This document shows, one piece after another, positions 1 through 64,000 of a stretch of 64,000 bases of DNA (its first letter is position 1; every line of letters starts with the position of its first letter). Where the stretch lies: contig JAAVVG010000009.1 of NCBI GenBank assembly GCA_012976225.1, positions 620,001 through 684,000 of the forward strand, given 5' to 3'. The notes beneath the pieces are model-generated. The model was not told the DNA's origin. It saw nothing but the letters and a program-made list of their open reading frames with translations, and searched no databases. The DNA comes from Golubevia sp. BC0850 (Eukaryota; Basidiomycota; Exobasidiomycetes; Golubeviales; Golubeviaceae). A program made the position numbers and the translations under genes.

Positions 1-783
1 TTCATCGAATAATTCATCATCAGAATCAGCTTCGAATTCCACTTTTGGTTTAGCTCCAGCTTCAACCGTTCCTGAATCTTCTCCTTCCTCATCGGTGTCC
101 AATTCATAATCATCTTGATGTCTCTTCTTCTCCTTCGTTTTCACTTTTCCCTTCTCTTGAGAAGCTTCTCCTTCAATTCTCTGTTTCTTTGGATCTGGTT
201 GAGATTCTTTCTTAGGTGGTTCTCCTAGGGATTCGACTTCTGAATCTGAATCACGTCCTCTTTTCTGAGGACTTGTAGAAGCAATCTTGAAAGAAGTTGC
301 AGTAGAACTTGATGAAGTAGAGTCAGAATTGGAATGACCAGCAGAGTCGGAGATTTGTTCCGCAGAAGCTTTCCTTCTTTCAGCTTGGTCGAGCTCTTCA
401 GCAACGACCCACCATGGTCTCTCGAAATCGTTCTCCTTAGTTACTGTTCCAGCTTGAAGTCCGAGAGCCGATTGTATGGTTGGAGTTTGAGGCATTGAAG
501 AAGCGACAGGGGAGGTAGTAGAACTCCTCATCACAGTTTTTCCCGAGGAAGAGGAGGAAGAGGAGGAAGAGGAGGAAGAGGGGATGGAACCCCTTGCAGT
601 CTCTCCAGAGGTCCTACGTTGGTGTGAGGGAGATGGAGTGTCTTGATTGGAATTAGAGGTAGCTGCAGCATTGGAGATTGAAGCAGTTGGGGCGTTGTAG
701 GTGGAAGGAGTTGGAATGCTGGAGGTTGAGGCTGCAGAAGCAGATGAGGAAGCGGTTGCTTGCTGTCTAGGAGCTATCCACAT
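1..783 (-). CDS. Ser-rich acidic protein, C-terminus beyond the window
   Basis: A single open frame runs from an ATG at 781-783 to the left edge with no stop, giving about 261 visible residues; the C-terminus is missing. The N-terminal half is Ser/Thr/Ala/Pro-rich and includes a run of Ser encoded by a TCC/TCT repeat near 541-579. The middle has one ordered-looking patch (RPWWVVAEELDQAERRKA). The visible C-terminal part is highly charged, with basic KKKRH-like stretches followed by acidic DTDEEGEE and DSDDELFDE. This layout is typical of disordered nuclear proteins, but I recognise no family. It is convergent with the small gene ending at 2198 only in the sense that no other gene intervenes. 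The start is the first ATG after upstream stops and was chosen by default. Confidence 0.6.
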   Translation of the reverse strand, partial: MWIAPRQQATASSSASAASTSSIPTPSTYNAPTASISNAAATSNSNQDTPSPSHQRRTSGETARGSIPSSSSSSSSSSSSGKTVMRSSTTSPVASSMPQTPTIQSALGLQAGTVTKENDFERPWWVVAEELDQAERRKASAEQISDSAGHSNSDSTSSSSTATSFKIASTSPQKRGRDSDSEVESLGEPPKKESQPDPKKQRIEGEASQEKGKVKTKEKKRHQDDYELDTDEEGEDSGTVEAGAKPKVEFEADSDDELFDE

Positions 784-1705
784 CTCTGCTTCCCTTCGAT
801 TTGTGAATGATTTGTGAATGCAGCCGTGTACTCCTATTACATTCGGTTGCGCTTGACTCCCTAGGAGAAAGAGAAAGTGAGGGGTAGAGGGGATGGGAAA
901 GTCAGTGAGGCCTTTCTACGGAAGTCTCGCCCTTCCGGATTCGAGATGAACGCGTCTATGGTGATTTCTGATCTAAAGCTGGTATGGTTTCTGTAAAACC
1001 CGAGCTTGAGAGTTAGAGAAGAGTCACCAGGATGGATATTGCCACCCACTCATCCAAGCCTCAATGCCACCCCTCAGCTCCTCGACTGGTATGACTTTGA
1101 CAGGTGGACGTAAAATTGAGCTGGAAATCTACCCAGAGACTTCCACCCATTTCAGCCTGCAGTCCTGCCAGCTCCACTTTCTCCTTCTAAACCTTCTCCA
1201 AGCGTGATGCTGCTGCGACCTGTCACTTACAGCTAGTGTATATCTTTGGACCCTCTTTGCCATTCAGAGTAGCATAGAAACGTATTTCGTTTCTCTTTCT
1301 ACCCATTCTAATCGTGATCTCTTCTCTTCTCTTCTTTTGTTCCGTAGATTCTAGACTCGAGATAGAATCTGAAGGATTGAAGGAGAGGCTCTCCTTGCTT
1401 TGGTTCTCGAGCGTCTTCTTCGCTTGAGTTTGATTGAAGGAATCGCTTTCAATTCAAGAATTCCTTCCAAGTCTTCCTTTCTTTGATTGAAAGAATGCGA
1501 TTGAGGATTGGATGGAATTCAGCTGAAGAAGCTACGCGATTGAATGACACCTGAGAAGCTTCTCACGATGAGATTCAAGATTCTTTCCTTCATCCTCTCC
1601 ATCTCACTACTACAAAAGCACTAAATAGAAGACAAGCAAGTTCAGACTGGATCGGTCAAGAATCACGAGGATGAGCTGAAGCAAACAGAAGAGCTTACCT
1701 CCAGC
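784..1705. other. Intergenic, no gene recognised
   Basis: Open frames here are short and show no family features. The stretch around 1260-1490 is rich in TCTTC/GATTGAA pieces and probably holds leader sequence for one or both flanking genes. No tRNA, repeat array or mobile element was seen. Confidence 0.5.
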
Positions 1706-2198
1706 ATGTCTCGGCAAATCTACGAACACGACTTCGTCCAAGCCACGGATTTGTTCGACTCTATTGAGACGGATAGGAAGAATCTGTCCGAAGAATAAGT
1801 TGAAGAGATCAAGGAAGTGGTAGTTGTAGCTCATGGTGAGTTCTCTTCCGACTTATTGTTCAGATTCCGTATTGAAGACTTCTCTTCGTGCTTTTCTCTT
1901 AATTTCCCCTCTGTCCTCCATTTTCGAACTCCAAATTCAAACCCCAGGTATCAAGGGAGGATGCGAACAGTTTGTGTACAATGGCGGTTTCGAGAAAGGA
2001 TTCATTCTCGACTTTCAGGCCTACATTCGCATCATGAGAGAAGAATCCCTCCCCCCTTTGGCTGCTATCCAAGACGAGAGAGTCAGAGAACTCTGCACGC
2101 TCGCAGAGAAGATTTTTCTGGGAACAGAAAAGATCTTGGACGCTGTGGATCGCAAATTCATCACGGAACCAAAGGGCAAAAAGAAGAAGAGCTCTTGA
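1706..2198 (+). CDS. Small conserved-looking protein, 5' structure unresolved
   Basis: The well supported part is a 3' exon at 1948-2198 that follows a good acceptor (ACCCCAG) and encodes about 83 residues. It includes EKGFILDFQAYI and a Lys-rich end (KGKKKKSS). Its donor partner is CATG|GTGAGT at 1836, and joining the two gives VVVAHGIKGG across the junction. Read back in that frame, the upstream exon is open only to a TAA at 1796-1798; before this TAA comes an ATG at 1706 with 30 codons (SRQIYEHDFVQATDLFD). So either another small intron removes the TAA, or the real start exon lies elsewhere, or the gene is broken. The 5' exon region is also open on the opposite strand. The family is not recognised; a faint similarity to translin was considered but not supported. 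Confidence 0.35.
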
Positions 2199-2488
2199 TC
2201 AATCGAATTGACTTGCCGTTCTTTGTGATTGTCCCAGTTTTGCAGGGTTGGATTCAACTGATTCTTTTGGTTGTATGATCTGACCATTGAGAAAAATGAG
2301 ATGCTCAGGAGCGTTTACGGGAGGAGAGAGCGGGGTTGGGGTGTCCTTTGTGGAGAGAGTGAAGGTGGCAAAACAGATGTAAGATTATAACTAATAGTCG
2401 AAGGAATGAGAGCAAAAGATTGGTACATCTATCTTAAATTGAGTGTGAGTTTCTGGAGCTGTCTAATCTAGCCTCTAAAGGATGCACT

Positions 2489-3738
2489 TTACTTCCCACC
2501 TTTCTTCTTCGATCCATTGACCGGCACAGAAGGTAGCGTTTTACTATCCCTCCAACCATTTAACTTCATATCTTTTGGTAAACCTCCAGAAGTTTTCTTT
2601 CCACCAGTTCCGTTTTGTAGCAAAGGTCTTCCCGATCTATTCAAGGCTAAAATGACGAATAAAGCAATGGCACAAATGATGTGAGCTTCCTTGTGATCTA
2701 ACAAAGATGAAGTAGCAGAAGTAGTTCCGAAAAGAGTTGAAGAGATGACTGAGGATTTGCTGGTTGGCTTGAGTCGAAGTGATTGTAGAAGTGAAGTACT
2801 TAGATTAGAAGAAGTGGAAGAGGTCAAGAAGGTCGAAAGAGACGAAGGTAGAAGAGATGGTAAACCTCCGGGAGTAGTTAAAGTCATGTAGAGGAATGAA
2901 ATGAAAGTTGCAGACCAGATGTCAACTGCTAGAAGGTTTGTTGGAGAAGTTAAAAAGAGAGGTGTTCGGAGTGTCCAATTTGGAGAAGTCAGAGTAAAGG
3001 TGGAAAGTAGTAAAGGAGCCCCTCCGCCGATGAGCGTTCCGACTACTAGAGCCTGTTTGAGAAATTTGAAGTAAGTCCGAGAAAAAGAAGAACAACGTCA
3101 GAAGCGAAGAAGAGGCAGGCACAGAATTCGACCTTCGTTACTGACAGCGAAAGGTGAGTTGGCAACAGCTTGGTTGGAATGCCTGCGGACCGATTCAACT
3201 CCTAGTAGAGTAATTCCTTCCGATCTGTAAATATTTCGGAGAGAAATGGTAGCAAAATACGGCAGCAGAATCAGCAACTGCAAAGGATGAAAATAAGAAC
3301 GAAACGAAGAAAACTGATCCTTCCACTTACTCACCTACAGATACCATCAATAGCATGGCAGAAGATATCAAAAGGTAGACCGAACGAACCTCTAGAAATG
3401 TTCAAAAGGACGTTTGAGATTCCAGACTTGGTGAGAACGATATGGGTTAATCCGTAGATTGCGATGGTCCACGGAGCGAGAAGAATAGGCGAAGGAACTG
3501 CTAGAAGGACCGAAGCAGTGACGACTCCACCAAAGAGAAGGATTAAAGCGAAAGTAGTTGATTGTAATAGAGGAGTGTTGACTGGAACTAGAGTAGTAGT
3601 GGCATGGCTGACTCTTGAAGCATGGATCAAAGTGAGAAAGGAGATTGGGAGAAAGAGATGATGAGCTTGAGATGCCTTGATAGATTCCAATGAAGAAGAC
3701 AAAGATATCAAAAGATTAGAAGAATAATCAAATGACAT
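2489..3738 (-). CDS. TRIC-type cation channel-like membrane protein
   Basis: Three exons (3335-3738, 3146-3224, 2489-3052) join in phase to give 348 residues. The protein has about six or seven hydrophobic segments: early ones near residues 55-125 (VVTASVLLAVPSPILLAPWT), a short Phe/Asp-containing patch GLPFDIFCHAID, then NSPFAALVVGTLIGGGAPLL and further segments, ending in a basic tail (GSKKKGGK). The NSPF-small-Gly pattern and helix layout resemble the TRIC (TMEM38-like) family of trimeric intracellular cation channels, which supply counter-ions during ER/SR calcium release. The family call rests on pattern memory, not on a search. The second intron uses a less common donor, GTCAGT, needed to keep frame. 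It is divergent from SPP2 with 89 bases between the two ATGs, so a shared promoter is likely. Confidence 0.6.
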
Positions 3739-3827
3739 TTTGAGAGGGAGTGGGGGGAAAGGAAGAAAGATTTCATCGCAAGAAGAAGCAGAGATAGCAA
3801 GCCCAGTTCATCTTCCCTCCCATCGCC
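3739..3827. promoter_or_regulatory. Short divergent promoter, TRIC-like gene / SPP2
   Basis: Only 89 bases separate the two start codons. The stretch is purine-rich on the plus strand (GAGAGGGAGTGGGGGGAAAG). Both leaders and the core promoter must fit here or overlap the opposite gene. Confidence 0.5.
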
Positions 3828-5426
3828 ATGTCTGGATTAAAGAGAGCGTTTGGTCAGGATGATTCAGATGATGAAGATCAACAGCATTCAAATTCAAAGC
3901 ATCGCCAAGTATCTTCTTCCAGTCGAAGGAATGGTACATCATCCTCTTCCTCCAGATCCAAACAAGATGAACTTCTAACTGGCTATTCTCGTTCAGGTGC
4001 TCAGTCAACTTCCTCCTCTTCTAAGTCAACTTCCAATGGTCCAAGAATCATCAAATCACAATCGAACACGAACTGGATGGAGGAAAGAAAGAAAGCTTTA
4101 GGCTTAGCTGAGTATGCAAGGAAGAACTTGGGAAGCTTGACCAGCATGGCTCCAAGGAATCCAGATGGAAGCAGCTCGGTTCCACCTCCTTCTTCTGATA
4201 GCCAGAATACAAAAGTTGGAGCAGATGTATTGGCTATGGAACAGAAGAGCGGTCTTTCAGTCAGAGAGAAAGGGAAGGAGAGGAGTCAAGAGGAGGAAGA
4301 GCAGGAGCTGAAAGCTTTGATGGAGATGGCTTCCTCTTCATCTAATCCGAATGGAAGTGGAATCACTTCTAGTGGAAATGGAGATAAGACCCCACCTTCA
4401 GCTTTAACAGGTTCAACTCCACCACCTCCCACAGAAGAAGAATTAGCAAGACAAGCTCTACTTTCAGGACTTTCACTTCAAGATCACTTAGCCTCTGCAG
4501 CTTCAAATCGAATCATTCCTCAATCTACTCTTACAGAAGAAGAGTTGCTGAAATCAGACTTGAATTACAAACCTTCGGAACCTACATTGGATGATTATTC
4601 GAGAACTCCGGTGGAAGGGTTTGGAATGGCTCTTTTGAGAGGAATGGGTTGGAAGGAAGGTGAAGATGGTAAAGGGAACAATAAACCTCCGGAAGTTAAG
4701 AAGAGGAGTGCTCTACTTGGGTTGGGAGCTAGAGACAGGATGAATGAAGGAATAGGGACGGCGAGCGGAAGTAAAGGAAAGGGAGCTGAGAAAGGGAAAG
4801 CTCAGCAAGCGCCAAAGAGAGCTGGGGACAGTAGAGGGTACATGCCTTTGGTCAGAAGGGAAAGCGATAGAAATAGGGCAGCTAGTAGCTCTTCTTCTGT
4901 GAGTAGAGGAAGTGGGGGTTGTGAATGAGTTGAGGAGGTTCGACTCCTACGTGCTTGCGTATTTATTCTGACTGCCTTCCTTTTTTTCCTTTCCTTAATG
5001 TCTGACTGTCTTTCTTCCAATCTCTTCAAATTCCCTTTTGAACTCATTCAGCCAGCTCCAGCTTCTTCTTCCTCAAGACCTACAGCAGTGGGAGCTCGAA
5101 GCGATAGAGACAATGACAGAGATCGAGGATCAAGAAGTGGCAGAGATCGCTCCAGAAGCCCGAAAGCTGATCGAGGATCTGACAGAAGTCGCAGGGATCG
5201 AGAATCGGGTAGAAGTGCCAGAGAAGATCGGGACAGAGATCACGATAGAAGTAGAAGGGAGGAAGGTGGGAGGAGTCGAAGTGGGCGAGACGAAAAAGAC
5301 GATCGACGGTCTAGAAGAGAAGAAGAAAGTAGAAGGGAGGACTTCAGTTCATCTAGAAGGCGGGATGATGACAGGGATAGGGACAGGGATAGACGGAAAG
5401 ACAGAGAAAGGAGTGATAGAAGGTAG
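3828..5426 (+). CDS. SPP2: Pre-mRNA splicing factor SPP2 (G-patch protein)
   Basis: SPP2 is the G-patch cofactor that recruits and activates the DEAH helicase Prp2 for the catalytic activation of the spliceosome. Two exons (3828-4898 and 5052-5426) give 481 residues. Visible features are a basic, Ser-rich N-terminus; the family segment NWMEERKKALGLAEYARK near residue 85; and a G-patch-like core at about residues 260-280 (VEGFGMALLRGMGWKEGEDG). The last exon encodes an Arg/Asp/Ser-rich tail (RDRDRDRR type), as seen in many splicing factors. The intron starts at TCT|GTGAGT and ends at ATTCAG, both in phase 0. Without splicing the frame would end soon after the donor with no RD tail, which supports the join. 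Another gene of the same activation step, CWC24, lies at 40.1 kb. Confidence 0.85.
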
Positions 5427-5818
5427 AAAATTTGCTTTGGAAAGAAAGTCGAGATTGGTTCGCTCGGAGTGTCTCCATACTTATCATCAATCCTGCATCT
5501 ACTATTTCTCTTTTGCCACTGAACCTTTGCAGTTTCAGCTTTCCAATTTCTCAACAAACATTCCTGCTTTACTCAATTTTGGTCCGAGCGGCGCCCGATG
5601 AAGTGTCTAGCTTCCTGTATGCGTTATTTTAAGCGCGGCAGTTGTCAAGGGGCAATTTTAGAGGTACACTGAGGGCGAAGGCGTAGTCGTCATCGTTTGA
5701 ACTTTTTCATCTTGACGACGAGACGTCATGTAAAGGCTTGGTTGGAGCTTGGAGAGATTTCCGGTTTCCTTCTTGGATCCCTTTCTTCCTTCTTCTCATT
5801 CTAGTTTCACTCCTCAAA
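5427..5818. other. Intergenic, 392 bases
   Basis: This holds the SPP2 3' end and the promoter and leader of the secreted-protein gene. The last 80 bases are CT-rich, as is common upstream of fungal start codons. Nothing else was recognised. Confidence 0.5.
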
Positions 5819-7091
5819 ATGAACCTCACACGCTCTCTGGTCCTATCAATCCTGGGTCTATGTTCTCAAGTCTCGACTTCCACTCTTCACCATCTTCACA
5901 GACGCGATGCATCTCCTTTCCCAAGCGATATCGCTCACAGTGGTTGCGCCGTCAGTTCCTCCTGGTTTAACAATCCGACTTGGACCGACTCTAAGGGAGA
6001 GAAGATCAAGTGTGGTAGAAAGGTAAGATATATCGTCGAAAGGAAGCTTTGAAGTCGTCTTTCTCGAGGGTTGTAGCATTGACCTTTTTCCATTCCCCTC
6101 TTTTGTTCTCAGACCAGTACGGGTGTCCAGATGGGAGAATGCGCTTCTAATAACAGGATCACTGACAATCTATTTGCGATCTGGTGAGTTCATCTCTTTC
6201 GAAGCCGCACAAATCTGTGCCTTCAATTGGACTCACCCCCAACCTCTCCTCAGGTTTCCATATCTACCTACTGATGCTCACTACACCTCGGAAGGAGGAC
6301 CTTATGGATTCTGCTCAGCCTTCGATTGTCAACCTTTGGCCTCAGATTTGACCTCGGAGAACAATCCATCCAATGCCTGCTTCTTTTGGTCCTACAAGGA
6401 GAACAGACCAAACCTTCCTAAATCGATTCCTGGGGTCGACTTTGTCCCACCTCCTATGATCTGTCCTCACAACTTGGAAGGTTGTTATTCTAAGACCTAC
6501 TATGACAAGGGTGGAAAGGTGAGTGAAAGATCGCGAGCGAGGAATTATGTTGTCAGTTTCGATACTGGTTGCTCTAATTTTCCTCTTTTCTGCTTGATGA
6601 ATAGCTTGGTCACCTCGGAGATCTAGAGGTCGAGAACTACAAGGGAGCTTACTTCTCCATCAAAGAATCATCGACAAGTGGACGCTCGTTCTGTGGTAAG
6701 TGCGACCTGTGACTCGTGACTCGGTGCCTCATCTTTTCTTCTTTGACCTGTCTTCTTCCTCCATGTTCTCAGACTGCTTTGACTGTGGGTGTACTGCTCC
6801 GAACTTTAGGACCATGCAAGACGCTTGTGAGTAAAGGAGCCGATCTCTCTCGCTTTTCATTTTGACGACGAAAGCACTGAAACTCCTTATCCCTCTCTCT
6901 TACTTCCAGCGGCCTATAACTGCGATGTCTCAAAATGCAAAGCATACTCTGGTGTCACTTCGATCCGCTCTTCGTTCCCACGTTGCGGTAACGGTGACGC
7001 TTGCAAGGATATCACATCTGAGAATGGGAAGTGCAAGATTTCTGGTTGCGTTTCAGGTCCTGGAGGAGGAGATTTGGGATCTGGACTTTGA
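5819..7091 (+). CDS. Secreted cysteine-rich protein, six exons
   Basis: Six exons join in phase (5819-6022, 6113-6183, 6254-6518, 6605-6695, 6773-6826, 6910-7091) to give 288 residues. The start was chosen because it opens a clear signal peptide (NLTRSLVLSILGLCSQV), followed by a dibasic HRR site near residue 28. The rest is hydrophilic and rich in cysteine, with about 20 Cys spread over all exons, including the clusters CDCFDCGCTA and KCKISGCVSG. It ends in a short Gly-rich tail (GPGGGDLGSGL). No membrane segment follows the leader, so the product is probably secreted and disulfide-bonded. I do not recognise the family; secreted effector or cell-wall protein are both possible. It lies upstream of a small basic-protein gene on the same strand; a second secreted protein is encoded nearby at 8.9 kb. 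Confidence 0.75.
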
Positions 7092-7647
7092 ATGTTTCTT
7101 AAGAATCAGAACCTGTGGCGACTTGAGGTGGAGAAAGGTGGATAGCTCGCTGGTTCGAAGCTCAATCAGAAAGTGACGTAGATTTGACTACCGGTACATA
7201 GCTCCTCTCATTCGAGACTCGTTCTACAAAGAATCCATTGAAACACTTTTAAATCAGTAAAGAGTGTGGTCGCGCGACGCATTCTTAAATTCCGTGTCGA
7301 GACGTGACCGTTTTGCGAGGGCAAGTGTCCCACAAGGAGTTGAGCTCTCTCGCCCTCCTCTTCCTCTTCATTCTCACATCTCGTCTTTCTGAACTCCACT
7401 TTTGATTCTAAAATCTCCTTCATTCGAAGATAATCGTTATCTTCGTCTCCTCATCAAATCTCATTACCCTCCTTTAAACCTTAGCAAAACAACTCTCGTC
7501 CCCACAAGTCCACAACAACACACAACACTGTCCCGAAGCTTTCAACAAGTACAAATTCAACTCTCAGCCTCAATCATCTATCTCTTCATCTCTTCCTTTC
7601 CTCTTCCTTTCACCAGTCATCCTCTCCTCTCAATCGTCATTTAAGCC
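7092..7647. other. Intergenic with long CT-rich leader
   Basis: No gene was found. The last 110 bases (about 7540-7647) are strongly C/T-rich up to the ATG at 7648. This is a usual feature of leaders of well expressed fungal genes. Confidence 0.5.
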
Positions 7648-8378
7648 ATGGTGGAAGAGACTTATCGGTACGTTCTCAAACCATCTCCTCTCAACCCTTT
7701 AAAGGCCTTCTTCGATCCTCCTAAGAGCTCCAATCATGCTTTCTGGAAAATGAAGGATCCAAGGAAGTTGGCTAAAAGAAAGGCAGCAGACGAAGCTGGG
7801 CAGCCAAAGAGGCTGATTGTTGTCAAACTACAGAGGAGATACGGAATGCCAGTGATCAATGAAGTGAGATCAGCTGAGAGGAAAGGAAAGGGTCCCTTTG
7901 ATAAAAAGAAGAAAAGGGCTTCAGTCAAGAAGACTGCCAGTAGTGAGTTGATGATGGCAGGAGTGTGTGGCCAGCTGGAAGGTGTTGGAGCAGGGGAGAG
8001 CTCAGAGTTCCATCGACATTACTTCACGCAGACCGGTCTGGTATAAATCCTCAACAGCGATTTCGTGTTGATATTTTGTGTTTAAATCAGTATCAGAGCC
8101 CGGATAAGACTGAAGCGTTCAGCTGATGCCTGCTTCTCCTAGGCCCAGTCAAGTCATCTCCACTTCAACTAACCAAGCTCTTTGCCCTTTCAGCCTCTGC
8201 TTTACCCTTAGGTTCTGGAGTCTGGAAAAATGGAGGGGGCGGATTTGTCTTGGTAGAATCTCCCTCAGGAGACTTCAAAGCTGGAGAATCTGCTCAGCCA
8301 GTCCTCAAGAATTCACTCCTCAAACTCTTCTTCACTGAGTTGAAAGTTCTAGGAGAGTCTTCTAAATCAAATCAGTAG
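7648..8378 (+). CDS. Small basic protein of unknown function
   Basis: Two exons (7648-7942 and 8194-8378) join in phase 1 to give 159 residues. The donor is AGTA|GTGAGT and the acceptor is CCCTTTCAG. Without splicing, the first frame would run on to a stop at 8046, but the 3' exon has the look of real protein (SALPLGSGVWKNGGGG, then LLKLFFTELKVLGE), so the spliced model is preferred. The N-terminal two thirds is very basic (FWKMKDPRKLAKRKAADEA, and KKKKRASVKKTAS), suggesting a nuclear or RNA-associated protein. The C-terminal part is neutral and Gly-rich. The family is not recognised. A further internal exon inside the 251-base intron cannot be excluded. Confidence 0.55.
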
Positions 8379-8851
8379 GAGGAAGCTCAAGGCATGTCCT
8401 TCTGAACACTTTCTCACTTTGTCTCTTTCATGTAATTTAATCGGCAAGCATATCACATTCTGTATCCCATTCTATCTTCAATCAGTCAAAACAGCTATCG
8501 CAATCTTGCGAGAAACTGGAGCTCTTTGGAATCAGTCGGAGAGATTTAATAGTGACTTTCGATTGAAAGCGTTGTGAAAGGAGATCATAAGTGTAGTAAT
8601 CTGGGACAACAAAGCATTGATTAGGGGGGATGACTTTAATGGTTGTGAGAACAGGAAAAAATTAAATAGTTTCGAGGTGCTTCAGAAGCCAAAAAGATGG
8701 TTCGAGTCAGCGAGTCAGTGGCGACGGATCGACTGCCTGTCACAGCTACTAGCAAGAAGCTTCGACGTAGTAAGGCCCCTGATTGCCAGAAAGAATGAAA
8801 ATTATACCTTAGCTGAAGCAACTAAAGCGAGCATCAAATGTTGGACATCAA
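8379..8851. other. Convergent intergenic, nothing recognised
   Basis: This lies between the tail ends of a plus-strand and a minus-strand gene and should carry the two 3' ends. The short frames on both strands show no family features. Confidence 0.45.
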
Positions 8852-9394
8852 TTAAAGCACACTACTTACCCAATTGGTGGTAGCAGACTTGACAGGGTTG
8901 TTGTCTTCGATCTATTGTGCATGAAAAGGAGGGAGAAGGGGGGAAAAGTCGTCAGAAGGGAATGCGTTGAAGAGAATCACGCTTTGTTGAATAATCACTG
9001 CCAGAATGTAGTTTCCTCTTAGTGAACAAGGAATGCTGACATCGCTAGCCTTGAAGATGTTCTCTTTTCCGCTTTCCTTGGTAGAGTATCTCTCGTTGAT
9101 GGGGTACTTGTGCTTCAAGTCAGTAGAGTAGAATGCCAACTCGATGTATTCAGTGTCATCTCTGGCGTGGAACTTGACGTCGAAAGTACCGGATAGAGGA
9201 GTACCAGTTGAGGGAGAGCAGATAGTATCGACCTCTTGCTTATCACATGAACTAGTTCTTTGTTGAAGCATCTTAGGATGAGAAGGTGAATTTGGAAGCG
9301 GCATGTCGACTGGAGGAGACACGGGAGCTTTGGAAGCTAGAGCAACTGAGGCGGCGATGGCCAAAGTGAGAAAAGCAGCTTTGAGGGAGATCAT
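8852..9394 (-). CDS. Small secreted protein with signal peptide
   Basis: The start at 9394 opens a classic signal peptide (MISLKAAFLTLAIAASVALA, cleavage after ALA). A Pro-rich spacer follows, then a compact domain with three cysteines. The unspliced frame ends at 8912 (160 residues). However, the last 69 bases of that frame end in a long C/T tract followed by AATAG, and the sequence after it (IEDNNPVKSATTNW) looks coding. A model with an intron at 8912-8980 and a last exon at 8852-8911 keeps phase and gives 157 residues. The donor would be GTGATT, which is weak, so the end is uncertain. The product is probably extracellular; I do not recognise the family. Confidence 0.6.
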
Positions 9395-10451
9395 AATGAG
9401 AATGTTAAGTGAAAGGGTGAGCGAGATTGAGTGGAAGGCTGAAATGGGAAGATGGGAAGACGAGGAGACTTCAAACCGAGAGTTGCCTTGCCTTTAATAC
9501 CTTTCTGACCTATGTTTGACCTGTGCAGAGAGCGGCAAGTACTTCCAAAAATAGAGCTACGTTGAGGAGCTTCCAAATGAAGGCGGACGAAAGACGGGAA
9601 GGTTTGAGACGATGCCTCTCTCACAGAATGCTCACCAGGTTGACTCGTTCCCTCCGAAGAAAGGAAACGTTGAACCAAGTATCTCAGTCGAAGTCTTCAA
9701 CTGCGTCTTTAGATCTCAAACACGGGGGAGAGATTCCTTTCTGACGGGAGTCCTCTGATCACCCCTTGAATTCTAGATTGTAAGCTCGACAGCGAGTGAG
9801 CGGGGCACAGCCTTTGGCGAACCCTGTGCGAATTATATGAGAGATATGAGACGAGCTTTTTTCTCAACCAGAGGCCAAACAACTTCGACCTAGTCGGTCC
9901 GAGCCTTTTGAAGTCATTTAGATACGGCCCCCGGCGGCAAGGCTTGTCTCAACACCGCTTTTGGTTCTCAATCTCGTGGTTTGGTTGGAGCAAGAAGTTA
10001 AAACTTGATGAAACATAGAAGTAGAGATGGAACTGCCCAGAAGTTGAAAGCGACTTTTCATAATCTCATCCTTCAGTTGACTTTTCCCGACTTCTGAAAT
10101 ACTCTCTCTCCCGAGCAGACACACTCCTAACTTAGCAATGACATGAAAACGTGAATTGTGAGGAGAAAGATGCTGTGTATGGATGTATTTGATTTCAACT
10201 TATGATCGGAACATGAGAATGAGATTGGATGTTTCGCAATGAATGAAGTGTTCGTAATGGCAGAGAGGTGATTATTTTTTGGTCGTGAACTTCGTTTCGT
10301 GTGTTTGGAAGGATGAGAAAGGATTTTTTTTTTGTTTTGATTTGGTTGGGGAGGAGAAGAAAAGAAAGGTCTTGGAAACTACGGAAGTGAAGCACAAAGA
10401 GGAGATGAGTTGAAGTTGAAAGGAGGTTGAAAGACCTTCTTTCTTCAGGTC
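9395..10451. other. Intergenic, 1.06 kb, one structured stretch
   Basis: No gene was recognised. It contains the promoter of the secreted-protein gene and the 3' end of the RRM gene. The stretch 9771-9838 can fold into two adjacent hairpins and is listed separately. A T/A-rich stretch with an (A/T)-tract lies near 10320-10345. Confidence 0.5.
9771..9838. repeat. Hairpin-forming element, possible SINE tail or RNA
   Basis: The stretch begins TTCTAGATTGTAAGCTC. It contains an inverted repeat CTCG/CGAG (9785-9788 with 9793-9796; alternatively GCTC/GAGC) and a second hairpin with arms GCACAG (9805-9810) and CTGTGC (9824-9829). It lies outside genes, and no second copy was seen in the window. The opening string resembles the 3' tails of some CORE-SINE and L2 elements, but that may be chance. 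Confidence 0.25.
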
Positions 10452-13400
10452 TTAGGATGGACGAGGAACTTGATTGTGATTTGAACGGAAAGGAAATCGG
10501 GAGAGTCTAGGAACTTCTCTTGAAAGGTGATTCAAACTGTCATTCGAAACCGAGTTCTGTGACGAAGTCAGATAATCAGGTTGAAGAAAGTTGAGTTCTT
10601 GTTTTTGAAAAGGCTCTGGTAGTTTCGAGTAACTTGGAAGATCTATGAAGCTTTCTGCTGGGCTCAGAGGGCCTTGAGAAGACATGTTGCTCGTCACAGA
10701 AGTAGAGGGAGTCATTGCGGTTGAAGTGAGACCTGGAGTAGGTGGACGAGCGGCCTCATGATAGTTGGCTGGATCGTAGAAGAAAGGAGAAGCTGAAGAG
10801 AAAAGATTGAAAGTTTCGAAAGAGGAATGCAGAAGGAGGAGAACGGAGAGAAATTGGAAGAGTTTTGAGTCAACAATCAGAGCCGAACGAAAAGACACAG
10901 CTGGAAGTCTCAGCACGGAATCCAATCACTCACCCTCAACTTTCTCGATCTGGTTGCCAACACATCCATTGCTACTAGTTCTACTTCCTATGTTGTTTTC
11001 AGGATTCCAAACCTGTGGACTTCCGACGTTAGACTCATCATTTCGATAGAACGTTCTCCCACCCCAATTCTCGCCAGATCCAATTCCACCCGACCAAGCT
11101 AGACCCAAGCCTTGTCCGTTTCCTTGAGTCTCCCAAGCAGGACGTTGATTGTCAGCAGCAGAAGGAGCTAAGAAGCTCTGAGGATGACCCCATTGAGTTT
11201 GAGCTTCAGGTGGTGGCGGTGGTGGGATGTTTGGAATAGAAACTGCAGATGTAGTTGGATCTAGAGGTTGAACTTGGATTTCAGAGTTGATGTGAGCTCC
11301 AGCGTAACGTTGAGGAATTGGTATTGGCATATATCTTGGCATCTCCTCTCTTCTAGGTCCATTGGCCAGAGTTTGGGGATTGACTTCCAGGGCAAGTGGC
11401 AGAGGCTGTTGAGAAACCTCGACTATAATGTTTCCACCGACTCTGCCATCCGGTTCTCTCTCGGACGCTCTTTCTGATCTTTGAGGCTCTCCAGTCGGTC
11501 TCCCGTTTGACTGGTTAGAGTGCAAAGGTAGAGTTGCCTGGAAAGGACTTCCTTGCTCCAAGGCGTGTTTGGAAGAGAAAGAGATAGGAGGACTAGCAGA
11601 TGGAGCTTGAGGATGAGTAAGAGGCATGTTCCCTACTTGAACTTGACCCGGCTGAAGGTAGTATCCAAAGACAGGAGTGAAGTGCTGAGTTGGAGAAGCA
11701 ACATAACCTTGAGTTGGGACCAAATGTTGAAAGTGTTGACCAGGTTGGAAGTTTGGATGCGGAATATAACAGTTCTGATATCCAACTGCATTGACAAAAG
11801 GAATCCGAGTAGGGATGAGAACTGGAATTGGCATTTGAGATGGGTATTGAGCTTGCAGAACTTGAGGTTGAGTTTGAACGAATTGAACCGGAGGATGATA
11901 GTGAAGAGGTTGACCTTGAGTTTCACACCTTGGTTGACCAAAATCTACACTATAAGCGACCGGACTTTGAGTGTAATGTTGAGAGGGATCTAAATGATTG
12001 AGATACTGAGAGCTCATCTGTTGAACCGGAGGAGAAGTTGGAAGAGACAGGAGATTCGTTTTCTGATGAGGACTGGCCCCGAGTCTTGGAGGTTCATTAC
12101 TTCTCGGTCCAGCTGCAGTTGAAGGAGGAGTAGGTGAAGGAGTACCAGGTTGAGTTTGAGGAAATCCCGATCTCTTTCCAATTTCTCTCAACCCAGCAGC
12201 TGGATGCTGAACTTTTTGGGGCTCGAAGGAAGGAGCAGGATAACCATTAGACATTCTGGGAGTAAACTTCTTAAACACTTCAATGATGGGTTTCGAACTT
12301 GATCTGAAGTGATTGAAAGGTGAAGAGCTTGAACTTGCTGAAGTGCTTGGTCTCTGATTAGAAGGACCAGAGGGAACTTGATTGTGAGAATTATTCAGAA
12401 TCTCAACCTCTCCAAACTGTCTACTGACTTTCGAAGTATTTTTATTCAGTAGTTTCCTATCATCTCTAGCACCCCATTCTCTTCCCCATCCAAATTTCAG
12501 AGGACTTCCCTTGATGAGACAGGGTGTGCCAGCCAAACCAGCAATAGCTCTACTAGCTTCATCGTGACTACTCATTTCAACGAAAGCAAATGAAGATCCA
12601 GTACCACATGCCACTGATTGAAGTTGACGAGAGTCGAGTCTCCATAAATCTTTCAAAGTTTCATCTCCACCAAAAGCAACCACGTTATTTCCACTTCCCT
12701 CTACCACGTTCAATCTGTACTTCTTAACAGTTCCATACTTTGAGAAGAGATCCGTCAACCATTTCGAAGAAACAAGATGAGCTTTTGGTAGCTTCCCGAC
12801 AAACACGGTCGAGTTGGTGACCGTGTCGAAAGGAACACGTTCAGCTGAAGCTGGAGGTGGATAAGGGCCTTCTGGGAGAGAGGAGTCTTTGTCACTTGAT
12901 GGATCGATGTGAGGTCCAGAGTGACCGTAAGTTGAAGTTGGAGGTGATGATTCATCTTTCTCTTTCTGAGTTACTTCTCCCCCGCCTCCTTTTGATGTTT
13001 GAATAGTAGAGGCTGTTCTCGGAAGAGTGGTGGAACCTTGAAATTTGAAAGTCGGAGGAGTTGGAATGGAAGGAAAGGATGGAGTAGAAGAGGGAGCACC
13101 AGCTTGTTTCAAAGAAGTCTTGAGCGAAGTGTTGACACCTCCCATCTCCAGAGGAGCTCCCTCATTTGAGATCTCCCCCTCTCTTGAACTTGGAAGAGGA
13201 GTAGATCTAACAGTTCTTCCAGCACTGATCTTACAAGCATCGACTAAGTTAGGCCAATCTTCCTCTCTAGTGAAATCCAACTCAATTTCCTCCATAACTT
13301 CCTCTTTCTCCTCAGCCAAGTTCTTTCTATTCAGATGTCTAGAGTTTGATCTACTTGAATCCGAATTGGATCCTCCATCAGCCTTATTGTAAGAAGTCAA

Positions 13401-14882
13401 ATATCTAGATCTACCATTCCTAAGCTCGGGCTTTCTACTCTTCTTAGACCACTGAACAATCATTTCCTTGCCTCCTAACACTTCCCCATCCAATTCTAAT
13501 CCTCTCTCTGCATCTTCCAAGTTCTTGAAAGTTACAAAACCAAATCTGTTGTTTCTACCAGAGGTGATAGACTCTCCCTTGCGTTTATGATGATCATAAA
13601 CATTTGCTCCACTTAAAGAAGGTAAGAAAGAAAAGGCAGATGAAAGGATGACAGAAGTCATGTTAGGAGGGAGGTTTTGAACTGCCAGCGTGAAGATCGA
13701 AGTTGATTCGGGTTCTTCTTCCCTTGTCGATTGTTCACTTTCAGTGGTACTTGTGATCATCATAGGGTTTGAAGAACTTGAGTCAGAGGCGACAGTTTGA
13801 GTGGCGGATTTCAGATTCAAAGAATTGGAAGAGATTGAGAGACTCCCTAGAGAAGATTCGGTTCTTGGGTAGGTAGGTGGACGACGTGGAAGTGGATGCG
13901 AAAGTTCTCTTGTTCTAATGCTAAGACTTGAACCTTCGGATGAAGTTGAAGGGGATGGGAAAGAGGAATGGTTTGAAGAAGTTGAGGAAGAAAGTGATCT
14001 TGCTAGACTTGAAATTCCAACTACTAAAGCTTCTTGGTTTGAGAAGTCTAGTCTAGGAGAGTTTGAAGAGGAGATCTTGACAGGTGAAGAGTTGATGAGA
14101 GTGGAGATGGACTTGGCGAGGTTGCGAGATGGTACCGCTTGGACGGAGGCTGAGTTCTCTCCATCTGACACGACGGCTTCTGATCTACCTGATTCTGAAA
14201 TATGATTAAGTGGATCCAGAGTTGAACGAGAGTTGCTAGAAGCGTCTCTAACTTGTATCTCAACTTGCTTCTGTTTCCCTTTGTTCAAGTCTATTCCTTT
14301 CTCAGCTGTCCCTCCATCTTCATTGCCTGTATTTGCTCCAGCTCCATTCTGACTCAGCTCCATCGAAGAGCCATTCAGTAGCTCAAATTCGGTCGACTCA
14401 ACTAAAGCATTAGCTCCATCTGGAAGTGCTGAGTTCTCCCCAATTTTTGCAACTCCTTGAACCCTTTCTACCCTTTCAACTCCTGTCATCTGATCTCCTT
14501 TCAAAATGACCTGATCTTTCCAATTATCCACCTTTGAGATCTCCTTCTCGTCTGGACCGATAGCTGAAAGGAGGCCAATTGTAGTCAAAGTAGATGGAAG
14601 AGTGATTCTTGAATGATCGGATGACGTTGCCGTAGAATTGGAAGTATCTGGTATCTCTACTGAATGATTGACCGACTCTTGCGGTTGATTCAGTGAATTT
14701 GAGTCAATTGAAGTAGGATTAGAGGTTTGAATTGAAGCTGAAGCTGGGAAAGAGTTACGAGAATTGGAACGATTGGACAAAGGGATGCACCTCTTTGTTC
14801 TCTCAGTTGAAGTTTCTTCATCTTCTTGAATTGGATGAGCGTTGGATCTCAATTCCAAACTATCCTGAAAGTACTGAATCAT
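10452..14882 (-). CDS. Large two-RRM RNA-binding protein
   Basis: Two exons (10934-14882 and 10452-10792) join in phase 1 to give 1429 residues. Two RNA-recognition motifs are visible. The first is at about residues 395-480, with RNP2-like FTLAVQNLPP and RNP1-like RFGFVTFKNL. The second is at about 690-800, with STVFVGKLPK and SSFAFVEMSS. The second RRM has a long insert between strand 2 and RNP1. Everything else is low complexity: Ser/Thr-rich before the RRMs, Pro/Gln/His-rich after them (prion-like QPQVLQAQYPSQ patches), and a Gly/Asn-rich patch just before the intron. This layout is that of fungal mRNA-regulating proteins that bind RNA and enter granules. I cannot assign a specific ortholog. 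The next gene on the same strand, VPS36, ends about 230 bases upstream of this start. Confidence 0.8.
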
Positions 14883-15111
14883 CCCAGCTCAGAATCTATG
14901 GGATGAATTGGAAGGAGAGAAGAGAGAGATCTTATTGTTTGATGATAACCTTGAATCAATCCACGTGGTGATTCAACTTCCGCTCTCTCTCTCTCGAATG
15001 AATCAATTATAAAATGTTAATATTACAAGTATGAAATTACATCTTCTCGTTTCTTTATCCATCCATAATCTGTCAAGAGCGAAATCCCTCTCTCCTTTCG
15101 CCTCTCCCCTC

Positions 15112-17529
15112 TCAAATCAACTCCTGAAATCGATTTGTAAACCACCTAGTGCCTTGTCTACCTCCATCATCTCTCAAAACATTCCCGAATTTTATCTCAC
15201 AACTTTCCAAAATTTCATTCAAAAGATTGAGAGGTACACCTTCTATACTTGAGAGTTCAAGAGCCGAACTTCCACATCCAAACTTGAGTCCCATTGAACT
15301 TTCTTCTTCTTCTTCGATTGCGACTTCCTCCTTCTTTCTAAGATGCACCTCCAATCTTTGACTAAAGTTCTCTTCATCAAATCTTGAAGTATGAAGAACT
15401 GTAAGACCAGATTTAAATACTTTTAATTTTATAGTTGGATTGGTGATTCTTGGTAAATGATTGGAAGCAGAACGTAAGGCTTGAGGAGGAACCAAAGCTA
15501 TTTAGTTTGAGAGAGAATCGGAAAAAGGGTCGTTAATCAGTTTTGGTGGGAAAATCGCCTTCATTGAGAGGTCGAAGAATCGAGAGCATACATTCGAGAA
15601 TCTGAATTGTTTACTCACCAACACCTCTAGCTCTATTCCAAATACACCAAATCTCATCCAATCCAATAATTCCTCTACCATCAACCTGAGATTCCTCATC
15701 TCTTCCCACCAAAAATCTTTCGCCATTCAATTCCTCCAAACTTTTCTCCTTTTCCAAAACCTTTCCATTTGCCATCAAACCTTTAGATTTCCCTTTCCCT
15801 TTCCCTCCACCTAACAACAATCCAGCCAATTCCTTTGCCAATTCTTTATGATATTCCAATTCATCTCTAGCCATATCTTTAGTGAAAGCAGGAGAAGGTA
15901 AACCTAATTGAACTAAAGAAGATTTAATCAAAGTGGCTGCTGCTTCTTCTCCTTCTTCTTGACTGCTCGAGGAAATCCCTTTCTCTCTTTCAGATTTTAA
16001 AAGTTTTTGATTCAAACTTTCTGCTAATTCTACCATTTGTTTGGCTTTTTTCATTAAGGTTTCTAAGTCTTTCAGAGCTGAATTCATAGATTGATCTCGA
16101 GTTTTTGTGAAATCATCAACTGATGAGAGGATCCCTTCGATTCCAACTCTTTTACCATTACCATTACCACTTCCATTTCCGTTTGAGACTGATCCAAATT
16201 GACTTCTCCCATCAAAATCAACAGATTGATTCGAACCAATGATTCGATTCGAACTTGTTGAATTCAGTCTTGAACGATTAGAATTAAGTTGAGGTTTAGA
16301 ATCCTCCAATCTTAACCAAGCTTTTGCCTGAAGAGTTCTCTTAACAACATTGTAGAAAGCTTTATCACCTCCCTTTCTGAAACTCAATTTGACAGAATCT
16401 GGAGATTGAATAGGTGGAGATGAAGTTGGCATGGTTGAGGATCTACCCAAGGAAGACGAAGTCATGATTTCTGCATTTGAAGTGCTTCGATCTAGAGATG
16501 CATCTATGGTGTTTGAGATAGTCCGCTGTCTAGAAGAGGTTGAAATTGAAAGTCCGTTTGAAGAAGAAGTAGCGGTAGTCTCTGAACTTAAAGGTGAATC
16601 ACAGATTTCACATTTGATCATTGAAGGGTGATTTGAAAAGGTACAGATTGGACATGCTATCCCAATACCAGTCTGAATGTTCCCATTCACATTTGGATTG
16701 GCAATCGGAATCGAATCCGATTTGCTAGAAGATAAAGATAAGTCAGGTGAAGAGTTAGAAGTTAAATGGGTTTGAGATGATTGAAACTTGAGTCTTGCAA
16801 TAGAATCCTTTAAAGAAGCAGTTGACAAAGGTCTTGAATTTGAATTTGAATCATTAGAAGTTGAAATCAAATCTCTAAGAACTCCGCAAAGTTGACATTT
16901 CTGATTGGAGATAACTGAAGAATCCTCTGAAATGGATCCATTGCTAAAACCACAAGTTCCACAAACCCAATTGGAATTTGAACTTGAAGTCTTCAACAAT
17001 TGATTTCCATCATCCAATCTTGACCCATCCTTTGATCTCCAATCTCTTTTGGTAGTTATAGCATCAGCAGCAGCATCTCCTTCCAAGCTTGTGCGAGTCC
17101 CTCTTGTACTCACACCTGCCACTCTCTGATCATCCACCTTAGACAAGAATAGAGTGACTTTGGGACTACTCTTGAGAAAACCAGCGTAACACTCTGTTTG
17201 TCTGATGAGGTTCAAATCCAAATAGCAAGAATTGAAATGTGGATCTAGAGCATCAACGTAGATTAACCTGTGAGATGTTAAATAGATCGTTCCAGAGCTT
17301 TGATTCAAAGTTTTCTCTTTCCTGTTGAAGAGAGAAGAAAAAGGTAAGAAGCCATTCCATCCCATTCTACCTACCATCTCTATCTACCATCTACCATCTA
17401 CCCTGGAATGCTGAGTACTGACCCATCGTATAAGCCAACTGAATCCTGCAAAGAGACAACTTCTTCATGTTTGAATAGAATTAAACCTATCGATGAATTC
17501 GTAGTTGAGATGGGTACAAATCTATCCAT
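15112..17529 (-). CDS. VPS36: VPS36, ESCRT-II subunit
   Basis: VPS36 is the ESCRT-II subunit that binds ubiquitin and phosphoinositides on endosomes and, with VPS22 and VPS25, passes cargo to ESCRT-III. Three exons (17423-17529, 15619-17321, 15112-15497) join in phase to 731 residues. The N-terminus begins a GLUE (split PH-like) domain: VGLYDGKEKTLNQSSGTIYL then LTSHRLIYVDAL. As in yeast Vps36, two NZF zinc fingers are inserted: CGTCGFSNGS with CQLC near residue 151, and CPICTFSNHP with CEIC near 258. The C-terminal half carries the EAP30/winged-helix region (NRARGVALVPPQAL). The first exon was found by its donor GG|GTCAGT and restores the conserved start. It is divergent from TAPT1. Confidence 0.92.
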
Positions 17530-17636
17530 ACCCGGATCATCAGTGAAAGAATGGGGAGAGTTGTAGTGTGGTCAGGAAGAGAAGGAAAGAATAGAGGTCC
17601 TTCGATCCTTCTCCTTGCCACCTCACACGATTCCCA
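17530..17636. promoter_or_regulatory. Short divergent promoter, VPS36 / TAPT1
   Basis: 107 bases lie between the two start codons, with CT-rich sequence facing the TAPT1 start. Confidence 0.5.
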
Positions 17637-20600
17637 ATGCAAGAGTTGCAAGAGGGTCAGGAAATCAGCTCTCCCACATTCAAAGATCAAGATTTAGAGA
17701 AGAAGAAGGAGCTGCAGACACCAGAGCAGAAGAAGGAATCATCTTCATCCGATAGACAGCAGCTCAATCGATTCATCCAGCATTCTCATTCTCCTTCAGT
17801 CTCCTCCTCTTCTTCTTCCTCCAATTCAAATCCAGAAAGAGAATTGAATAATATTCAGTCAAATTCATCTCACCCTTCCTCTATTTGGTTGACAAATGGG
17901 ATCAGAACTGCTCCAGTCCAAGTCATCTCTCAAGCACCAGCACCAGGACCTAATGCTAATGACAATGACATACAGGAAGTGATAGAAGATCAAGTCTTTA
18001 GAAGTGACGAGGAAGAAGAGGAAGATGATCTATGGGAAGATGAGACTTCTTCAGAAGGAGACGAAGAAGAAGAGGAGGAGCAGCCGATGATGGGAGGAAA
18101 TGGAGTTGGAGATGCTGCTCATTTGGCAGACTCAGAAGCTAGGGCAGACAGAGATTGGTTGAGAAGACCTTCTTCTTCAAAGGATCCTAACTCAGCATCT
18201 TATAAGGAAGCTCTGAAGCAGTACAAGAGGAGCAGAAGAGCTCTACTGCTCAGTGAGAATGGAATGAACAGTGAGCTTCAAGAAGAAGAAGTCAACTACT
18301 CTCCTTCTCAGAATGGAATCAAGCAGAAGACTTCAGCTCATTCTCTTGGAAAAGGGATAGGGAAGGAGAATGAAAGGGAAAGGCTTTCAAGAGGAAAAGG
18401 AACGACAATGGAAGTTGGGAAAGAGAAATCAAGAGACATTTCTTTTAGGAACAATCGAGGAGTAGATGACTTTACAATGGAATCTCCAAGTTTAGAGCAT
18501 TATGGAGAAAGTTCCACTTTAGCTATAGATGCTGCAGATCCAATCGGAAGAGCTCATGAAATCAAATTCGAGGAACCTGAACTTCAACATCAACAACCTT
18601 CAAGACCTACCTCTCACATTCATTCTCATTCAATTTCAACTCCAACCACTAATTCACATACCAATTTCCAATCAAGATCGATTCCAAAAGAAGTCCAGTC
18701 TAGATCCCAGTCGGATTCTCATTCCACTCTATCTCCAACTTCCAGATCTCATCTCGATTCTTCCAATTCACTTTCAGAAGGTCTTAAAGGATTGGACTTT
18801 TCTAATCTACCTAAGAGAAGGGCTAGTAATACCTCAATTAATAGTACTGCTTCTACTCCAAAATTGGCTTATGCAAGTGTTTCTGGAACTCCAGAGGAAG
18901 AAGAAAGTAACAATTTTGAAGAACCTACCTTGGTTCCACCGCTTTTCGCTTCTAGGAGACTATCAGATCATTCAAGTAATTCGCATCACGAAAGTAAACC
19001 AGTACTATCCAGAAAGGTTTCTTATGCACTTTTGTCTCCCAGTCCCAACTCTAATTCAATCACTAGTCCAAAGAGCAGTCCTTCTTCAACCAGGCGGCCT
19101 ACCCACTCAAGAGCTGTTTCCAAGACTCAATCTAATCATCTCTCATCTGATGGTAGATCTACATCTTATCTATCTCAATCAAGTGGTAGCAAAGGAGGAG
19201 CGTATTCGATGAATAATGACACTTTGGGTTCCTTGGCCAGAATGAGTGGGATTTCTTCTTCTGCCTCCAATGTCGATTCAAATGATGCTGGAAACCAGGA
19301 TAAACTGGATGGACCTCAGAGGCCGAGGCAGAGCTCTAGGGAGAAGTCGACTCCAAATAGGTCAGATTCGGATCCAGTAACTGCAGAGAGAGGAACAGCA
19401 TCGGGAGCTGTCCACTCTCTTTGGGACTATCTGAGGGAAGAGATTTTGGCTACTGATTTTGATAGCACTCAAGAGCTCAAGTGGGAACGAGTCACCAACT
19501 TTATGGCCATTCCTTTTTGGATGGAGAAGGTGAGTGACCGACCTCGAGTTTCATCGGAGTGACCAAAACCCACTTCGCCAATCTCACCAGATTCCCATTC
19601 TTCACTCATCTCACCTCACAGATAATGATCTTTGGGTTTGCAGTCTGCCTAGATTCTTTCCTCTATACGTTCACCATCCTCCCTCTACGATTCGCAGTTG
19701 CTCTGTGGTGTTGGGTTCGCAATTCTTTCAGATGGATCGTAGCAGGAGAAAAGGTTCACCTCCATTCATCTCATAAATGTGATATGCTCAAGACCCTTCT
19801 CATTGTCTTTAGTTGCTGGATCTTATCTCAGGTCACCGATACCTCCAAGATGTATCACTCCGTCAGAGGTCAAGACGTCGTCAAGCTCTACGTCATCTTC
19901 AACGTCTTGGAAATAGCAGATAGACTTTGCTGCTCATTCGGTCAGGATCTCTTGGATTCTCTCTTCTCTAGGATCACTCTGGCTCGGAGGAAAGATGGAA
20001 GTCAGCCGTATCTGAGACCCCTAGGTTTCTTCCTTCTATCGTTGGCTTACATCTTAGCTCACACCTTGGTTTTACTCTATCAACTGGTCACCTTAAACGT
20101 TGCTATCAACTCTTACGACAACGCTCTCTTGACTCTACTCCTCTCAAATCAATTCGTAGAAATCAAAGGAAGTGTTTTCAAGAAGTTCGAGAAAGAGAAT
20201 CTCTTCCAATTGACCTGTGCCGACATCGTTGAAAGGTTTCAGTTGACTCTGATGTTAAGTGCCATCGGTTTAAGGAATCTAATCGAAGTCTCTGGTTCGA
20301 ACTCGGATGGAACCTCTTCTGGACCTTTACCTACTTCCTTCACAGTTTTCCCAAGCTTAACTCTACTCGAAACGATCTTATCTCCAGTCCTCATCGTTCT
20401 AGCTTCTGAATGCATAGTAGATTGGTTGAAACATGCTTTCATCACCAAGTTCAATCACATCAGACCAGCAGTCTATGGAAGGTTCATGGACGTTCTTTGT
20501 AGAGATTTGGTGGTAGCTGGACCTGGACGGAAGGAGCAAGCTAGGAAACATACTTTCGTCGATCAATCTCCTATCGTATCTAGAAGATTGGGTTTCGCTG

Positions 20601-21238
20601 CTCTACCTTTGGCTTGTCTTTTGGTTAGGGTCTCTAGTCAAATCTTCAACATGCTGGGAGATACCAGTCACTTTGACGAATGTGCTATGCCAGGAGCTCA
20701 TGAACTCAGAGGTGGATTGGGCTTCGCTAGAAAAACGGCAAGAGGCTTCGGAGCTGAGGAGAACGGTCTCTTCGTTTGGATCTTGGAGTTGAGTCTCAGA
20801 GGAGCTGCTTGGGCTTTGACCATTTTGATCGGATGGGTCTCGTGAGTACAAGTTTCTCGATAGAAAATGCAGGGCTTTCCGTTAGTCTAACCCGCCGATT
20901 CTTCCTTTTTCCACAGTCTCGTCGCTATCAAACTGCTCTTGGGAACTAATCTCGTCTCATACGCTTCTCATAGATACTCTACTATGCAGAAAAGAGAAGA
21001 GGAAGAGGTTTTAAACGCGAGAGATCGCCCTCCAATTGGCGTCGACAAGGAGGAGTTGGCCTATGACAGCAAGGTCAGGGAATTGGTAGACCAAAAGGAT
21101 GATGACGCAACCAGGATGAGCCTTCAAGGACATGCTCTTGCTCAACCGCCGACCAGACGGCCTGGAGGGGGAGGTGGTGGAGTTGGAAGTCTGACTGACG
21201 TCTCACGATACCAAATGATTAAATCGAGGATCTGGTAG
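17637..21238 (+). CDS. TAPT1: TAPT1-family ER membrane protein
   Basis: Three exons (17637-19529, 19622-20841, 20917-21238) give 1144 residues. The first about 580 residues are disordered, with an acidic run (DEEEEEDDLWEDE) and long Ser/Asn stretches. The TAPT1/DUF747 core follows: SLWDYLREEILATDFDS and WERVTNFMAIPFWMEK, then several membrane segments (IFGFAVCLDSFLYTFTILPL and others) with the conserved soluble motifs YVIFNVLEIADRLCCSFGQD and FVEIKGSVFKKFEKENLFQL. The yeast relative is Emp65, an ER protein that works with Slp1 in folding of soluble proteins; vertebrate TAPT1 is linked to cilia and development. Junctions are in phase 0 and phase 2. The tail ends with a Gly-rich run. It converges with the MetE-like gene, about 100 bases apart. 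Confidence 0.9.
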
Positions 21239-21337
21239 AGACCCGCTCATCCTCACACATGCTTCACTTTCACAGAAAATCTCATATGTATTTCTATAAA
21301 TCAATTCAATTCAAACTTTGTCTACATTTCATCTCGT

Positions 21338-21796
21338 CTATGCCCCCCAAACCTCCGCGGCGACCTCGTTGCATAATTTGAGCTTGAGATATTGATCCTC
21401 CTCAGTGATAGAGTTTCCATGAACGGTACTAGAGAAACCACATTGGGTGCTGATTGCTAGTTGTTTCAATCCAGCTGGAACGACCTTTGCTGCTTCCCTG
21501 ACCTTGTTGATCAGCATGCTTTTGTCTTCGAGTGTAGCGATCTTCGAAGACACAAGACCTAGAACAACGGTCTTGTTTTCAGGTAAAGACTTCAAAGCAG
21601 AAAAGTCCTTCCCGGATCTTTCCTCGTCTTCCCATTCTAAGAAGAAGGCGTCTACGTTCAGATCCTTGAAGAAAGATTTGATTGGACCGTAGCCATCGGC
21701 AGAGCCTTTTGCGAAGAAGGTCGACTTGAAGTTTCCTTTGCAAAGATGAGTTGCGATTGTCATGTTTGCGGGGCGGTTTGCGATTGATTCATCTTG

Positions 21797-21861
<65 letters not shown>

Positions 21862-22928
21862 TGAAGAGAAGGGTCAGGGTGAAGTCCAATACTACGAAGT
21901 CACAAATCCCTCCCCTCGAAGCACTTACTAATCAGAGCGACTTGCTTTCTGAGCTCCTCATCTGGATCTTGACCCTTTGCAGTCATTGCTTCTCTAGTGG
22001 CAGGATCAGTAAGGTAGGCACTGGTGGAGATGGAAAAGAAGGCGATGACTGAGTAAGAGTTCTCTAGACTCTCCTCTGAGCTCCATTGAACTCACGAATC
22101 GGTGTTGTCAATTTGAAGATAGCGGCAACCAGCCTCGTAGAGTGCTTGAATTTCGACTTGATAGCATTTTGTTAGATCTTGGTAGAACTCCTCTAATTCA
22201 GGGTAGACCTCCTCTGAGACATTTATTCTGCCACCTCTCATCAAGGTAGTTGGACTTGGAATCGTGATTTTGATGTGATCGTGCTTCTCAGAGGCTGTGT
22301 GAAACATGGGAAAGAAAGAGTCGTCAAATTGGAAGGCAACGAACAACTATCAAGGGTGGTGCAGCCAGCCGTTCAGCGGATTTGAGGACTCACGAACCAG
22401 GGTCTTCAAGAACTCAAAATTCTTGACTTCGATTCCTTTCTGAGAGTTAACCACTTTCCCAGTAATTTTCATGGTAGGAGGTTTGTGTCCAGATTCTTGC
22501 TCCAAAGCTAAACAACGGAGATAAGAAGGAAAACGTCAGAAATAGGCGACCAGGAAGAAATTCTCCCCGCTGACGTTGAGACTCACTGTTATTCTCCAAA
22601 GTAACACCATCTAACAGTTTGAGAAAGTCGACATGAAAGTACTGTCTGCGGAACTCTCCATCAGTTATGCATTGAATGTTGTTTTTCTGGAGCTGTTTGA
22701 CGTGGAGACTGATAGCATCATCTTCCACTTTCCTCAGCTCGGAATCACTCAATTCTCCAGATTGATTCTTTGCTCTTGCTTCAAGAACTGTCTTTGGACG
22801 CAGAAAACTGTAGAAGAGGAGGAAGGTGCAGAGTATCAGTCAGGATTGGACTCACACGACATCCTTCTTCTCATCTGCCTGACCTACCTTCCAACATGGT
22901 CGGATCGAAATGGCTTGAAAGTCGACAT
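21338..22928 (-). CDS. MetE-like methyltransferase (UROD/MetE fold)
   Basis: Six exons (22888-22928, 22587-22807, 22394-22507, 22096-22294, 21929-22020, 21338-21792) join in phase to 373 residues. Family signatures of the short, single-domain relatives of cobalamin-independent methionine synthase are clear: HVGSFLRP at the start, ITDGEFRRQYFHVDF, ITIPSPTTLMRGG, YLQIDNTDSAYL, MTIATHLCKGN, VDAFFLEWEDE and QCGFSS. These proteins resemble the C-terminal half of MetE and likely move a methyl group to a thiol; substrate and physiological role are not settled. The first exon encodes only 13 full codons. An alternative acceptor for exon 4 at 22346 is possible, but the 22294 one gives a better family match. 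The last intron carries a 58-base (AG/CT) repeat. Confidence 0.87.
21801..21858 (-). repeat. (CT)29 microsatellite in the last intron
   Basis: Twenty-nine uninterrupted AG units on the plus strand read as (CT)29 on the gene strand. They end only eight bases before the acceptor CGCTCAAG|AT of the last exon, so the repeat is the polypyrimidine tract of that intron. Confidence 0.95.
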
Positions 22929-23252
22929 AGAGGGATTTGTGAAAGTAGTGTTGGTGGAGGGGAGGAGAAGAAGAAGAAGAAGAAGAAGCAGCAGCAGATC
23001 CTTTTTAAAATTCTCAAAGGGAACTTTCTTCCACTCGATTCCGTCTTATCCAGATGAGGGAAGATTCCTTCCCTTCCCTCAGTCAGAGATTCGTGCGAGC
23101 TGGAAACAACTTATGGTACATGTCTGAATAAAGTATTACAAAGGAAGCAAGCAAGCAGATTGTCTAATTATGGAAACAGAACATTGGGAGCTGAGAGGGG
23201 ATTTACAGAGAAGAGGTAGCATCCGTCTTGTCCAACTTTCTTGTGGAATTCT
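22929..23252. other. Intergenic with GAA/CAG triplet run
   Basis: Promoter and leader of the MetE-like gene and 3' end of the next gene. A GAAGAA run followed by three CAG triplets lies at about 22963-22997. Confidence 0.6.
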
Positions 23253-26200
23253 TCACCCATGGTTAGATAGATCGAAAGGAGCTGAAAAGAAAGGAATCAA
23301 ATGGAACAACGTTAGAAAATGAAATGGTCCTCTCTCCTTTTCTTCTCTGCCTGCGTCACACTCACTGATCCAGCTCGAAAGATCTTCATTCACGACCTTC
23401 CCATCACCATTCCGCTTAGCCAACCTTCTTCTGACCTTGTCCTTCATTCTACCAAAAGTTCCCCTGTCTTCTTCATCCTCGTCATCGTCATCGTCGAAAA
23501 GTTCATAACCGTCTTGGTCTTGCTTTGCTTTCCCTTTCCCATTGAGACTCGAAGAAGACCCATCATTCGCAGATCCAGGTCTTCCATTTCCTTGGAGTTT
23601 CTCCTTTTCCTTCTGAGCCTTTCTGACCTTTGCGACATATCCTACGTCGTGTCTTTCGATAGCATGATGAAGATCTCTGGGAGAATGTCTCGCGATGTGG
23701 GAAGAAGTCGGACAGGCTGCAGAAGTTTGATGACCTCTGTGAAGATGTTGAGCTAGAGCTACCATTCCCATTGGAAGAGCTGGAGGTTCCCTAGGCAAGT
23801 AAAGTACCCTTCTAGCAGAACCTTTCGCTAGATAGGCCGAGTCCAGACTTCTAGATTCTCCTTTGAGGATGGATAGAAGATCTCCCTGTGGATTTGGATG
23901 TTGAGAAGAGGAAGTCGTCCCATCGAGGTTTGATCCCACAGGTCTCACCAGAGACAGACAGAGCGAAACATGAGCCACAGGTTTCGATTCCAATCTTGCT
24001 TTGGCTGCCGCAGCTGCAGCGCTGAGTCCGCTGTGTTCTCCAATTCCGTATCCAGTCTCGATCCTACTAGGAGTGACGAATTCCAGCTCTACCTTCAGTT
24101 TAGAATTCGAGCTACGAGCTCCACTCTTCTTGGCTGCTGCTGCAGCATCTGCTATCTCTTCAGGTCCGGCTTCTATCCTAGTGTTCCCGAACCAAGCAGC
24201 AGCTCTCAGGAGAGCCCTCCAACTCTGCGCCCTTAAAACGAAGTAAGAACCTCTTCCACCTACCCCGATCAGATTGGAAGGATCGGAGTCCAACGACTTT
24301 CCGTTCAGACGAGGGAGAGTGAGCTGAATCACGTTAGGGAAGCTCTGCTTTGCTGAGGGATCCGAAGTCGGCAGAGGAGATGAGGTGGAGCCTTCCTCGT
24401 CTGTTCTGGAACCATGTGGTTCAATGAAGAGATCTTTTGAGAACGGTACCCTTGAGTATCCAAAGTCGACTCCAGGTAAAGTTGTCTGCTTGAATCGATG
24501 CGCTTGATCTGAATCCGAGTTCGACGTCGGAATCGAGCTCTGCGTTTGAATAGATGGCGATGACGTGGATGGAGAAGGTGAAGGAGAAGGAGATTCGATG
24601 TGGTTTCCGCTGGCGCTCCCGTTCAATTGAGGCGTCGAAGGTCCAGCCGCTGCTGCTTCCACAGTTAGTTCCGGAAGCACTTTCTGAGCGATTGCGGGAC
24701 TTGGGAGTGGCGATGAAGCGGTGGGCGCTGTGGAGGAAATACTTGGTCTCGGAGATAGGGCTTGATCTTGACGAGAAGTTGAAGCTGAGCTGGAAGATCT
24801 GGAAGGGGTAGGAGTGGAAGAGCGTGCATCCGAGATAGACAACCTCGTAGGACGAGCTTCGTCTGCATTTTGCAGTACTCCGGAGATACTGGCCGGTCTG
24901 GAGGTCGAAGGACTTGGAGAGCCCTGCCGAGAGCTTGCTCTGGATCTGCCAGTTCCGTGCTGCACCCACATCTCGCTTTCGTCTAAATCGTCCTCCTCTC
25001 TCAGCTGAGCTTCGAAACTGCCTATATCGAGTATAGGACTCGCAGGTCTAGAAGAAGAAGGAGGCTCGTAGGCCGGTGGAGCTTCGGCGTGGTCTCCAAA
25101 CGGATCAGCTTCCTCTTCATCCGGAGAGCTGATGGTTGGAAGTGGACGATCGAGACGAGCCTCCGCAGCCTTGGAATGAGAATGGGGTTGACTGACTTGA
25201 GGTTGGAATTGAGATTGAGTAGACGATCCAGGAGTCGGGGGTAGAGGCAGCCTTTTGCGCTGGGTCGATTGAGAAGTTCTTGAATTTGAGGTGGCGTTGG
25301 CCCTGCCGGCTAGACTTGCTTCTTGAAACTGGAGAGATAGCTTGTATGCTTCGTCATGTCTGAGGTGATGCTCCCAGTAGGAAGCTTCGTCTCCATGACT
25401 ACTACTGTTGGCATCATTTCTCTGAAGTCCCATCAGCATAGCTCTTTCCTCACTGTCTCGTCTTCTCCATTCTTCCTCTTGTTCCCTTCTGCTCTCTTCC
25501 ATGACCATCCTTTCGATTTCCTTCATTCTCTCTTCTTCTGCTTCCAATCTTAATCTCTGTTCCTCTGCATCCCTCCTGCTTCTCTCTAGAACATCCTGTT
25601 CCTCACTGTTCTCTCTTCTCTGTCTGTCCTCGTCTCTCAGCGCTCCTTGTCTGCTCTCCTCCAAGATGATCCTTTCCTCCTCCTCCTTGAGCATGTTCCT
25701 CTCTTCATGCTCTCTCCTACTAGCTTCCATCACTTGAAGTAGCTCCTCTTCTTCTTGAGTTCTCCTTCTGATTGCCTCTTCTTCCTGTGAAGCGCTGAAA
25801 GCCAAGGCTTGTTGTTGCTCTTGAGATTCTTGTTGAGCCCTTCGAGCCGCGTCTTGCTCTGCAGTTGCTCTTGAAGCTGCTAGAGCTGCTTCATAATCTT
25901 GTCGGCAACCTGGACAATCATCATCATCATGCCCGGGTTGCCCATGAGCTTGCTGGGCTGCCGAGACAGAAGGTTGGTGGCTATTGGTCCTCCTCCGATT
26001 GAGACCTGGATCTAGACCTAGATGCTGTTGAGGAGATGAAGGCTGAGGGATCTGGGGTCGGTTGGCTGAAGTAGATTGGCGCCTGTAATGCGGTTGCTGA
26101 GTGAGTTGAGATTGGAGAGGTGGTAGACGGTGATGGCTGTTCGGAGGTGGTGGGATAGGAGCGTAGCTTGAGGAGTAAGGGTTTGGAAATTGATCTTGAT

Positions 26201-26519
26201 TATTGCTATGATGACTCGGAGATGATGGTGGATGAGATGCATGAGATGGAAATGCAGATGAAGATTGTTGAGGTTGATGAAATTGCGCATGGAGATGTTG
26301 AGCTGTCAGAGATGGAGTTCGATGAGGCGTGATAGGAGCAGCCGATTCCGTCGGCCAAGCAGGTTGAGGAGATAAGTTGATCGGAGAATAATTAAGCTGT
26401 TGATCTGGATAGTAACTCTGTGAATTCGGACTTGATTGAGGATAAGATGCGTACTGGGCGCTTCCACCACCATTCCCACTTGAGCTCCCAGCTGGTCTAC
26501 TTGGACGTCTGGAAGACAT
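23253..26519 (-). CDS. Coiled-coil protein with UIM-like repeats
   Basis: One long exon (23366-26519) and a short last exon (23253-23281) give 1060 residues. Residues 1-200 are Ser/Pro/Gln/His-rich. A small DDDDCPGCRQDYEAAL patch near 203 is followed by an Ala/Gln/Glu helical region. At about 245-365 the helix contains repeated short motifs of the form E-E-x-[LI]-x-x-x-E-[AE]-S-R-[RQ] (LLQVMEASRREHEE, IILEESRQ, DVLERSRRDAEE, MVMEESRREQEE). These resemble ubiquitin-interacting motifs in a row. A second half has Ser-rich linkers and a conserved-looking C-terminal domain (GRGSYFVLRAQSWRALLRAA; HVSLCLSLVRPVG; DLHHAIERHDVGYVAKVRK). Function unknown; ubiquitin binding is inference. The C-terminal join (donor GATCA|GTGAGT) yields WITPFDLSNHG and stop, but a different frame of the last exon also looks coding. 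Confidence 0.7.
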   Translation of the reverse strand: MSSRRPSRPAGSSSGNGGGSAQYASYPQSSPNSQSYYPDQQLNYSPINLSPQPAWPTESAAPITPHRTPSLTAQHLHAQFHQPQQSSSAFPSHASHPPSSPSHHSNNQDQFPNPYSSSYAPIPPPPNSHHRLPPLQSQLTQQPHYRRQSTSANRPQIPQPSSPQQHLGLDPGLNRRRTNSHQPSVSAAQQAHGQPGHDDDDCPGCRQDYEAALAASRATAEQDAARRAQQESQEQQQALAFSASQEEEAIRRRTQEEEELLQVMEASRREHEERNMLKEEEERIILEESRQGALRDEDRQRRENSEEQDVLERSRRDAEEQRLRLEAEEERMKEIERMVMEESRREQEEEWRRRDSEERAMLMGLQRNDANSSSHGDEASYWEHHLRHDEAYKLSLQFQEASLAGRANATSNSRTSQSTQRKRLPLPPTPGSSTQSQFQPQVSQPHSHSKAAEARLDRPLPTISSPDEEEADPFGDHAEAPPAYEPPSSSRPASPILDIGSFEAQLREEDDLDESEMWVQHGTGRSRASSRQGSPSPSTSRPASISGVLQNADEARPTRLSISDARSSTPTPSRSSSSASTSRQDQALSPRPSISSTAPTASSPLPSPAIAQKVLPELTVEAAAAGPSTPQLNGSASGNHIESPSPSPSPSTSSPSIQTQSSIPTSNSDSDQAHRFKQTTLPGVDFGYSRVPFSKDLFIEPHGSRTDEEGSTSSPLPTSDPSAKQSFPNVIQLTLPRLNGKSLDSDPSNLIGVGGRGSYFVLRAQSWRALLRAAAWFGNTRIEAGPEEIADAAAAAKKSGARSSNSKLKVELEFVTPSRIETGYGIGEHSGLSAAAAAAKARLESKPVAHVSLCLSLVRPVGSNLDGTTSSSQHPNPQGDLLSILKGESRSLDSAYLAKGSARRVLYLPREPPALPMGMVALAQHLHRGHQTSAACPTSSHIARHSPRDLHHAIERHDVGYVAKVRKAQKEKEKLQGNGRPGSANDGSSSSLNGKGKAKQDQDGYELFDDDDDEDEEDRGTFGRMKDKVRRRLAKRNGDGKVVNEDLSSWISECDAGREEKERGPFHFLTLFHLIPFFSAPFDLSNHG

Positions 26520-26927
26520 GGAATCCTAAAATTGAAAGAAGAGATACAATTTGATCAGGATCTGGACCTTGCTTGAGGTTTTCTAGGACCTCTCAAGGAG
26601 CAGCACCATCTGTCCATCTCTATCTGTGCATGCCCAATCTCAATCGGTCAGCCACTCACCTCTTTCAACCTCTCGCTTTTCCCTCTTCTCTTCTCTTGTT
26701 GTGTTTGTAGCGGGCTGTGTCGCCTGTTAGCTTGAATAAAAGCTTTGCGTCTAAAGGTGTGGTGGTGGTGTTCGAAGAAAGAATGATGGAGGACTCAACT
26801 CATTTTTGACTCCACCCACCATACTATAGCACAGCCACAGTCGGACTTCACTCGACGCTCCACTCTACGAATTCCAGATAGCTTGAACAGGTAAATTACA
26901 AGATACAAACGAGATGAGATAGCCGAA
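26520..26927. other. Intergenic, 408 bases
   Basis: Promoter and leader of the UIM-repeat gene and 3' end of the arrestin-like gene. No gene or repeat was recognised. Confidence 0.5.
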
Positions 26928-28678
26928 TCAAGAGGCAATAGTGGATGGTGGTGGTTGAGAAGAGGAGTCGTCGTAAGAAGGAAGTTGAAGTTCACCAGTC
27001 GAGAAGTCTTCCTGGCGTTCGAATGGAAAGAAAAAGGGAAAGGGAAAGAAAAAGGGAAAGGGAAAGAAAAAGAAAAACAAGTCGCTTTTAATCAGCAAAC
27101 ATCGACCTTCGGACGGGATAGAGCAGTAGGTATTGCCTTTCTGGAACTCATTACTCACCCTTGCCAACATAAACTCATTTCCCAAGATCAGTCTCTCCTT
27201 CGAAATCACAGAATCACCATTTAGAATCTCCAGATCAACCTCAACCTGAATAGAATGTTCAAAGAACACAGTAGTCCTAACTTTCTTCGGCGTGGAAGGT
27301 TGAATGACATCCCCTCCTTTTGAGAAGTCTACGTTCCTAGTCAACATATAAGCCTTATTACTCTTCTTAATAATCGAATCAGGATCTACCGAGAAACCTG
27401 ATGTCTGAAGATTAGAACCCGACTTTGGAAATCGCGAGATCGATTGAGATTGTGACTGTGAGGTTGGAAGACTTGACAAGTCGTCTTCATCAAAAGTGGT
27501 TGAGTCAAATAGAATGTTAGAAGTAGAATTATAGCCTGAATCTTGTTCTGATGAAATTGTTGAAGTTGAGGTAGAATGTGGATCTAGAAATTGAAGATCT
27601 AAAGCGGAGTCTGGATCTGCTTCATCTGCTTTTTCATATTTCAGAACTTGTTGTTGGTCTGAAGACCGCAGGTTCCCGTCTGTTCATAGATTGAAGAACA
27701 ATTCGAAGACATCAGTGCGAGTTTCGTTTGGAATGAGCCCTGCTTTGATGGGAGGAGAGACTCACGAATTGATTTGACATTCGCCAACTGGATCAAAATG
27801 ACTTTCAGCATCCCGATCCTGATAGAGGTCGGATTCATCTGGCTGTCGTTTTGATTTTCTGAGTCTTGAAGAGTAAATTTGATGGAAAGATCAAAGCATC
27901 CTCCAAGCCTCGCATTTGGCACTTGACCTCTGGCCACTACTTCCAACGCCTCAGGTAAGGGTGCTAGAGGAAAGAGCCGGAGATCCAGTAGATTGGTCTC
28001 GTTCATCGGATCTTTTGTAGGACTAAGATTGAGAAAAGGAGAGAGCAAGACGGTGAGAGGATGGCCAAATGCGAGGCATAAGTCGAGGACTCCAGGTGAT
28101 GAACTCACTGGGCGTGGATCAAGACTTCTTGCCTGGCATTCCAGGTCCTAGAGCTTTTGAACCAAGATTTCGGAGATGATTCCAGACAGGAGAGAACGAG
28201 CTCATAATCAACAGATTGGAAAGAGTTGTCTTGACTCGGCGGGAGTTCGTGAGGGACTCGAAGTAGGAAGGAGAATCTGTAGAATAACGTCTTAAAGTCA
28301 GCGTGAAAATGGTTTTTCTAAGTAGGAAAATCGAATGACTCACAAATGAGGTCCTTTTTGTAGCTCCTTTTCCGTTGAAACGTTACCACCATGAAACATA
28401 AAGATGATCTGACCTTCTTCTTCGAAGAAGACCTTCTTTCCCAATTTGATGTCCTTATGGAGTTGTAATGAGCCGTTCCCAGATGGTTTGGCTAAGAAAT
28501 ACCGCTCTTCGGAAGTTCCTCGGAAGTTCAATTTGAAGGAAGAGAGAGAAACACCAGATTCTGGGAGAACGTCGAAAGAAAGAAAACCTTCGATGAGAAG
28601 ACTTGAGGATGGATCTGGAAAGGCCATAACCTTGGTGATGTACTTCGTTTTCGAGCACTGAATCTTGAAATTCTCCAT
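26928..28678 (-). CDS. Arrestin-domain (alpha-arrestin-like) protein
   Basis: Five exons (28344-28678, 28109-28276, 27766-28022, 27159-27679, 26928-27011) join in phase to 454 residues. The N-terminal part shows the arrestin N fold: SLLIEGFLSFDVLPESGVS, SFKLNFRGTSEERYF, EEGQIIFMFHG, then the hallmark FSFLLRVPHELPPS and VDYELVLSC. The middle exons look like the arrestin C domain (RLGGCFDLSIKFTLQD, MLKVILIQLANV). The C-terminus ends with ELQLPSYDDSSS, a PY-like motif that could bind WW domains of a Rsp5-type ubiquitin ligase. Alpha-arrestins are adaptors that direct such ligases to membrane transporters for endocytosis. Ortholog not determined (LDB19/ART1-like or Rgp1-like alternatives). It is divergent from the adaptin-binding gene with 135 bases between ATGs. 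Confidence 0.75.
27018..27085 (-). repeat. CCCTTT/TTTCTTT repeat in the last arrestin intron
   Basis: On the plus strand, units of the type GGGAAAGGGAAAGAAAAA recur about two and a half times. On the gene strand this is a C/T tract just upstream of the acceptor CGCCAG|GAAGAC of the last exon. Confidence 0.8.
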
Positions 28679-28813
28679 CCTTCCAAGCTGTTTTCGCTTT
28701 TATGATGGTGTTGTGAAGAAGCAGAATGATTGACTTTTCTTTCTTCCTTCTCTTCTTCTCGGAACTATAGCACGTAAATTACCATACTACCAAAAGAGCT
28801 TTAACAAGACCAA

Positions 28814-31035
28814 ATGGACGATTCATTTGATAGACAATCTAGGATCCTAGTTCTATCCAAGTCTTCTAATCCGTCTAATCGCATCGAAACTCTGAATCTG
28901 GTCCAATGTGAGTTGCCTGTGTCTTGTCTCTTTGTCCCTTGCCTTCTCTCGCTCACAATCTCTTTCCCTTGCTCTCATCTACCAGCCATAATCGAAGTAT
29001 CTGGACAATTCACTGGTAAATCGAAGCAGACGGACCCAGCTATCCCGACAGAACAAGAACAAGATCAAGATGGTGCTACTTCGTTCAACGTTTCAATCCC
29101 TTCTTCTTCAACGCAATCCAACTTTTCGCAGCCCATTCCTTGGAAGATATCAAACCGATACTATTCAGCCGACGTTCACTTTCTGTGCAAGTCTCTTCCA
29201 CCTTTCATCTCTGGAGTCGATCAAAAGAAGAAGCAACCAAGAACCTTAGCTGAAAATCGTGCTCTTAGAGAAGCTGCTAAGAAAGCTCAGCAGAGACAGT
29301 CAGACAGTGAAAGCAAGAACGTATTCGAAGCTTTGAGTTCCAATAGAGTCAAACCTGATGCCGTCAGGTTAGCCAAAGAGAGCGAGGAAGTCAAGGCTTT
29401 CGAAACGGAAGTCGAAGCTGTACCTGCTGTGGTTTTGGTGGTCAGACGAGACGAGGTGAGTCCCGAAAGTGAAAAATCGATCACTTTCGCTCAAAAGACA
29501 AATGATAGATTGCATCGCGTTGGTCGCTGACGCACTTGAACTTCCTTCTCCTCCAGTCTCTGCAAGCCCATCGAGATCTGCTAGCCAAGATCTCGCCCAC
29601 TCTGTTTGGTTTCGATCTAGAGGTTTCTCTCGTCGTGGGGCTTTCAGCATCTCTCAAAGTCTCTGATTCGATGCCGTCTTCTCATCAAGGATCAACTTCT
29701 TCAGCCCTTCTTCCAACTATAGAAGATCTTGTCACCCTCTACGCAGAATCAGGCTGGGAGTACATTAACCTCTCTTCAGATCTTGAAGACTTGGATTCGG
29801 AGCCTCAGGAAGATCTCAACTCTTTCTTGGACGAAGATCAGGAGATGGAAATCACTCAAGATGCGAGGGAGCTAGGAATCGACAGAGATACTTTGGCATT
29901 CGCTAGGAGACCTTCCCTCCCCGAAGCGGAGGCTGGAGATAAAGAGGAGACTGGAATAGATCGGATAAAGGAAGCCCTGGAAACATATATGTGGCCCAAT
30001 TTAGAAAGGAAAGATGATAGAGCTGGAAGAGAGGAGAGAAGATTCGGTGGAAGCGAAGATGGTGAAGTGGAATCCGTGAAGCGAAGACTGCCTCTGGATC
30101 TAGGGGCGACGGGTTTTTCCGATTGGAAATTATCAATCCCGGAAGATCAAGAAGATCAAGAAGTAAATGACTCCAACAATACTACGATGTCCCCGGCCCC
30201 AAGTACCCAGCCAGAAAGTGCAGACGAAGCTTTAGCCAAAGCGTTCCTCGCAAGATTAGGTCTGGGTCAAGATGAATCAACTTCTCAACTACCGCCAGAA
30301 ATGAGCTCTTCCTTCGGTTTCGGAACTCAGGAAGAAGAAGAAGCTCTCAGGTCTGGTGCTTTGAAACCTCCGGCTCCGAACGCAAAGTCATGGAAGGAAT
30401 TGGAAGATTTCTTGGAGGATCAAGACCCTGATTGGCCAGGCGGATCGTTGGACAGCAAAGGCAAGAAGGAGGTCGATCTCAGTGACCTTGATCGGGATCT
30501 TTTCGCGGAACTTGCCTTTGAGGCTAAGGAAAGAGAGAGAGAAGGCAAAGGTGGAGACCCAAATGATGACGAAAGAGCTTGGACTGTTCGGCCTTCCAAG
30601 GGAACTACCTACGGCACTATCTCGAGTGTACAGCCAAATCAGTCCTCAACATCAACTTCAGACAGTGCGACAGCTTTTGAAGACGATTTCTCAGACTTCG
30701 TCTCAGCTCCTCAATCATCAACGTCAGCAGACTTTCCTTCCTCGTCAGAGGATTTCCCTACTCGATCCGAGATTTTAGCTACCCACGCTTCGATCTTCGG
30801 GCCTCTATCTGCATCCAAATTCAAGTCGAAAGCTGCTCGATCGGACAAGAATGAAGATGGAGACTCACAAGGCACTTCTGCTGAAGAAGGACTCGAGTTT
30901 GGACAGGCTATGATGGCAATCCAAGCTCACGCTGAACGAGTGAGATCTATTCAAGACCCGGAGAAACGAAGGAAGGAGGCTGCTAGAGTGGCTTTGGCTT
31001 TCGGGATGGGGCTGGAAGTTGACGACGAAGAGTAA
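28814..31035 (+). CDS. IRC6: Alpha/gamma-adaptin-binding protein (IRC6/AAGAB type)
   Basis: Three exons (28814-28907, 28986-29455, 29557-31035) give 680 residues. The N-terminal part has the pattern of the divergent Rab-like domain of p34/AAGAB: RILVLSKSSNPSNRIETLNL, a beta strand AVPAVVLVVRRDE, then LQAHRDLLAKISPTLFGFDL. The conserved C-terminal core follows (TLYAESGWEYINLSSD), with acidic linkers and a short C-terminal helix (QAMMAIQAHAERVRSIQDPE). AAGAB/Irc6 proteins bind AP-1 and AP-2 adaptins and assist clathrin adaptor assembly. The typical nucleotide-binding residues are not obvious, as expected for this family. Phases are 1 and 0; both donors are GTGAGT. The sequence between the Rab-like part and the tail is unusually long. 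Confidence 0.75.
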
Positions 31036-31478
31036 ATGATGGTGGTCTCCCTTTCTGATTTGATTCCATCTCACTGTAATTTATGTATCATTTTTTCAGA
31101 ATAGAGTTCAAGTGAATCCCACGTGGACTCTGAAAAGCACGTTCGAGCTGAGAAAGTTTTGGATTGCGAGAAGAAAATTCCTTTACGTGTCCTTTACGTG
31201 TCCTTTACTTTGAGGTAAGAAGTGTTGGAAGATATCAGGAGAAAGGGTTGAAAGAAACAAAGAACAAAAGAAACAAGAGGGTGATAGAAACAAGTACAGA
31301 GAAATTAAGAAAGTGAACAAATGGATGGAAAAAAAGGAGAGAAAAGGGAGTCGGCGGATGATAAAGTTACAAGGATGAGTGAATGGACTCTGAAAAGGTG
31401 AAGCATTGAATGGAGTGGCAATGAAAATTTTGAAGAGCTAGGGAACACATGTCATGAAAGAAGAATGGAGGGAAAAGT
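31036..31478. other. Intergenic, 443 bases, small tandem repeat
   Basis: Convergent 3' ends. The string GTGTCCTTTAC occurs twice in tandem, with a further partial copy, at about 31183-31211. No gene was seen. Confidence 0.5.
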
Positions 31479-32399
31479 TCAAGAGAGGAGGGGAGAGGGA
31501 GAAGCTTGCGAAGAAAGACACATCAACTCGTACTCTTTCCACCTCTGTTGTTCTTCGGAGAGGAGCTTGTTGGGAGGCGCTTCAGAGAACGGAGAGACCA
31601 TTGGTAATTCCGCTGACTCGAGTTCAGAGATTCGACTCTTGAAATCGATGTGACGGAAAGAAACGAGAGTTGGAGTCCTTGCCCCGGATGAGTTTGGAGT
31701 GGCTGATCCCGATGAGCATGCTTCTGAGTTGCAATCACTTAGGGCTGGTGTCGATGGTGATATAGATTCCTCCAAGTCCGTTACCGAGTCGAAGTTGAGT
31801 AGTCCTGAGAAAGAGCCTCGATCCAAATCCATCTCCTCTGACGATGATCCTAAGACGTGCCCGCAGCCGCAGTCATCCGAGATTGACCCTGAAGTAGGAA
31901 ATGGGACGGTGACTTGTTTTCTTGGGGATCGAGGGCTTGATCTTGCTAGGATTGGAGGCGTGGTGGCGTGAACGCTGACGTTGACGGGAGAAGGCATCCG
32001 ACGAGCTGATCGGATTTCGCTGGTGCTCTTGACCGATATCTGATCTAGATAGGAGCTCCAGTCGATTGGGAAGCTTAGAAGTGCGTCCAGAGGCAGGTCT
32101 CTCGAGGAGACAGCCTGGAACAGCAGCGGTCTGGAAGTCTTCAGCGTTCCACATCGACGATGAGCTGAGGAGCTCGAAGTTGACATGGTTGCGTCCTCGG
32201 AATTTCTGGTGGAGATAGAAAGGGTTGAAAACAGGTGGATGATACACAGCAAAGAGTCAGTGAGGCTCAGAGGAGGTGTACCGGTGAGGGCAAGGCGGAG
32301 GAAGAAGTGGACGAGTTGAGAAAGGAAAAAAACTCACATCTTGTAGTTCGTACTGATTCTGCCTTCGAGCGGAAGATCAAAGGTGAAAGTATTTTCCAT
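31479..32399 (-). CDS. Ser-rich protein of unknown function
   Basis: Two exons (32338-32399 and 31479-32205) join in phase to 262 residues. The first exon (MENTFTFDLPLEGRISTNYK) was found by its donor AAGAT|GTGAGT, which matches the acceptor CACCAG and removes an in-frame break. The protein is Ser/Pro-rich with several S/T-P sites (SPSTPALSD, RSSPRSPRK), as in disordered substrates of proline-directed kinases. It ends in a charged helix EEQQRWKEYELMC. No family was recognised. It lies between two divergently or tandemly arranged genes and has a long (about 1.3 kb) upstream region before the 3' end of LONP2. Confidence 0.6.
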
Positions 32400-33694
32400 A
32401 GAATAGGTTAAAAACGAAGTGCAAAAGGGAAAAGGATGGGATTAAGAAGAAAGAAGAGAGATCTAAAAAGCGATTGGGCCTTGGGAGAGAGAAGAGAAGG
32501 ACTTCCCCTTCTTATAGCAGATCATTGGAAAAGACGTCTTCGGGGAATTCTTTTGAAAAAGAGATTTACGGTGATCGGACTGTGGGCTTTTGAGATCAAG
32601 GGAGGCACGCAAGGGCTGCGATTGGACCTCCCCAACCCTCCTGTGAATTTAATTTGACCCTCTCCTAAACAGCCACAATTTCGCCCTGAATGTCCGTAAG
32701 ATGACCTATCTAAATTTGGAGAAGGAATGACTGAAAGTGAAAGCGGAAAGTGAGAGGGATCTTATGAACGTCATCGCGCAGCTGAGTCTGAATCGTAGAA
32801 ATTCGTGATCTTCGCAAAGTTTTTTCTCTTGCTTGGGAGCCCTCGAAGCACCATCCTCTACTTTGCTTTCATCCTAGGAAATATCACTTGAAAGTCGTAT
32901 AATGTATACTTATGACTTGTTCAGGAAGTTGCTCGAGGGAGGCCTCTTCCAGGGCACGTGAGGTTCTCTGTTCCACGATCACCCGGAAGCAAAGTTTCCA
33001 TGTCCATTTTCACCTCAGCTTCAACCGTTGTAGCCTTCTCGTGGAAGGTCGCCTGAAGTCGAACTCCGTGTGAGAGAAAAATTTCGAGATGTTTTACAAG
33101 ACATCGGCCGTGGCTCACAATTTTGCCACCACTCATGTAAATTGTCACAATGAAAACTTGAATTTTGAGAAGATCAACCTCTGTGACCGCCTCAGCCGCA
33201 GGGATAGAAGGTGGGGGCGTGGGAGTGTCCCGCTGGGTACGTGCTTTTTCAGACCCAGAGATGATTGGAAATCCTTACTTTGTGTCACTTCCAGTTGTCG
33301 TCATCTTTCTGGTCTTCCAGACTCAAACACACCTGACAGGTCAGGTCATGCATAGGGTAGTTTGAATGAATTGAAGCAGCAGTGGATAGGTACAACAAAA
33401 AAGGGCGACGGGTGGCGAGAGAACGAGAAGATGGGACAACAGAGATTAAACAGGTGATTTCTATCAACAGCGGTTTTGCGTTTGTTTTAATTAACAAGGC
33501 AAAGAGAATCAGAATCGTGTATGTGCTGAGTTATTAAAGAGGCGTGGGCTGGAAGTGAAACGTTTGAGATCTGCTTTCGGAAGTGGTTCTCCCTCTCCTC
33601 CGAGAACATGATCTACAGTCTGGACGTGTAATAGACTGAGCTTGAAGAGTCGAGGAAGCATAAGAAGGTTGACAACGATGGAGCGACGAGGAGT
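32400..33694. other. Intergenic, 1.3 kb, one weak open frame
   Basis: The upstream region of the Ser-rich gene and the 3' end of LONP2. A minus-strand frame is open from 33274 to a stop at 32921 (GVRLQATFHEKATTVEAEV and TPTPPPSIPAAEAV within it). It has only a late ATG at 33148 and no matching exon, so I do not call it a gene. No repeat or RNA gene was seen. Confidence 0.45.
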
Positions 33695-36600
33695 CTACAA
33701 CCTAGAGTCCTCAAATTCGCTCATCATTCTTCTGCCCTCCTGAACTCCTTCATGGTTTCCAACGACATGCTCGTAAAGAGAGTTTCCGAAAGCAGCATCT
33801 AAAGCGTTCCAGATAGTGTTGACGTAGATGATCTCCAATTCAGCTCGAACTTCCTTTGGGAGGTCGGCCTCGACGTCCTTTCGATTTCTCACCGGTAGAA
33901 GAACGCGAGAGATACCTGGAGAATTCGAAATTATGTAAGTCAGCCAAGACCTAGCTCCTTTTGGCACTGGGAAGAATACTCACCAGCACGATGAGCTCCG
34001 AGAAGCTTCTCCTTGATGCCTCCGACCGGAGTGACCTTCCCTCTCAGCGTCATCTCCCCTGTCATGGCAAGAGTTGGACTGACACTCGTTCTCGTGAAAA
34101 GACCAACTAAGGCGACCGTCATCGCACAGCCTGCACTAGGTCCATCCTTCTTGATTTGCCCTGATGGAAGATGCAGGTGAATGTCGTTCTTAGGGAAGGG
34201 AGAATCTCTCTCAGGAACGATTCCAAGTTGATAAGCATGAGCTTTGACCCAGGAGAGAGCGAGCTCGGCAGATTCCTTGATGACGTCTCCAAGAGATCCT
34301 GAGAGTCTGAGGTTTCCGTTGTTCGGAGGCAGAAGTAGACTCTCGATGTGAAGAATTCCTCCGTTTCCAGAACCTTGGTAAGCAAGCCCGGTAACGACAC
34401 TGTTGAGAAAGAGGGAAGAGATCAGGCGTCAGAAGGGAAAGAAAAGCGCTAGAGACCCTTCCTTTGACTTCAGCTTTCAACCGACCACTATCTTCTCTGA
34501 GGAAAGAATGCTTAGCTACTCACCCAGGTCTAGCCTCCTTATCCGCAATCTCAGGTTCATAAGTCTCAATCCCAAGCAACTTCTCCAACTCGTCCAAGGT
34601 CACCTTTGGATCGTACTCCTTCTTGTTTCCATCTTCGTCTTTCAAGATCCCCTTCCTAGCTTCAGCGTACTGGACAGCTTTCGCTCTTGCTATAGCTCCG
34701 ATCTGTCTCTCCAGACTTCTGACACCGGCTTCTCTTGTGTAGCTAGTCGACACCTTCAAGAGGACGTCATCTCCAACTTGGAGCTCCTCCGGAGCTAATC
34801 CTTGATTCTTGCGCTGCTTTGGTAAAAGAAAAGACTTGGCGATTTTGACTTTCTCGTTGGCAGTGTAACCTGAGATCTCAAGAACTTCACATCGATCAAG
34901 GAGTGGAGGAGAGATAGTCTCTAAAGAATTGGCAGTTGCGATGAAGATGACTGGAAGAGAGACGAGAAAGTAAATTTGGGTCAGTCGAGATTCTGAGAGC
35001 AGAAAGAAAAGATAGGCTACTTACTCTTGCTCAAGTCAACCGGAGTGTTAATGTAATGATCTCCAAAAGCGTGGTTCTGCTCTGGGTCCAAGACCTCAAG
35101 CATAGCAGCCATAGGATCACCATGATGACCATTTCCAGATCCAAGCTTATCAATTTCATCAAGTAAAATGACAGCATCATTAGCTTGAACTTTGCGAAGA
35201 GAAGAAACAATAGTTCCAGGAAGAGCACCGACGTAAGTTCTCCTATGACCTCTAATCTCAGCTTCATCTCTAACACCTCCCAAAGACAAACGAGTAAAAG
35301 GACGACGTAAGGCAGAAGCCAGACTTTTTGCGATAGAAGTCTTTCCGACTCCAGGAGGTCCAACCATAAGAAGAATAGTTGGTTGTCCTTTAGCAGCTAG
35401 AATTTCACCTCTTCTCTGCTTTCTACGATCTTCAACTTCTCGTTTCTTTTTGATCTCTTCTTCAGCTTGATCTTCTAGATGATTGAATTCTCCTTCTTCT
35501 TCTTTGTCTTCATCAACGAAACTCTCAGTAGTTGCACCAGTCTTTCTCATTTTCTCTCTTTGTTCTTTCCTTCCTGCCAATGCTAATTTCTTCTCCTCAG
35601 CTTTCTCCTCAATTTCAATCTGCTTGACTTTCTCATTAGCTTGTTCAGTCTTGAGTTCCAAAACTGCTAGATATTCGATTAGGCGTTTCTTGACCTTTTC
35701 CAAACCGAAGTGATCTTCATCTAGAATCCTACGAGCTCTTGAGACGATTCCTTCACTGGGATCTCCTTCTCTGTTATCTAACCGCTTCATTCCTCGAGGG
35801 TCCTCCCCTTGAGCTATTTGAGAAGCTTCTTCCGCTCTAATGTCTTCGGAAGAAGTATTCCAAGGTAGTTCTGACATGATCTCGAGATAGGTGATAACCA
35901 CTCCCCTCTCAACACTCTGAGCCGGGATTCTTGAAAGTCTCTTGAGTTCCTTGTCACAGACCTTCTTAGCTTCTGGAGTTAGACGAGCACGATCAAGCTT
36001 GGCAGACAGTTCAGCCAGCTCGTCGGCTTCCTCGTCGTTTCCTCCATTTCCATTTCCACCTTGGGCATTGCCTGGGTTACGTCCGAAAGGATTGGAAGCT
36101 CCATTGGATGATCCTCGAGGTTTGATTTGAATAGGGCGAGGAGCAGAACCTGAATCGTTATTCGAGCGACCTGGAGTTCTGATAGTGATGATCCCTCCAA
36201 CCTTTCCATCAGTTCCATCTTCATCCTTCACTCTATTGGATCCAACAGAGAAGCTTCCATTTCCAGTAGTTATTCTAGCAGTAATGTTTGGGTTGAGAGC
36301 TGCAAGTTGAGTAAGCAGCGCTTCGAGTTGAGCTCTGATTAAAGCTTCCTTAGAATTAGGATTCAAAGGAGCTGAGAGTGCTTGGAGAAGTTCCCTAGCC
36401 AATCTGACTCTAGCAGCACCATCTGCGATGACCTTACCAGCTAATCTAACCCTTTCTCTAGGATCAAACTCTCCCAATAAACCGACTCTCGAGCTCCATT
36501 CGCAGGCTCCTCCCAAGGTTCCCAACAAGACGTCAGCTAACAAAGGTGCATCCCTACTATCCTTGACAAAAGATCTAAGACGTTTAAGTAAAGCTGGTGG

Positions 36601-37682
36601 AAGCAGTGGAACCCCAGGTCCAGGAATTGAGATTTGAGGGGGATCGATTAGATTGGAGTTCTTCCTTGATGAGGTGTTGCTGGGAGGTGATAGGACTGAC
36701 AAGGCATCCAAAAGCTCTAAAGCGTTGAGTTTGAGAATCTTAATCAGGTTTCCATCAGAATCAGAGACTGGACTTGGTGGCCAAGCTCCGACAGCTTGAT
36801 CAGAGAAGGTAGTGGTGGCAGCGAGAGGGACCGGAATGTCTGGGACAGATAGATTCCTGGCTTCGTCGAGAGTGGTCGAAGTTAGAGGTGCTCTGACTGA
36901 TAACCATCTATCGATTCTGACTCTTGACAAGCCGGTGACACTTAGAGTGCAGGTTTGACTGGCCGAATCTCTTGTCAGACGGATTAGGCGAGCAGCGCAG
37001 CCCCAATCGTAGAGGTCATTGACTGTGAAGAGAGAGGGGGGATAGGAAAGATGGCAACGAAGTGAAAAGATTAGAATCAAAGCAAGGTCGAATACCCGGT
37101 CCTGATGGGGACGGATTGCTAATCTCCTTAGCCCATTCGTAAGCAACAGTTCCCCCACAGCGCTCATCTCTTCTCCCTCATTCCTCTGACTCCCTTACTG
37201 AAACCCATTGCTGACTACTCTCTGACACCTCAAACGTGATGAACACTCACTTCTGACTCTACCATCACTATCATCGGAGATAGTGGTACTGCTTGTGATA
37301 GCCTTTGATTTTGAACCATTAGTTGGAGGACCTGGAACTCTTAAAGTAGGAACGCAAGCCACGATGATAGGTTTGTCATTCCCTTTGTTATCCTTTGAAT
37401 CCGAGTCTTGTTCTAAGTTCTTCTTCGAATCATCTCCAGTTAGTTGTAGAGCAGCTTTAAGTAATGATAAACTGTGTGCGTAACTTAATGGAATCGAGAG
37501 AACGAGACCTGGATGTAAGACCAAAGGATAAGGTAATGGTAAAACTGGTAATCTATTAGGTATGTGGATTTGAGATGAGTCCGAGTTGGACTGCGAGAAA
37601 GGGAGAGGGAGATCAATGGTGATTAGATGAAGGATGGGAGAGATAGGACTTGCCCGGAGCAGCTAGGAGGGATACCTACCAT
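33695..37682 (-). CDS. LONP2: Peroxisomal Lon protease
   Basis: An ATP-dependent Lon protease for peroxisomal matrix quality control. Six exons (37680-37682, 37251-37590, 35025-37022, 34524-34950, 33984-34399, 33695-33915) join in phase to 1134 residues. The substrate-binding N domain ([39 protein letters not shown]) is followed by the AAA+ module with Walker [10 protein letters not shown] near residue 668 and Walker [11 protein letters not shown] near 733. The protease domain has the catalytic Ser in [10 protein letters not shown] near 1010 and Lys in [10 protein letters not shown] near 1052. The C-terminus ends DSRL, a peroxisomal PTS1 signal, and no mitochondrial presequence is seen; this separates it from mitochondrial Lon (Pim1). 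The first coding exon is only the ATG codon. An acidic, Gly/Asn-rich insert lies between N domain and AAA+. Confidence 0.95.
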
Positions 37683-37812
37683 GATTGAATTGAAGTTTTT
37701 GACGAGAGAAAAGAAAATTAAAAGGTTCAGTAGTTGAAGTTAGAGGTTGGAGTGTGGTGGTGTGAGGAAAGAATGATGAAAGACAATCAGATAATCAGAG
37801 ATCGGAAACGAC
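37683..37812. promoter_or_regulatory. Divergent promoter, LONP2 / conserved unknown
   Basis: 130 bases lie between the LONP2 ATG exon and the ATG of the rightward gene. Both leaders must start here. Confidence 0.45.
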
Positions 37813-38758
37813 ATGTCCTCTCCTCCGGCTGCTCTCGCACCGGAAATGGTAACTACCTACTCTTCCACTCCATCCCAAACTGAATTTCTCTCGATCATCT
37901 TTGATTCAATTCCACGCATCAATCAACGTAGAAAGCTCCCAAACAGCTTCAAATCCAAGCTCTCTCTGGATTTCCCTCTTCTTCCTAATGCAATTCCAAA
38001 TTTCAAGCCACCTGCTTTCATCTTTAGCTTCTCTCTTATCCAACGAAGCAACCCTAGTGGAAGCCAGATTTGAGTTCGAGAACGGTAGCGAATTCCAAGG
38101 ACCTGTCGACTATTCGAAGCTCAACAGTTGGGCAAAGTCAGCTCTAGAGGTTATGGTTCAAAGAATGGCCAACGAGAGAAGAGATCAAAGCTTGGTCAAG
38201 AATTACTTTGCCGTCTACCCTCACAAGGTCGAATCTAGCAAGACCTTGAAGTCCTCTCTCAAAGCTGGATCTCTTTCCAAGCTACAATTCGTTTCTGGTA
38301 AAGGCGAAAAGATCTCTTCCATCGCTGCCGTTCCTTCTTCGGTCTCTTTCGATCCTGAAATCAGAGTTCAGCTGGTTTACAGGTACAAGGTCAGGGGAGT
38401 TCACGTCTGGGAAAATGACGAGCCTCTCTCTGCTCAGACCGCGGAAGAGGCCAAGCTAATGGAATGGGTTCTGGCGGATCCAGCAAGGGTTCAAGATCAG
38501 GTTGACTCTCTGTCAAAGGAAGCTGGCAACAGCGACCCAGACTCGACCTCCAAGGGTTGGAAAGACAAGTACGAGAGTCAGTCTGATTTTGAGCTCTACA
38601 GGGTGGAGACCTCTCTTCAAGCAAAGAGAGGTCATGAGTGGAGATTTAAGCTTCAAGAGGAATGGGCTAGCTTTAAAGGTCTTTGGGAAAAGAAGGACAG
38701 GGCTCGCTTCTGTCCCTCTTGGGCTTACCTCTTCGCTGATCGAGAATCGAAAAAATAA
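37813..38758 (+). CDS. Conserved-looking protein of unknown function
   Basis: The 3' part, from about 38028 to the stop at 38758, is a clear coding frame (GSEFQGPVDYSKLNSWAKSA, SSIAAVPSSVSFDPEIRVQ, YRYKVRGVHVWENDEPLS). It is rich in Lys/Glu/Trp, with a tail WKDKYESQSDFELYRVET. For the start I propose an exon at 37813-37927 (MSSPPAALAPEM...) joined to 38028 in phase 1, giving 281 residues. The donor GTAGAA is weak, but a CTAAT branch-like string lies before the acceptor CTTTAG. A stronger-looking donor at 37849 breaks the frame. No signal peptide, membrane segment or known catalytic motif is visible; the protein is probably soluble. It is divergent from LONP2. Confidence 0.55.
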
Positions 38759-40138
38759 TCATCAATGAAAGACATCCCGAAAATTTGTATCGTATAAATT
38801 CGAAAACCCTGTCAAAAACATTGGAGCTCGCTTTAATCAGCTTCAAAGAATTACGAACAAAGGACAATGGACAATGGACTCTTCTCTCTATTTTGGCTTC
38901 TGTTCGATTCTTTTCATTTCTTCCAGCAATTGCTGTCCTTTTCTGCTTTCAGTTCTCACAAGTCCGCGTCTTGAACTTCGGTTTCAGTATATCATTCCTC
39001 TGTCCCAACTTTCTTTCAGGTCCCAGTCCCAACTCTCTTCCAGTCCCAAGTTCCCGATCCCAAGTCCCAGTCCCAGTCCCGACCATCTTTCCAAAAGATC
39101 GATGTATACCTTCAGTGGTATCAAGGCCACTCTCTGCCTAAGAGCTGGTCCCTTTCAGTTCAGTTGGCTCAAGAGAAAGAGTCTGGCTCCTCTTTCTCCT
39201 TTCGGTTCACGGGGATCAATTTGTTGCATGGCAAGTTTGGAGCTATCTAGTCTTCACTTTCGGTTCGGGGGCACTTTTCGATTCATCTATTCCATTCAGA
39301 AGATGGTTATGAGTTTGGCATACCCTTATCGAGTAATAAGCTTGGCTCAAGATTAGGCTTTCTCGAGTATGTTGACTTCGATCCAGCTGCTTTTTGACGT
39401 CCCATTTTACGGTTCTGGGGGCTGAACGAAGGTTGAGTACAGTTTGGTGGCTCTCACTCGCTCAGAAGAGATTTGATATCGTTGGACTTAATAGTACATT
39501 GTGAAATGAGCTTTCGTTCGAGTTTCATCTAGCGGTGCATTGGTTCAGGGGGTTCTCCTCTCTTTCCAAATGAGCTGAAGCAGTGATGCTTGGTTCAGTG
39601 GAAAGAATGCCATTAAGTTGGGTAAGTTTTCGAATTCTTAAGTCGATCCTCGTCTTGATGTTTCTCTTTCTTTGACGTTTTACTTGTGACCAATCTCTTT
39701 CTCCTTCTATTTCTCTCGCCTCTTCTCCACTTCTCTCGCCGTTCCGTCTATCGTCGCTTGACCAACCACTTACTGTCTCCACATCATCTCGATTTCACAC
39801 TGAAATCTCGAGACACGATTTGAGCTGGTTTTAGGCAGAAGCCTTGTTTTGTTTTGTCGCAAGTTTTTTTCTTGCTGCGAATCCAACGTCTTTCTCGTCT
39901 GTGTTCATCTGTTCTCTTATATTCCCAGACTTTTTCAAATCTGAATTCATCTGATATCTTAGGAGACCGAGCCTCAGTCTTGAGTGAGAGACAGCTGGAA
40001 CAAATCGACAAAGCGTCGAAATCGATACTTCGTTTGAGATGTCCATGAAAGGATAAACAGACTTTATGAGACTCGAAAGATTCAACACGAAACTGAAGGA
40101 TAGTATTACACTTGATGTTTGCTAATAATCGAACAACT
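38759..40138. other. Intergenic, 1.38 kb, no gene
   Basis: The longest gene-free stretch, lying between two converging 3' ends. A cluster of CCCAGTC heptamers (with variants CCCAACT, CCCAAGT) lies at about 39002-39081. Short frames on both strands show no family features. Confidence 0.5.
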
Positions 40139-41242
40139 TTAATCCTCCTCTTCGTTCTCACTGGCTCCACCAATTTCCACACCTTCAATCATTTCTTCCT
40201 CCTCATCCTCTTCCTTTTCCTCATCGTCACCTCTGAATCTCTTCCTTTCCAATCTCTCGTCTTCCTTATCTTTCTTTTTCTTTTCCATTTTCTCCAAGAT
40301 CTTATTAGCAGAATTGAAAAGACCATTAGTTTGTTCCCCACAAGCAAAACATTTGGGATTTTTATTAAACCTTTTGATAGCACAACTTTCACAAAAGTAA
40401 TGGCCACATTTAGTAATCACAGGATTAGTGAAAGGTTGCCTACAAATCAAACAAGCAAAAGGAATATCTTCATCATCTTCATCTTCTTCTTCTTCATCGT
40501 CTGAATCCATAATCCCTTTACTTCTTGAATTGGCTTTTGAGTTAGGATCAGCAGATAACTGCCATCCAGCTAAATAATCTGATCTATCGTGTAAGAATTT
40601 ACAAGTATCTCCAAATCCACAATAACCGGTTTCTTTATAATCTTTACAAACATCTGGTTGATAATCTACCAAAGTGATCTCTCTGATATGAGCTGAAGCT
40701 TTGATTGGTCCCTTTGTTTGGTATTTTTCTGATTTTTTTTCACCTTCTTTCTGGAATTTCGAATAAGATGATTGACCTCTATAGATACCATCATCATTTG
40801 TACCAACTTCCTCTTTTGCTTTGCCCTTTCCTTTGTTTCCATCACCAACTTGTAGATCCCAATCGGTCACTTTCGTAGCATCATCCTTTCCGGTGTTCAT
40901 CGCTTTTGTCGTACCAGTTGACTTGCTATAGGAAGATACACCAGTCTCACCGAACCTATCTCCTCTACCTCCATCTTCTTCCTCCGAATCCTGGCCATTC
41001 TGTTTGAACCTCTTTGAGGCTAGAGATCCTATCGTTCCTTGTCGAAGTGGATTGGATTCTAATTTCTTCTTCTTTTGGACCACTGAGGAAGTTGAATCTA
41101 AAGTTGAAGTTGATCCAATTTGATGCTCAGTTGCAGTTGGTTGGATTGGTGAAGCGGATCTCTTTCTGACTTGAACCACTCTCTCCTTTCCTCGAGACTT
41201 CTTCTTGAATACTGGCATCGTTGAAGCTTCTGTATCTGTCAT
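40139..41242 (-). CDS. CWC24: Splicing factor CWC24 (CCCH plus RING)
   Basis: Single exon, 367 residues. CWC24 (RNF113 family) binds the 5' splice site region in the activated spliceosome and must leave before Prp2-driven remodelling. The sequence shows a basic N-terminus, the segment IREITLVDYQPDVCKDYKET and a CCCH zinc finger (C-x8-C-x5-C-x3-H: CKDYKETGYCGFGDTCKFLH) at about residues 198-217. A short linker leads to a C3HC4 RING finger beginning CLICRQPFTNPVITKCGHYF at about 264. The finger keeps all metal ligands I can read, ending CFAC. Acidic stretches flank the RING (DDEEEEDEDDED) and the C-terminus. The length is within the range of fungal relatives. It is divergent from the BRE4-like gene with 173 bases between ATGs. 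Confidence 0.93.
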   Translation of the reverse strand: MTDTEASTMPVFKKKSRGKERVVQVRKRSASPIQPTATEHQIGSTSTLDSTSSVVQKKKKLESNPLRQGTIGSLASKRFKQNGQDSEEEDGGRGDRFGETGVSSYSKSTGTTKAMNTGKDDATKVTDWDLQVGDGNKGKGKAKEEVGTNDDGIYRGQSSYSKFQKEGEKKSEKYQTKGPIKASAHIREITLVDYQPDVCKDYKETGYCGFGDTCKFLHDRSDYLAGWQLSADPNSKANSRSKGIMDSDDEEEEDEDDEDIPFACLICRQPFTNPVITKCGHYFCESCAIKRFNKNPKCFACGEQTNGLFNSANKILEKMEKKKKDKEDERLERKRFRGDDEEKEEDEEEEMIEGVEIGGASENEEED

Positions 41243-41415
41243 GGTGATAGAGAATTTGATCTAATGGTACTGGATGGACAGGCGAGAAGAGAGTGATGTC
41301 GTTTGGAGTACTAGGGTGGCAATGCCGAACCCCCCGAAGGCAATCTATTCTGGTTCGTCGACCCCTATATTATCGTCTTCTTTCCAAAACATCTATCACT
41401 TTATTAACGACATTA
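41243..41415. promoter_or_regulatory. Divergent promoter, CWC24 / BRE4-like gene
   Basis: 173 bases between start codons. The rightward frame is also open upstream from 41293, so an earlier start for that gene is possible, which would shrink the spacer to 50 bases. Confidence 0.45.
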
Positions 41416-44400
41416 ATGACCTCTCCTGTTCCTTCAAGCAGTCAACATCCAATACGAACCCGCAACATTTCCTTCTCAATCCCAGATCAATCCGACTCGC
41501 CCTCAACTTCCAACCAACACGAAGCAAATCATTCTCAATCTCTTCCAACTTCAAACCAAGCCAGAACTTCTCTCTGGAAAGCAGTCAAAGGTGGAATCAC
41601 AGCTGCTGCTGCTCTTCGAAATCCCAGTCAAGAGAACAAAGGTCGCAATGAGGAGAGAATAGACGATGAGGGAATGAGTGTGGGAGACTTTCACTTCAAC
41701 TTTCAGAACCCAAGAGAGAGAAGCAGAGGTCCCAATGGGAGAAGACCTACCTCTGATTATTATCCTGCAAAATATACAGATCAGTGGCAGAATTTAGCTC
41801 ATCTAGGCATCAACGATGAGCCTCAAGGTTCCACTTCAGAACGAAGGAGCAGACACTCGAATCAAAGTGGAAGGAATCGTTCATCAGATGCCAATGCAAG
41901 TGGCATCACTGTAGAGTCGCCTTCTGGATTCAATAGGACCTCTAGTATTCTAGGCTCACAAGTCGAAGATCAGGAAGAAGAGAGACCATCAAGATCTCAA
42001 ACTATCAAACCTCCAACTTCGTCTTCTTCCAAAGATCCTTCAAATTGGAAAAGGTTCTTCTCTCCAACTCGTTCTCCTATTAGATCCCATTCTCAAATCA
42101 ATAAAGATCATGATTCAATCCTGGAAGAAACGGATTCGAGAAGAGAATCTATCAACGAAGAGCCTCAGTCTTTTATTTCTCATGATCCAGATTTGATTCC
42201 CAAAGGTCAAGATCCTTTGACTTACGTTGATGACGATCAAGATCTTTTGGAATCTGATTCCGATTCCGATTCCGATTCAGGAAGAGAAGATGAGAATGGA
42301 CATGTTAATGGAGAAAGGAGGGATGAGAGTGGTAATCTGTTGGAAGGAAAGAAATCTAGCAGTATGGATAGGTTTAGAGGAATGCTACCCGAGTTGACTT
42401 CTTTGAGAAAGGGAATTCTGAAATGCGTGTTAGCTTATTTTATTGGGTCCCTAGTGAGTTTGGATTTTCAATCTATCTTGACCCTGCCTAACCTTCCTTC
42501 GCAGACGCTCAAATCCTCACCATCTCTTCTCCCCTCCCTCAGTTTACTTTCTCTCCTCACCTCTCTTCCTACGTGGGGCAACTTCTTCCAGATCAAGAAC
42601 CAGATGCTCCTATCTCGAATCTTCACATGGTAGCCACCATCGCAGTCTACTATCATCCAGCTAAGACTCTAGGTGCAATGATAGAAGCTGACATTTACGT
42701 CGTTTTGGCTTTCTTATTCTCCGTTATGATTGGCATTAGCTCGATGGCGACAGCTTCTTACTTACACGATCAGAATCAAGAGGTATTGAGTAACATCATA
42801 GTAGTCACAGTCTTTGTTGGTTTAGCTATGGGATTAGTTGGTTGGGCAAAGATTAAGATCGCTAGACCTACTTTCAATACTGCTTGTTCGATGATTGGTG
42901 AGTCATGATGCGGAATCGAAGGCGCAAAAAAAGTGTAAGCTGACTCAAATACTCTCGTTGGGAAATCTCGCGTTCTTTCAGGGATCATCGTCTTCACGGT
43001 CGTCGTCAGAGAAGGTTCAGCTCATCTGGGTCATTTCAAGACCGAAAAGACGCTGCAAGTGAGTACATCTCTTCTCTCTGTCTTGAATGGAGAGAGAAGA
43101 AGTCCGGTCAGCTGATGACTTCTTCTCTTCCTTCCAGGTGACCTTGGTCGTCTTCATTGGTGCTCTGATCAGCAACGTCGCCTGTTTTCTTGTGTGGCCT
43201 CAAAGCGCTTGTACCAACCTTCAGTAAGTTGACAATCATACTCAGACTATTCCCAGTCACCTCTCGCTGATCTCGAGCCTTCAATCTTCTCAGAAACGAC
43301 GTGCAAAGGAATCTTCAAGGATTTGCGACTCTTCTCAAGGTTCTGACCAAGACGTTTCTCCTAGACGATCCCGCCAACTTCCACTTCAATTCAGAGAGAA
43401 TCAAGAGAGCAATCGATGATCATCATTCTTCTTTCACCTCTCTGAAGAAGAATCTTTCAGAAGCTAAACTGGAAACTCCTTTCGATGCCAGAATCAGAGG
43501 TAATTGTTCGAAATATCAAAAGGTCGTCGACTCTCTTAACAGATTAGCTCAACATTTAGCGGGTTTAAGATCTAGCTGTGGATTACAACATGAGATCATG
43601 ATGAAGCAAAGAGAAGACGCCAAGTACAATCTCAATGGAGACAGTAAAACGAAGGCTGAAAGAATCGCAGAAGCTCTGACTGCAAATTCAGATTATCATC
43701 ACTCTGCAAATAGTAGAAGCGGATTCTCAAGTGGACCTTCATTCTCTGGAAACGACTCAGTCAGCAGTAACGATTTCGTCGGTCAGGCAAATGCTTATCA
43801 ACTTTACCTAGACGCTATTGGTCCTCACATGCGAAGTTTGGTCTTCACCTGTTGCAGAAGTTTAAGGAATCTCAGAACTGCTTTCGCTTCCAATCAAGCC
43901 TCCTACTCGCAGGCTTTTAGCACCTCTGGTGCTAATTTCTCTGCCTTCAACAATCTAGGTGGTGCAAGTGAAATCGGAAATCAGACTCAAGAAGCTTTCG
44001 AGAACGACCCTTCTTTCGAGAGCTTGTCTCAAGATTTAACCTTGGCTTTAAATCGTTTTAGACATGAGCAGACTATTGCTGTCAAACACGTTTACACCAT
44101 TTATCCTGATTCTGAAAAAGAGTATGAGAAATTCAAGAAAGATCCAAAAGGTTTAGGTGGCCGTGGAGGAGGAAAGTACAATAGGAATGGGACTTCAAAT
44201 GATGAGGATAGCAACAAACCTGATGAGGAGATCTTCGTTGTTTTCTTCTTTATGTTCAATCTGGACGAGTTCGCTATGGAATTGGAAGAATTGGTTAAAG
44301 CTTTGGAACAAATTAGAATTGCAGAGCAAGCAATCGTTGAAAGGAAGAAATGGAGTCTTTCCGCCAGAATCAAATGGAGTTTAAAGAGTCGCTTCGTCTC

Positions 44401-46641
44401 TGATTCAAAGGAGCCCGGCGAGTCTTTTGCAACCACTGCAGGTACGTCCCTTGTTAGTCTTTTGCTGAGCTATTACTGTCATCTCATGTCTATTCTCATC
44501 TGACCTTTCCCCACAGCCAAGCTTCTGACTCCTTCGTCGTCATCCAAAAAAGAAGTTTCCTGGCCGTCTAATCGATCCCATCAGACCGGAACTCATCAAA
44601 CTCAGTTAGGTCTCACTCTGAAACATAGACTGTCTCGTATCGTTTGGAATATCGGTGAATTCTTGAGACAGCCTGACACCAAGTTTTCAATCAAAGCCGG
44701 TGTTGGGTGTGCTATTCTCGCAAGTCCTGCCTTCATGCATTCTTTGAGACCAACTTTCGTGGAGTACAAAGGTCAATGGGCTCTAGTCAGTTTCATGGTA
44801 GTCTTGAGTACTACTGTTGGACAGTCTAATCAGATGAGGTGAGTTAGAAAGGAAAGATCGAGTCAGAAATGAATTGTAGTCAGCTTTGGCTTCTCTAGAT
44901 CTCTTGGTTGGAATCGGTTTTGGAATTCCAAGTTTTCGAAATTGGTACTGACCTCCCACTTCCTCCTTTCAAATCTTCCATCGTAGCATCGATCGTATTC
45001 TTGGTACCACAATTGGAGCAGTCACTGCCTACGTCATCTATACTCTGTTCACGGATAACAACATCGTTCTTCCCATCTTTGGAGCCGTATTCTCAATCCC
45101 TTGCTTCGTGTACATCGTCGGAAAGCCTCAATACGCTTCGAGTGGGGTTAGTATTTGGCGAGAGATGAAGAAGCGAACGTCTTTCTGATGCTTCTCATCC
45201 TATCCTCCTCTTTTTCCTGCTTCCGTTTGAATCCAGCGATTCGTTCTTTTGGCCTACAATCTTACAGCTCGTGAGTAACATCGAGGATGCTACCTCAGGT
45301 TTTCCCCCCTCTTTCACTCCTTTGCAGCGTCGACTTCTTAGCTCACTCTTCGAGTCTTCTTCTTCGCAGTGTATTCCTACAATCTTCGGAAAGCAGGGAC
45401 TGAAGTGGAAGAAATTGCTCTCCATCGTTCGATCTCAGTCACGGTCGGGGTACTTTGGGCTACGATCTTAAATCAGCTAGTTTGGCCATTCGAAGCTCGC
45501 AGAGAATTGGCCGGAGGTCTCTCTGAGTGAGTCACCGCCTATTTGCTTGTTGCAATCTGCTACATCTCGAAGTTCAGATCTAACAGAAAACATCGGGTTA
45601 CTGATCTTTCTACTCTTCCGCCGCCCTCTCCCCCTTTGACTTCCTTCTTCGTTGCAGCTTGTTGTTCAAACTTGCTTGGTTCTATCAATCGATCGTCTTG
45701 TCTTACTCGGACAGTTCAAGATCCGGCAATTCCAAGAAGTCAAGCTCACCTCTCGAAGGAACGGAAGAACAACCACTGCTTGCTAAATCAAGCTCTCAAG
45801 AAGAGGAGGACTTCCAAGCGATGTGAGTGTCTGGATAAGAGAACCGCAGATTGGAAAAGCAAAAGCGGCTGACTTTCACTCCTCATTGTCATGACTCTTC
45901 TTTCTTCTTTCCCCATGAAGGGAGCTCCACTTGCAAGTCTTGCTCATCAAGCTTGAAGGACTACTGGCTCAGACCAGACACGAACCGAGATTAAAAGGTG
46001 AGAAGATGTTCTCGGGTCGACTCAACTCTCTTCAGTCACCTAACTCTTGACGCTTTCTGGTTCCGATCTTGCTTCGCATTTACTCTTCTCATCAGGTCCA
46101 TTCCCGGTTGCCACCTACAAAGCTCTTCTCTCAAGCTGTCAATCGATTCTAGACAAACTGCATTCACTTCGATGTGTGACAGGTCGAGAATCGTGGCCGC
46201 CACTAGTGGATCTGTTCTTGAAGCCAGTCTCTTCTGAACACAGAAACATGGTGAGCCGTTTTGGGGAAGCTATGTATTGCCTCTGATATTATTTGCTGAC
46301 TCATTTTTTTCTGCTCACAGGTCGGAACTGTCCTACTCTACTTTTATACCTTAGGATCAGCATTTCGCCTCAAGTCTCCGATCCCTCCCTATCTACCCCC
46401 TACTTCAGAAGCTCGACTAAGACTTCTAGCTTCAATTCGCCAGCTTCCAGTCGTCAAGAAACGAACAATCAAAGGAAGTTCGGAATACCTTCTTTTCTAT
46501 TCTTACGCACTAGCTGAGAAGGGCATCGAGAAGGAGCTGAACAAGCTAGGAGAACTGACTCAGGAGAATTTTGGTGTGTTAGGTGGTAGCCGAGATAGAT
46601 TTGAGCGCCAGTTTAGTGCGAGAAGGGACGAGGAGGCTTGA
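41416..46641 (+). CDS. BRE4-like FUSC-type membrane transporter, 13 exons
   Basis: Thirteen exons join in phase to about 1364 residues: 41416-42453, 42543-42897, 42982-43058, 43138-43223, 43294-44441, 44517-44838, 44987-45146, 45237-45270, 45370-45526, 45658-45822, 45921-45997, 46096-46250, 46321-46641. The protein has a disordered N-terminus of about 330 residues (with SDSDSDSDS) and two blocks of membrane helices. The first begins CVLAYFIGSLFTFSPHLSSY and AVYYHPAKTLGAMIEA; the second has FSIKAGVGCAILASPAFMHS, GQWALVSFMVVLSTTVGQS and ILGTTIGAVTAYVIY. Between them lies a soluble helical region. This is the layout of fungal Brefeldin A sensitivity (BRE4)-type and aromatic-acid exporter-like proteins. 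Substrate unknown. The ATG at 41416 was chosen over one at 41293 because the extra 41 residues look like leader. Exon 8 is only 34 bases. Confidence 0.85.
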
Positions 46642-47545
46642 ATTTGTAGTTATTCTTGGTACGTTGCACTTGTTGATACCTTCTACCATGTCAGAATTCT
46701 TCTCGCTGTTGAATTCCCCGTGTGGCTCTGACTCTTGATGACTTTCCTTCCAAATTCAAACCACATCTTTCTGACAGCGTGACAGAGACATCTCTTTGGT
46801 TAGATTGAATTGAATCCGTTTGAGAAGAGGGATGGATGTTTTGGAAAGTAGAAGCAAAGTGAAAAATCGCTCTTCAAGAAGCTCTCAAAAACACAAGCTC
46901 CTAACTGATGGAGCCATCTCGAACCTCTCCCTTATAATAAGCAACCCCAAGGAAGAATCAGAGCACTCAAGTGTGGTATTGAGTAGGCGAAGTAAGACAA
47001 ACAAGCCTAGGAGAAAGAGGTCAGCAAATTGAGAACAAGACGAAAAGATCGAAACGGAATCAGCAAAAGTTGTCGACTGTCCCGATGTCCCCTGTCTCTG
47101 ACTGGTCTCAGTATCATGAATTTTACTCTGGATCCTTTTTCAAAATCAAAGTAGATGAAGATTCGCTGATGGAAGATGACGGAGAGTGATCCCTTCGAGT
47201 CCGCTTTCGCCAGCCCATTCCTCTTTGACCTCTCTCCTCTCTCTTTCGTCTCGGCCAGACATCACGAAGTCAAGGAATGATGAGAGAGAGAATTGAATTT
47301 CTATGTTTATTAGCTGCTAGAACAAAAGCAAGATCACCAAAAGAGGGGTTTTAATGTGTGTTTTTGGTTAAAGATTCTTAGTATCACTTTACTTTTTTTT
47401 TGGAGTGAATTCATTGAAATTCAGGTTTTTTTAAAATTCTGAGCTTACAAGTTTTATAAATGAAAGCTTCTTTCGATCCCACCACTGAATTCTTGATAGC
47501 ATCTTTGTTGCTCATCTTTAATCTTAGTTCCCCTTTTCGTTTCCA
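46642..47545. other. Intergenic, 904 bases, converging 3' ends
   Basis: No gene was recognised. The part from 47290 to 47450 is A/T-rich with poly-T/poly-A runs and probably holds the CPA1 polyadenylation region. Confidence 0.5.
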
Positions 47546-49386
47546 TTAAAGATAAATCCCCTCATCCTTCAAAGCTTCTCCACTAGTCATGATTTCACCT
47601 CTACCTTCTGCAATCCCTTCAAGACCTTTTCCAACCTGACCACCTCTTGCTTTCAAATTGGCAACGCATTCCAAAATGTAATCTTCGAACATTCCAGCGC
47701 AATCTTCTGGACCACCTGCATGTTCTGGATGGAATTGAACAGCCCAAACTGGAGACGGAGAATTGGGAGCTGTCGAAAAAAAAAATAGAAAAATGAATTG
47801 GAGAGTGGGAAAGGGGGTGGGATTTAGGGAGAGATTAGAACTCGTATCGACGGTCTCGAGTGTCTTCCTTCGATCGTTCCAACTTCTACTTTCTCTCTGA
47901 TCCTTTTTTCCAACCTTTATTCCCAACCTTCCTATCCTCTTATCTCCCACCATCCCAAAAGATACTCACGACTTCTAATGCCCTCAATACTTCCGTCATT
48001 AGCATTGACGAACCAAGGTTTCCAACCTCCTTGCCAACCACCATCTTTCTTATCGTGATCCCATTCCAAAGCATAACCATGATTTTGAGAGGTGATGTAA
48101 ACTCTACCAGCTTTGACAGAAGTCCCAGTTGAAGAAAGGGCGACTACAGGTTGATTATGACCTCTGTTACCGAATTTCATTCTGTAGGCTTTTAGACCTG
48201 CTGCGAGACCTATGATCTGAGGGAGGTGTGAAAAGAGGTAGAGAAAGCGAAAAAAGGTTAGAAGATAAAATGAGTGACAGAGAGTATGGGAGATTCAAGG
48301 GCCCTGGTTTCCTTATCTCTCCTTCAAAAGATTTCTTTTCTCCCTTTGCTTCCAGATTCTCTTCCAAGTTCCCCTTCGCTTCATGATTCCCCTTTCGACT
48401 ATTTGTTTTTCTTCATTACTCACTTGGTTTCCCATACAAATCCCAAAGACAGGTCTCTTCCATTGGTTCAAAACCTTCTTAGTGGTTTCAATAGCTTCAG
48501 GGATAGAATAAGGACTTCCAGGACCATTACTTAAAAACAAACCATCGAATTTATCTCTAACGTTTTCTTGAGCGAAGTTATAATCCCAAGGTAATACAGT
48601 GACTGAAACATTACATCTCAAAAGAGATCTCAAGATGTTAGCTTTACAACCGAAATCCAACAAAGCGATATTAGCTCTAGCATTTTCTTTACCACCTTTT
48701 GGATGAATTACAAAAGGTTGTTTAGTAGAAACCTTTGAGATAAGGTTTAAAGACATTGGATCTATGAAGCTTGATTTTTCAGGTGGGATTTCATGGTTTT
48801 CGCCAATTTTAATGGCACCTAAAGTAGAACCTTGATTTCTTAATAAAGTAGTTAAAGCTCTTGTATCAATTCCTGAAATCCCCGGAATGTTAAACCTTTT
48901 CAACCAAGAATCTAATGATTCAATGGCTTCGAAATGAGAATACCTATCACATAAATCTGAAACGATTACTCCAGAAGGTTGAGGTTTTGATGACTCTAAG
49001 AAACTTCCGACTTCTACATCAGATTGATTTCCATGAGGTGAAATTGATGAATAGGAACCTGATTTGTTTGAAGGGACACCATAATTACCTATTAAAGGTT
49101 GAGTGAAGGATAACAATTGACCTTGATAAGAAGGATCGGTCAAGGATTCTGTGTAGGAAGTGATTGAAGTTGTGAAAACAGTCTCCCCATAAACTGAGGA
49201 AGTTGAACCAAAGGATTTTCCTGGAAAGGAATGTCCGGATGATAAATGAAGAGTTGCTGGTTGTTGAGGTGCCATTTGAAGAGAAGTGTGAACTGCTGAA
49301 CTCCAAGTCTTGGAAGTTGAAAAGGATCGAATCAAATTGGAAGTACAGCGTGATGAAACACGTGGGATCGTTAAAAGTGAATTCAT
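47546..49386 (-). CDS. CPA1: Carbamoyl-phosphate synthase small subunit (CPA1)
   Basis: The glutaminase subunit of the arginine-specific carbamoyl-phosphate synthase, which makes ammonia from glutamine for the large subunit. Three exons (48424-49386, 47970-48216, 47546-47769) join in phase to 477 residues. The N-terminus is Arg/Ser-rich (RSFSTSKTWSSAVH), fitting a mitochondrial presequence. The CPSase small-subunit N domain follows (GHSFPGKSFGS, GIDTRALTTLLRNQG), then the class I glutamine amidotransferase domain with the nucleophile Cys in FGICMGNQ near residue 315 and the His/Glu pair in QFHPEHAGGPED. The residue after the nucleophile loop is Asn where many relatives have His. The 5' leader carries an intron-split upstream ORF resembling the arginine attenuator peptide, described separately. 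Confidence 0.97.
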
Positions 49387-49490
49387 ATTGGATAAGATTA
49401 GAGGAAGGTTGAGGACTTGAGTGCTACGGGATGTTTAGGATGAATTGGATTGGCTGGCTGATAAGGGATTTGAGTGGAATTGAGTTTAAT

Positions 49491-49727
49491 TCAAGCTTCT
49501 AACTGAGTTGATTTGAAGACTGCGTCACTACAAGCAGTAGTGTTCCGAAGGTTAAAGGGCAGCCAGAGAGGAAGAGTGAGTGGAGGAGGAAAGATAAGCC
49601 AAAGGAGGCAAGAGAAGGAAGAAAAAGAAGAAAAAGACCGCGTACCAACTGAAGGGCTATTAACTCACGAGATGTAATCCTGACTGGTTTGTGAAAGATA
49701 CGTTGAAGAAGTTAAAGATAATCGCAT
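49491..49727 (-). CDS. Upstream ORF: arginine attenuator peptide of CPA1
   Basis: An ATG at 49725-49727 opens a frame that crosses an intron (exons 49669-49727 and 49491-49527; donor ATCTC|GTGAGT, acceptor CTTGTAG|TGACGC). Spliced, it encodes 31 residues, ending about 104 bases before the CPA1 ATG. The core reads TSQDYISDAVFK. The known fungal attenuator peptides have the core T-[SC]-Q-D-Y-[IL]-S-D-H-[IL]-W (Saccharomyces CPA1, Neurospora arg-2), so seven or eight consecutive residues match, including the Asp that follows the splice junction. In those fungi the nascent peptide stalls the ribosome when arginine is high and lowers CPA1 translation. The ATG has a poor context (T at -3), which fits leaky scanning. 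Unspliced, the frame would stop right after DYIS. Confidence 0.88.
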
Positions 49728-49964
49728 CCAACAGGGTTGAGGAGAATCTAGAGAGTGATTCTATTTTGTAGGGATGATGATGACGATGATGGTGGTGGTT
49801 AGTGGTTGTCTCAAGCAGAGTCACTCGATCCAGCGATCCAGCAACGACCAGAGAGGACCGAAGCAGACCGAATCCATTCGCTGTGAACATGCACTCGTCC
49901 ATGGTGAACTTGCCACCAACAGAGTCAATCATTCAGTAGAGTTAGAATCCTCAGCACAGAAGAA

Positions 49965-52871
49965 ATGGATTCAACTCAAACGGAAGAGGAGAGGCAGACA
50001 GAAGATTTCTCTTCAGTGATACAGAGTTGGAGAGGTGAGTGGAGTGTAGTCAGTGTACCGGTCCCCACAGAGAGAGAGAGAGAGAGAGAGATTAGAGTCA
50101 AGAATAGTACAACAACCTGAATCAGCATGATAACCATAACCGTTATCCAACTCAACTCCTCCAACTTACCTTACCTTTCCCACCCTCCCCTCCCTCCAGA
50201 TCTATCACTCCCCTCTCTTCTACTCTCCCTTCGACCAATTTCAACTTCTCTACTCTCATCTCAAAAGACATCCCTTCAAGCCAGAAAGGCTCTAGCAGAT
50301 CAAACCAGAGAGTTCAAAAAGCAACCTGCTTCAGATCAATTGGAATCCTTCAAGCCTCTGTTGAAGAGCTATCAAGCTGAAATCGACAGTCTGACCAAGA
50401 GGTCTAAAGCTTCGGAGAATGCCTTTTTCGACGTCTTGGAGAAATTGGAAGGGGTTAGAGATCCTTTGAGAGCTTTGGAAGTCGTTTTGGTGAGTAGACG
50501 GGAGGGGGAAGGGGGAGGAGAGTGATTCGTAGAAGTCAGAACGAGGCTGGAGATTAACAAGGTTCTTGTTGAGTTGAAGCCTTTGAGCCATCACACGAGG
50601 TAGCTGTAGGATTTTCTGTTACTCTTTCAAGGCTTGAACAATCGATCTGAAGCCATTTCTCCCGACTTCTCTATCAGGATCAAGCCGCCTCTCTATCAGA
50701 ACTCTCAACTCTTCGCACTTCACAATCAAATCTCCTCTCAACCAATCAAACCCTAAAATCGACCAATCAATCCTTAAATTCAGAGATCCAAACCTTAAAA
50801 TCTCAATTGTCAGCAAAGAATTCGAGTCTAGATTCAGAAATCTCATCGAAATATGAAGCTAGGATCAAGAATTCCAAAGATCGCGAGCTTTCTTTAGAAG
50901 GTCTTTTAGCAGATAAAGAGGAGATTTTGAAAGATTTGAGAGAAAGGAATGAAAGCTTGACTCAGAAATTAGTGGGTCAACAAGATGGAGAAGCGACTCT
51001 AGGAGGGAATTCAGAAAATGAAAGAGAATGGAATATTGAAGAAATTATCAAGTTGAAAAATAGGAATTTGGATTTAGAAGTTCAAATTCATGGTTTTAAG
51101 GAAAGATTGGAAGGTTCTTTGGATTCTAAATTGTTGGAGAAAGAAAGGGAAAGTTGGAGAGTTAAGGAAGAAGAGTTTAAAATTGAGAAACAAGGTTTGG
51201 AAGATTTAGTAGAAGAGAAACAAAAATCTTGGGAGGAAGAGAAATCCAAATTGGAAGAAGAATTGAAAAAGGAGAAGAAGGTTGGGAAGGAAGGTGAAAG
51301 CGAAAGGAAAAGGTTGAAGACCCTTTTGGAAGAAAGGAAAGATTGGGAAGAAGTTAAGAGAGAGAATTTAGTTATGAGAATGGTTGAATTCAATATTGAA
51401 GATGAAGATGAGAAGTTGGAAGAAAAAGAAAAGATGGAAAAAGAAGTCAAGCCTTTGGAGGTTTTGTTGATTGAGAAGAATAGGAAGTTGGAAAAGGAAG
51501 TCACTGATTTGAGGGTGAGTTTCTTGTTTTTTTTTCCGGAGGCTCTGCATTGGATTACTTCTCCCTATGTATCGATTCAAGATTTGAACTCATCGAAAGT
51601 CTATTTCCTTATTCGGAATCTGTGTCCTCTTCTTCTCCCGCAAAATCACAGGTCTCAAATTCAACTCATCAAACCTCAAACATTTCAACTTCCTCAGAAC
51701 TCGAAAGCTTAAGATCTGAAGTTCAGAAACTTCGAACACTCAATGAGAAGTTGGAAGATGATTTGATCAACATTGATTCTTCAAATACCAATTCAAAGAA
51801 AGAAGATGGAGTCAAGGGATTTGATATCGATGGAACTGGAAATGAAATTCCAAAATCCCTTTCAACTTCAAATCCAAAAACAGAAACAGAAATGAGCGCA
51901 GAAGAAGCTTTAGCAGAACTTGAAAGCTTAAGTTCCAATCCTTTAAGAAAATCAAAACCAAGTTCAAATTCAACTTCCACTTCCAATCCTTCTTCCACTA
52001 AAAATCCCAATTCAACTCCTTCATCCTCCTCACTTCTTCCAATTCTTACTTCTCAAAGAGATCGGTTCCGTTTAAGAAATTCAGAACTTGAAGAAGAATT
52101 GAGAAAACAATCTTCTATCATTAGAGATTTGAGAGATGAAATCAAAAGATTGGGAACTGATAATCTTAGTCTTTATGAAAAAGTTAGGTATTTGAGTAGC
52201 TATAGAGAGGAGATTTCTAATCCCATGAGCGCAGGTGTTGATGGATTCAGAAGTATAAAAGTGGAAAACGGAATCAGGGCTAGAGAATATCCACCGAGTA
52301 AATCTCCTTCTGGAGCAGGTGGTGGTGGTGGAGTTGAAGATGGTTATAGGGAAAGGTATGAACAGAGTATGAATCCTTTTGAAGCTTTTAGAGGTAGAGT
52401 GAGTAGTTCTTTAAGTGTTTCTCTGATTCCTTCCAACTTTGGGTTGTTGAGTCGCCTCCATTTCTTTCACCCCGCCCCTCTCTTTCTCTATCTTTTCTAG
52501 GAACAAAATCGAGTTCTTTCGACTCTAAATCCTTTGGAAAGAATCCTTCATATGCTTACTCGATTGGTTCTTGGTCATAGAAGAATGAGATTGCTTTTCA
52601 TGGTTTATGCTGTAGTTCTACATCTACTTGTATTTGGAATGCTGATGGAAACTGGTTGGAGTAGGTGAGTTCAGAATCCAAGCTGGGTTTTGAGATGGTG
52701 AGGGAGGAGGAGAAGGTTCGTTGGCCAAAAGATTTGTTCTCACTGATACCTTGGTTCCTTTTCGCAATCCTTTTTTTTCTGACTGACAGTGCCTCTGCTC
52801 ACGAGCGGCTGACTCCGGTAGCAGCTCCCAATCCGCTGGGAGGTCTAGATGCAGTCAAATCTCCAGGATAG
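49965..52871 (+). CDS. COY1: CASP/COY1 Golgi coiled-coil membrane protein
   Basis: Six exons (49965-50034, 50200-50489, 50678-51514, 51652-52398, 52501-52664, 52790-52871) join in phase to 729 residues. CASP (yeast Coy1) is a golgin-type tether with a C-terminal tail anchor. Signs are the short acidic start ending FSSVIQSWR; the conserved N-terminal segment KALADQTREFKK then LLKSYQAEIDSLTKRSK; long heptad-rich coiled coil at about residues 120-540; the family motif NPFEAFRGREQNRVLSTLNP; and a C-terminal membrane segment (LLFMVYAVVLHLLVFGML) followed by a short lumenal tail. The first exon encodes only 23 codons and was placed by its donor GAGAG|GTGAGT and the family start. Intron 1 contains an (AG)11 repeat. 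It is divergent from CPA1; 237 bases separate its ATG from the CPA1 upstream ORF. Confidence 0.93.
50069..50090 (+). repeat. (AG)11 microsatellite in CASP intron 1
   Basis: Eleven AG units lie 35 bases after the donor of the first intron. On this strand the repeat is purine, so unlike the one at 21.8 kb it cannot serve as the polypyrimidine tract. Confidence 0.9.
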
Positions 52872-53166
52872 ATGTACTGAATATTCTTCACACCCTCTTT
52901 GCTCCCTGAGACTCTTTGGAATCTTCGGATGTAAATGTTCATTCTTTTTTCAATCTTTGAAGTGAGATCAAGCAAGAGAAGCTGTGAGCGAGCCTTTTAT
53001 TTGAGCCCATCCTCTCAGTTCAACATGCTTTCCTTCAAAGGCAATCTCGGTCTAGATATCGAACATTGGCTTTTGGGTTATACAGTACATGAATGAAGCG
53101 AGACTGTAAAAATTGTTTGAATGGTCTTCTGTTTTCTTTCTTTCTCCCCTCTCCCCTTTCCACCAT

Positions 53167-55197
53167 TTAGTAAATCCTGACTTCTCCATGAGCTCCTCCG
53201 ACTATCGTTCTACCTTTTCCATTACCCCAACTCTGATCGAATTGAATCGATTGAGTGTTCTCGACTTCCCACCCACAGAATTCTTCGGTAACGATGGGAA
53301 TTCTGAGTTGAGGTTCAAGATCTGAAGTTTCGTCTTGATTCATAGTCGAGCTGGAGAACAACTGTTCGAGAGAGACTCTGTAGGGTAAACCATCTAAAGT
53401 TGAGACTAGCAGATCTGGAACTTGACTATCTTGATTCGAGCTTCGATTTTGAGGAACAAACTTGACTTCGTTGACAGTTGCGTCGTTCCTCTTCCAGAAA
53501 GCGATCAAACCTTCATTCCCATCCTTACTTCCAGAGGCTTCGATAGCAGGATTAGTAATTTCTTCTATTTTCTCATCCTTCTCGTCACTTGAGTCCTTGA
53601 GGTTCAGTTTCTTGAGATCCCAAATTGCAATCACCCCATTCCTTCCACCTGCAGCGACCCATTCCAATCTCTCATCGAAATCCAAAGTAGTCACTGAACC
53701 AAAACTTGTTTGTTTCCAATTATCACTGGCTTTCGGAGGTTCTCCAATTGGGAACATAGGTGGAAATAAAGTTTGTAAAGTTTCAGAGGTCTTGAGATTT
53801 AGAATCTGAATTCTGGAGGAGCTTAAACCTAGAAGGAGAGTTCGATCTTTACTCAGCTTCATAGATTCAACCCCTGAATACCTATCAGAACCCCAGATCG
53901 AGATTTGCTTCTCCTCGGCGACGTTCCATAAGCGGATAGTTCCGTCCATAGAGCCTGTTAAAACTTCTTTTCCTCGATCGATGAATTCTGAAGCCATGAT
54001 GGCTCTTTTGTGACCTTTCAAAGCTCTTGGATTTGATCCGTCTAGAGCAGAGAAGATACGAGCAGTCGAGTCTGAAGAGGTCGATAAGATGACTGTTGGA
54101 AACGATGAGAAGTAGATTCATTAGAAGCTGGACCATCGAGATGCTGAATTCCAACCTCAAAACTCACCTTCGCCACTTGGAAAAAACTTGACACTTCTAA
54201 TATCACCTTGGTGTCCTTTCAACTTGATAACGTCTTTCCCAGACCCATTCGAGCTCCCCAGTTTCTCCCTGATTCGTCTTTGAGCTAAAGCTTCTATCCT
54301 CTCTGCATCACTTAGAAATCGCTCATTCTCCAAGTTTTCCTCCTTCTCCTCCAGTTTTGAAGAACCGCTCTCGTTAGCTCCGTCCCACTGGTTGAGGTTT
54401 CTGACTTCTAGCCAGCCATCTTCTCCTCCGAGAACGAGAAGGCCGTTAGATGGAGAGAGATCTAAAGCAGTGATTCCTAGAGCTCCAGGTCCAGATGAGG
54501 ACTTGCATGATAGTGTTCTGCGAGGCAGTAGCAGAGAGGTTGACGGGAAAGCAATCTGAGAATGGAGCTGACGAGGGTTAATGGTGGCACTGGAAATTGA
54601 GTCGGATGAAGAGGAGGGAAGTGTAATCTCCAGACTCAGCTGGAAGAGAGAAAGATGGAAAGGTCAGTTGCATAGCACCTCTCTTGTATGGTAGAAGCTT
54701 CAAATTCAATTCTTGGCTGTATTCCAATTACAGACGAGTCTGGGTGGCTTCAGGAACAGAGATGAATCACCTCTTTCTGAGCAGCCCGAGTGGCACCGAG
54801 TGGTACCCTCTCACTCTAGAACACATTGAACGCATTTCAGTATGTTATAGGATTAAAGTTTTCATCAGGCCAGGAGTTGAGAACACTTCAGTGCAGCCAA
54901 TCTCCTCAGACACTCATTCGAAAGAATACTCACTCTGCTCTTTCCCAGCCTATCAACCTTCAATCTTTCTGTTCCTTTCACCTGGAGCTTCTCTATCTTC
55001 ACACCACTGTCTGTGTTTGGATCGCTAGGGTCCTCTTTGCAGGCGGTGAGGGTCAACTTTGAGTGAATCGAAGCGTTTGGAGCGTTGCCTTGATAGATGG
55101 AGAGCCAGACAGCGTCCGATTCCAGTAGAGAAGTTGAAACGTCGTTGAACACTTCTGGGTAAGTTGCTTGAAGTGTTGTGAATGGAAGGAACGACAT
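53167..55197 (-). CDS. RPN14: RPN14/PAAF1-type WD40 proteasome assembly factor
   Basis: Three exons (54934-55197, 54168-54639, 53167-54092) join in phase to 553 residues. The protein has WD40 repeats: GPGALGITALDLSPSNGLLV, then VIKLKGHQGDIRSVKFFPSG, ILSTSSDSTARIFSALDG, LKGHKRAIMASEFIDRGKEV and MDGTIRLWNV, followed by degenerate blades to the end (VWAAGG-like VAAGGRNGVIAIWDL; GGAHGEVRIY). The order and the internal charged insert match Rpn14/PAAF1, the chaperone that binds the proteasomal ATPase Rpt6 during assembly of the 19S base. Other WD40 proteins cannot be fully ruled out without a search. The first exon was found by its donor AGCAGA|GTGAGT and starts SFLPFTTLQATYPEVF. It is divergent from the F-box gene, with 105 bases between ATGs. 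Confidence 0.82.
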
Positions 55198-55302
55198 GGT
55201 GAGTGCTGTGAGGATGAGGTGTGTTAGCAGATCGACGTCTAATATCGCTTCGAGCTCTCCACCATCTTCAATTCTCCGATTTCTCCTCAGCCCACCCTTA
55301 AA

Positions 55303-56716
55303 ATGGAAATTGACTCTCTTCCAAATGAGTTGATCCTGCAAGTGTGCAATCAAGTCCTTCAAGAAGATCTTCAGCATAGAAAACAATCGGAACTGTGGCA
55401 GTTACCTCCGTCTTCACGAGGTTCCTAATCTTCAACCCTTCTGCAGCTTTCTCGCTCTAGCAACAACTTCTCTGAGTTGCTCGCCTCGATCATCTACTCT
55501 CATATCGCTATCAACTATGAAGAGGACGAGAGTATTAACAGGCTCGTCTCCTTATTTCAGCTTCTAGTAACTTTCGATTGCAAGATCGTTCAACAGTCGA
55601 TTCAGAATCTCACTTTGGACTTTGGTCAAATCGGCTCCTTCAGAGGTGCAGTTGATGTCACGGATCTGGATCAAAAATGGACATGGTACGCTGAGGAGGA
55701 AGAGACTCGCATGTTTACTGAAGACCTTAACGATTTCAACCTGCTTCTGGAAAAGCTGGCGGAGAAGCTTCGCAATCTAGCTTTGGTGAGTCCAAATGGC
55801 CCTCTTCATTCTCTTACTGAAAAGTCCCGCTGAAGGTTCCAACTGAAAGTAGACCTTCCGTGGCGATAATCGCCAAGTGAACTCATCCTTTGACACACCT
55901 CTTTTGCCCACTTCGATTTTTGTCTTGATTTTGCTATTTATTGAACATATGCTTTTCCTCCTTCTCTTCTCTTGTTATCCGATCATATGCTAACTTATCA
56001 CTCAAAATTTCAATCCACAAGAAACACTTCGAATGGAGAGGCGCAACGTGTTGGGCCAAATGCGATCTCTAGAGTCAATAGCATTGGATTGGACTTCCAG
56101 CTGTATACCCTGCACTTCAGGTGGGTAATAGAATAGCATCACCAGACTTTTTGGTTTTGATTTGTTGCCTGCAGACTCGGTTTGACCTCACCATCTGTTT
56201 TCGATCTTTCACCCTATGACTGAACAGAGGGATGGATCGAGCATCCTTATTTTCCCGAGCCTCTGGACGAGCTGAAACAGGTAAAAGCCGCAGCGCTTGG
56301 AATGGGATGTAGAGTCATCGTAATTGGAGGCCGATCAGGAGACCTTTATGATCCAGAAGACTCTCCTTTCCCTTGCCCTGGGCTCTTAGCTCGGTTGAAT
56401 GGAGAGAATTCTCTGAGATGTCTCTATCTAGCATCGCCAGTTCTATATGATAGGAAGGAACTGCTTCCTTGTTGGGTCAAGGGTGAGTATCCCCAAAAGG
56501 CGATGGATCTGAAGCGTTTCAGTCAAGTGTGACTATAATTTTGATATTCTTCTTTCCACTTTCACTCTTTAACTTCTCTCGCGTTCTTTTCACTTTCTCT
56601 ATCAAATCCTACTGTCAGTGTTGTCTATAGTCGAACATCCTCATGTCATTTCCAAAGATGGAAACCTCACCAACTTTGGAGAATATTGTCTTCGAGAATC
56701 AACAGGAAGGAGATGA
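55303..56716 (+). CDS. F-box/LRR-like protein gene with disturbed frame
   Basis: The ATG at 55303 starts an F-box (EIDSLPNELILQVCNQVLQE). The same frame then meets a TAA at 55426-55428, reopens (STLLQLSRSSNNFSELLASI) and continues to a donor at 55786. I then read exons 56039-56120 (NVLGQMRSLESIALDWTS), 56228-56482 (GWIEHPYFPEPLDELKQV) and 56619-56716 (VEHPHVISKDGNLTNFGEY), all in phase. The body looks like degenerate leucine-rich repeats. F-box proteins recruit targets to SCF ubiquitin ligases. Two things are odd: the stop just after the F-box with no convincing intron to remove it, and the last exon, where another frame stays open to 56993 (DEMVDHHSYAKAAYRFRSLI) and looks equally coding. Either introns were missed or this host gene is decaying. 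Confidence 0.5.
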
Positions 56717-57642
56717 AATGGTAGACCATCATTCTTATGCCAAAGCTGCTTACAGATTCCGTTCTCTCATTCAATCTAAACATCAAGAAAAGGTCAAGAT
56801 GAACGAAAATGCAACCCTGACTCCTCAAGATGTATTGGATCTGGTTCATTCAGCTGAGATTCTCTCTCCTTGGAGGCCATGGTTCTCCAAACACGTTTCT
56901 GCTGGTGACAAACAAGAATCGGAGGAGAGCAGAAAACAGTCTAGGATTCTAGAAAAGGTGATTTTGACAGGAGTGAAACTAAAGGAGAGATAGTTGATGA
57001 AATAGAGAAGGAGAAGTTCTCGAAAAAGAATTATTTCCTTGCAGAACCAGATAGTGGAAACAAACGTGATTTATAATATGAAGGAAATGGTCCCCTTCCG
57101 ATTCTTTGAGCTATTCTAAACTTTTCTGACTTTTGTGGTTTGTTCTTTTGGACTAGAAGTTGCTAGTTCAGACTCGAGCCTCAATCTCAAAGTCCAAGCT
57201 CGGTCACTGAAGTTTCTATACCATCGAAAAGCGCGAAGTTTCTCCAAGTCGTTTTCCTTAGCCATCATTTCCGAGGCATCAAGCTCTTGTCGATCCTATA
57301 GTACGGCCAAAGACTGACAAAGAACTCCATCGAATGGCTCACAAACTCTGTCATTGGTCCAACTGCTTTTTTTTAAGTACGAATCGTGAGGCTTTGAGAA
57401 GCGGATAGAACTTGAAGTTCTGCTTGGGCTCATTGGGAAGGTCTGTGACTCTAGATTGAAGCGAGGGGAACGAGAGAAGATGACTATACCAGGCAAATCT
57501 ATACCCAACCGTTATCGCGCAGCAATCATCAAAATTAAAGTCTTCAAAAAGATTGGATTACTTTTGCAGTACAGAAGAAGAAAATTGAAGAACGATGAGT
57601 GCTGAGCTTGCTAATTGCTACCTTTGAGACTTTTCTCTTCCT
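56717..57642. other. 3' region after the F-box gene, convergent
   Basis: Up to 56993 a frame overlapping the last F-box exon is open and may be its true C-terminus. From 57000 to 57642 no gene or repeat was recognised; it should hold the two 3' ends. Confidence 0.45.
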
Positions 57643-60600
57643 TCAAACTCTCTTTGCATAATTTCCCCACTCCAAAACCTCTTCATCTTCCTCATCCTCT
57701 GCTTTCCCATTGCCGGCTTTTGAAGTGCCCCCTCTTCCGACCAGCTCTCCCAAGTCTTCCTCCGATTCTTGTTGACTTATCTTTGAGGTTGACTTCTTGG
57801 ATGGAGAGTGAGATCTAGCTTTCTTCATCTTTGTCGAGTCAGCCCCAATTGGATTCATTGAAGCCAGGTCTTGATTGTTAGCAAACCAATTGAAAGCACC
57901 AGAGGCCAAACCTCCAAAAGCTCCGTCAGATAGACCGTCCTTCTGAGTTTGACCTTCTTCTTCGTCAACCCATTCCTCCTCTTCCTTTGGCTTTCCTTTC
58001 CCATTCTCTTTCTCTTCAGCTAAGAATTCTTCGTTCCCTCTGAATTCTCTTTGAGCTTGATAGTCTTGTCCAACATTTCTGGTTTGTACTCCGTGAAATT
58101 GTTTGGAGAGTCGAACCTGTTCTTCTCCCTCGTTGAAACCTTTACTAATCTCGATTACTCCATCATTCTCGGCTCTTGTGAGGAAATCTAAGAATTCGTC
58201 TTTGTTTTTGACTCTCATTATCTTAATTTCTGAACTTGGAAGTTTCAATAAGGACTTGTGAAGAAAACTTGGCACCACGAAATTACGAGAAAGTAGAAGT
58301 TGATTGTTGAGTAGATTGACGAGAGGCAGCAATGACTTTCTAATTGGTAAATTGGATGGTTTGTGAGTGACGATAGGATCAACCAACTTCTCTTCAGTTG
58401 CATCAGCTTTGGAATCACCGAAGAGGGTCTTCTTGAAAGCCTTCTTGATGGGCGAAGAGCTTCTCTTTGGTTTCTCTTCGGGTAAAGTTGCAGTTGTAGT
58501 GTCTTCCATTCTCTCAGCACCTTTGGTTGGCACTCCAGTGTAAGCTCTCTTGAACTTCTCTCTTAGAACCACGATTTCTCGACCTTTGATTGCCGAGTCG
58601 TTCTCGTTCTCGTTCTCGTTTTCTCCTTCTTCCTTCGCTTTACCCTTCCCTTTGTCCTTTCCATCACTTTCAAGGAATTTCGACAGTTTCTTCTCTTTGA
58701 TTTTTAATCTTAATCGAGCCACTCCCTGCTCTTCCGCTACTTTCATAAATTCTTGGAAATCATTGACACCCGAAGCTGAATAAGAATCGAAGACGTTCTG
58801 CTGTTTGAGGTAAGCTAAAGATTTCTGAACTTTTGAAGCTCTGGCAATCGGGTCCTCTGAAACTGAGCTCGAATTCGTCGAGTTGGAACTACCTGTCGAA
58901 GATTCGGAGTAGTCGCTAGCCAATTGCTTCATGATTTCGAATAACGGATAGAATCTATCTACAGGCATCGTCAACTTCCCATTCCAGGGCTCATCCCGAA
59001 GGAAAGGTTTGACGGTTAGAGTTGTTGAAGCTGCAGTTGATGGAAGAACGTCTCCGTTCTTGGTTTTCTGGCTGCTTGCGACTTCCTTCTTTGCGTCTTC
59101 AGAGTTTCCTCCGGATAACAAAGAGGTCGACCCATTCTCTTTCGAGACGGGTGCTTTGCTCGAAGCTCCTGTTTGTTGAGTGATAGATTCCTTGACAGCG
59201 TTGGCTGCCGTTACCGTGACCGCTCTTGGGACTAGCCTTACATCTTCTTGCTTCTTCGACTGCTCGAGTCTTTCCTTCTCCTTCTGAACGAATATCCTAT
59301 GTTCTTTCTCCCTCTGAACTTTTCCATTTTGAATCTCTAGCTGTTTCCTATCTTGCTCTTCTTTCTTCTTCATCTCTTCTGGAAGAGCGACCCATTCTGT
59401 TCCTACTCTACCCTCGTGAATTCCCAGAACAACAGCTCCTGAGAGCTCAGCAGCTTGAGCGTAATCAGCCCATCTAGAGGCTCCGATGTCTTTGTAGACT
59501 TTTTTAGATAGTCTTTCACAGACCATCGATCTAAGAGGGAATGCCTCACCTTCTCGAGCCAAACCTCTCAGTAGATTGGTGAGAGGTTGGAAGAGGTCAG
59601 GAGACATCGTTTGAGAAGTTGGAGGTTGAGGGCGATCGAGTTGGGTCTGTTGTTGCTTCTTGTAAGAGACGAAAGTAGATGGATATGATTGATACTGAGG
59701 ATATGTGTGTTGAGTTGGTTTCTGAGGCGTTTGAATCACTGATTTCTTGATAGGGCTGCTGTTAGACTCTCTGGAGTTCAGATTTGAGTTCTTGATTCCG
59801 TTGTTTGTAGGTTTGTCTTCGTAACTCCTTCCGATTGAATCCTTCTGGATTCCTAGCACGTCTCTCCTCCAGCTAAGTACTAAATGAGCAGAAGCTTGAA
59901 GGATCGGTGGAGCTCCCACCGGAGGCGTAACGAGTAGAATCTCATATCCTCGATTCCTCAGGACTCCCAGTGGGTAGGCAAAGTCTCGGTCTCCTGAGAT
60001 GAGTACGATCCGGTACGGCGGTGGGTGATCAATAGCATGGGCTAGTAGATCAGAGATGATCATGAAATCTGCTACGTCCTTTCGTCCACTGCGGGAGGGG
60101 GAGGAGAGGCGTCAACTGGGGCAGAACTCTAGGTGTTTGGATCGATCTGGTGGTCAAGAACAAAGGCACCATTTGATATCAAACGCTAGGTCGAAGACTT
60201 ACGATTTGGGAGCTGAAGGAGTGAAGGAAGTGGAGTGGGAGTAGAGAAAGGTCAGCATTGCAAAAGTGGACATGAGCTCCTTCTCGCTCTTCCCTGACAG
60301 CTGTTTGGCAGTTGTAAAAGTCTCTCAATTGAATTTTCTGTCAATCCCAAGCGGCCTGAGCCTCTGCATCCCTTCTGATGTTGTGAGAGCTCTTCAGACC
60401 TCTGCGCTTCCCCCTCTTCTACCTCTTCTCAGCTTCTGCTTTAACCCTACTCACTATCTATCAAACTGATCCCACAACCTTGTAGTTCACTTCTCAAGTT
60501 GACTTGTTCTCTGCTTAAGGGAGCCGAATTCTCTGCACTCAGCTCGAGATAAGCTTTGAAGGTGAGAATCGGATTCTCATTGCCATTGACATCAGCGACT

Positions 60601-60902
60601 GAGTTGTGAGTTGCTAATTGGACTGCCTTCCTGATAGCTAGAGCTATGTCTCTACCACTGGAAGAGGTCGGAGGAGCGCAGTTGTCAACGTCCCAGAAGA
60701 TGGCGATCGGCTTACGAACTGAAGGTAGAGATGGAAGAGCTTTGGAATCTGAGTCCTTCGTTGAGCTGGGAGGAGGTGCGATAGGCTTGAAGTATTGAAT
60801 CCATTTGGGAGAAAGGAAAAGTAGTAGAGATGACCCAGTCAATAGAATCAGGATTGAGGCAGGCCGATTGAGAAAAGGATTGAACCAAGGAGAGAATGAC
60901 AT
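57643..60902 (-). CDS. Membrane-anchored NYN-domain protein with LOTUS-like domains
   Basis: Three exons (60455-60902, a 10-base microexon 60203-60212, 57643-60088) join in phase to 967 residues. A hydrophobic segment at about 18-33 (ILILLTGSSLLLFLSP) could anchor it. The NYN (PIN-like) nuclease domain follows: PIAIFWDVDNCAPP with its Asp pair, GISLIDTPKSGRKDVADFMI across the microexon, then RIVLISGDRDFAYPLGVLR. All acidic residues typical of the fold are present. After this come a LOTUS/OST-HTH-like module at about residues 330-400 (FQPLTNLLRGLAREGEAFPL; GIHEGRVGTEWVALP) and one or two weaker repeats, with charged coiled stretches between. NYN-LOTUS proteins such as MARF1 and fungal relatives bind RNA and can cut it. 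The exact role is unknown. Confidence 0.8.
60203..60212 (-). other. 10-base microexon of the NYN gene
   Basis: CTCCCAAATC lies between the acceptor CTCCTTCAG and the donor GTAAGT. It joins GATA to TGGACGA, restoring the frame and the family motif DTPKSGRKD. The flanking introns are 242 and 114 bases. Confidence 0.85.
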
Positions 60903-61133
60903 GGTGGAGGGGAGGGAAAGCTCGACTCTCTTTAAACCCTACAAACGTCTGACTTGAACTTGCTCTTGACCGTTTGTAGGTGCCTTGGGAACTGGAAACT
61001 CGAGACCTAGATTTGAGTCGACGAGGAGGGTTGAAGCGATGAACTGTTGAGAGGAAGGTTTTCCCAAGGGAGATGGGGAACAACACGAGCTCGCGTTTAC
61101 AAGGCCCTTTCTTTTCTTTTGTGGTCTGATGAT
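60903..61133. promoter_or_regulatory. Promoter region of the NYN gene
   Basis: 231 bases between the 3' end of the OB-fold gene and the NYN start. It should contain the NYN promoter and the neighbour's 3' end. Confidence 0.4.
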
Positions 61134-62432
61134 TTACAATTGCTTCCCTCCCAAAGTGGTCCCTACCAATGCAAATTTCCGAAGTCCCTGATGCTCAAAC
61201 ATTTTGATACCTAAATCCAAGGCAGGCGGGACTTTCATTCTTTCCCCTTGCAATCGCTTCTCTCCAGCTTCGTCATTCGATGGGTTCAGCTGAGCTATCT
61301 CCGATTTGAGAGAACTAGTCGGAAGAATTCTGTTCAGCCGGCGACGGAATTTTGCTAGTTGGGAGAGGCTGTCTTGTGAGTAGATGGTTTTGACGTCAAG
61401 GCCAGAAAAGAATTCGGTCTGAAGGAAGCAAGGAAGAGGAGAATCTCAGTTTGAAAACTCAAAATTTCCAGGTTCAATTTCAATCTAATTCTATTCATTC
61501 TTTGAACTCACAGCTCCTGATCCCCAACCCAAGACTACCAACTTGTCCGAAGTGTGGCCTTGAGTCTGCGCCTCATCTTCTACCAGAAGACTAAATTTCC
61601 AGGCACATTCCAGATTCACCTTCTCTGAATCACCACACCTACTACAAAATCTCTGCTTTCGATCCAGTCTGAGGAGATTTGAAGGAAGCAAAGGACGTGA
61701 GAAGCCACCGGAGGATTTGTGCGTTGAGAACAACTCACTTTATCTGACAATTCTTACAACACGCTTCTATCCATTCAGTGGTATCCGAGGGTCTGAATTC
61801 TACAATTCTTCCTCTGATATGAACCATAGGAGATGAGGAGACCCTTGTCAAGTCCAAGAGCTCAGAGACAGGTCTGATCCTCAGATGAGAAGCCCTACAT
61901 CTAACCAAGCTTCCGTTCCCAGTTCCACTTCTACTAGTCCTTTCACTCTTTTTGGTAGCATTTTCGGTGGAATGAGTCTTGTTTCGCTTGGCGACGGAAA
62001 GTGAGGGCGAAGAGAGGTCGAATGGAGTGGAAGAGATCGGTTGCTTGGAGGTCGGTAGCTTAGAGACGTTTGCTGTATAAAGAAATAGGAGAAAATTGAT
62101 CTGGTTTTAACAGGGATTCAAAACAGAAGCAAAGAAGAAGGTGTGGTTGAAAAGAAAGCGAATCTCTTCTTACCTGTTGTGTCAGCCAAACTCGACGGTG
62201 GTTCCTTCCTTACTTTCTGCCCGGGTTCAGGTAAAGTGGCATCCAAGATAGAGGTACTGGAAGTAGGCTCAGCTGCTTTTGTGGGTCGTTCTTCGTTCGT
62301 TATTGTGGCTTTGTTTGAGCTGGGGCTGTGGATTTTGGCCGTGTTTGAAGCTTCTGCAGAAGAGGTTGGGCTTGAGAACCTGGGTCGCTTACGAGTGGAA
62401 AGTTTCTGTTTGTGACTGGAGTTCGAATTCAT
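61134..62432 (-). CDS. Short OB-fold/zinc-ribbon protein (POT1- or RPA-C-like)
   Basis: Four exons (62174-62432, 61739-62072, 61512-61668, 61134-61418) join in phase to 344 residues. The first about 140 residues are basic, Ser/Thr-rich and disordered. The ordered part starts CRASHLRIRPVSELLDLTRV and MVHIRGRIVEFRPSD, then a zinc-ribbon pair, ACCKNCQIK and FCSRCGDSEK, and ECAWKFSLLVEDEAQTQGHT, DKLVVLGWGSGATEFFSGL. This order (OB strand, CxxC pair, OB strands, helix) is that of the zinc-bearing OB fold at the C-terminus of POT1 and of RPA70. The usual N-terminal DNA-binding OB folds are absent in this model. It could be a telomere or ssDNA protein fragment family, or a partner protein; the call is tentative. 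It is divergent from an unresolved gene. Confidence 0.55.
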
Positions 62433-62618
62433 TTGAGGATGAGGAAGAAGAGGAAAAGACGATTTTGTTGTTTCGACCCTTCGTAGCATCAGAAAGACGC
62501 GTGCCAAAACACGTGCTGAACGCTGAACTGCTGAAGAAGAATCTTCTCTTCTATCTTCTTTTGATTCTTTTCCAATTCTTCTCTTCTGTACACTCTCCTT
62601 TTGCCCTCCAACAGCAAC

Positions 62619-63250
62619 ATGAAGGACAAACAAGACGCTACCATCCAAGCTGGTCACCTCAGGCCTCCGCCTTCTCTCTTCTATGATCTCTCCACTCCAC
62701 AACTCGCTCTCTCCGCAGGTTTCTCTCACGAATGGAGGAGGACCCTCCTCTCAGACTCCACCATCAACCAAACACTACATCTTACTGGATTCTACGAGCC
62801 CCTGGACGATTGGGAACTCATCAAAGCAGATTGTCCCATCCTCGAAACGAAATCCACCTCGATCTCTCGGTGCCCTGGAACGCGTCCGACATGGCCTCTA
62901 GCAATCTTCCTCTAGTCGAACTTACCGCCAAAGACAATCTAAGATCTGCGTCTCCGAGATGCCTCCAGCTCCTCACAGCCAATCGCTCTCACGACCAAGG
63001 GGAAAGTCGACACTCTTTCGATCGAGGCTAGATTGTCAGATTCTAACGATGATCTGTTCGGGGAGGAGAACGGTCCAATGGAGCAACGGAGAATGCGCAT
63101 CGCTGTTCAAGTGGATATCTCCAAGAAGCTTCGTTCACATTGGATCTTCAGAAGAGCTATTGTATGTACTTCAAGATCAAAGAAAGTTTTTTGAGAAAAA
63201 GTTCAAGGCTTTGTATCGATCCAAATCTCAAGCTGGACATAGAGTCTAGG
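62619..63250 (+). CDS. Gene of unresolved reading frame
   Basis: An ATG at 62619 opens a frame that looks coding for about 75 residues (LFYDLSTPQLALSAGFSHEW; HLTGFYEPLDDWELIKADCP). After that the coding look moves to a second frame (NEIHLDLSVPWNASDMASS, LPLVELTAKDNL) and, near 62950, to a third (LTTKGKVDTLSIEARLSDSN, MRIAVQVDISKKLRSHWIF), which reaches a donor-like GTATGT at 63162. I could not find introns that explain the changes of frame. Either unusual short introns, sequence errors or decay of the gene are possible. The product family is not recognised. It is divergent from the OB-fold gene, with 186 bases between ATGs. Confidence 0.35.
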
Positions 63251-63342
63251 CCGAAATTCCTCTTCAGTTCACTTTCTTCTCGTTCTTGAGATACACGCTA
63301 CTTCAGGAAAGAGGGGCATTCAATCAGGATTCAGACTTTCAA

Positions 63343-64000
63343 TCAAACTTCGGGATCCTGATCTAATCTGAAACGTTTGATCCGCAGCAGTGGTTTCATG
63401 AAAGAATTGAAAAGAGTGATATCAGTCACTACTATAAATCGCTCAGAGAGAAAGGGGGGAGAACGAAGCTTAGGCTGAAGCATGATTTATCCAGTCAAAG
63501 ACTCACCTGCGTTTGTTGAAGTTGAAGTAGAGAAAGTGATTTCTTCCTCTTTATAGGAGTCTGGAATTGCTTGCAAGAGAAGATTGCTCGACTCTCTGGA
63601 CTTGGAAGAACCCGACAAATCCCCCCTTTTCAAACCTCCATCCTTGTAATTGTCGTCTGCTTCTTTTGATTTCTCTTCATCTTCTTGATTATTCTCCATT
63701 CCTTTTGAAGCTTTGGCTCTATGGTAGTACTTAACTCTAATTTCAATTGCTGATAAATGGAAGCATTCTTCCATGAAAGTGATGTCGATTCCGTCGCAAT
63801 TGGTCAAGACATTTTGTTCAGTCAGTTCTTGAACTTCAGTGATGCAATAGATGCAAGGGATCTCAGCCATACTTCCGAACCATTTGGGAGAGTATTCTGA
63901 GAGGGAACGGATAGAGTCAGACGAATCAAGAGTCTACTATGCAATGTTCCTGGCAAGAATTCACTTGGACTGAGCTGTCGATCTTTGGAGCCAGAGCTTG
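63343..64000 (-). CDS. Uncharacterised gene, 5' part beyond the window
   Basis: Exons at 63965-64000 (partial), 63507-63896 and 63343-63431 join in phase. The visible product is SGSKDRQLSPKYSPKWFGS, then AEIPCIYCITEVQELTEQNV and DITFMEECFHLSAIEIRVKY, an acidic Lys/Glu/Asp linker, and a last exon VVTDITLFNSFMKPLLRIKR. The donor of the middle exon (GCAG|GTGAGT) and the acceptor TTTATAG of the last exon fit phase 1. The start codon lies to the right of the window. The segment around WFGS and the Cys-containing strand could be part of a BAH-like or other chromatin-reader domain, but I do not recognise it with confidence. Confidence 0.5.

What the first reader, a model, noticed from the sequence alone, without database searches (positions are those of the whole stretch)
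49491..49727. Intron-split arginine attenuator peptide upstream of CPA1
Seen: a 31-codon upstream ORF, spliced in phase from 59 and 37 bases, with the core TSQDYISDAVFK, ends 104 bases before the CPA1 start. Known: ascomycete CPA1/arg-2 leaders encode an attenuator peptide with core T-x-Q-D-Y-x-S-D that stalls ribosomes in high arginine. Inference: this gene is regulated the same way, and the intron placed inside the SD codon pair could add a second control, since unspliced RNA encodes a peptide ending at DYIS. After SD the peptide differs from the classical H-[IL]-W, so it also tests which residues are needed.
Basis: partly seen in the sequence, partly recalled or inferred. Interest (0 to 1): 0.8.

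Follow-up and report, generated by a model that had tools for sequence, protein, structure and literature searches.

The report
Likely arginine attenuator peptide, intron-split
In front of an arginine-synthesis gene of a smut-like fungus lies a tiny gene, interrupted by an intron, whose peptide resembles the known fungal peptide that stalls ribosomes when arginine is plentiful, but with an altered tail.

Summary
On the minus strand, 49727-49669 joined to 49527-49491 encodes MRLSLTSSTYLSQTSQDYISDAVFKSTQLEA*, ending 104 nt before the CPA1 start (49386). CPA1 is a full CPSase small subunit; its tree places the fungus with Ustilaginomycotina (Basidiomycota), not Ascomycota. Of nine columns invariant in eight annotated ascomycete AAPs, the peptide keeps seven, including the whole core T-x-Q-D-Y-x-S-D; it loses the H and W that follow (A-V-F instead of H-[IL]-W), and its tail is two residues longer. 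It ranks first of 1496 candidate small peptides of the window on an AAP model. Its only Pfam match is PF08252 (arg-2/CPA1 leader), below the cut-off (13.3 against 18.5 bits). The intron looks real: its GTGAGT is the only GTRAGT donor in the 665 nt examined. It splits the core's Ser codon, so unspliced RNA encodes a peptide ending at DYIS. Most likely this is a working AAP-type attenuator with a divergent C-terminus. A CPA1 uORF discussed as AAP-type is already reported in a basidiomycete (Cryptococcus). Splicing as a second control is speculation. No fungal DNA for comparison was reachable, and neither splicing nor arginine response was observed.

The parts
49669..49727 (-). uORF exon 1, 59 nt (MRLSLTSSTYLSQTSQDYI + first two bases of the Ser codon); start context TGTTGG|ATGC, T at -3
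49528..49668 (-). phase-2 intron, 141 nt, GTGAGT...TTGTAG, splitting the Ser codon of the core; unspliced frame stops directly after DYIS
   Evidence: sequence signals only; no RNA reads
49551..49555 (-). branch-point-like TTAAC, starting 28 nt before the intron end
   Evidence: consensus match only
49491..49527 (-). uORF exon 2, 37 nt, including the TGA stop (DAVFKSTQLEA*)
49524..49688 (-). span of the core T-S-Q-D-Y-I-S-D (residues 14-21), interrupted by the intron
48424..49386 (-). CPA1 exon 1 (start context A at -3)
47970..48216 (-). CPA1 exon 2
47546..47769 (-). CPA1 exon 3 with stop
49660..49932 (-). other upstream frame (ATGs at 49932, 49902, 49890), unspliced extent; overlaps the uORF start and would compete if transcribed

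Best explanation
This is a divergent arginine attenuator peptide uORF. After the 141-nt intron is removed, scanning ribosomes that initiate at the weak uORF start make a 31-residue nascent peptide. When arginine is high, its T-S-Q-D-Y-I-S-D core acts in the exit tunnel to stall the ribosome at or near the uORF stop, blocking scanning to CPA1 and probably favouring mRNA decay. When arginine is low, ribosomes terminate quickly or leak past the weak start and make CPA1. Shown here: the sequence, the splice signals, the core match, the gene identity and the start contexts. Inferred from known AAPs: splicing in vivo, stalling, arginine sensing, leaky scanning and decay. The intron is most likely a constitutive one that happens to interrupt the core.
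For: The downstream gene is a glutamine-hydrolysing CPSase small subunit (TIGR01368, 382.9 bits against a cut-off of 307.35), the gene class that carries AAPs. Nine columns are invariant among eight annotated AAPs (S, T, Q, D, Y, S, D, H, W); the peptide keeps seven, including all six of the core and the Asp whose Asn mutant (D13N) abolishes regulation in yeast (PMC7969011, passages). PF08252 is its only Pfam match at E up to 10 among 24,736 models. An HMM of the eight puts it first of 1496 ATG-started peptides of the window (18.2 bits, E 8.7e-5; ranks 2-6 are other forms of the same ATG; best unrelated 3.6 bits), and 0 of 20,000 shuffles reach 18.2 (best 14.4). Of 22 distinct splice products of this ATG the proposed one scores best. 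Its donor is the only GTRAGT in the 665 nt 49300-49964 and equals the donors of 5 of 5 introns that I placed in CPA1 and the CASP-like gene (three supported by aligned homologues or a Pfam match across the joint, two placed by eye and frame). The native CPA1 uORF in two Cryptococcus species has strong ribosome occupancy, and the CPA1 homologue CND01050 rises 5-fold in upf1-delta (PMC7049704, passages). A review states that the position of the conserved residues does not affect function (PMC11550727, passages).
Against: PF08252 is below its gathering score (13.3 against 18.5), and two unrelated places of the genome score higher on it (16.1 and 15.3 bits, partial), though they match only the later part of the profile and show no QDYxS nearby. 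The eight ascomycete AAPs score 55.7-64.4 bits when left out of the model, against 18.2 here. H and W are lost; no HxW is encoded in 49300-49964 on that strand. The tail after SD is 10 residues, not 8. No DNA of a related fungus was reached, so conservation was not tested. Neither transcription start nor splicing was observed; a strong upstream ATG (49902) would interfere if it lies in the transcript.
Confidence: 0.83

Rival explanations
1. A decayed or altered attenuator: the uORF descends from an AAP and still lowers CPA1 translation as an ordinary uORF, but without H-[IL]-W it no longer senses arginine.
For: H and W, present in 8 of 8 annotated AAPs, are lost; the score is far below that of ascomycete AAPs (18.2 against 55.7-64.4 bits) and below the Pfam cut-off.
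Against: The core and its frame across an intron are intact, which a decaying peptide would not be expected to keep; V and F are conservative replacements of I/L and W (judgement, no test).
Confidence: 0.12
2. A splicing switch: arginine or another signal changes retention of the uORF intron, so that unspliced RNA makes a truncated peptide (ending DYIS) that cannot stall, adding a second control on CPA1.
For: The intron interrupts the core and retention puts a stop directly after DYIS.
Against: Splice signals look ordinary; the intron RNA folds no better than shuffles (z 0.38, 129 of 200 shuffles at least as good); a premature stop in retained RNA also fits simple decay; no expression data.
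Confidence: 0.08
3. A chance resemblance: the leader contains no working uORF, or transcription starts downstream of it.
For: No transcript data; the weak start codon context; a sub-threshold Pfam score, with higher-scoring chance places in the genome.
Against: The core in 1 of 3000 shuffled leaders and 0 of 200 shuffled windows; best of 1496 peptides; it lies at the one gene where AAPs occur, and the only GTRAGT donor of the leader makes the frame.
Confidence: 0.04

Closest known systems
Ascomycete arginine attenuator peptide (Neurospora crassa arg-2 uORF, Saccharomyces cerevisiae CPA1 uORF; Pfam PF08252)
   Same: uORF upstream of the arginine-type CPSase small subunit; core T-x-Q-D-Y-x-S-D with the critical Asp; basic residue (K/R) three positions later.
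   Different: A-V-F replaces H-[IL]-W; tail after SD of 10 residues, not 8; 31 codons instead of 24-25 (seven of the eight; the eighth record is a longer partial translation); three more residues before the core; an intron inside the core Ser codon (uORF gene structures of the others were not compared); below the Pfam cut-off.
Cryptococcus CPA1 (CND01050) uORF, a basidiomycete case
   Same: Same gene, same phylum; native uORF with strong ribosome occupancy, a repressed main ORF and an NMD-sensitive mRNA (PMC7049704, passages).
Toxoplasma gondii ApiAT1 uORF (arginine transporter)
   Same: Arginine-responsive uORF peptide with a critical Asp and some AAP resemblance (PMC8370653, passages).
   Different: Different main gene and lineage; its authors suggest convergence.

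Membership tests
Fungal arginine attenuator peptide (AAP) | uORF in the leader of the arginine-type CPSase small-subunit gene | tested here: met
   uORF stop 104 nt before the CPA1 ATG; TIGR01368 above its cut-off
Fungal arginine attenuator peptide (AAP) | Core T-x-Q-D-Y-x-S-D | tested here: met
   All six fixed core residues, invariant in 8 of 8 annotated AAPs, are kept
Fungal arginine attenuator peptide (AAP) | H-[IL]-W after the core (in 8 of 8 annotated ascomycete AAPs; whether it is required in general was not established here) | tested here: not met
   A-V-F instead; no HxW encoded in 49300-49964 on that strand
Pfam PF08252 Leader_CPA1 | Score above the gathering threshold (18.5 bits) | tested here: not met
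   13.3 bits, E 0.056, the only Pfam family matched; yeast and Neurospora peptides score 58.8 and 56
Fungal arginine attenuator peptide (AAP) | Continuous frame in mature mRNA (here: intron removed) | tested here: inconclusive
   Consensus splice signals and a frame restored by the predicted splice; no RNA reads
Fungal arginine attenuator peptide (AAP) | Arginine-dependent ribosome stall that depends on the core Asp | not testable with these tools
   Needs cell-free translation or ribosome profiling
Fungal arginine attenuator peptide (AAP) | Peptide conserved in relatives | not testable with these tools
   No fungal contig among the 2 viral-collection loci and the 80 listed genome loci, whose titles are bacterial

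The most novel reading that the evidence does not exclude
An arginine attenuator that works without the H-x-W segment seen in all eight annotated AAPs found here, and whose ability to sense arginine is switched by splicing of an intron inside the core: spliced mRNA is arginine-repressible, intron-retaining mRNA is not.
Probability: 0.08. Interest if true: 0.65.

Novelty: new variant of a known kind. Interest (0 to 1): 0.4.

Why it matters
It extends the sequence space of a classic nascent-peptide sensor. If the A-V-F variant still senses arginine, natural variation separates the T-x-Q-D-Y-x-S-D core from the H-[IL]-W segment, which would help to explain how a peptide in the ribosome tunnel recognises a free amino acid. 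It also adds a deep Ustilaginomycotina lineage, and it shows that uORF searches without splicing, or at the Pfam cut-off, can miss such leaders.

Tried and rejected
Searching predicted proteins with the window's own frame found nothing. With an alignment that included two ascomycete AAPs, eight annotated AAPs came back; by their organism names and recalled taxonomy all are ascomycete, but the query favours such sequences, because candidates must share 5-residue words with it, so this says little about how AAPs are distributed. No solved structure matched. A genome-wide PF08252 search (six frames, no introns) did not return this site; it gave two partial hits elsewhere (16.1 bits, E 0.36; 15.3 bits, E 0.635) and rang in 1 of 14 control genomes, all under the cut-off. 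One of the two reads ESDHIWK without QDY, and neither locus shows QDYxS, so I take them for chance. Rfam found nothing in the window at gathering scores. A structured regulatory intron: its fold is no better than shuffles. Alternative splices: 22 distinct products, none better than the proposed one. The word GTGAGT is only 1.7-fold over a first-order model in the window and eighth by excess, so the splice argument rests on the placed introns and on the single donor in the leader; of the five introns compared, I located the donors by eye, and only three joints (CPA1 introns 1 and 2, CASP-like intron 1) are supported by aligned homologues or a Pfam match across them. My first CASP-like start was off by two bases and was corrected. 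Hood et al. 2007, the main comparative study, was not held (one search used a wrong DOI), nor were five other AAP papers. I know Hood 2007 from its citation and the sentences that cite it, and do not claim that a basidiomycete AAP with an intron is unpublished. The ten paper searches listed no paper whose title or abstract start shows such a case; the strings QDYLSD and QDYISD gave no paper.

Full report
What is there. On the minus strand the window holds a uORF of 59 + 37 nt (49727-49669 and 49527-49491) around a 141-nt GT-AG intron. The spliced frame is MRLSLTSSTYLSQTSQDYISDAVFKSTQLEA*, and 104 nt separate its stop from the CPA1 start at 49386. The intron splits the Ser codon of the core (TC|T). 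Without splicing, a TGA follows directly after DYIS.

The gene. I placed CPA1 in three exons (49386-48424, 48216-47970, 47769-47546), a conceptual splice that aligns with its relatives. The 477-residue product matches TIGR01368 above its cut-off. Its start (MNSLLTIPRVSSRCTSNLIRSFSTS) looks like a mitochondrial leader by eye; no predictor was run. The genome has one other place matching PF00988, on contig C22, in a longer open frame; I take it for the pyrimidine enzyme but did not test that. In a tree of 28 CPA1 proteins the window groups with P0040, an unnamed relative (100/100), inside a set of 22 Ustilaginomycotina and unnamed rows that is separated 100/100 from six Agaricomycotina. Its position among the orders is unresolved, no Pucciniomycotina or ascomycete was included, and the group names are recalled taxonomy. 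Among the 120 best protein hits shown of 524, the best named ones are also of this group.

Is it an AAP? Eight annotated AAPs were found; by name all are ascomycete, as expected from a query built with ascomycete AAPs. Nine columns are invariant among them: S, T, Q, D, Y, S, D, H and W. The window peptide keeps the first seven, of which T, Q, D, Y, S and D form the core, and loses H and W. The Asp of QDY corresponds to yeast D13, whose Asn mutant abolishes arginine regulation (PMC7969011, passages). PF08252, the arg-2/CPA1 leader family, is its only Pfam match at E up to 10 among 24,736 models, at 13.3 bits, under the cut-off of 18.5. As controls, the two classic peptides score 56 and 58.8, 0 of 4 shuffles match PF08252 (one matches another family weakly), and the unspliced 20-residue peptide still gets 11.8 bits, so exon 1 carries most of the signal. 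With an HMM of the eight AAPs (P0128 trimmed to its Met), the peptide ranks first of 1496 distinct ATG-started peptides of 15-60 residues from the window, unspliced or with one intron (GTRNGY to YAG, 50-300 nt). It gets 18.2 bits; ranks 2-6 are other forms of the same ATG, and the best unrelated one has 3.6 bits. None of 20,000 shuffles reaches 18.2; the best is 14.4. The motif is not expected by chance here. Against this: the eight AAPs score 55.7-64.4 when left out of their own model, so the window peptide is distant. Two places elsewhere in the genome score higher on PF08252 (16.1 and 15.3 bits), but they match only the later part of the profile and have no QDYxS. The difference from known AAPs lies mostly after SD, where A-V-F-K replaces H-[IL]-W-[KR] and the tail is two residues longer.

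Is the intron real? GTGAGT at 49668 is the only GTRAGT donor between 49300 and 49964 on this strand, a stretch that includes the first 87 nt of CPA1. The five introns that I placed in CPA1 and the divergent CASP-like gene all start with GTGAGT; I found their donors by eye, and three of the five joints are supported by aligned homologues or a Pfam match. A branch-like TTAAC starts 28 nt before the intron end; the same consensus was not found in one of the five other introns. Of 22 distinct splice products of this ATG, the one using these sites matches the AAP model best. I infer that the site is spliced; no reads were available. An intron at this place would also imply that transcription starts upstream of it.

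Context. A CASP/CUX1-like gene starts on the other strand at 49965 (CUX1_N 115.1 bits, CASP_C 139.2 bits), so the two start codons are about 580 nt apart and the region left for the CPA1 promoter is short. The uORF start has T at -3 and CPA1 has A at -3, which fits leaky scanning. ATGs at 49932, 49902 (CACCATGG) and 49890 open a frame that overlaps the uORF start, and one at 49877 opens a short one. If the transcript begins upstream of them they would compete; this is unknown.

Mechanism. By analogy with known AAPs the nascent peptide stalls the ribosome at the uORF stop when arginine is high and blocks CPA1, and the mRNA may be decayed (PMC7969011, PMC11550727, PMC6492140, passages). In Cryptococcus, also a basidiomycete, the native CPA1 uORF is strongly occupied, the main ORF is repressed, and the mRNA rises 5-fold in upf1-delta (PMC7049704, passages). 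A review states that function depends on conserved residues but not on their position in the peptide (PMC11550727, passages), so the longer ends need not matter. Whether A-V-F can replace H-[IL]-W is open. The idea that the intron is a second switch rests only on its position; the intron RNA does not fold unusually (z 0.38).

Judgement. An AAP-type attenuator is the best explanation (0.83). It works like an AAP by inference, and its sequence suggests descent from one. It does not meet the Pfam cut-off or the H-x-W pattern, so I call it a divergent variant rather than a plain member. A CPA1 uORF of this type in a basidiomycete is not new. The A-V-F tail and the intron inside the core are the points of interest, and I could not check whether they are already described (Hood et al. 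2007 was not held).

Noticed in passing
49386-49965: CPA1 and a CASP/CUX1-like gene are divergent, with start codons about 580 nt apart and 237 nt between the uORF ATG and the CASP-like ATG: a compact shared promoter region.
   Followed up: partly
49877-49932: Four more upstream ATGs; the one at 49902 is in a strong context (CACCATGG) and its frame overlaps the uORF start codon.
   Followed up: partly
48568-48573: CPA1 has a two-residue insertion after F271 shared, among the 18 sequences aligned, only with the unnamed P0040.
   Followed up: no
50069-50091: A short (GA)n run lies in the first intron of the CASP-like gene.
   Followed up: no
L086 around base 1501 (G000:C6:416798-416821): A frame elsewhere in the genome reads ESDHIWKTK, like the second half of a classic AAP but without QDY; probably chance.
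   Followed up: partly
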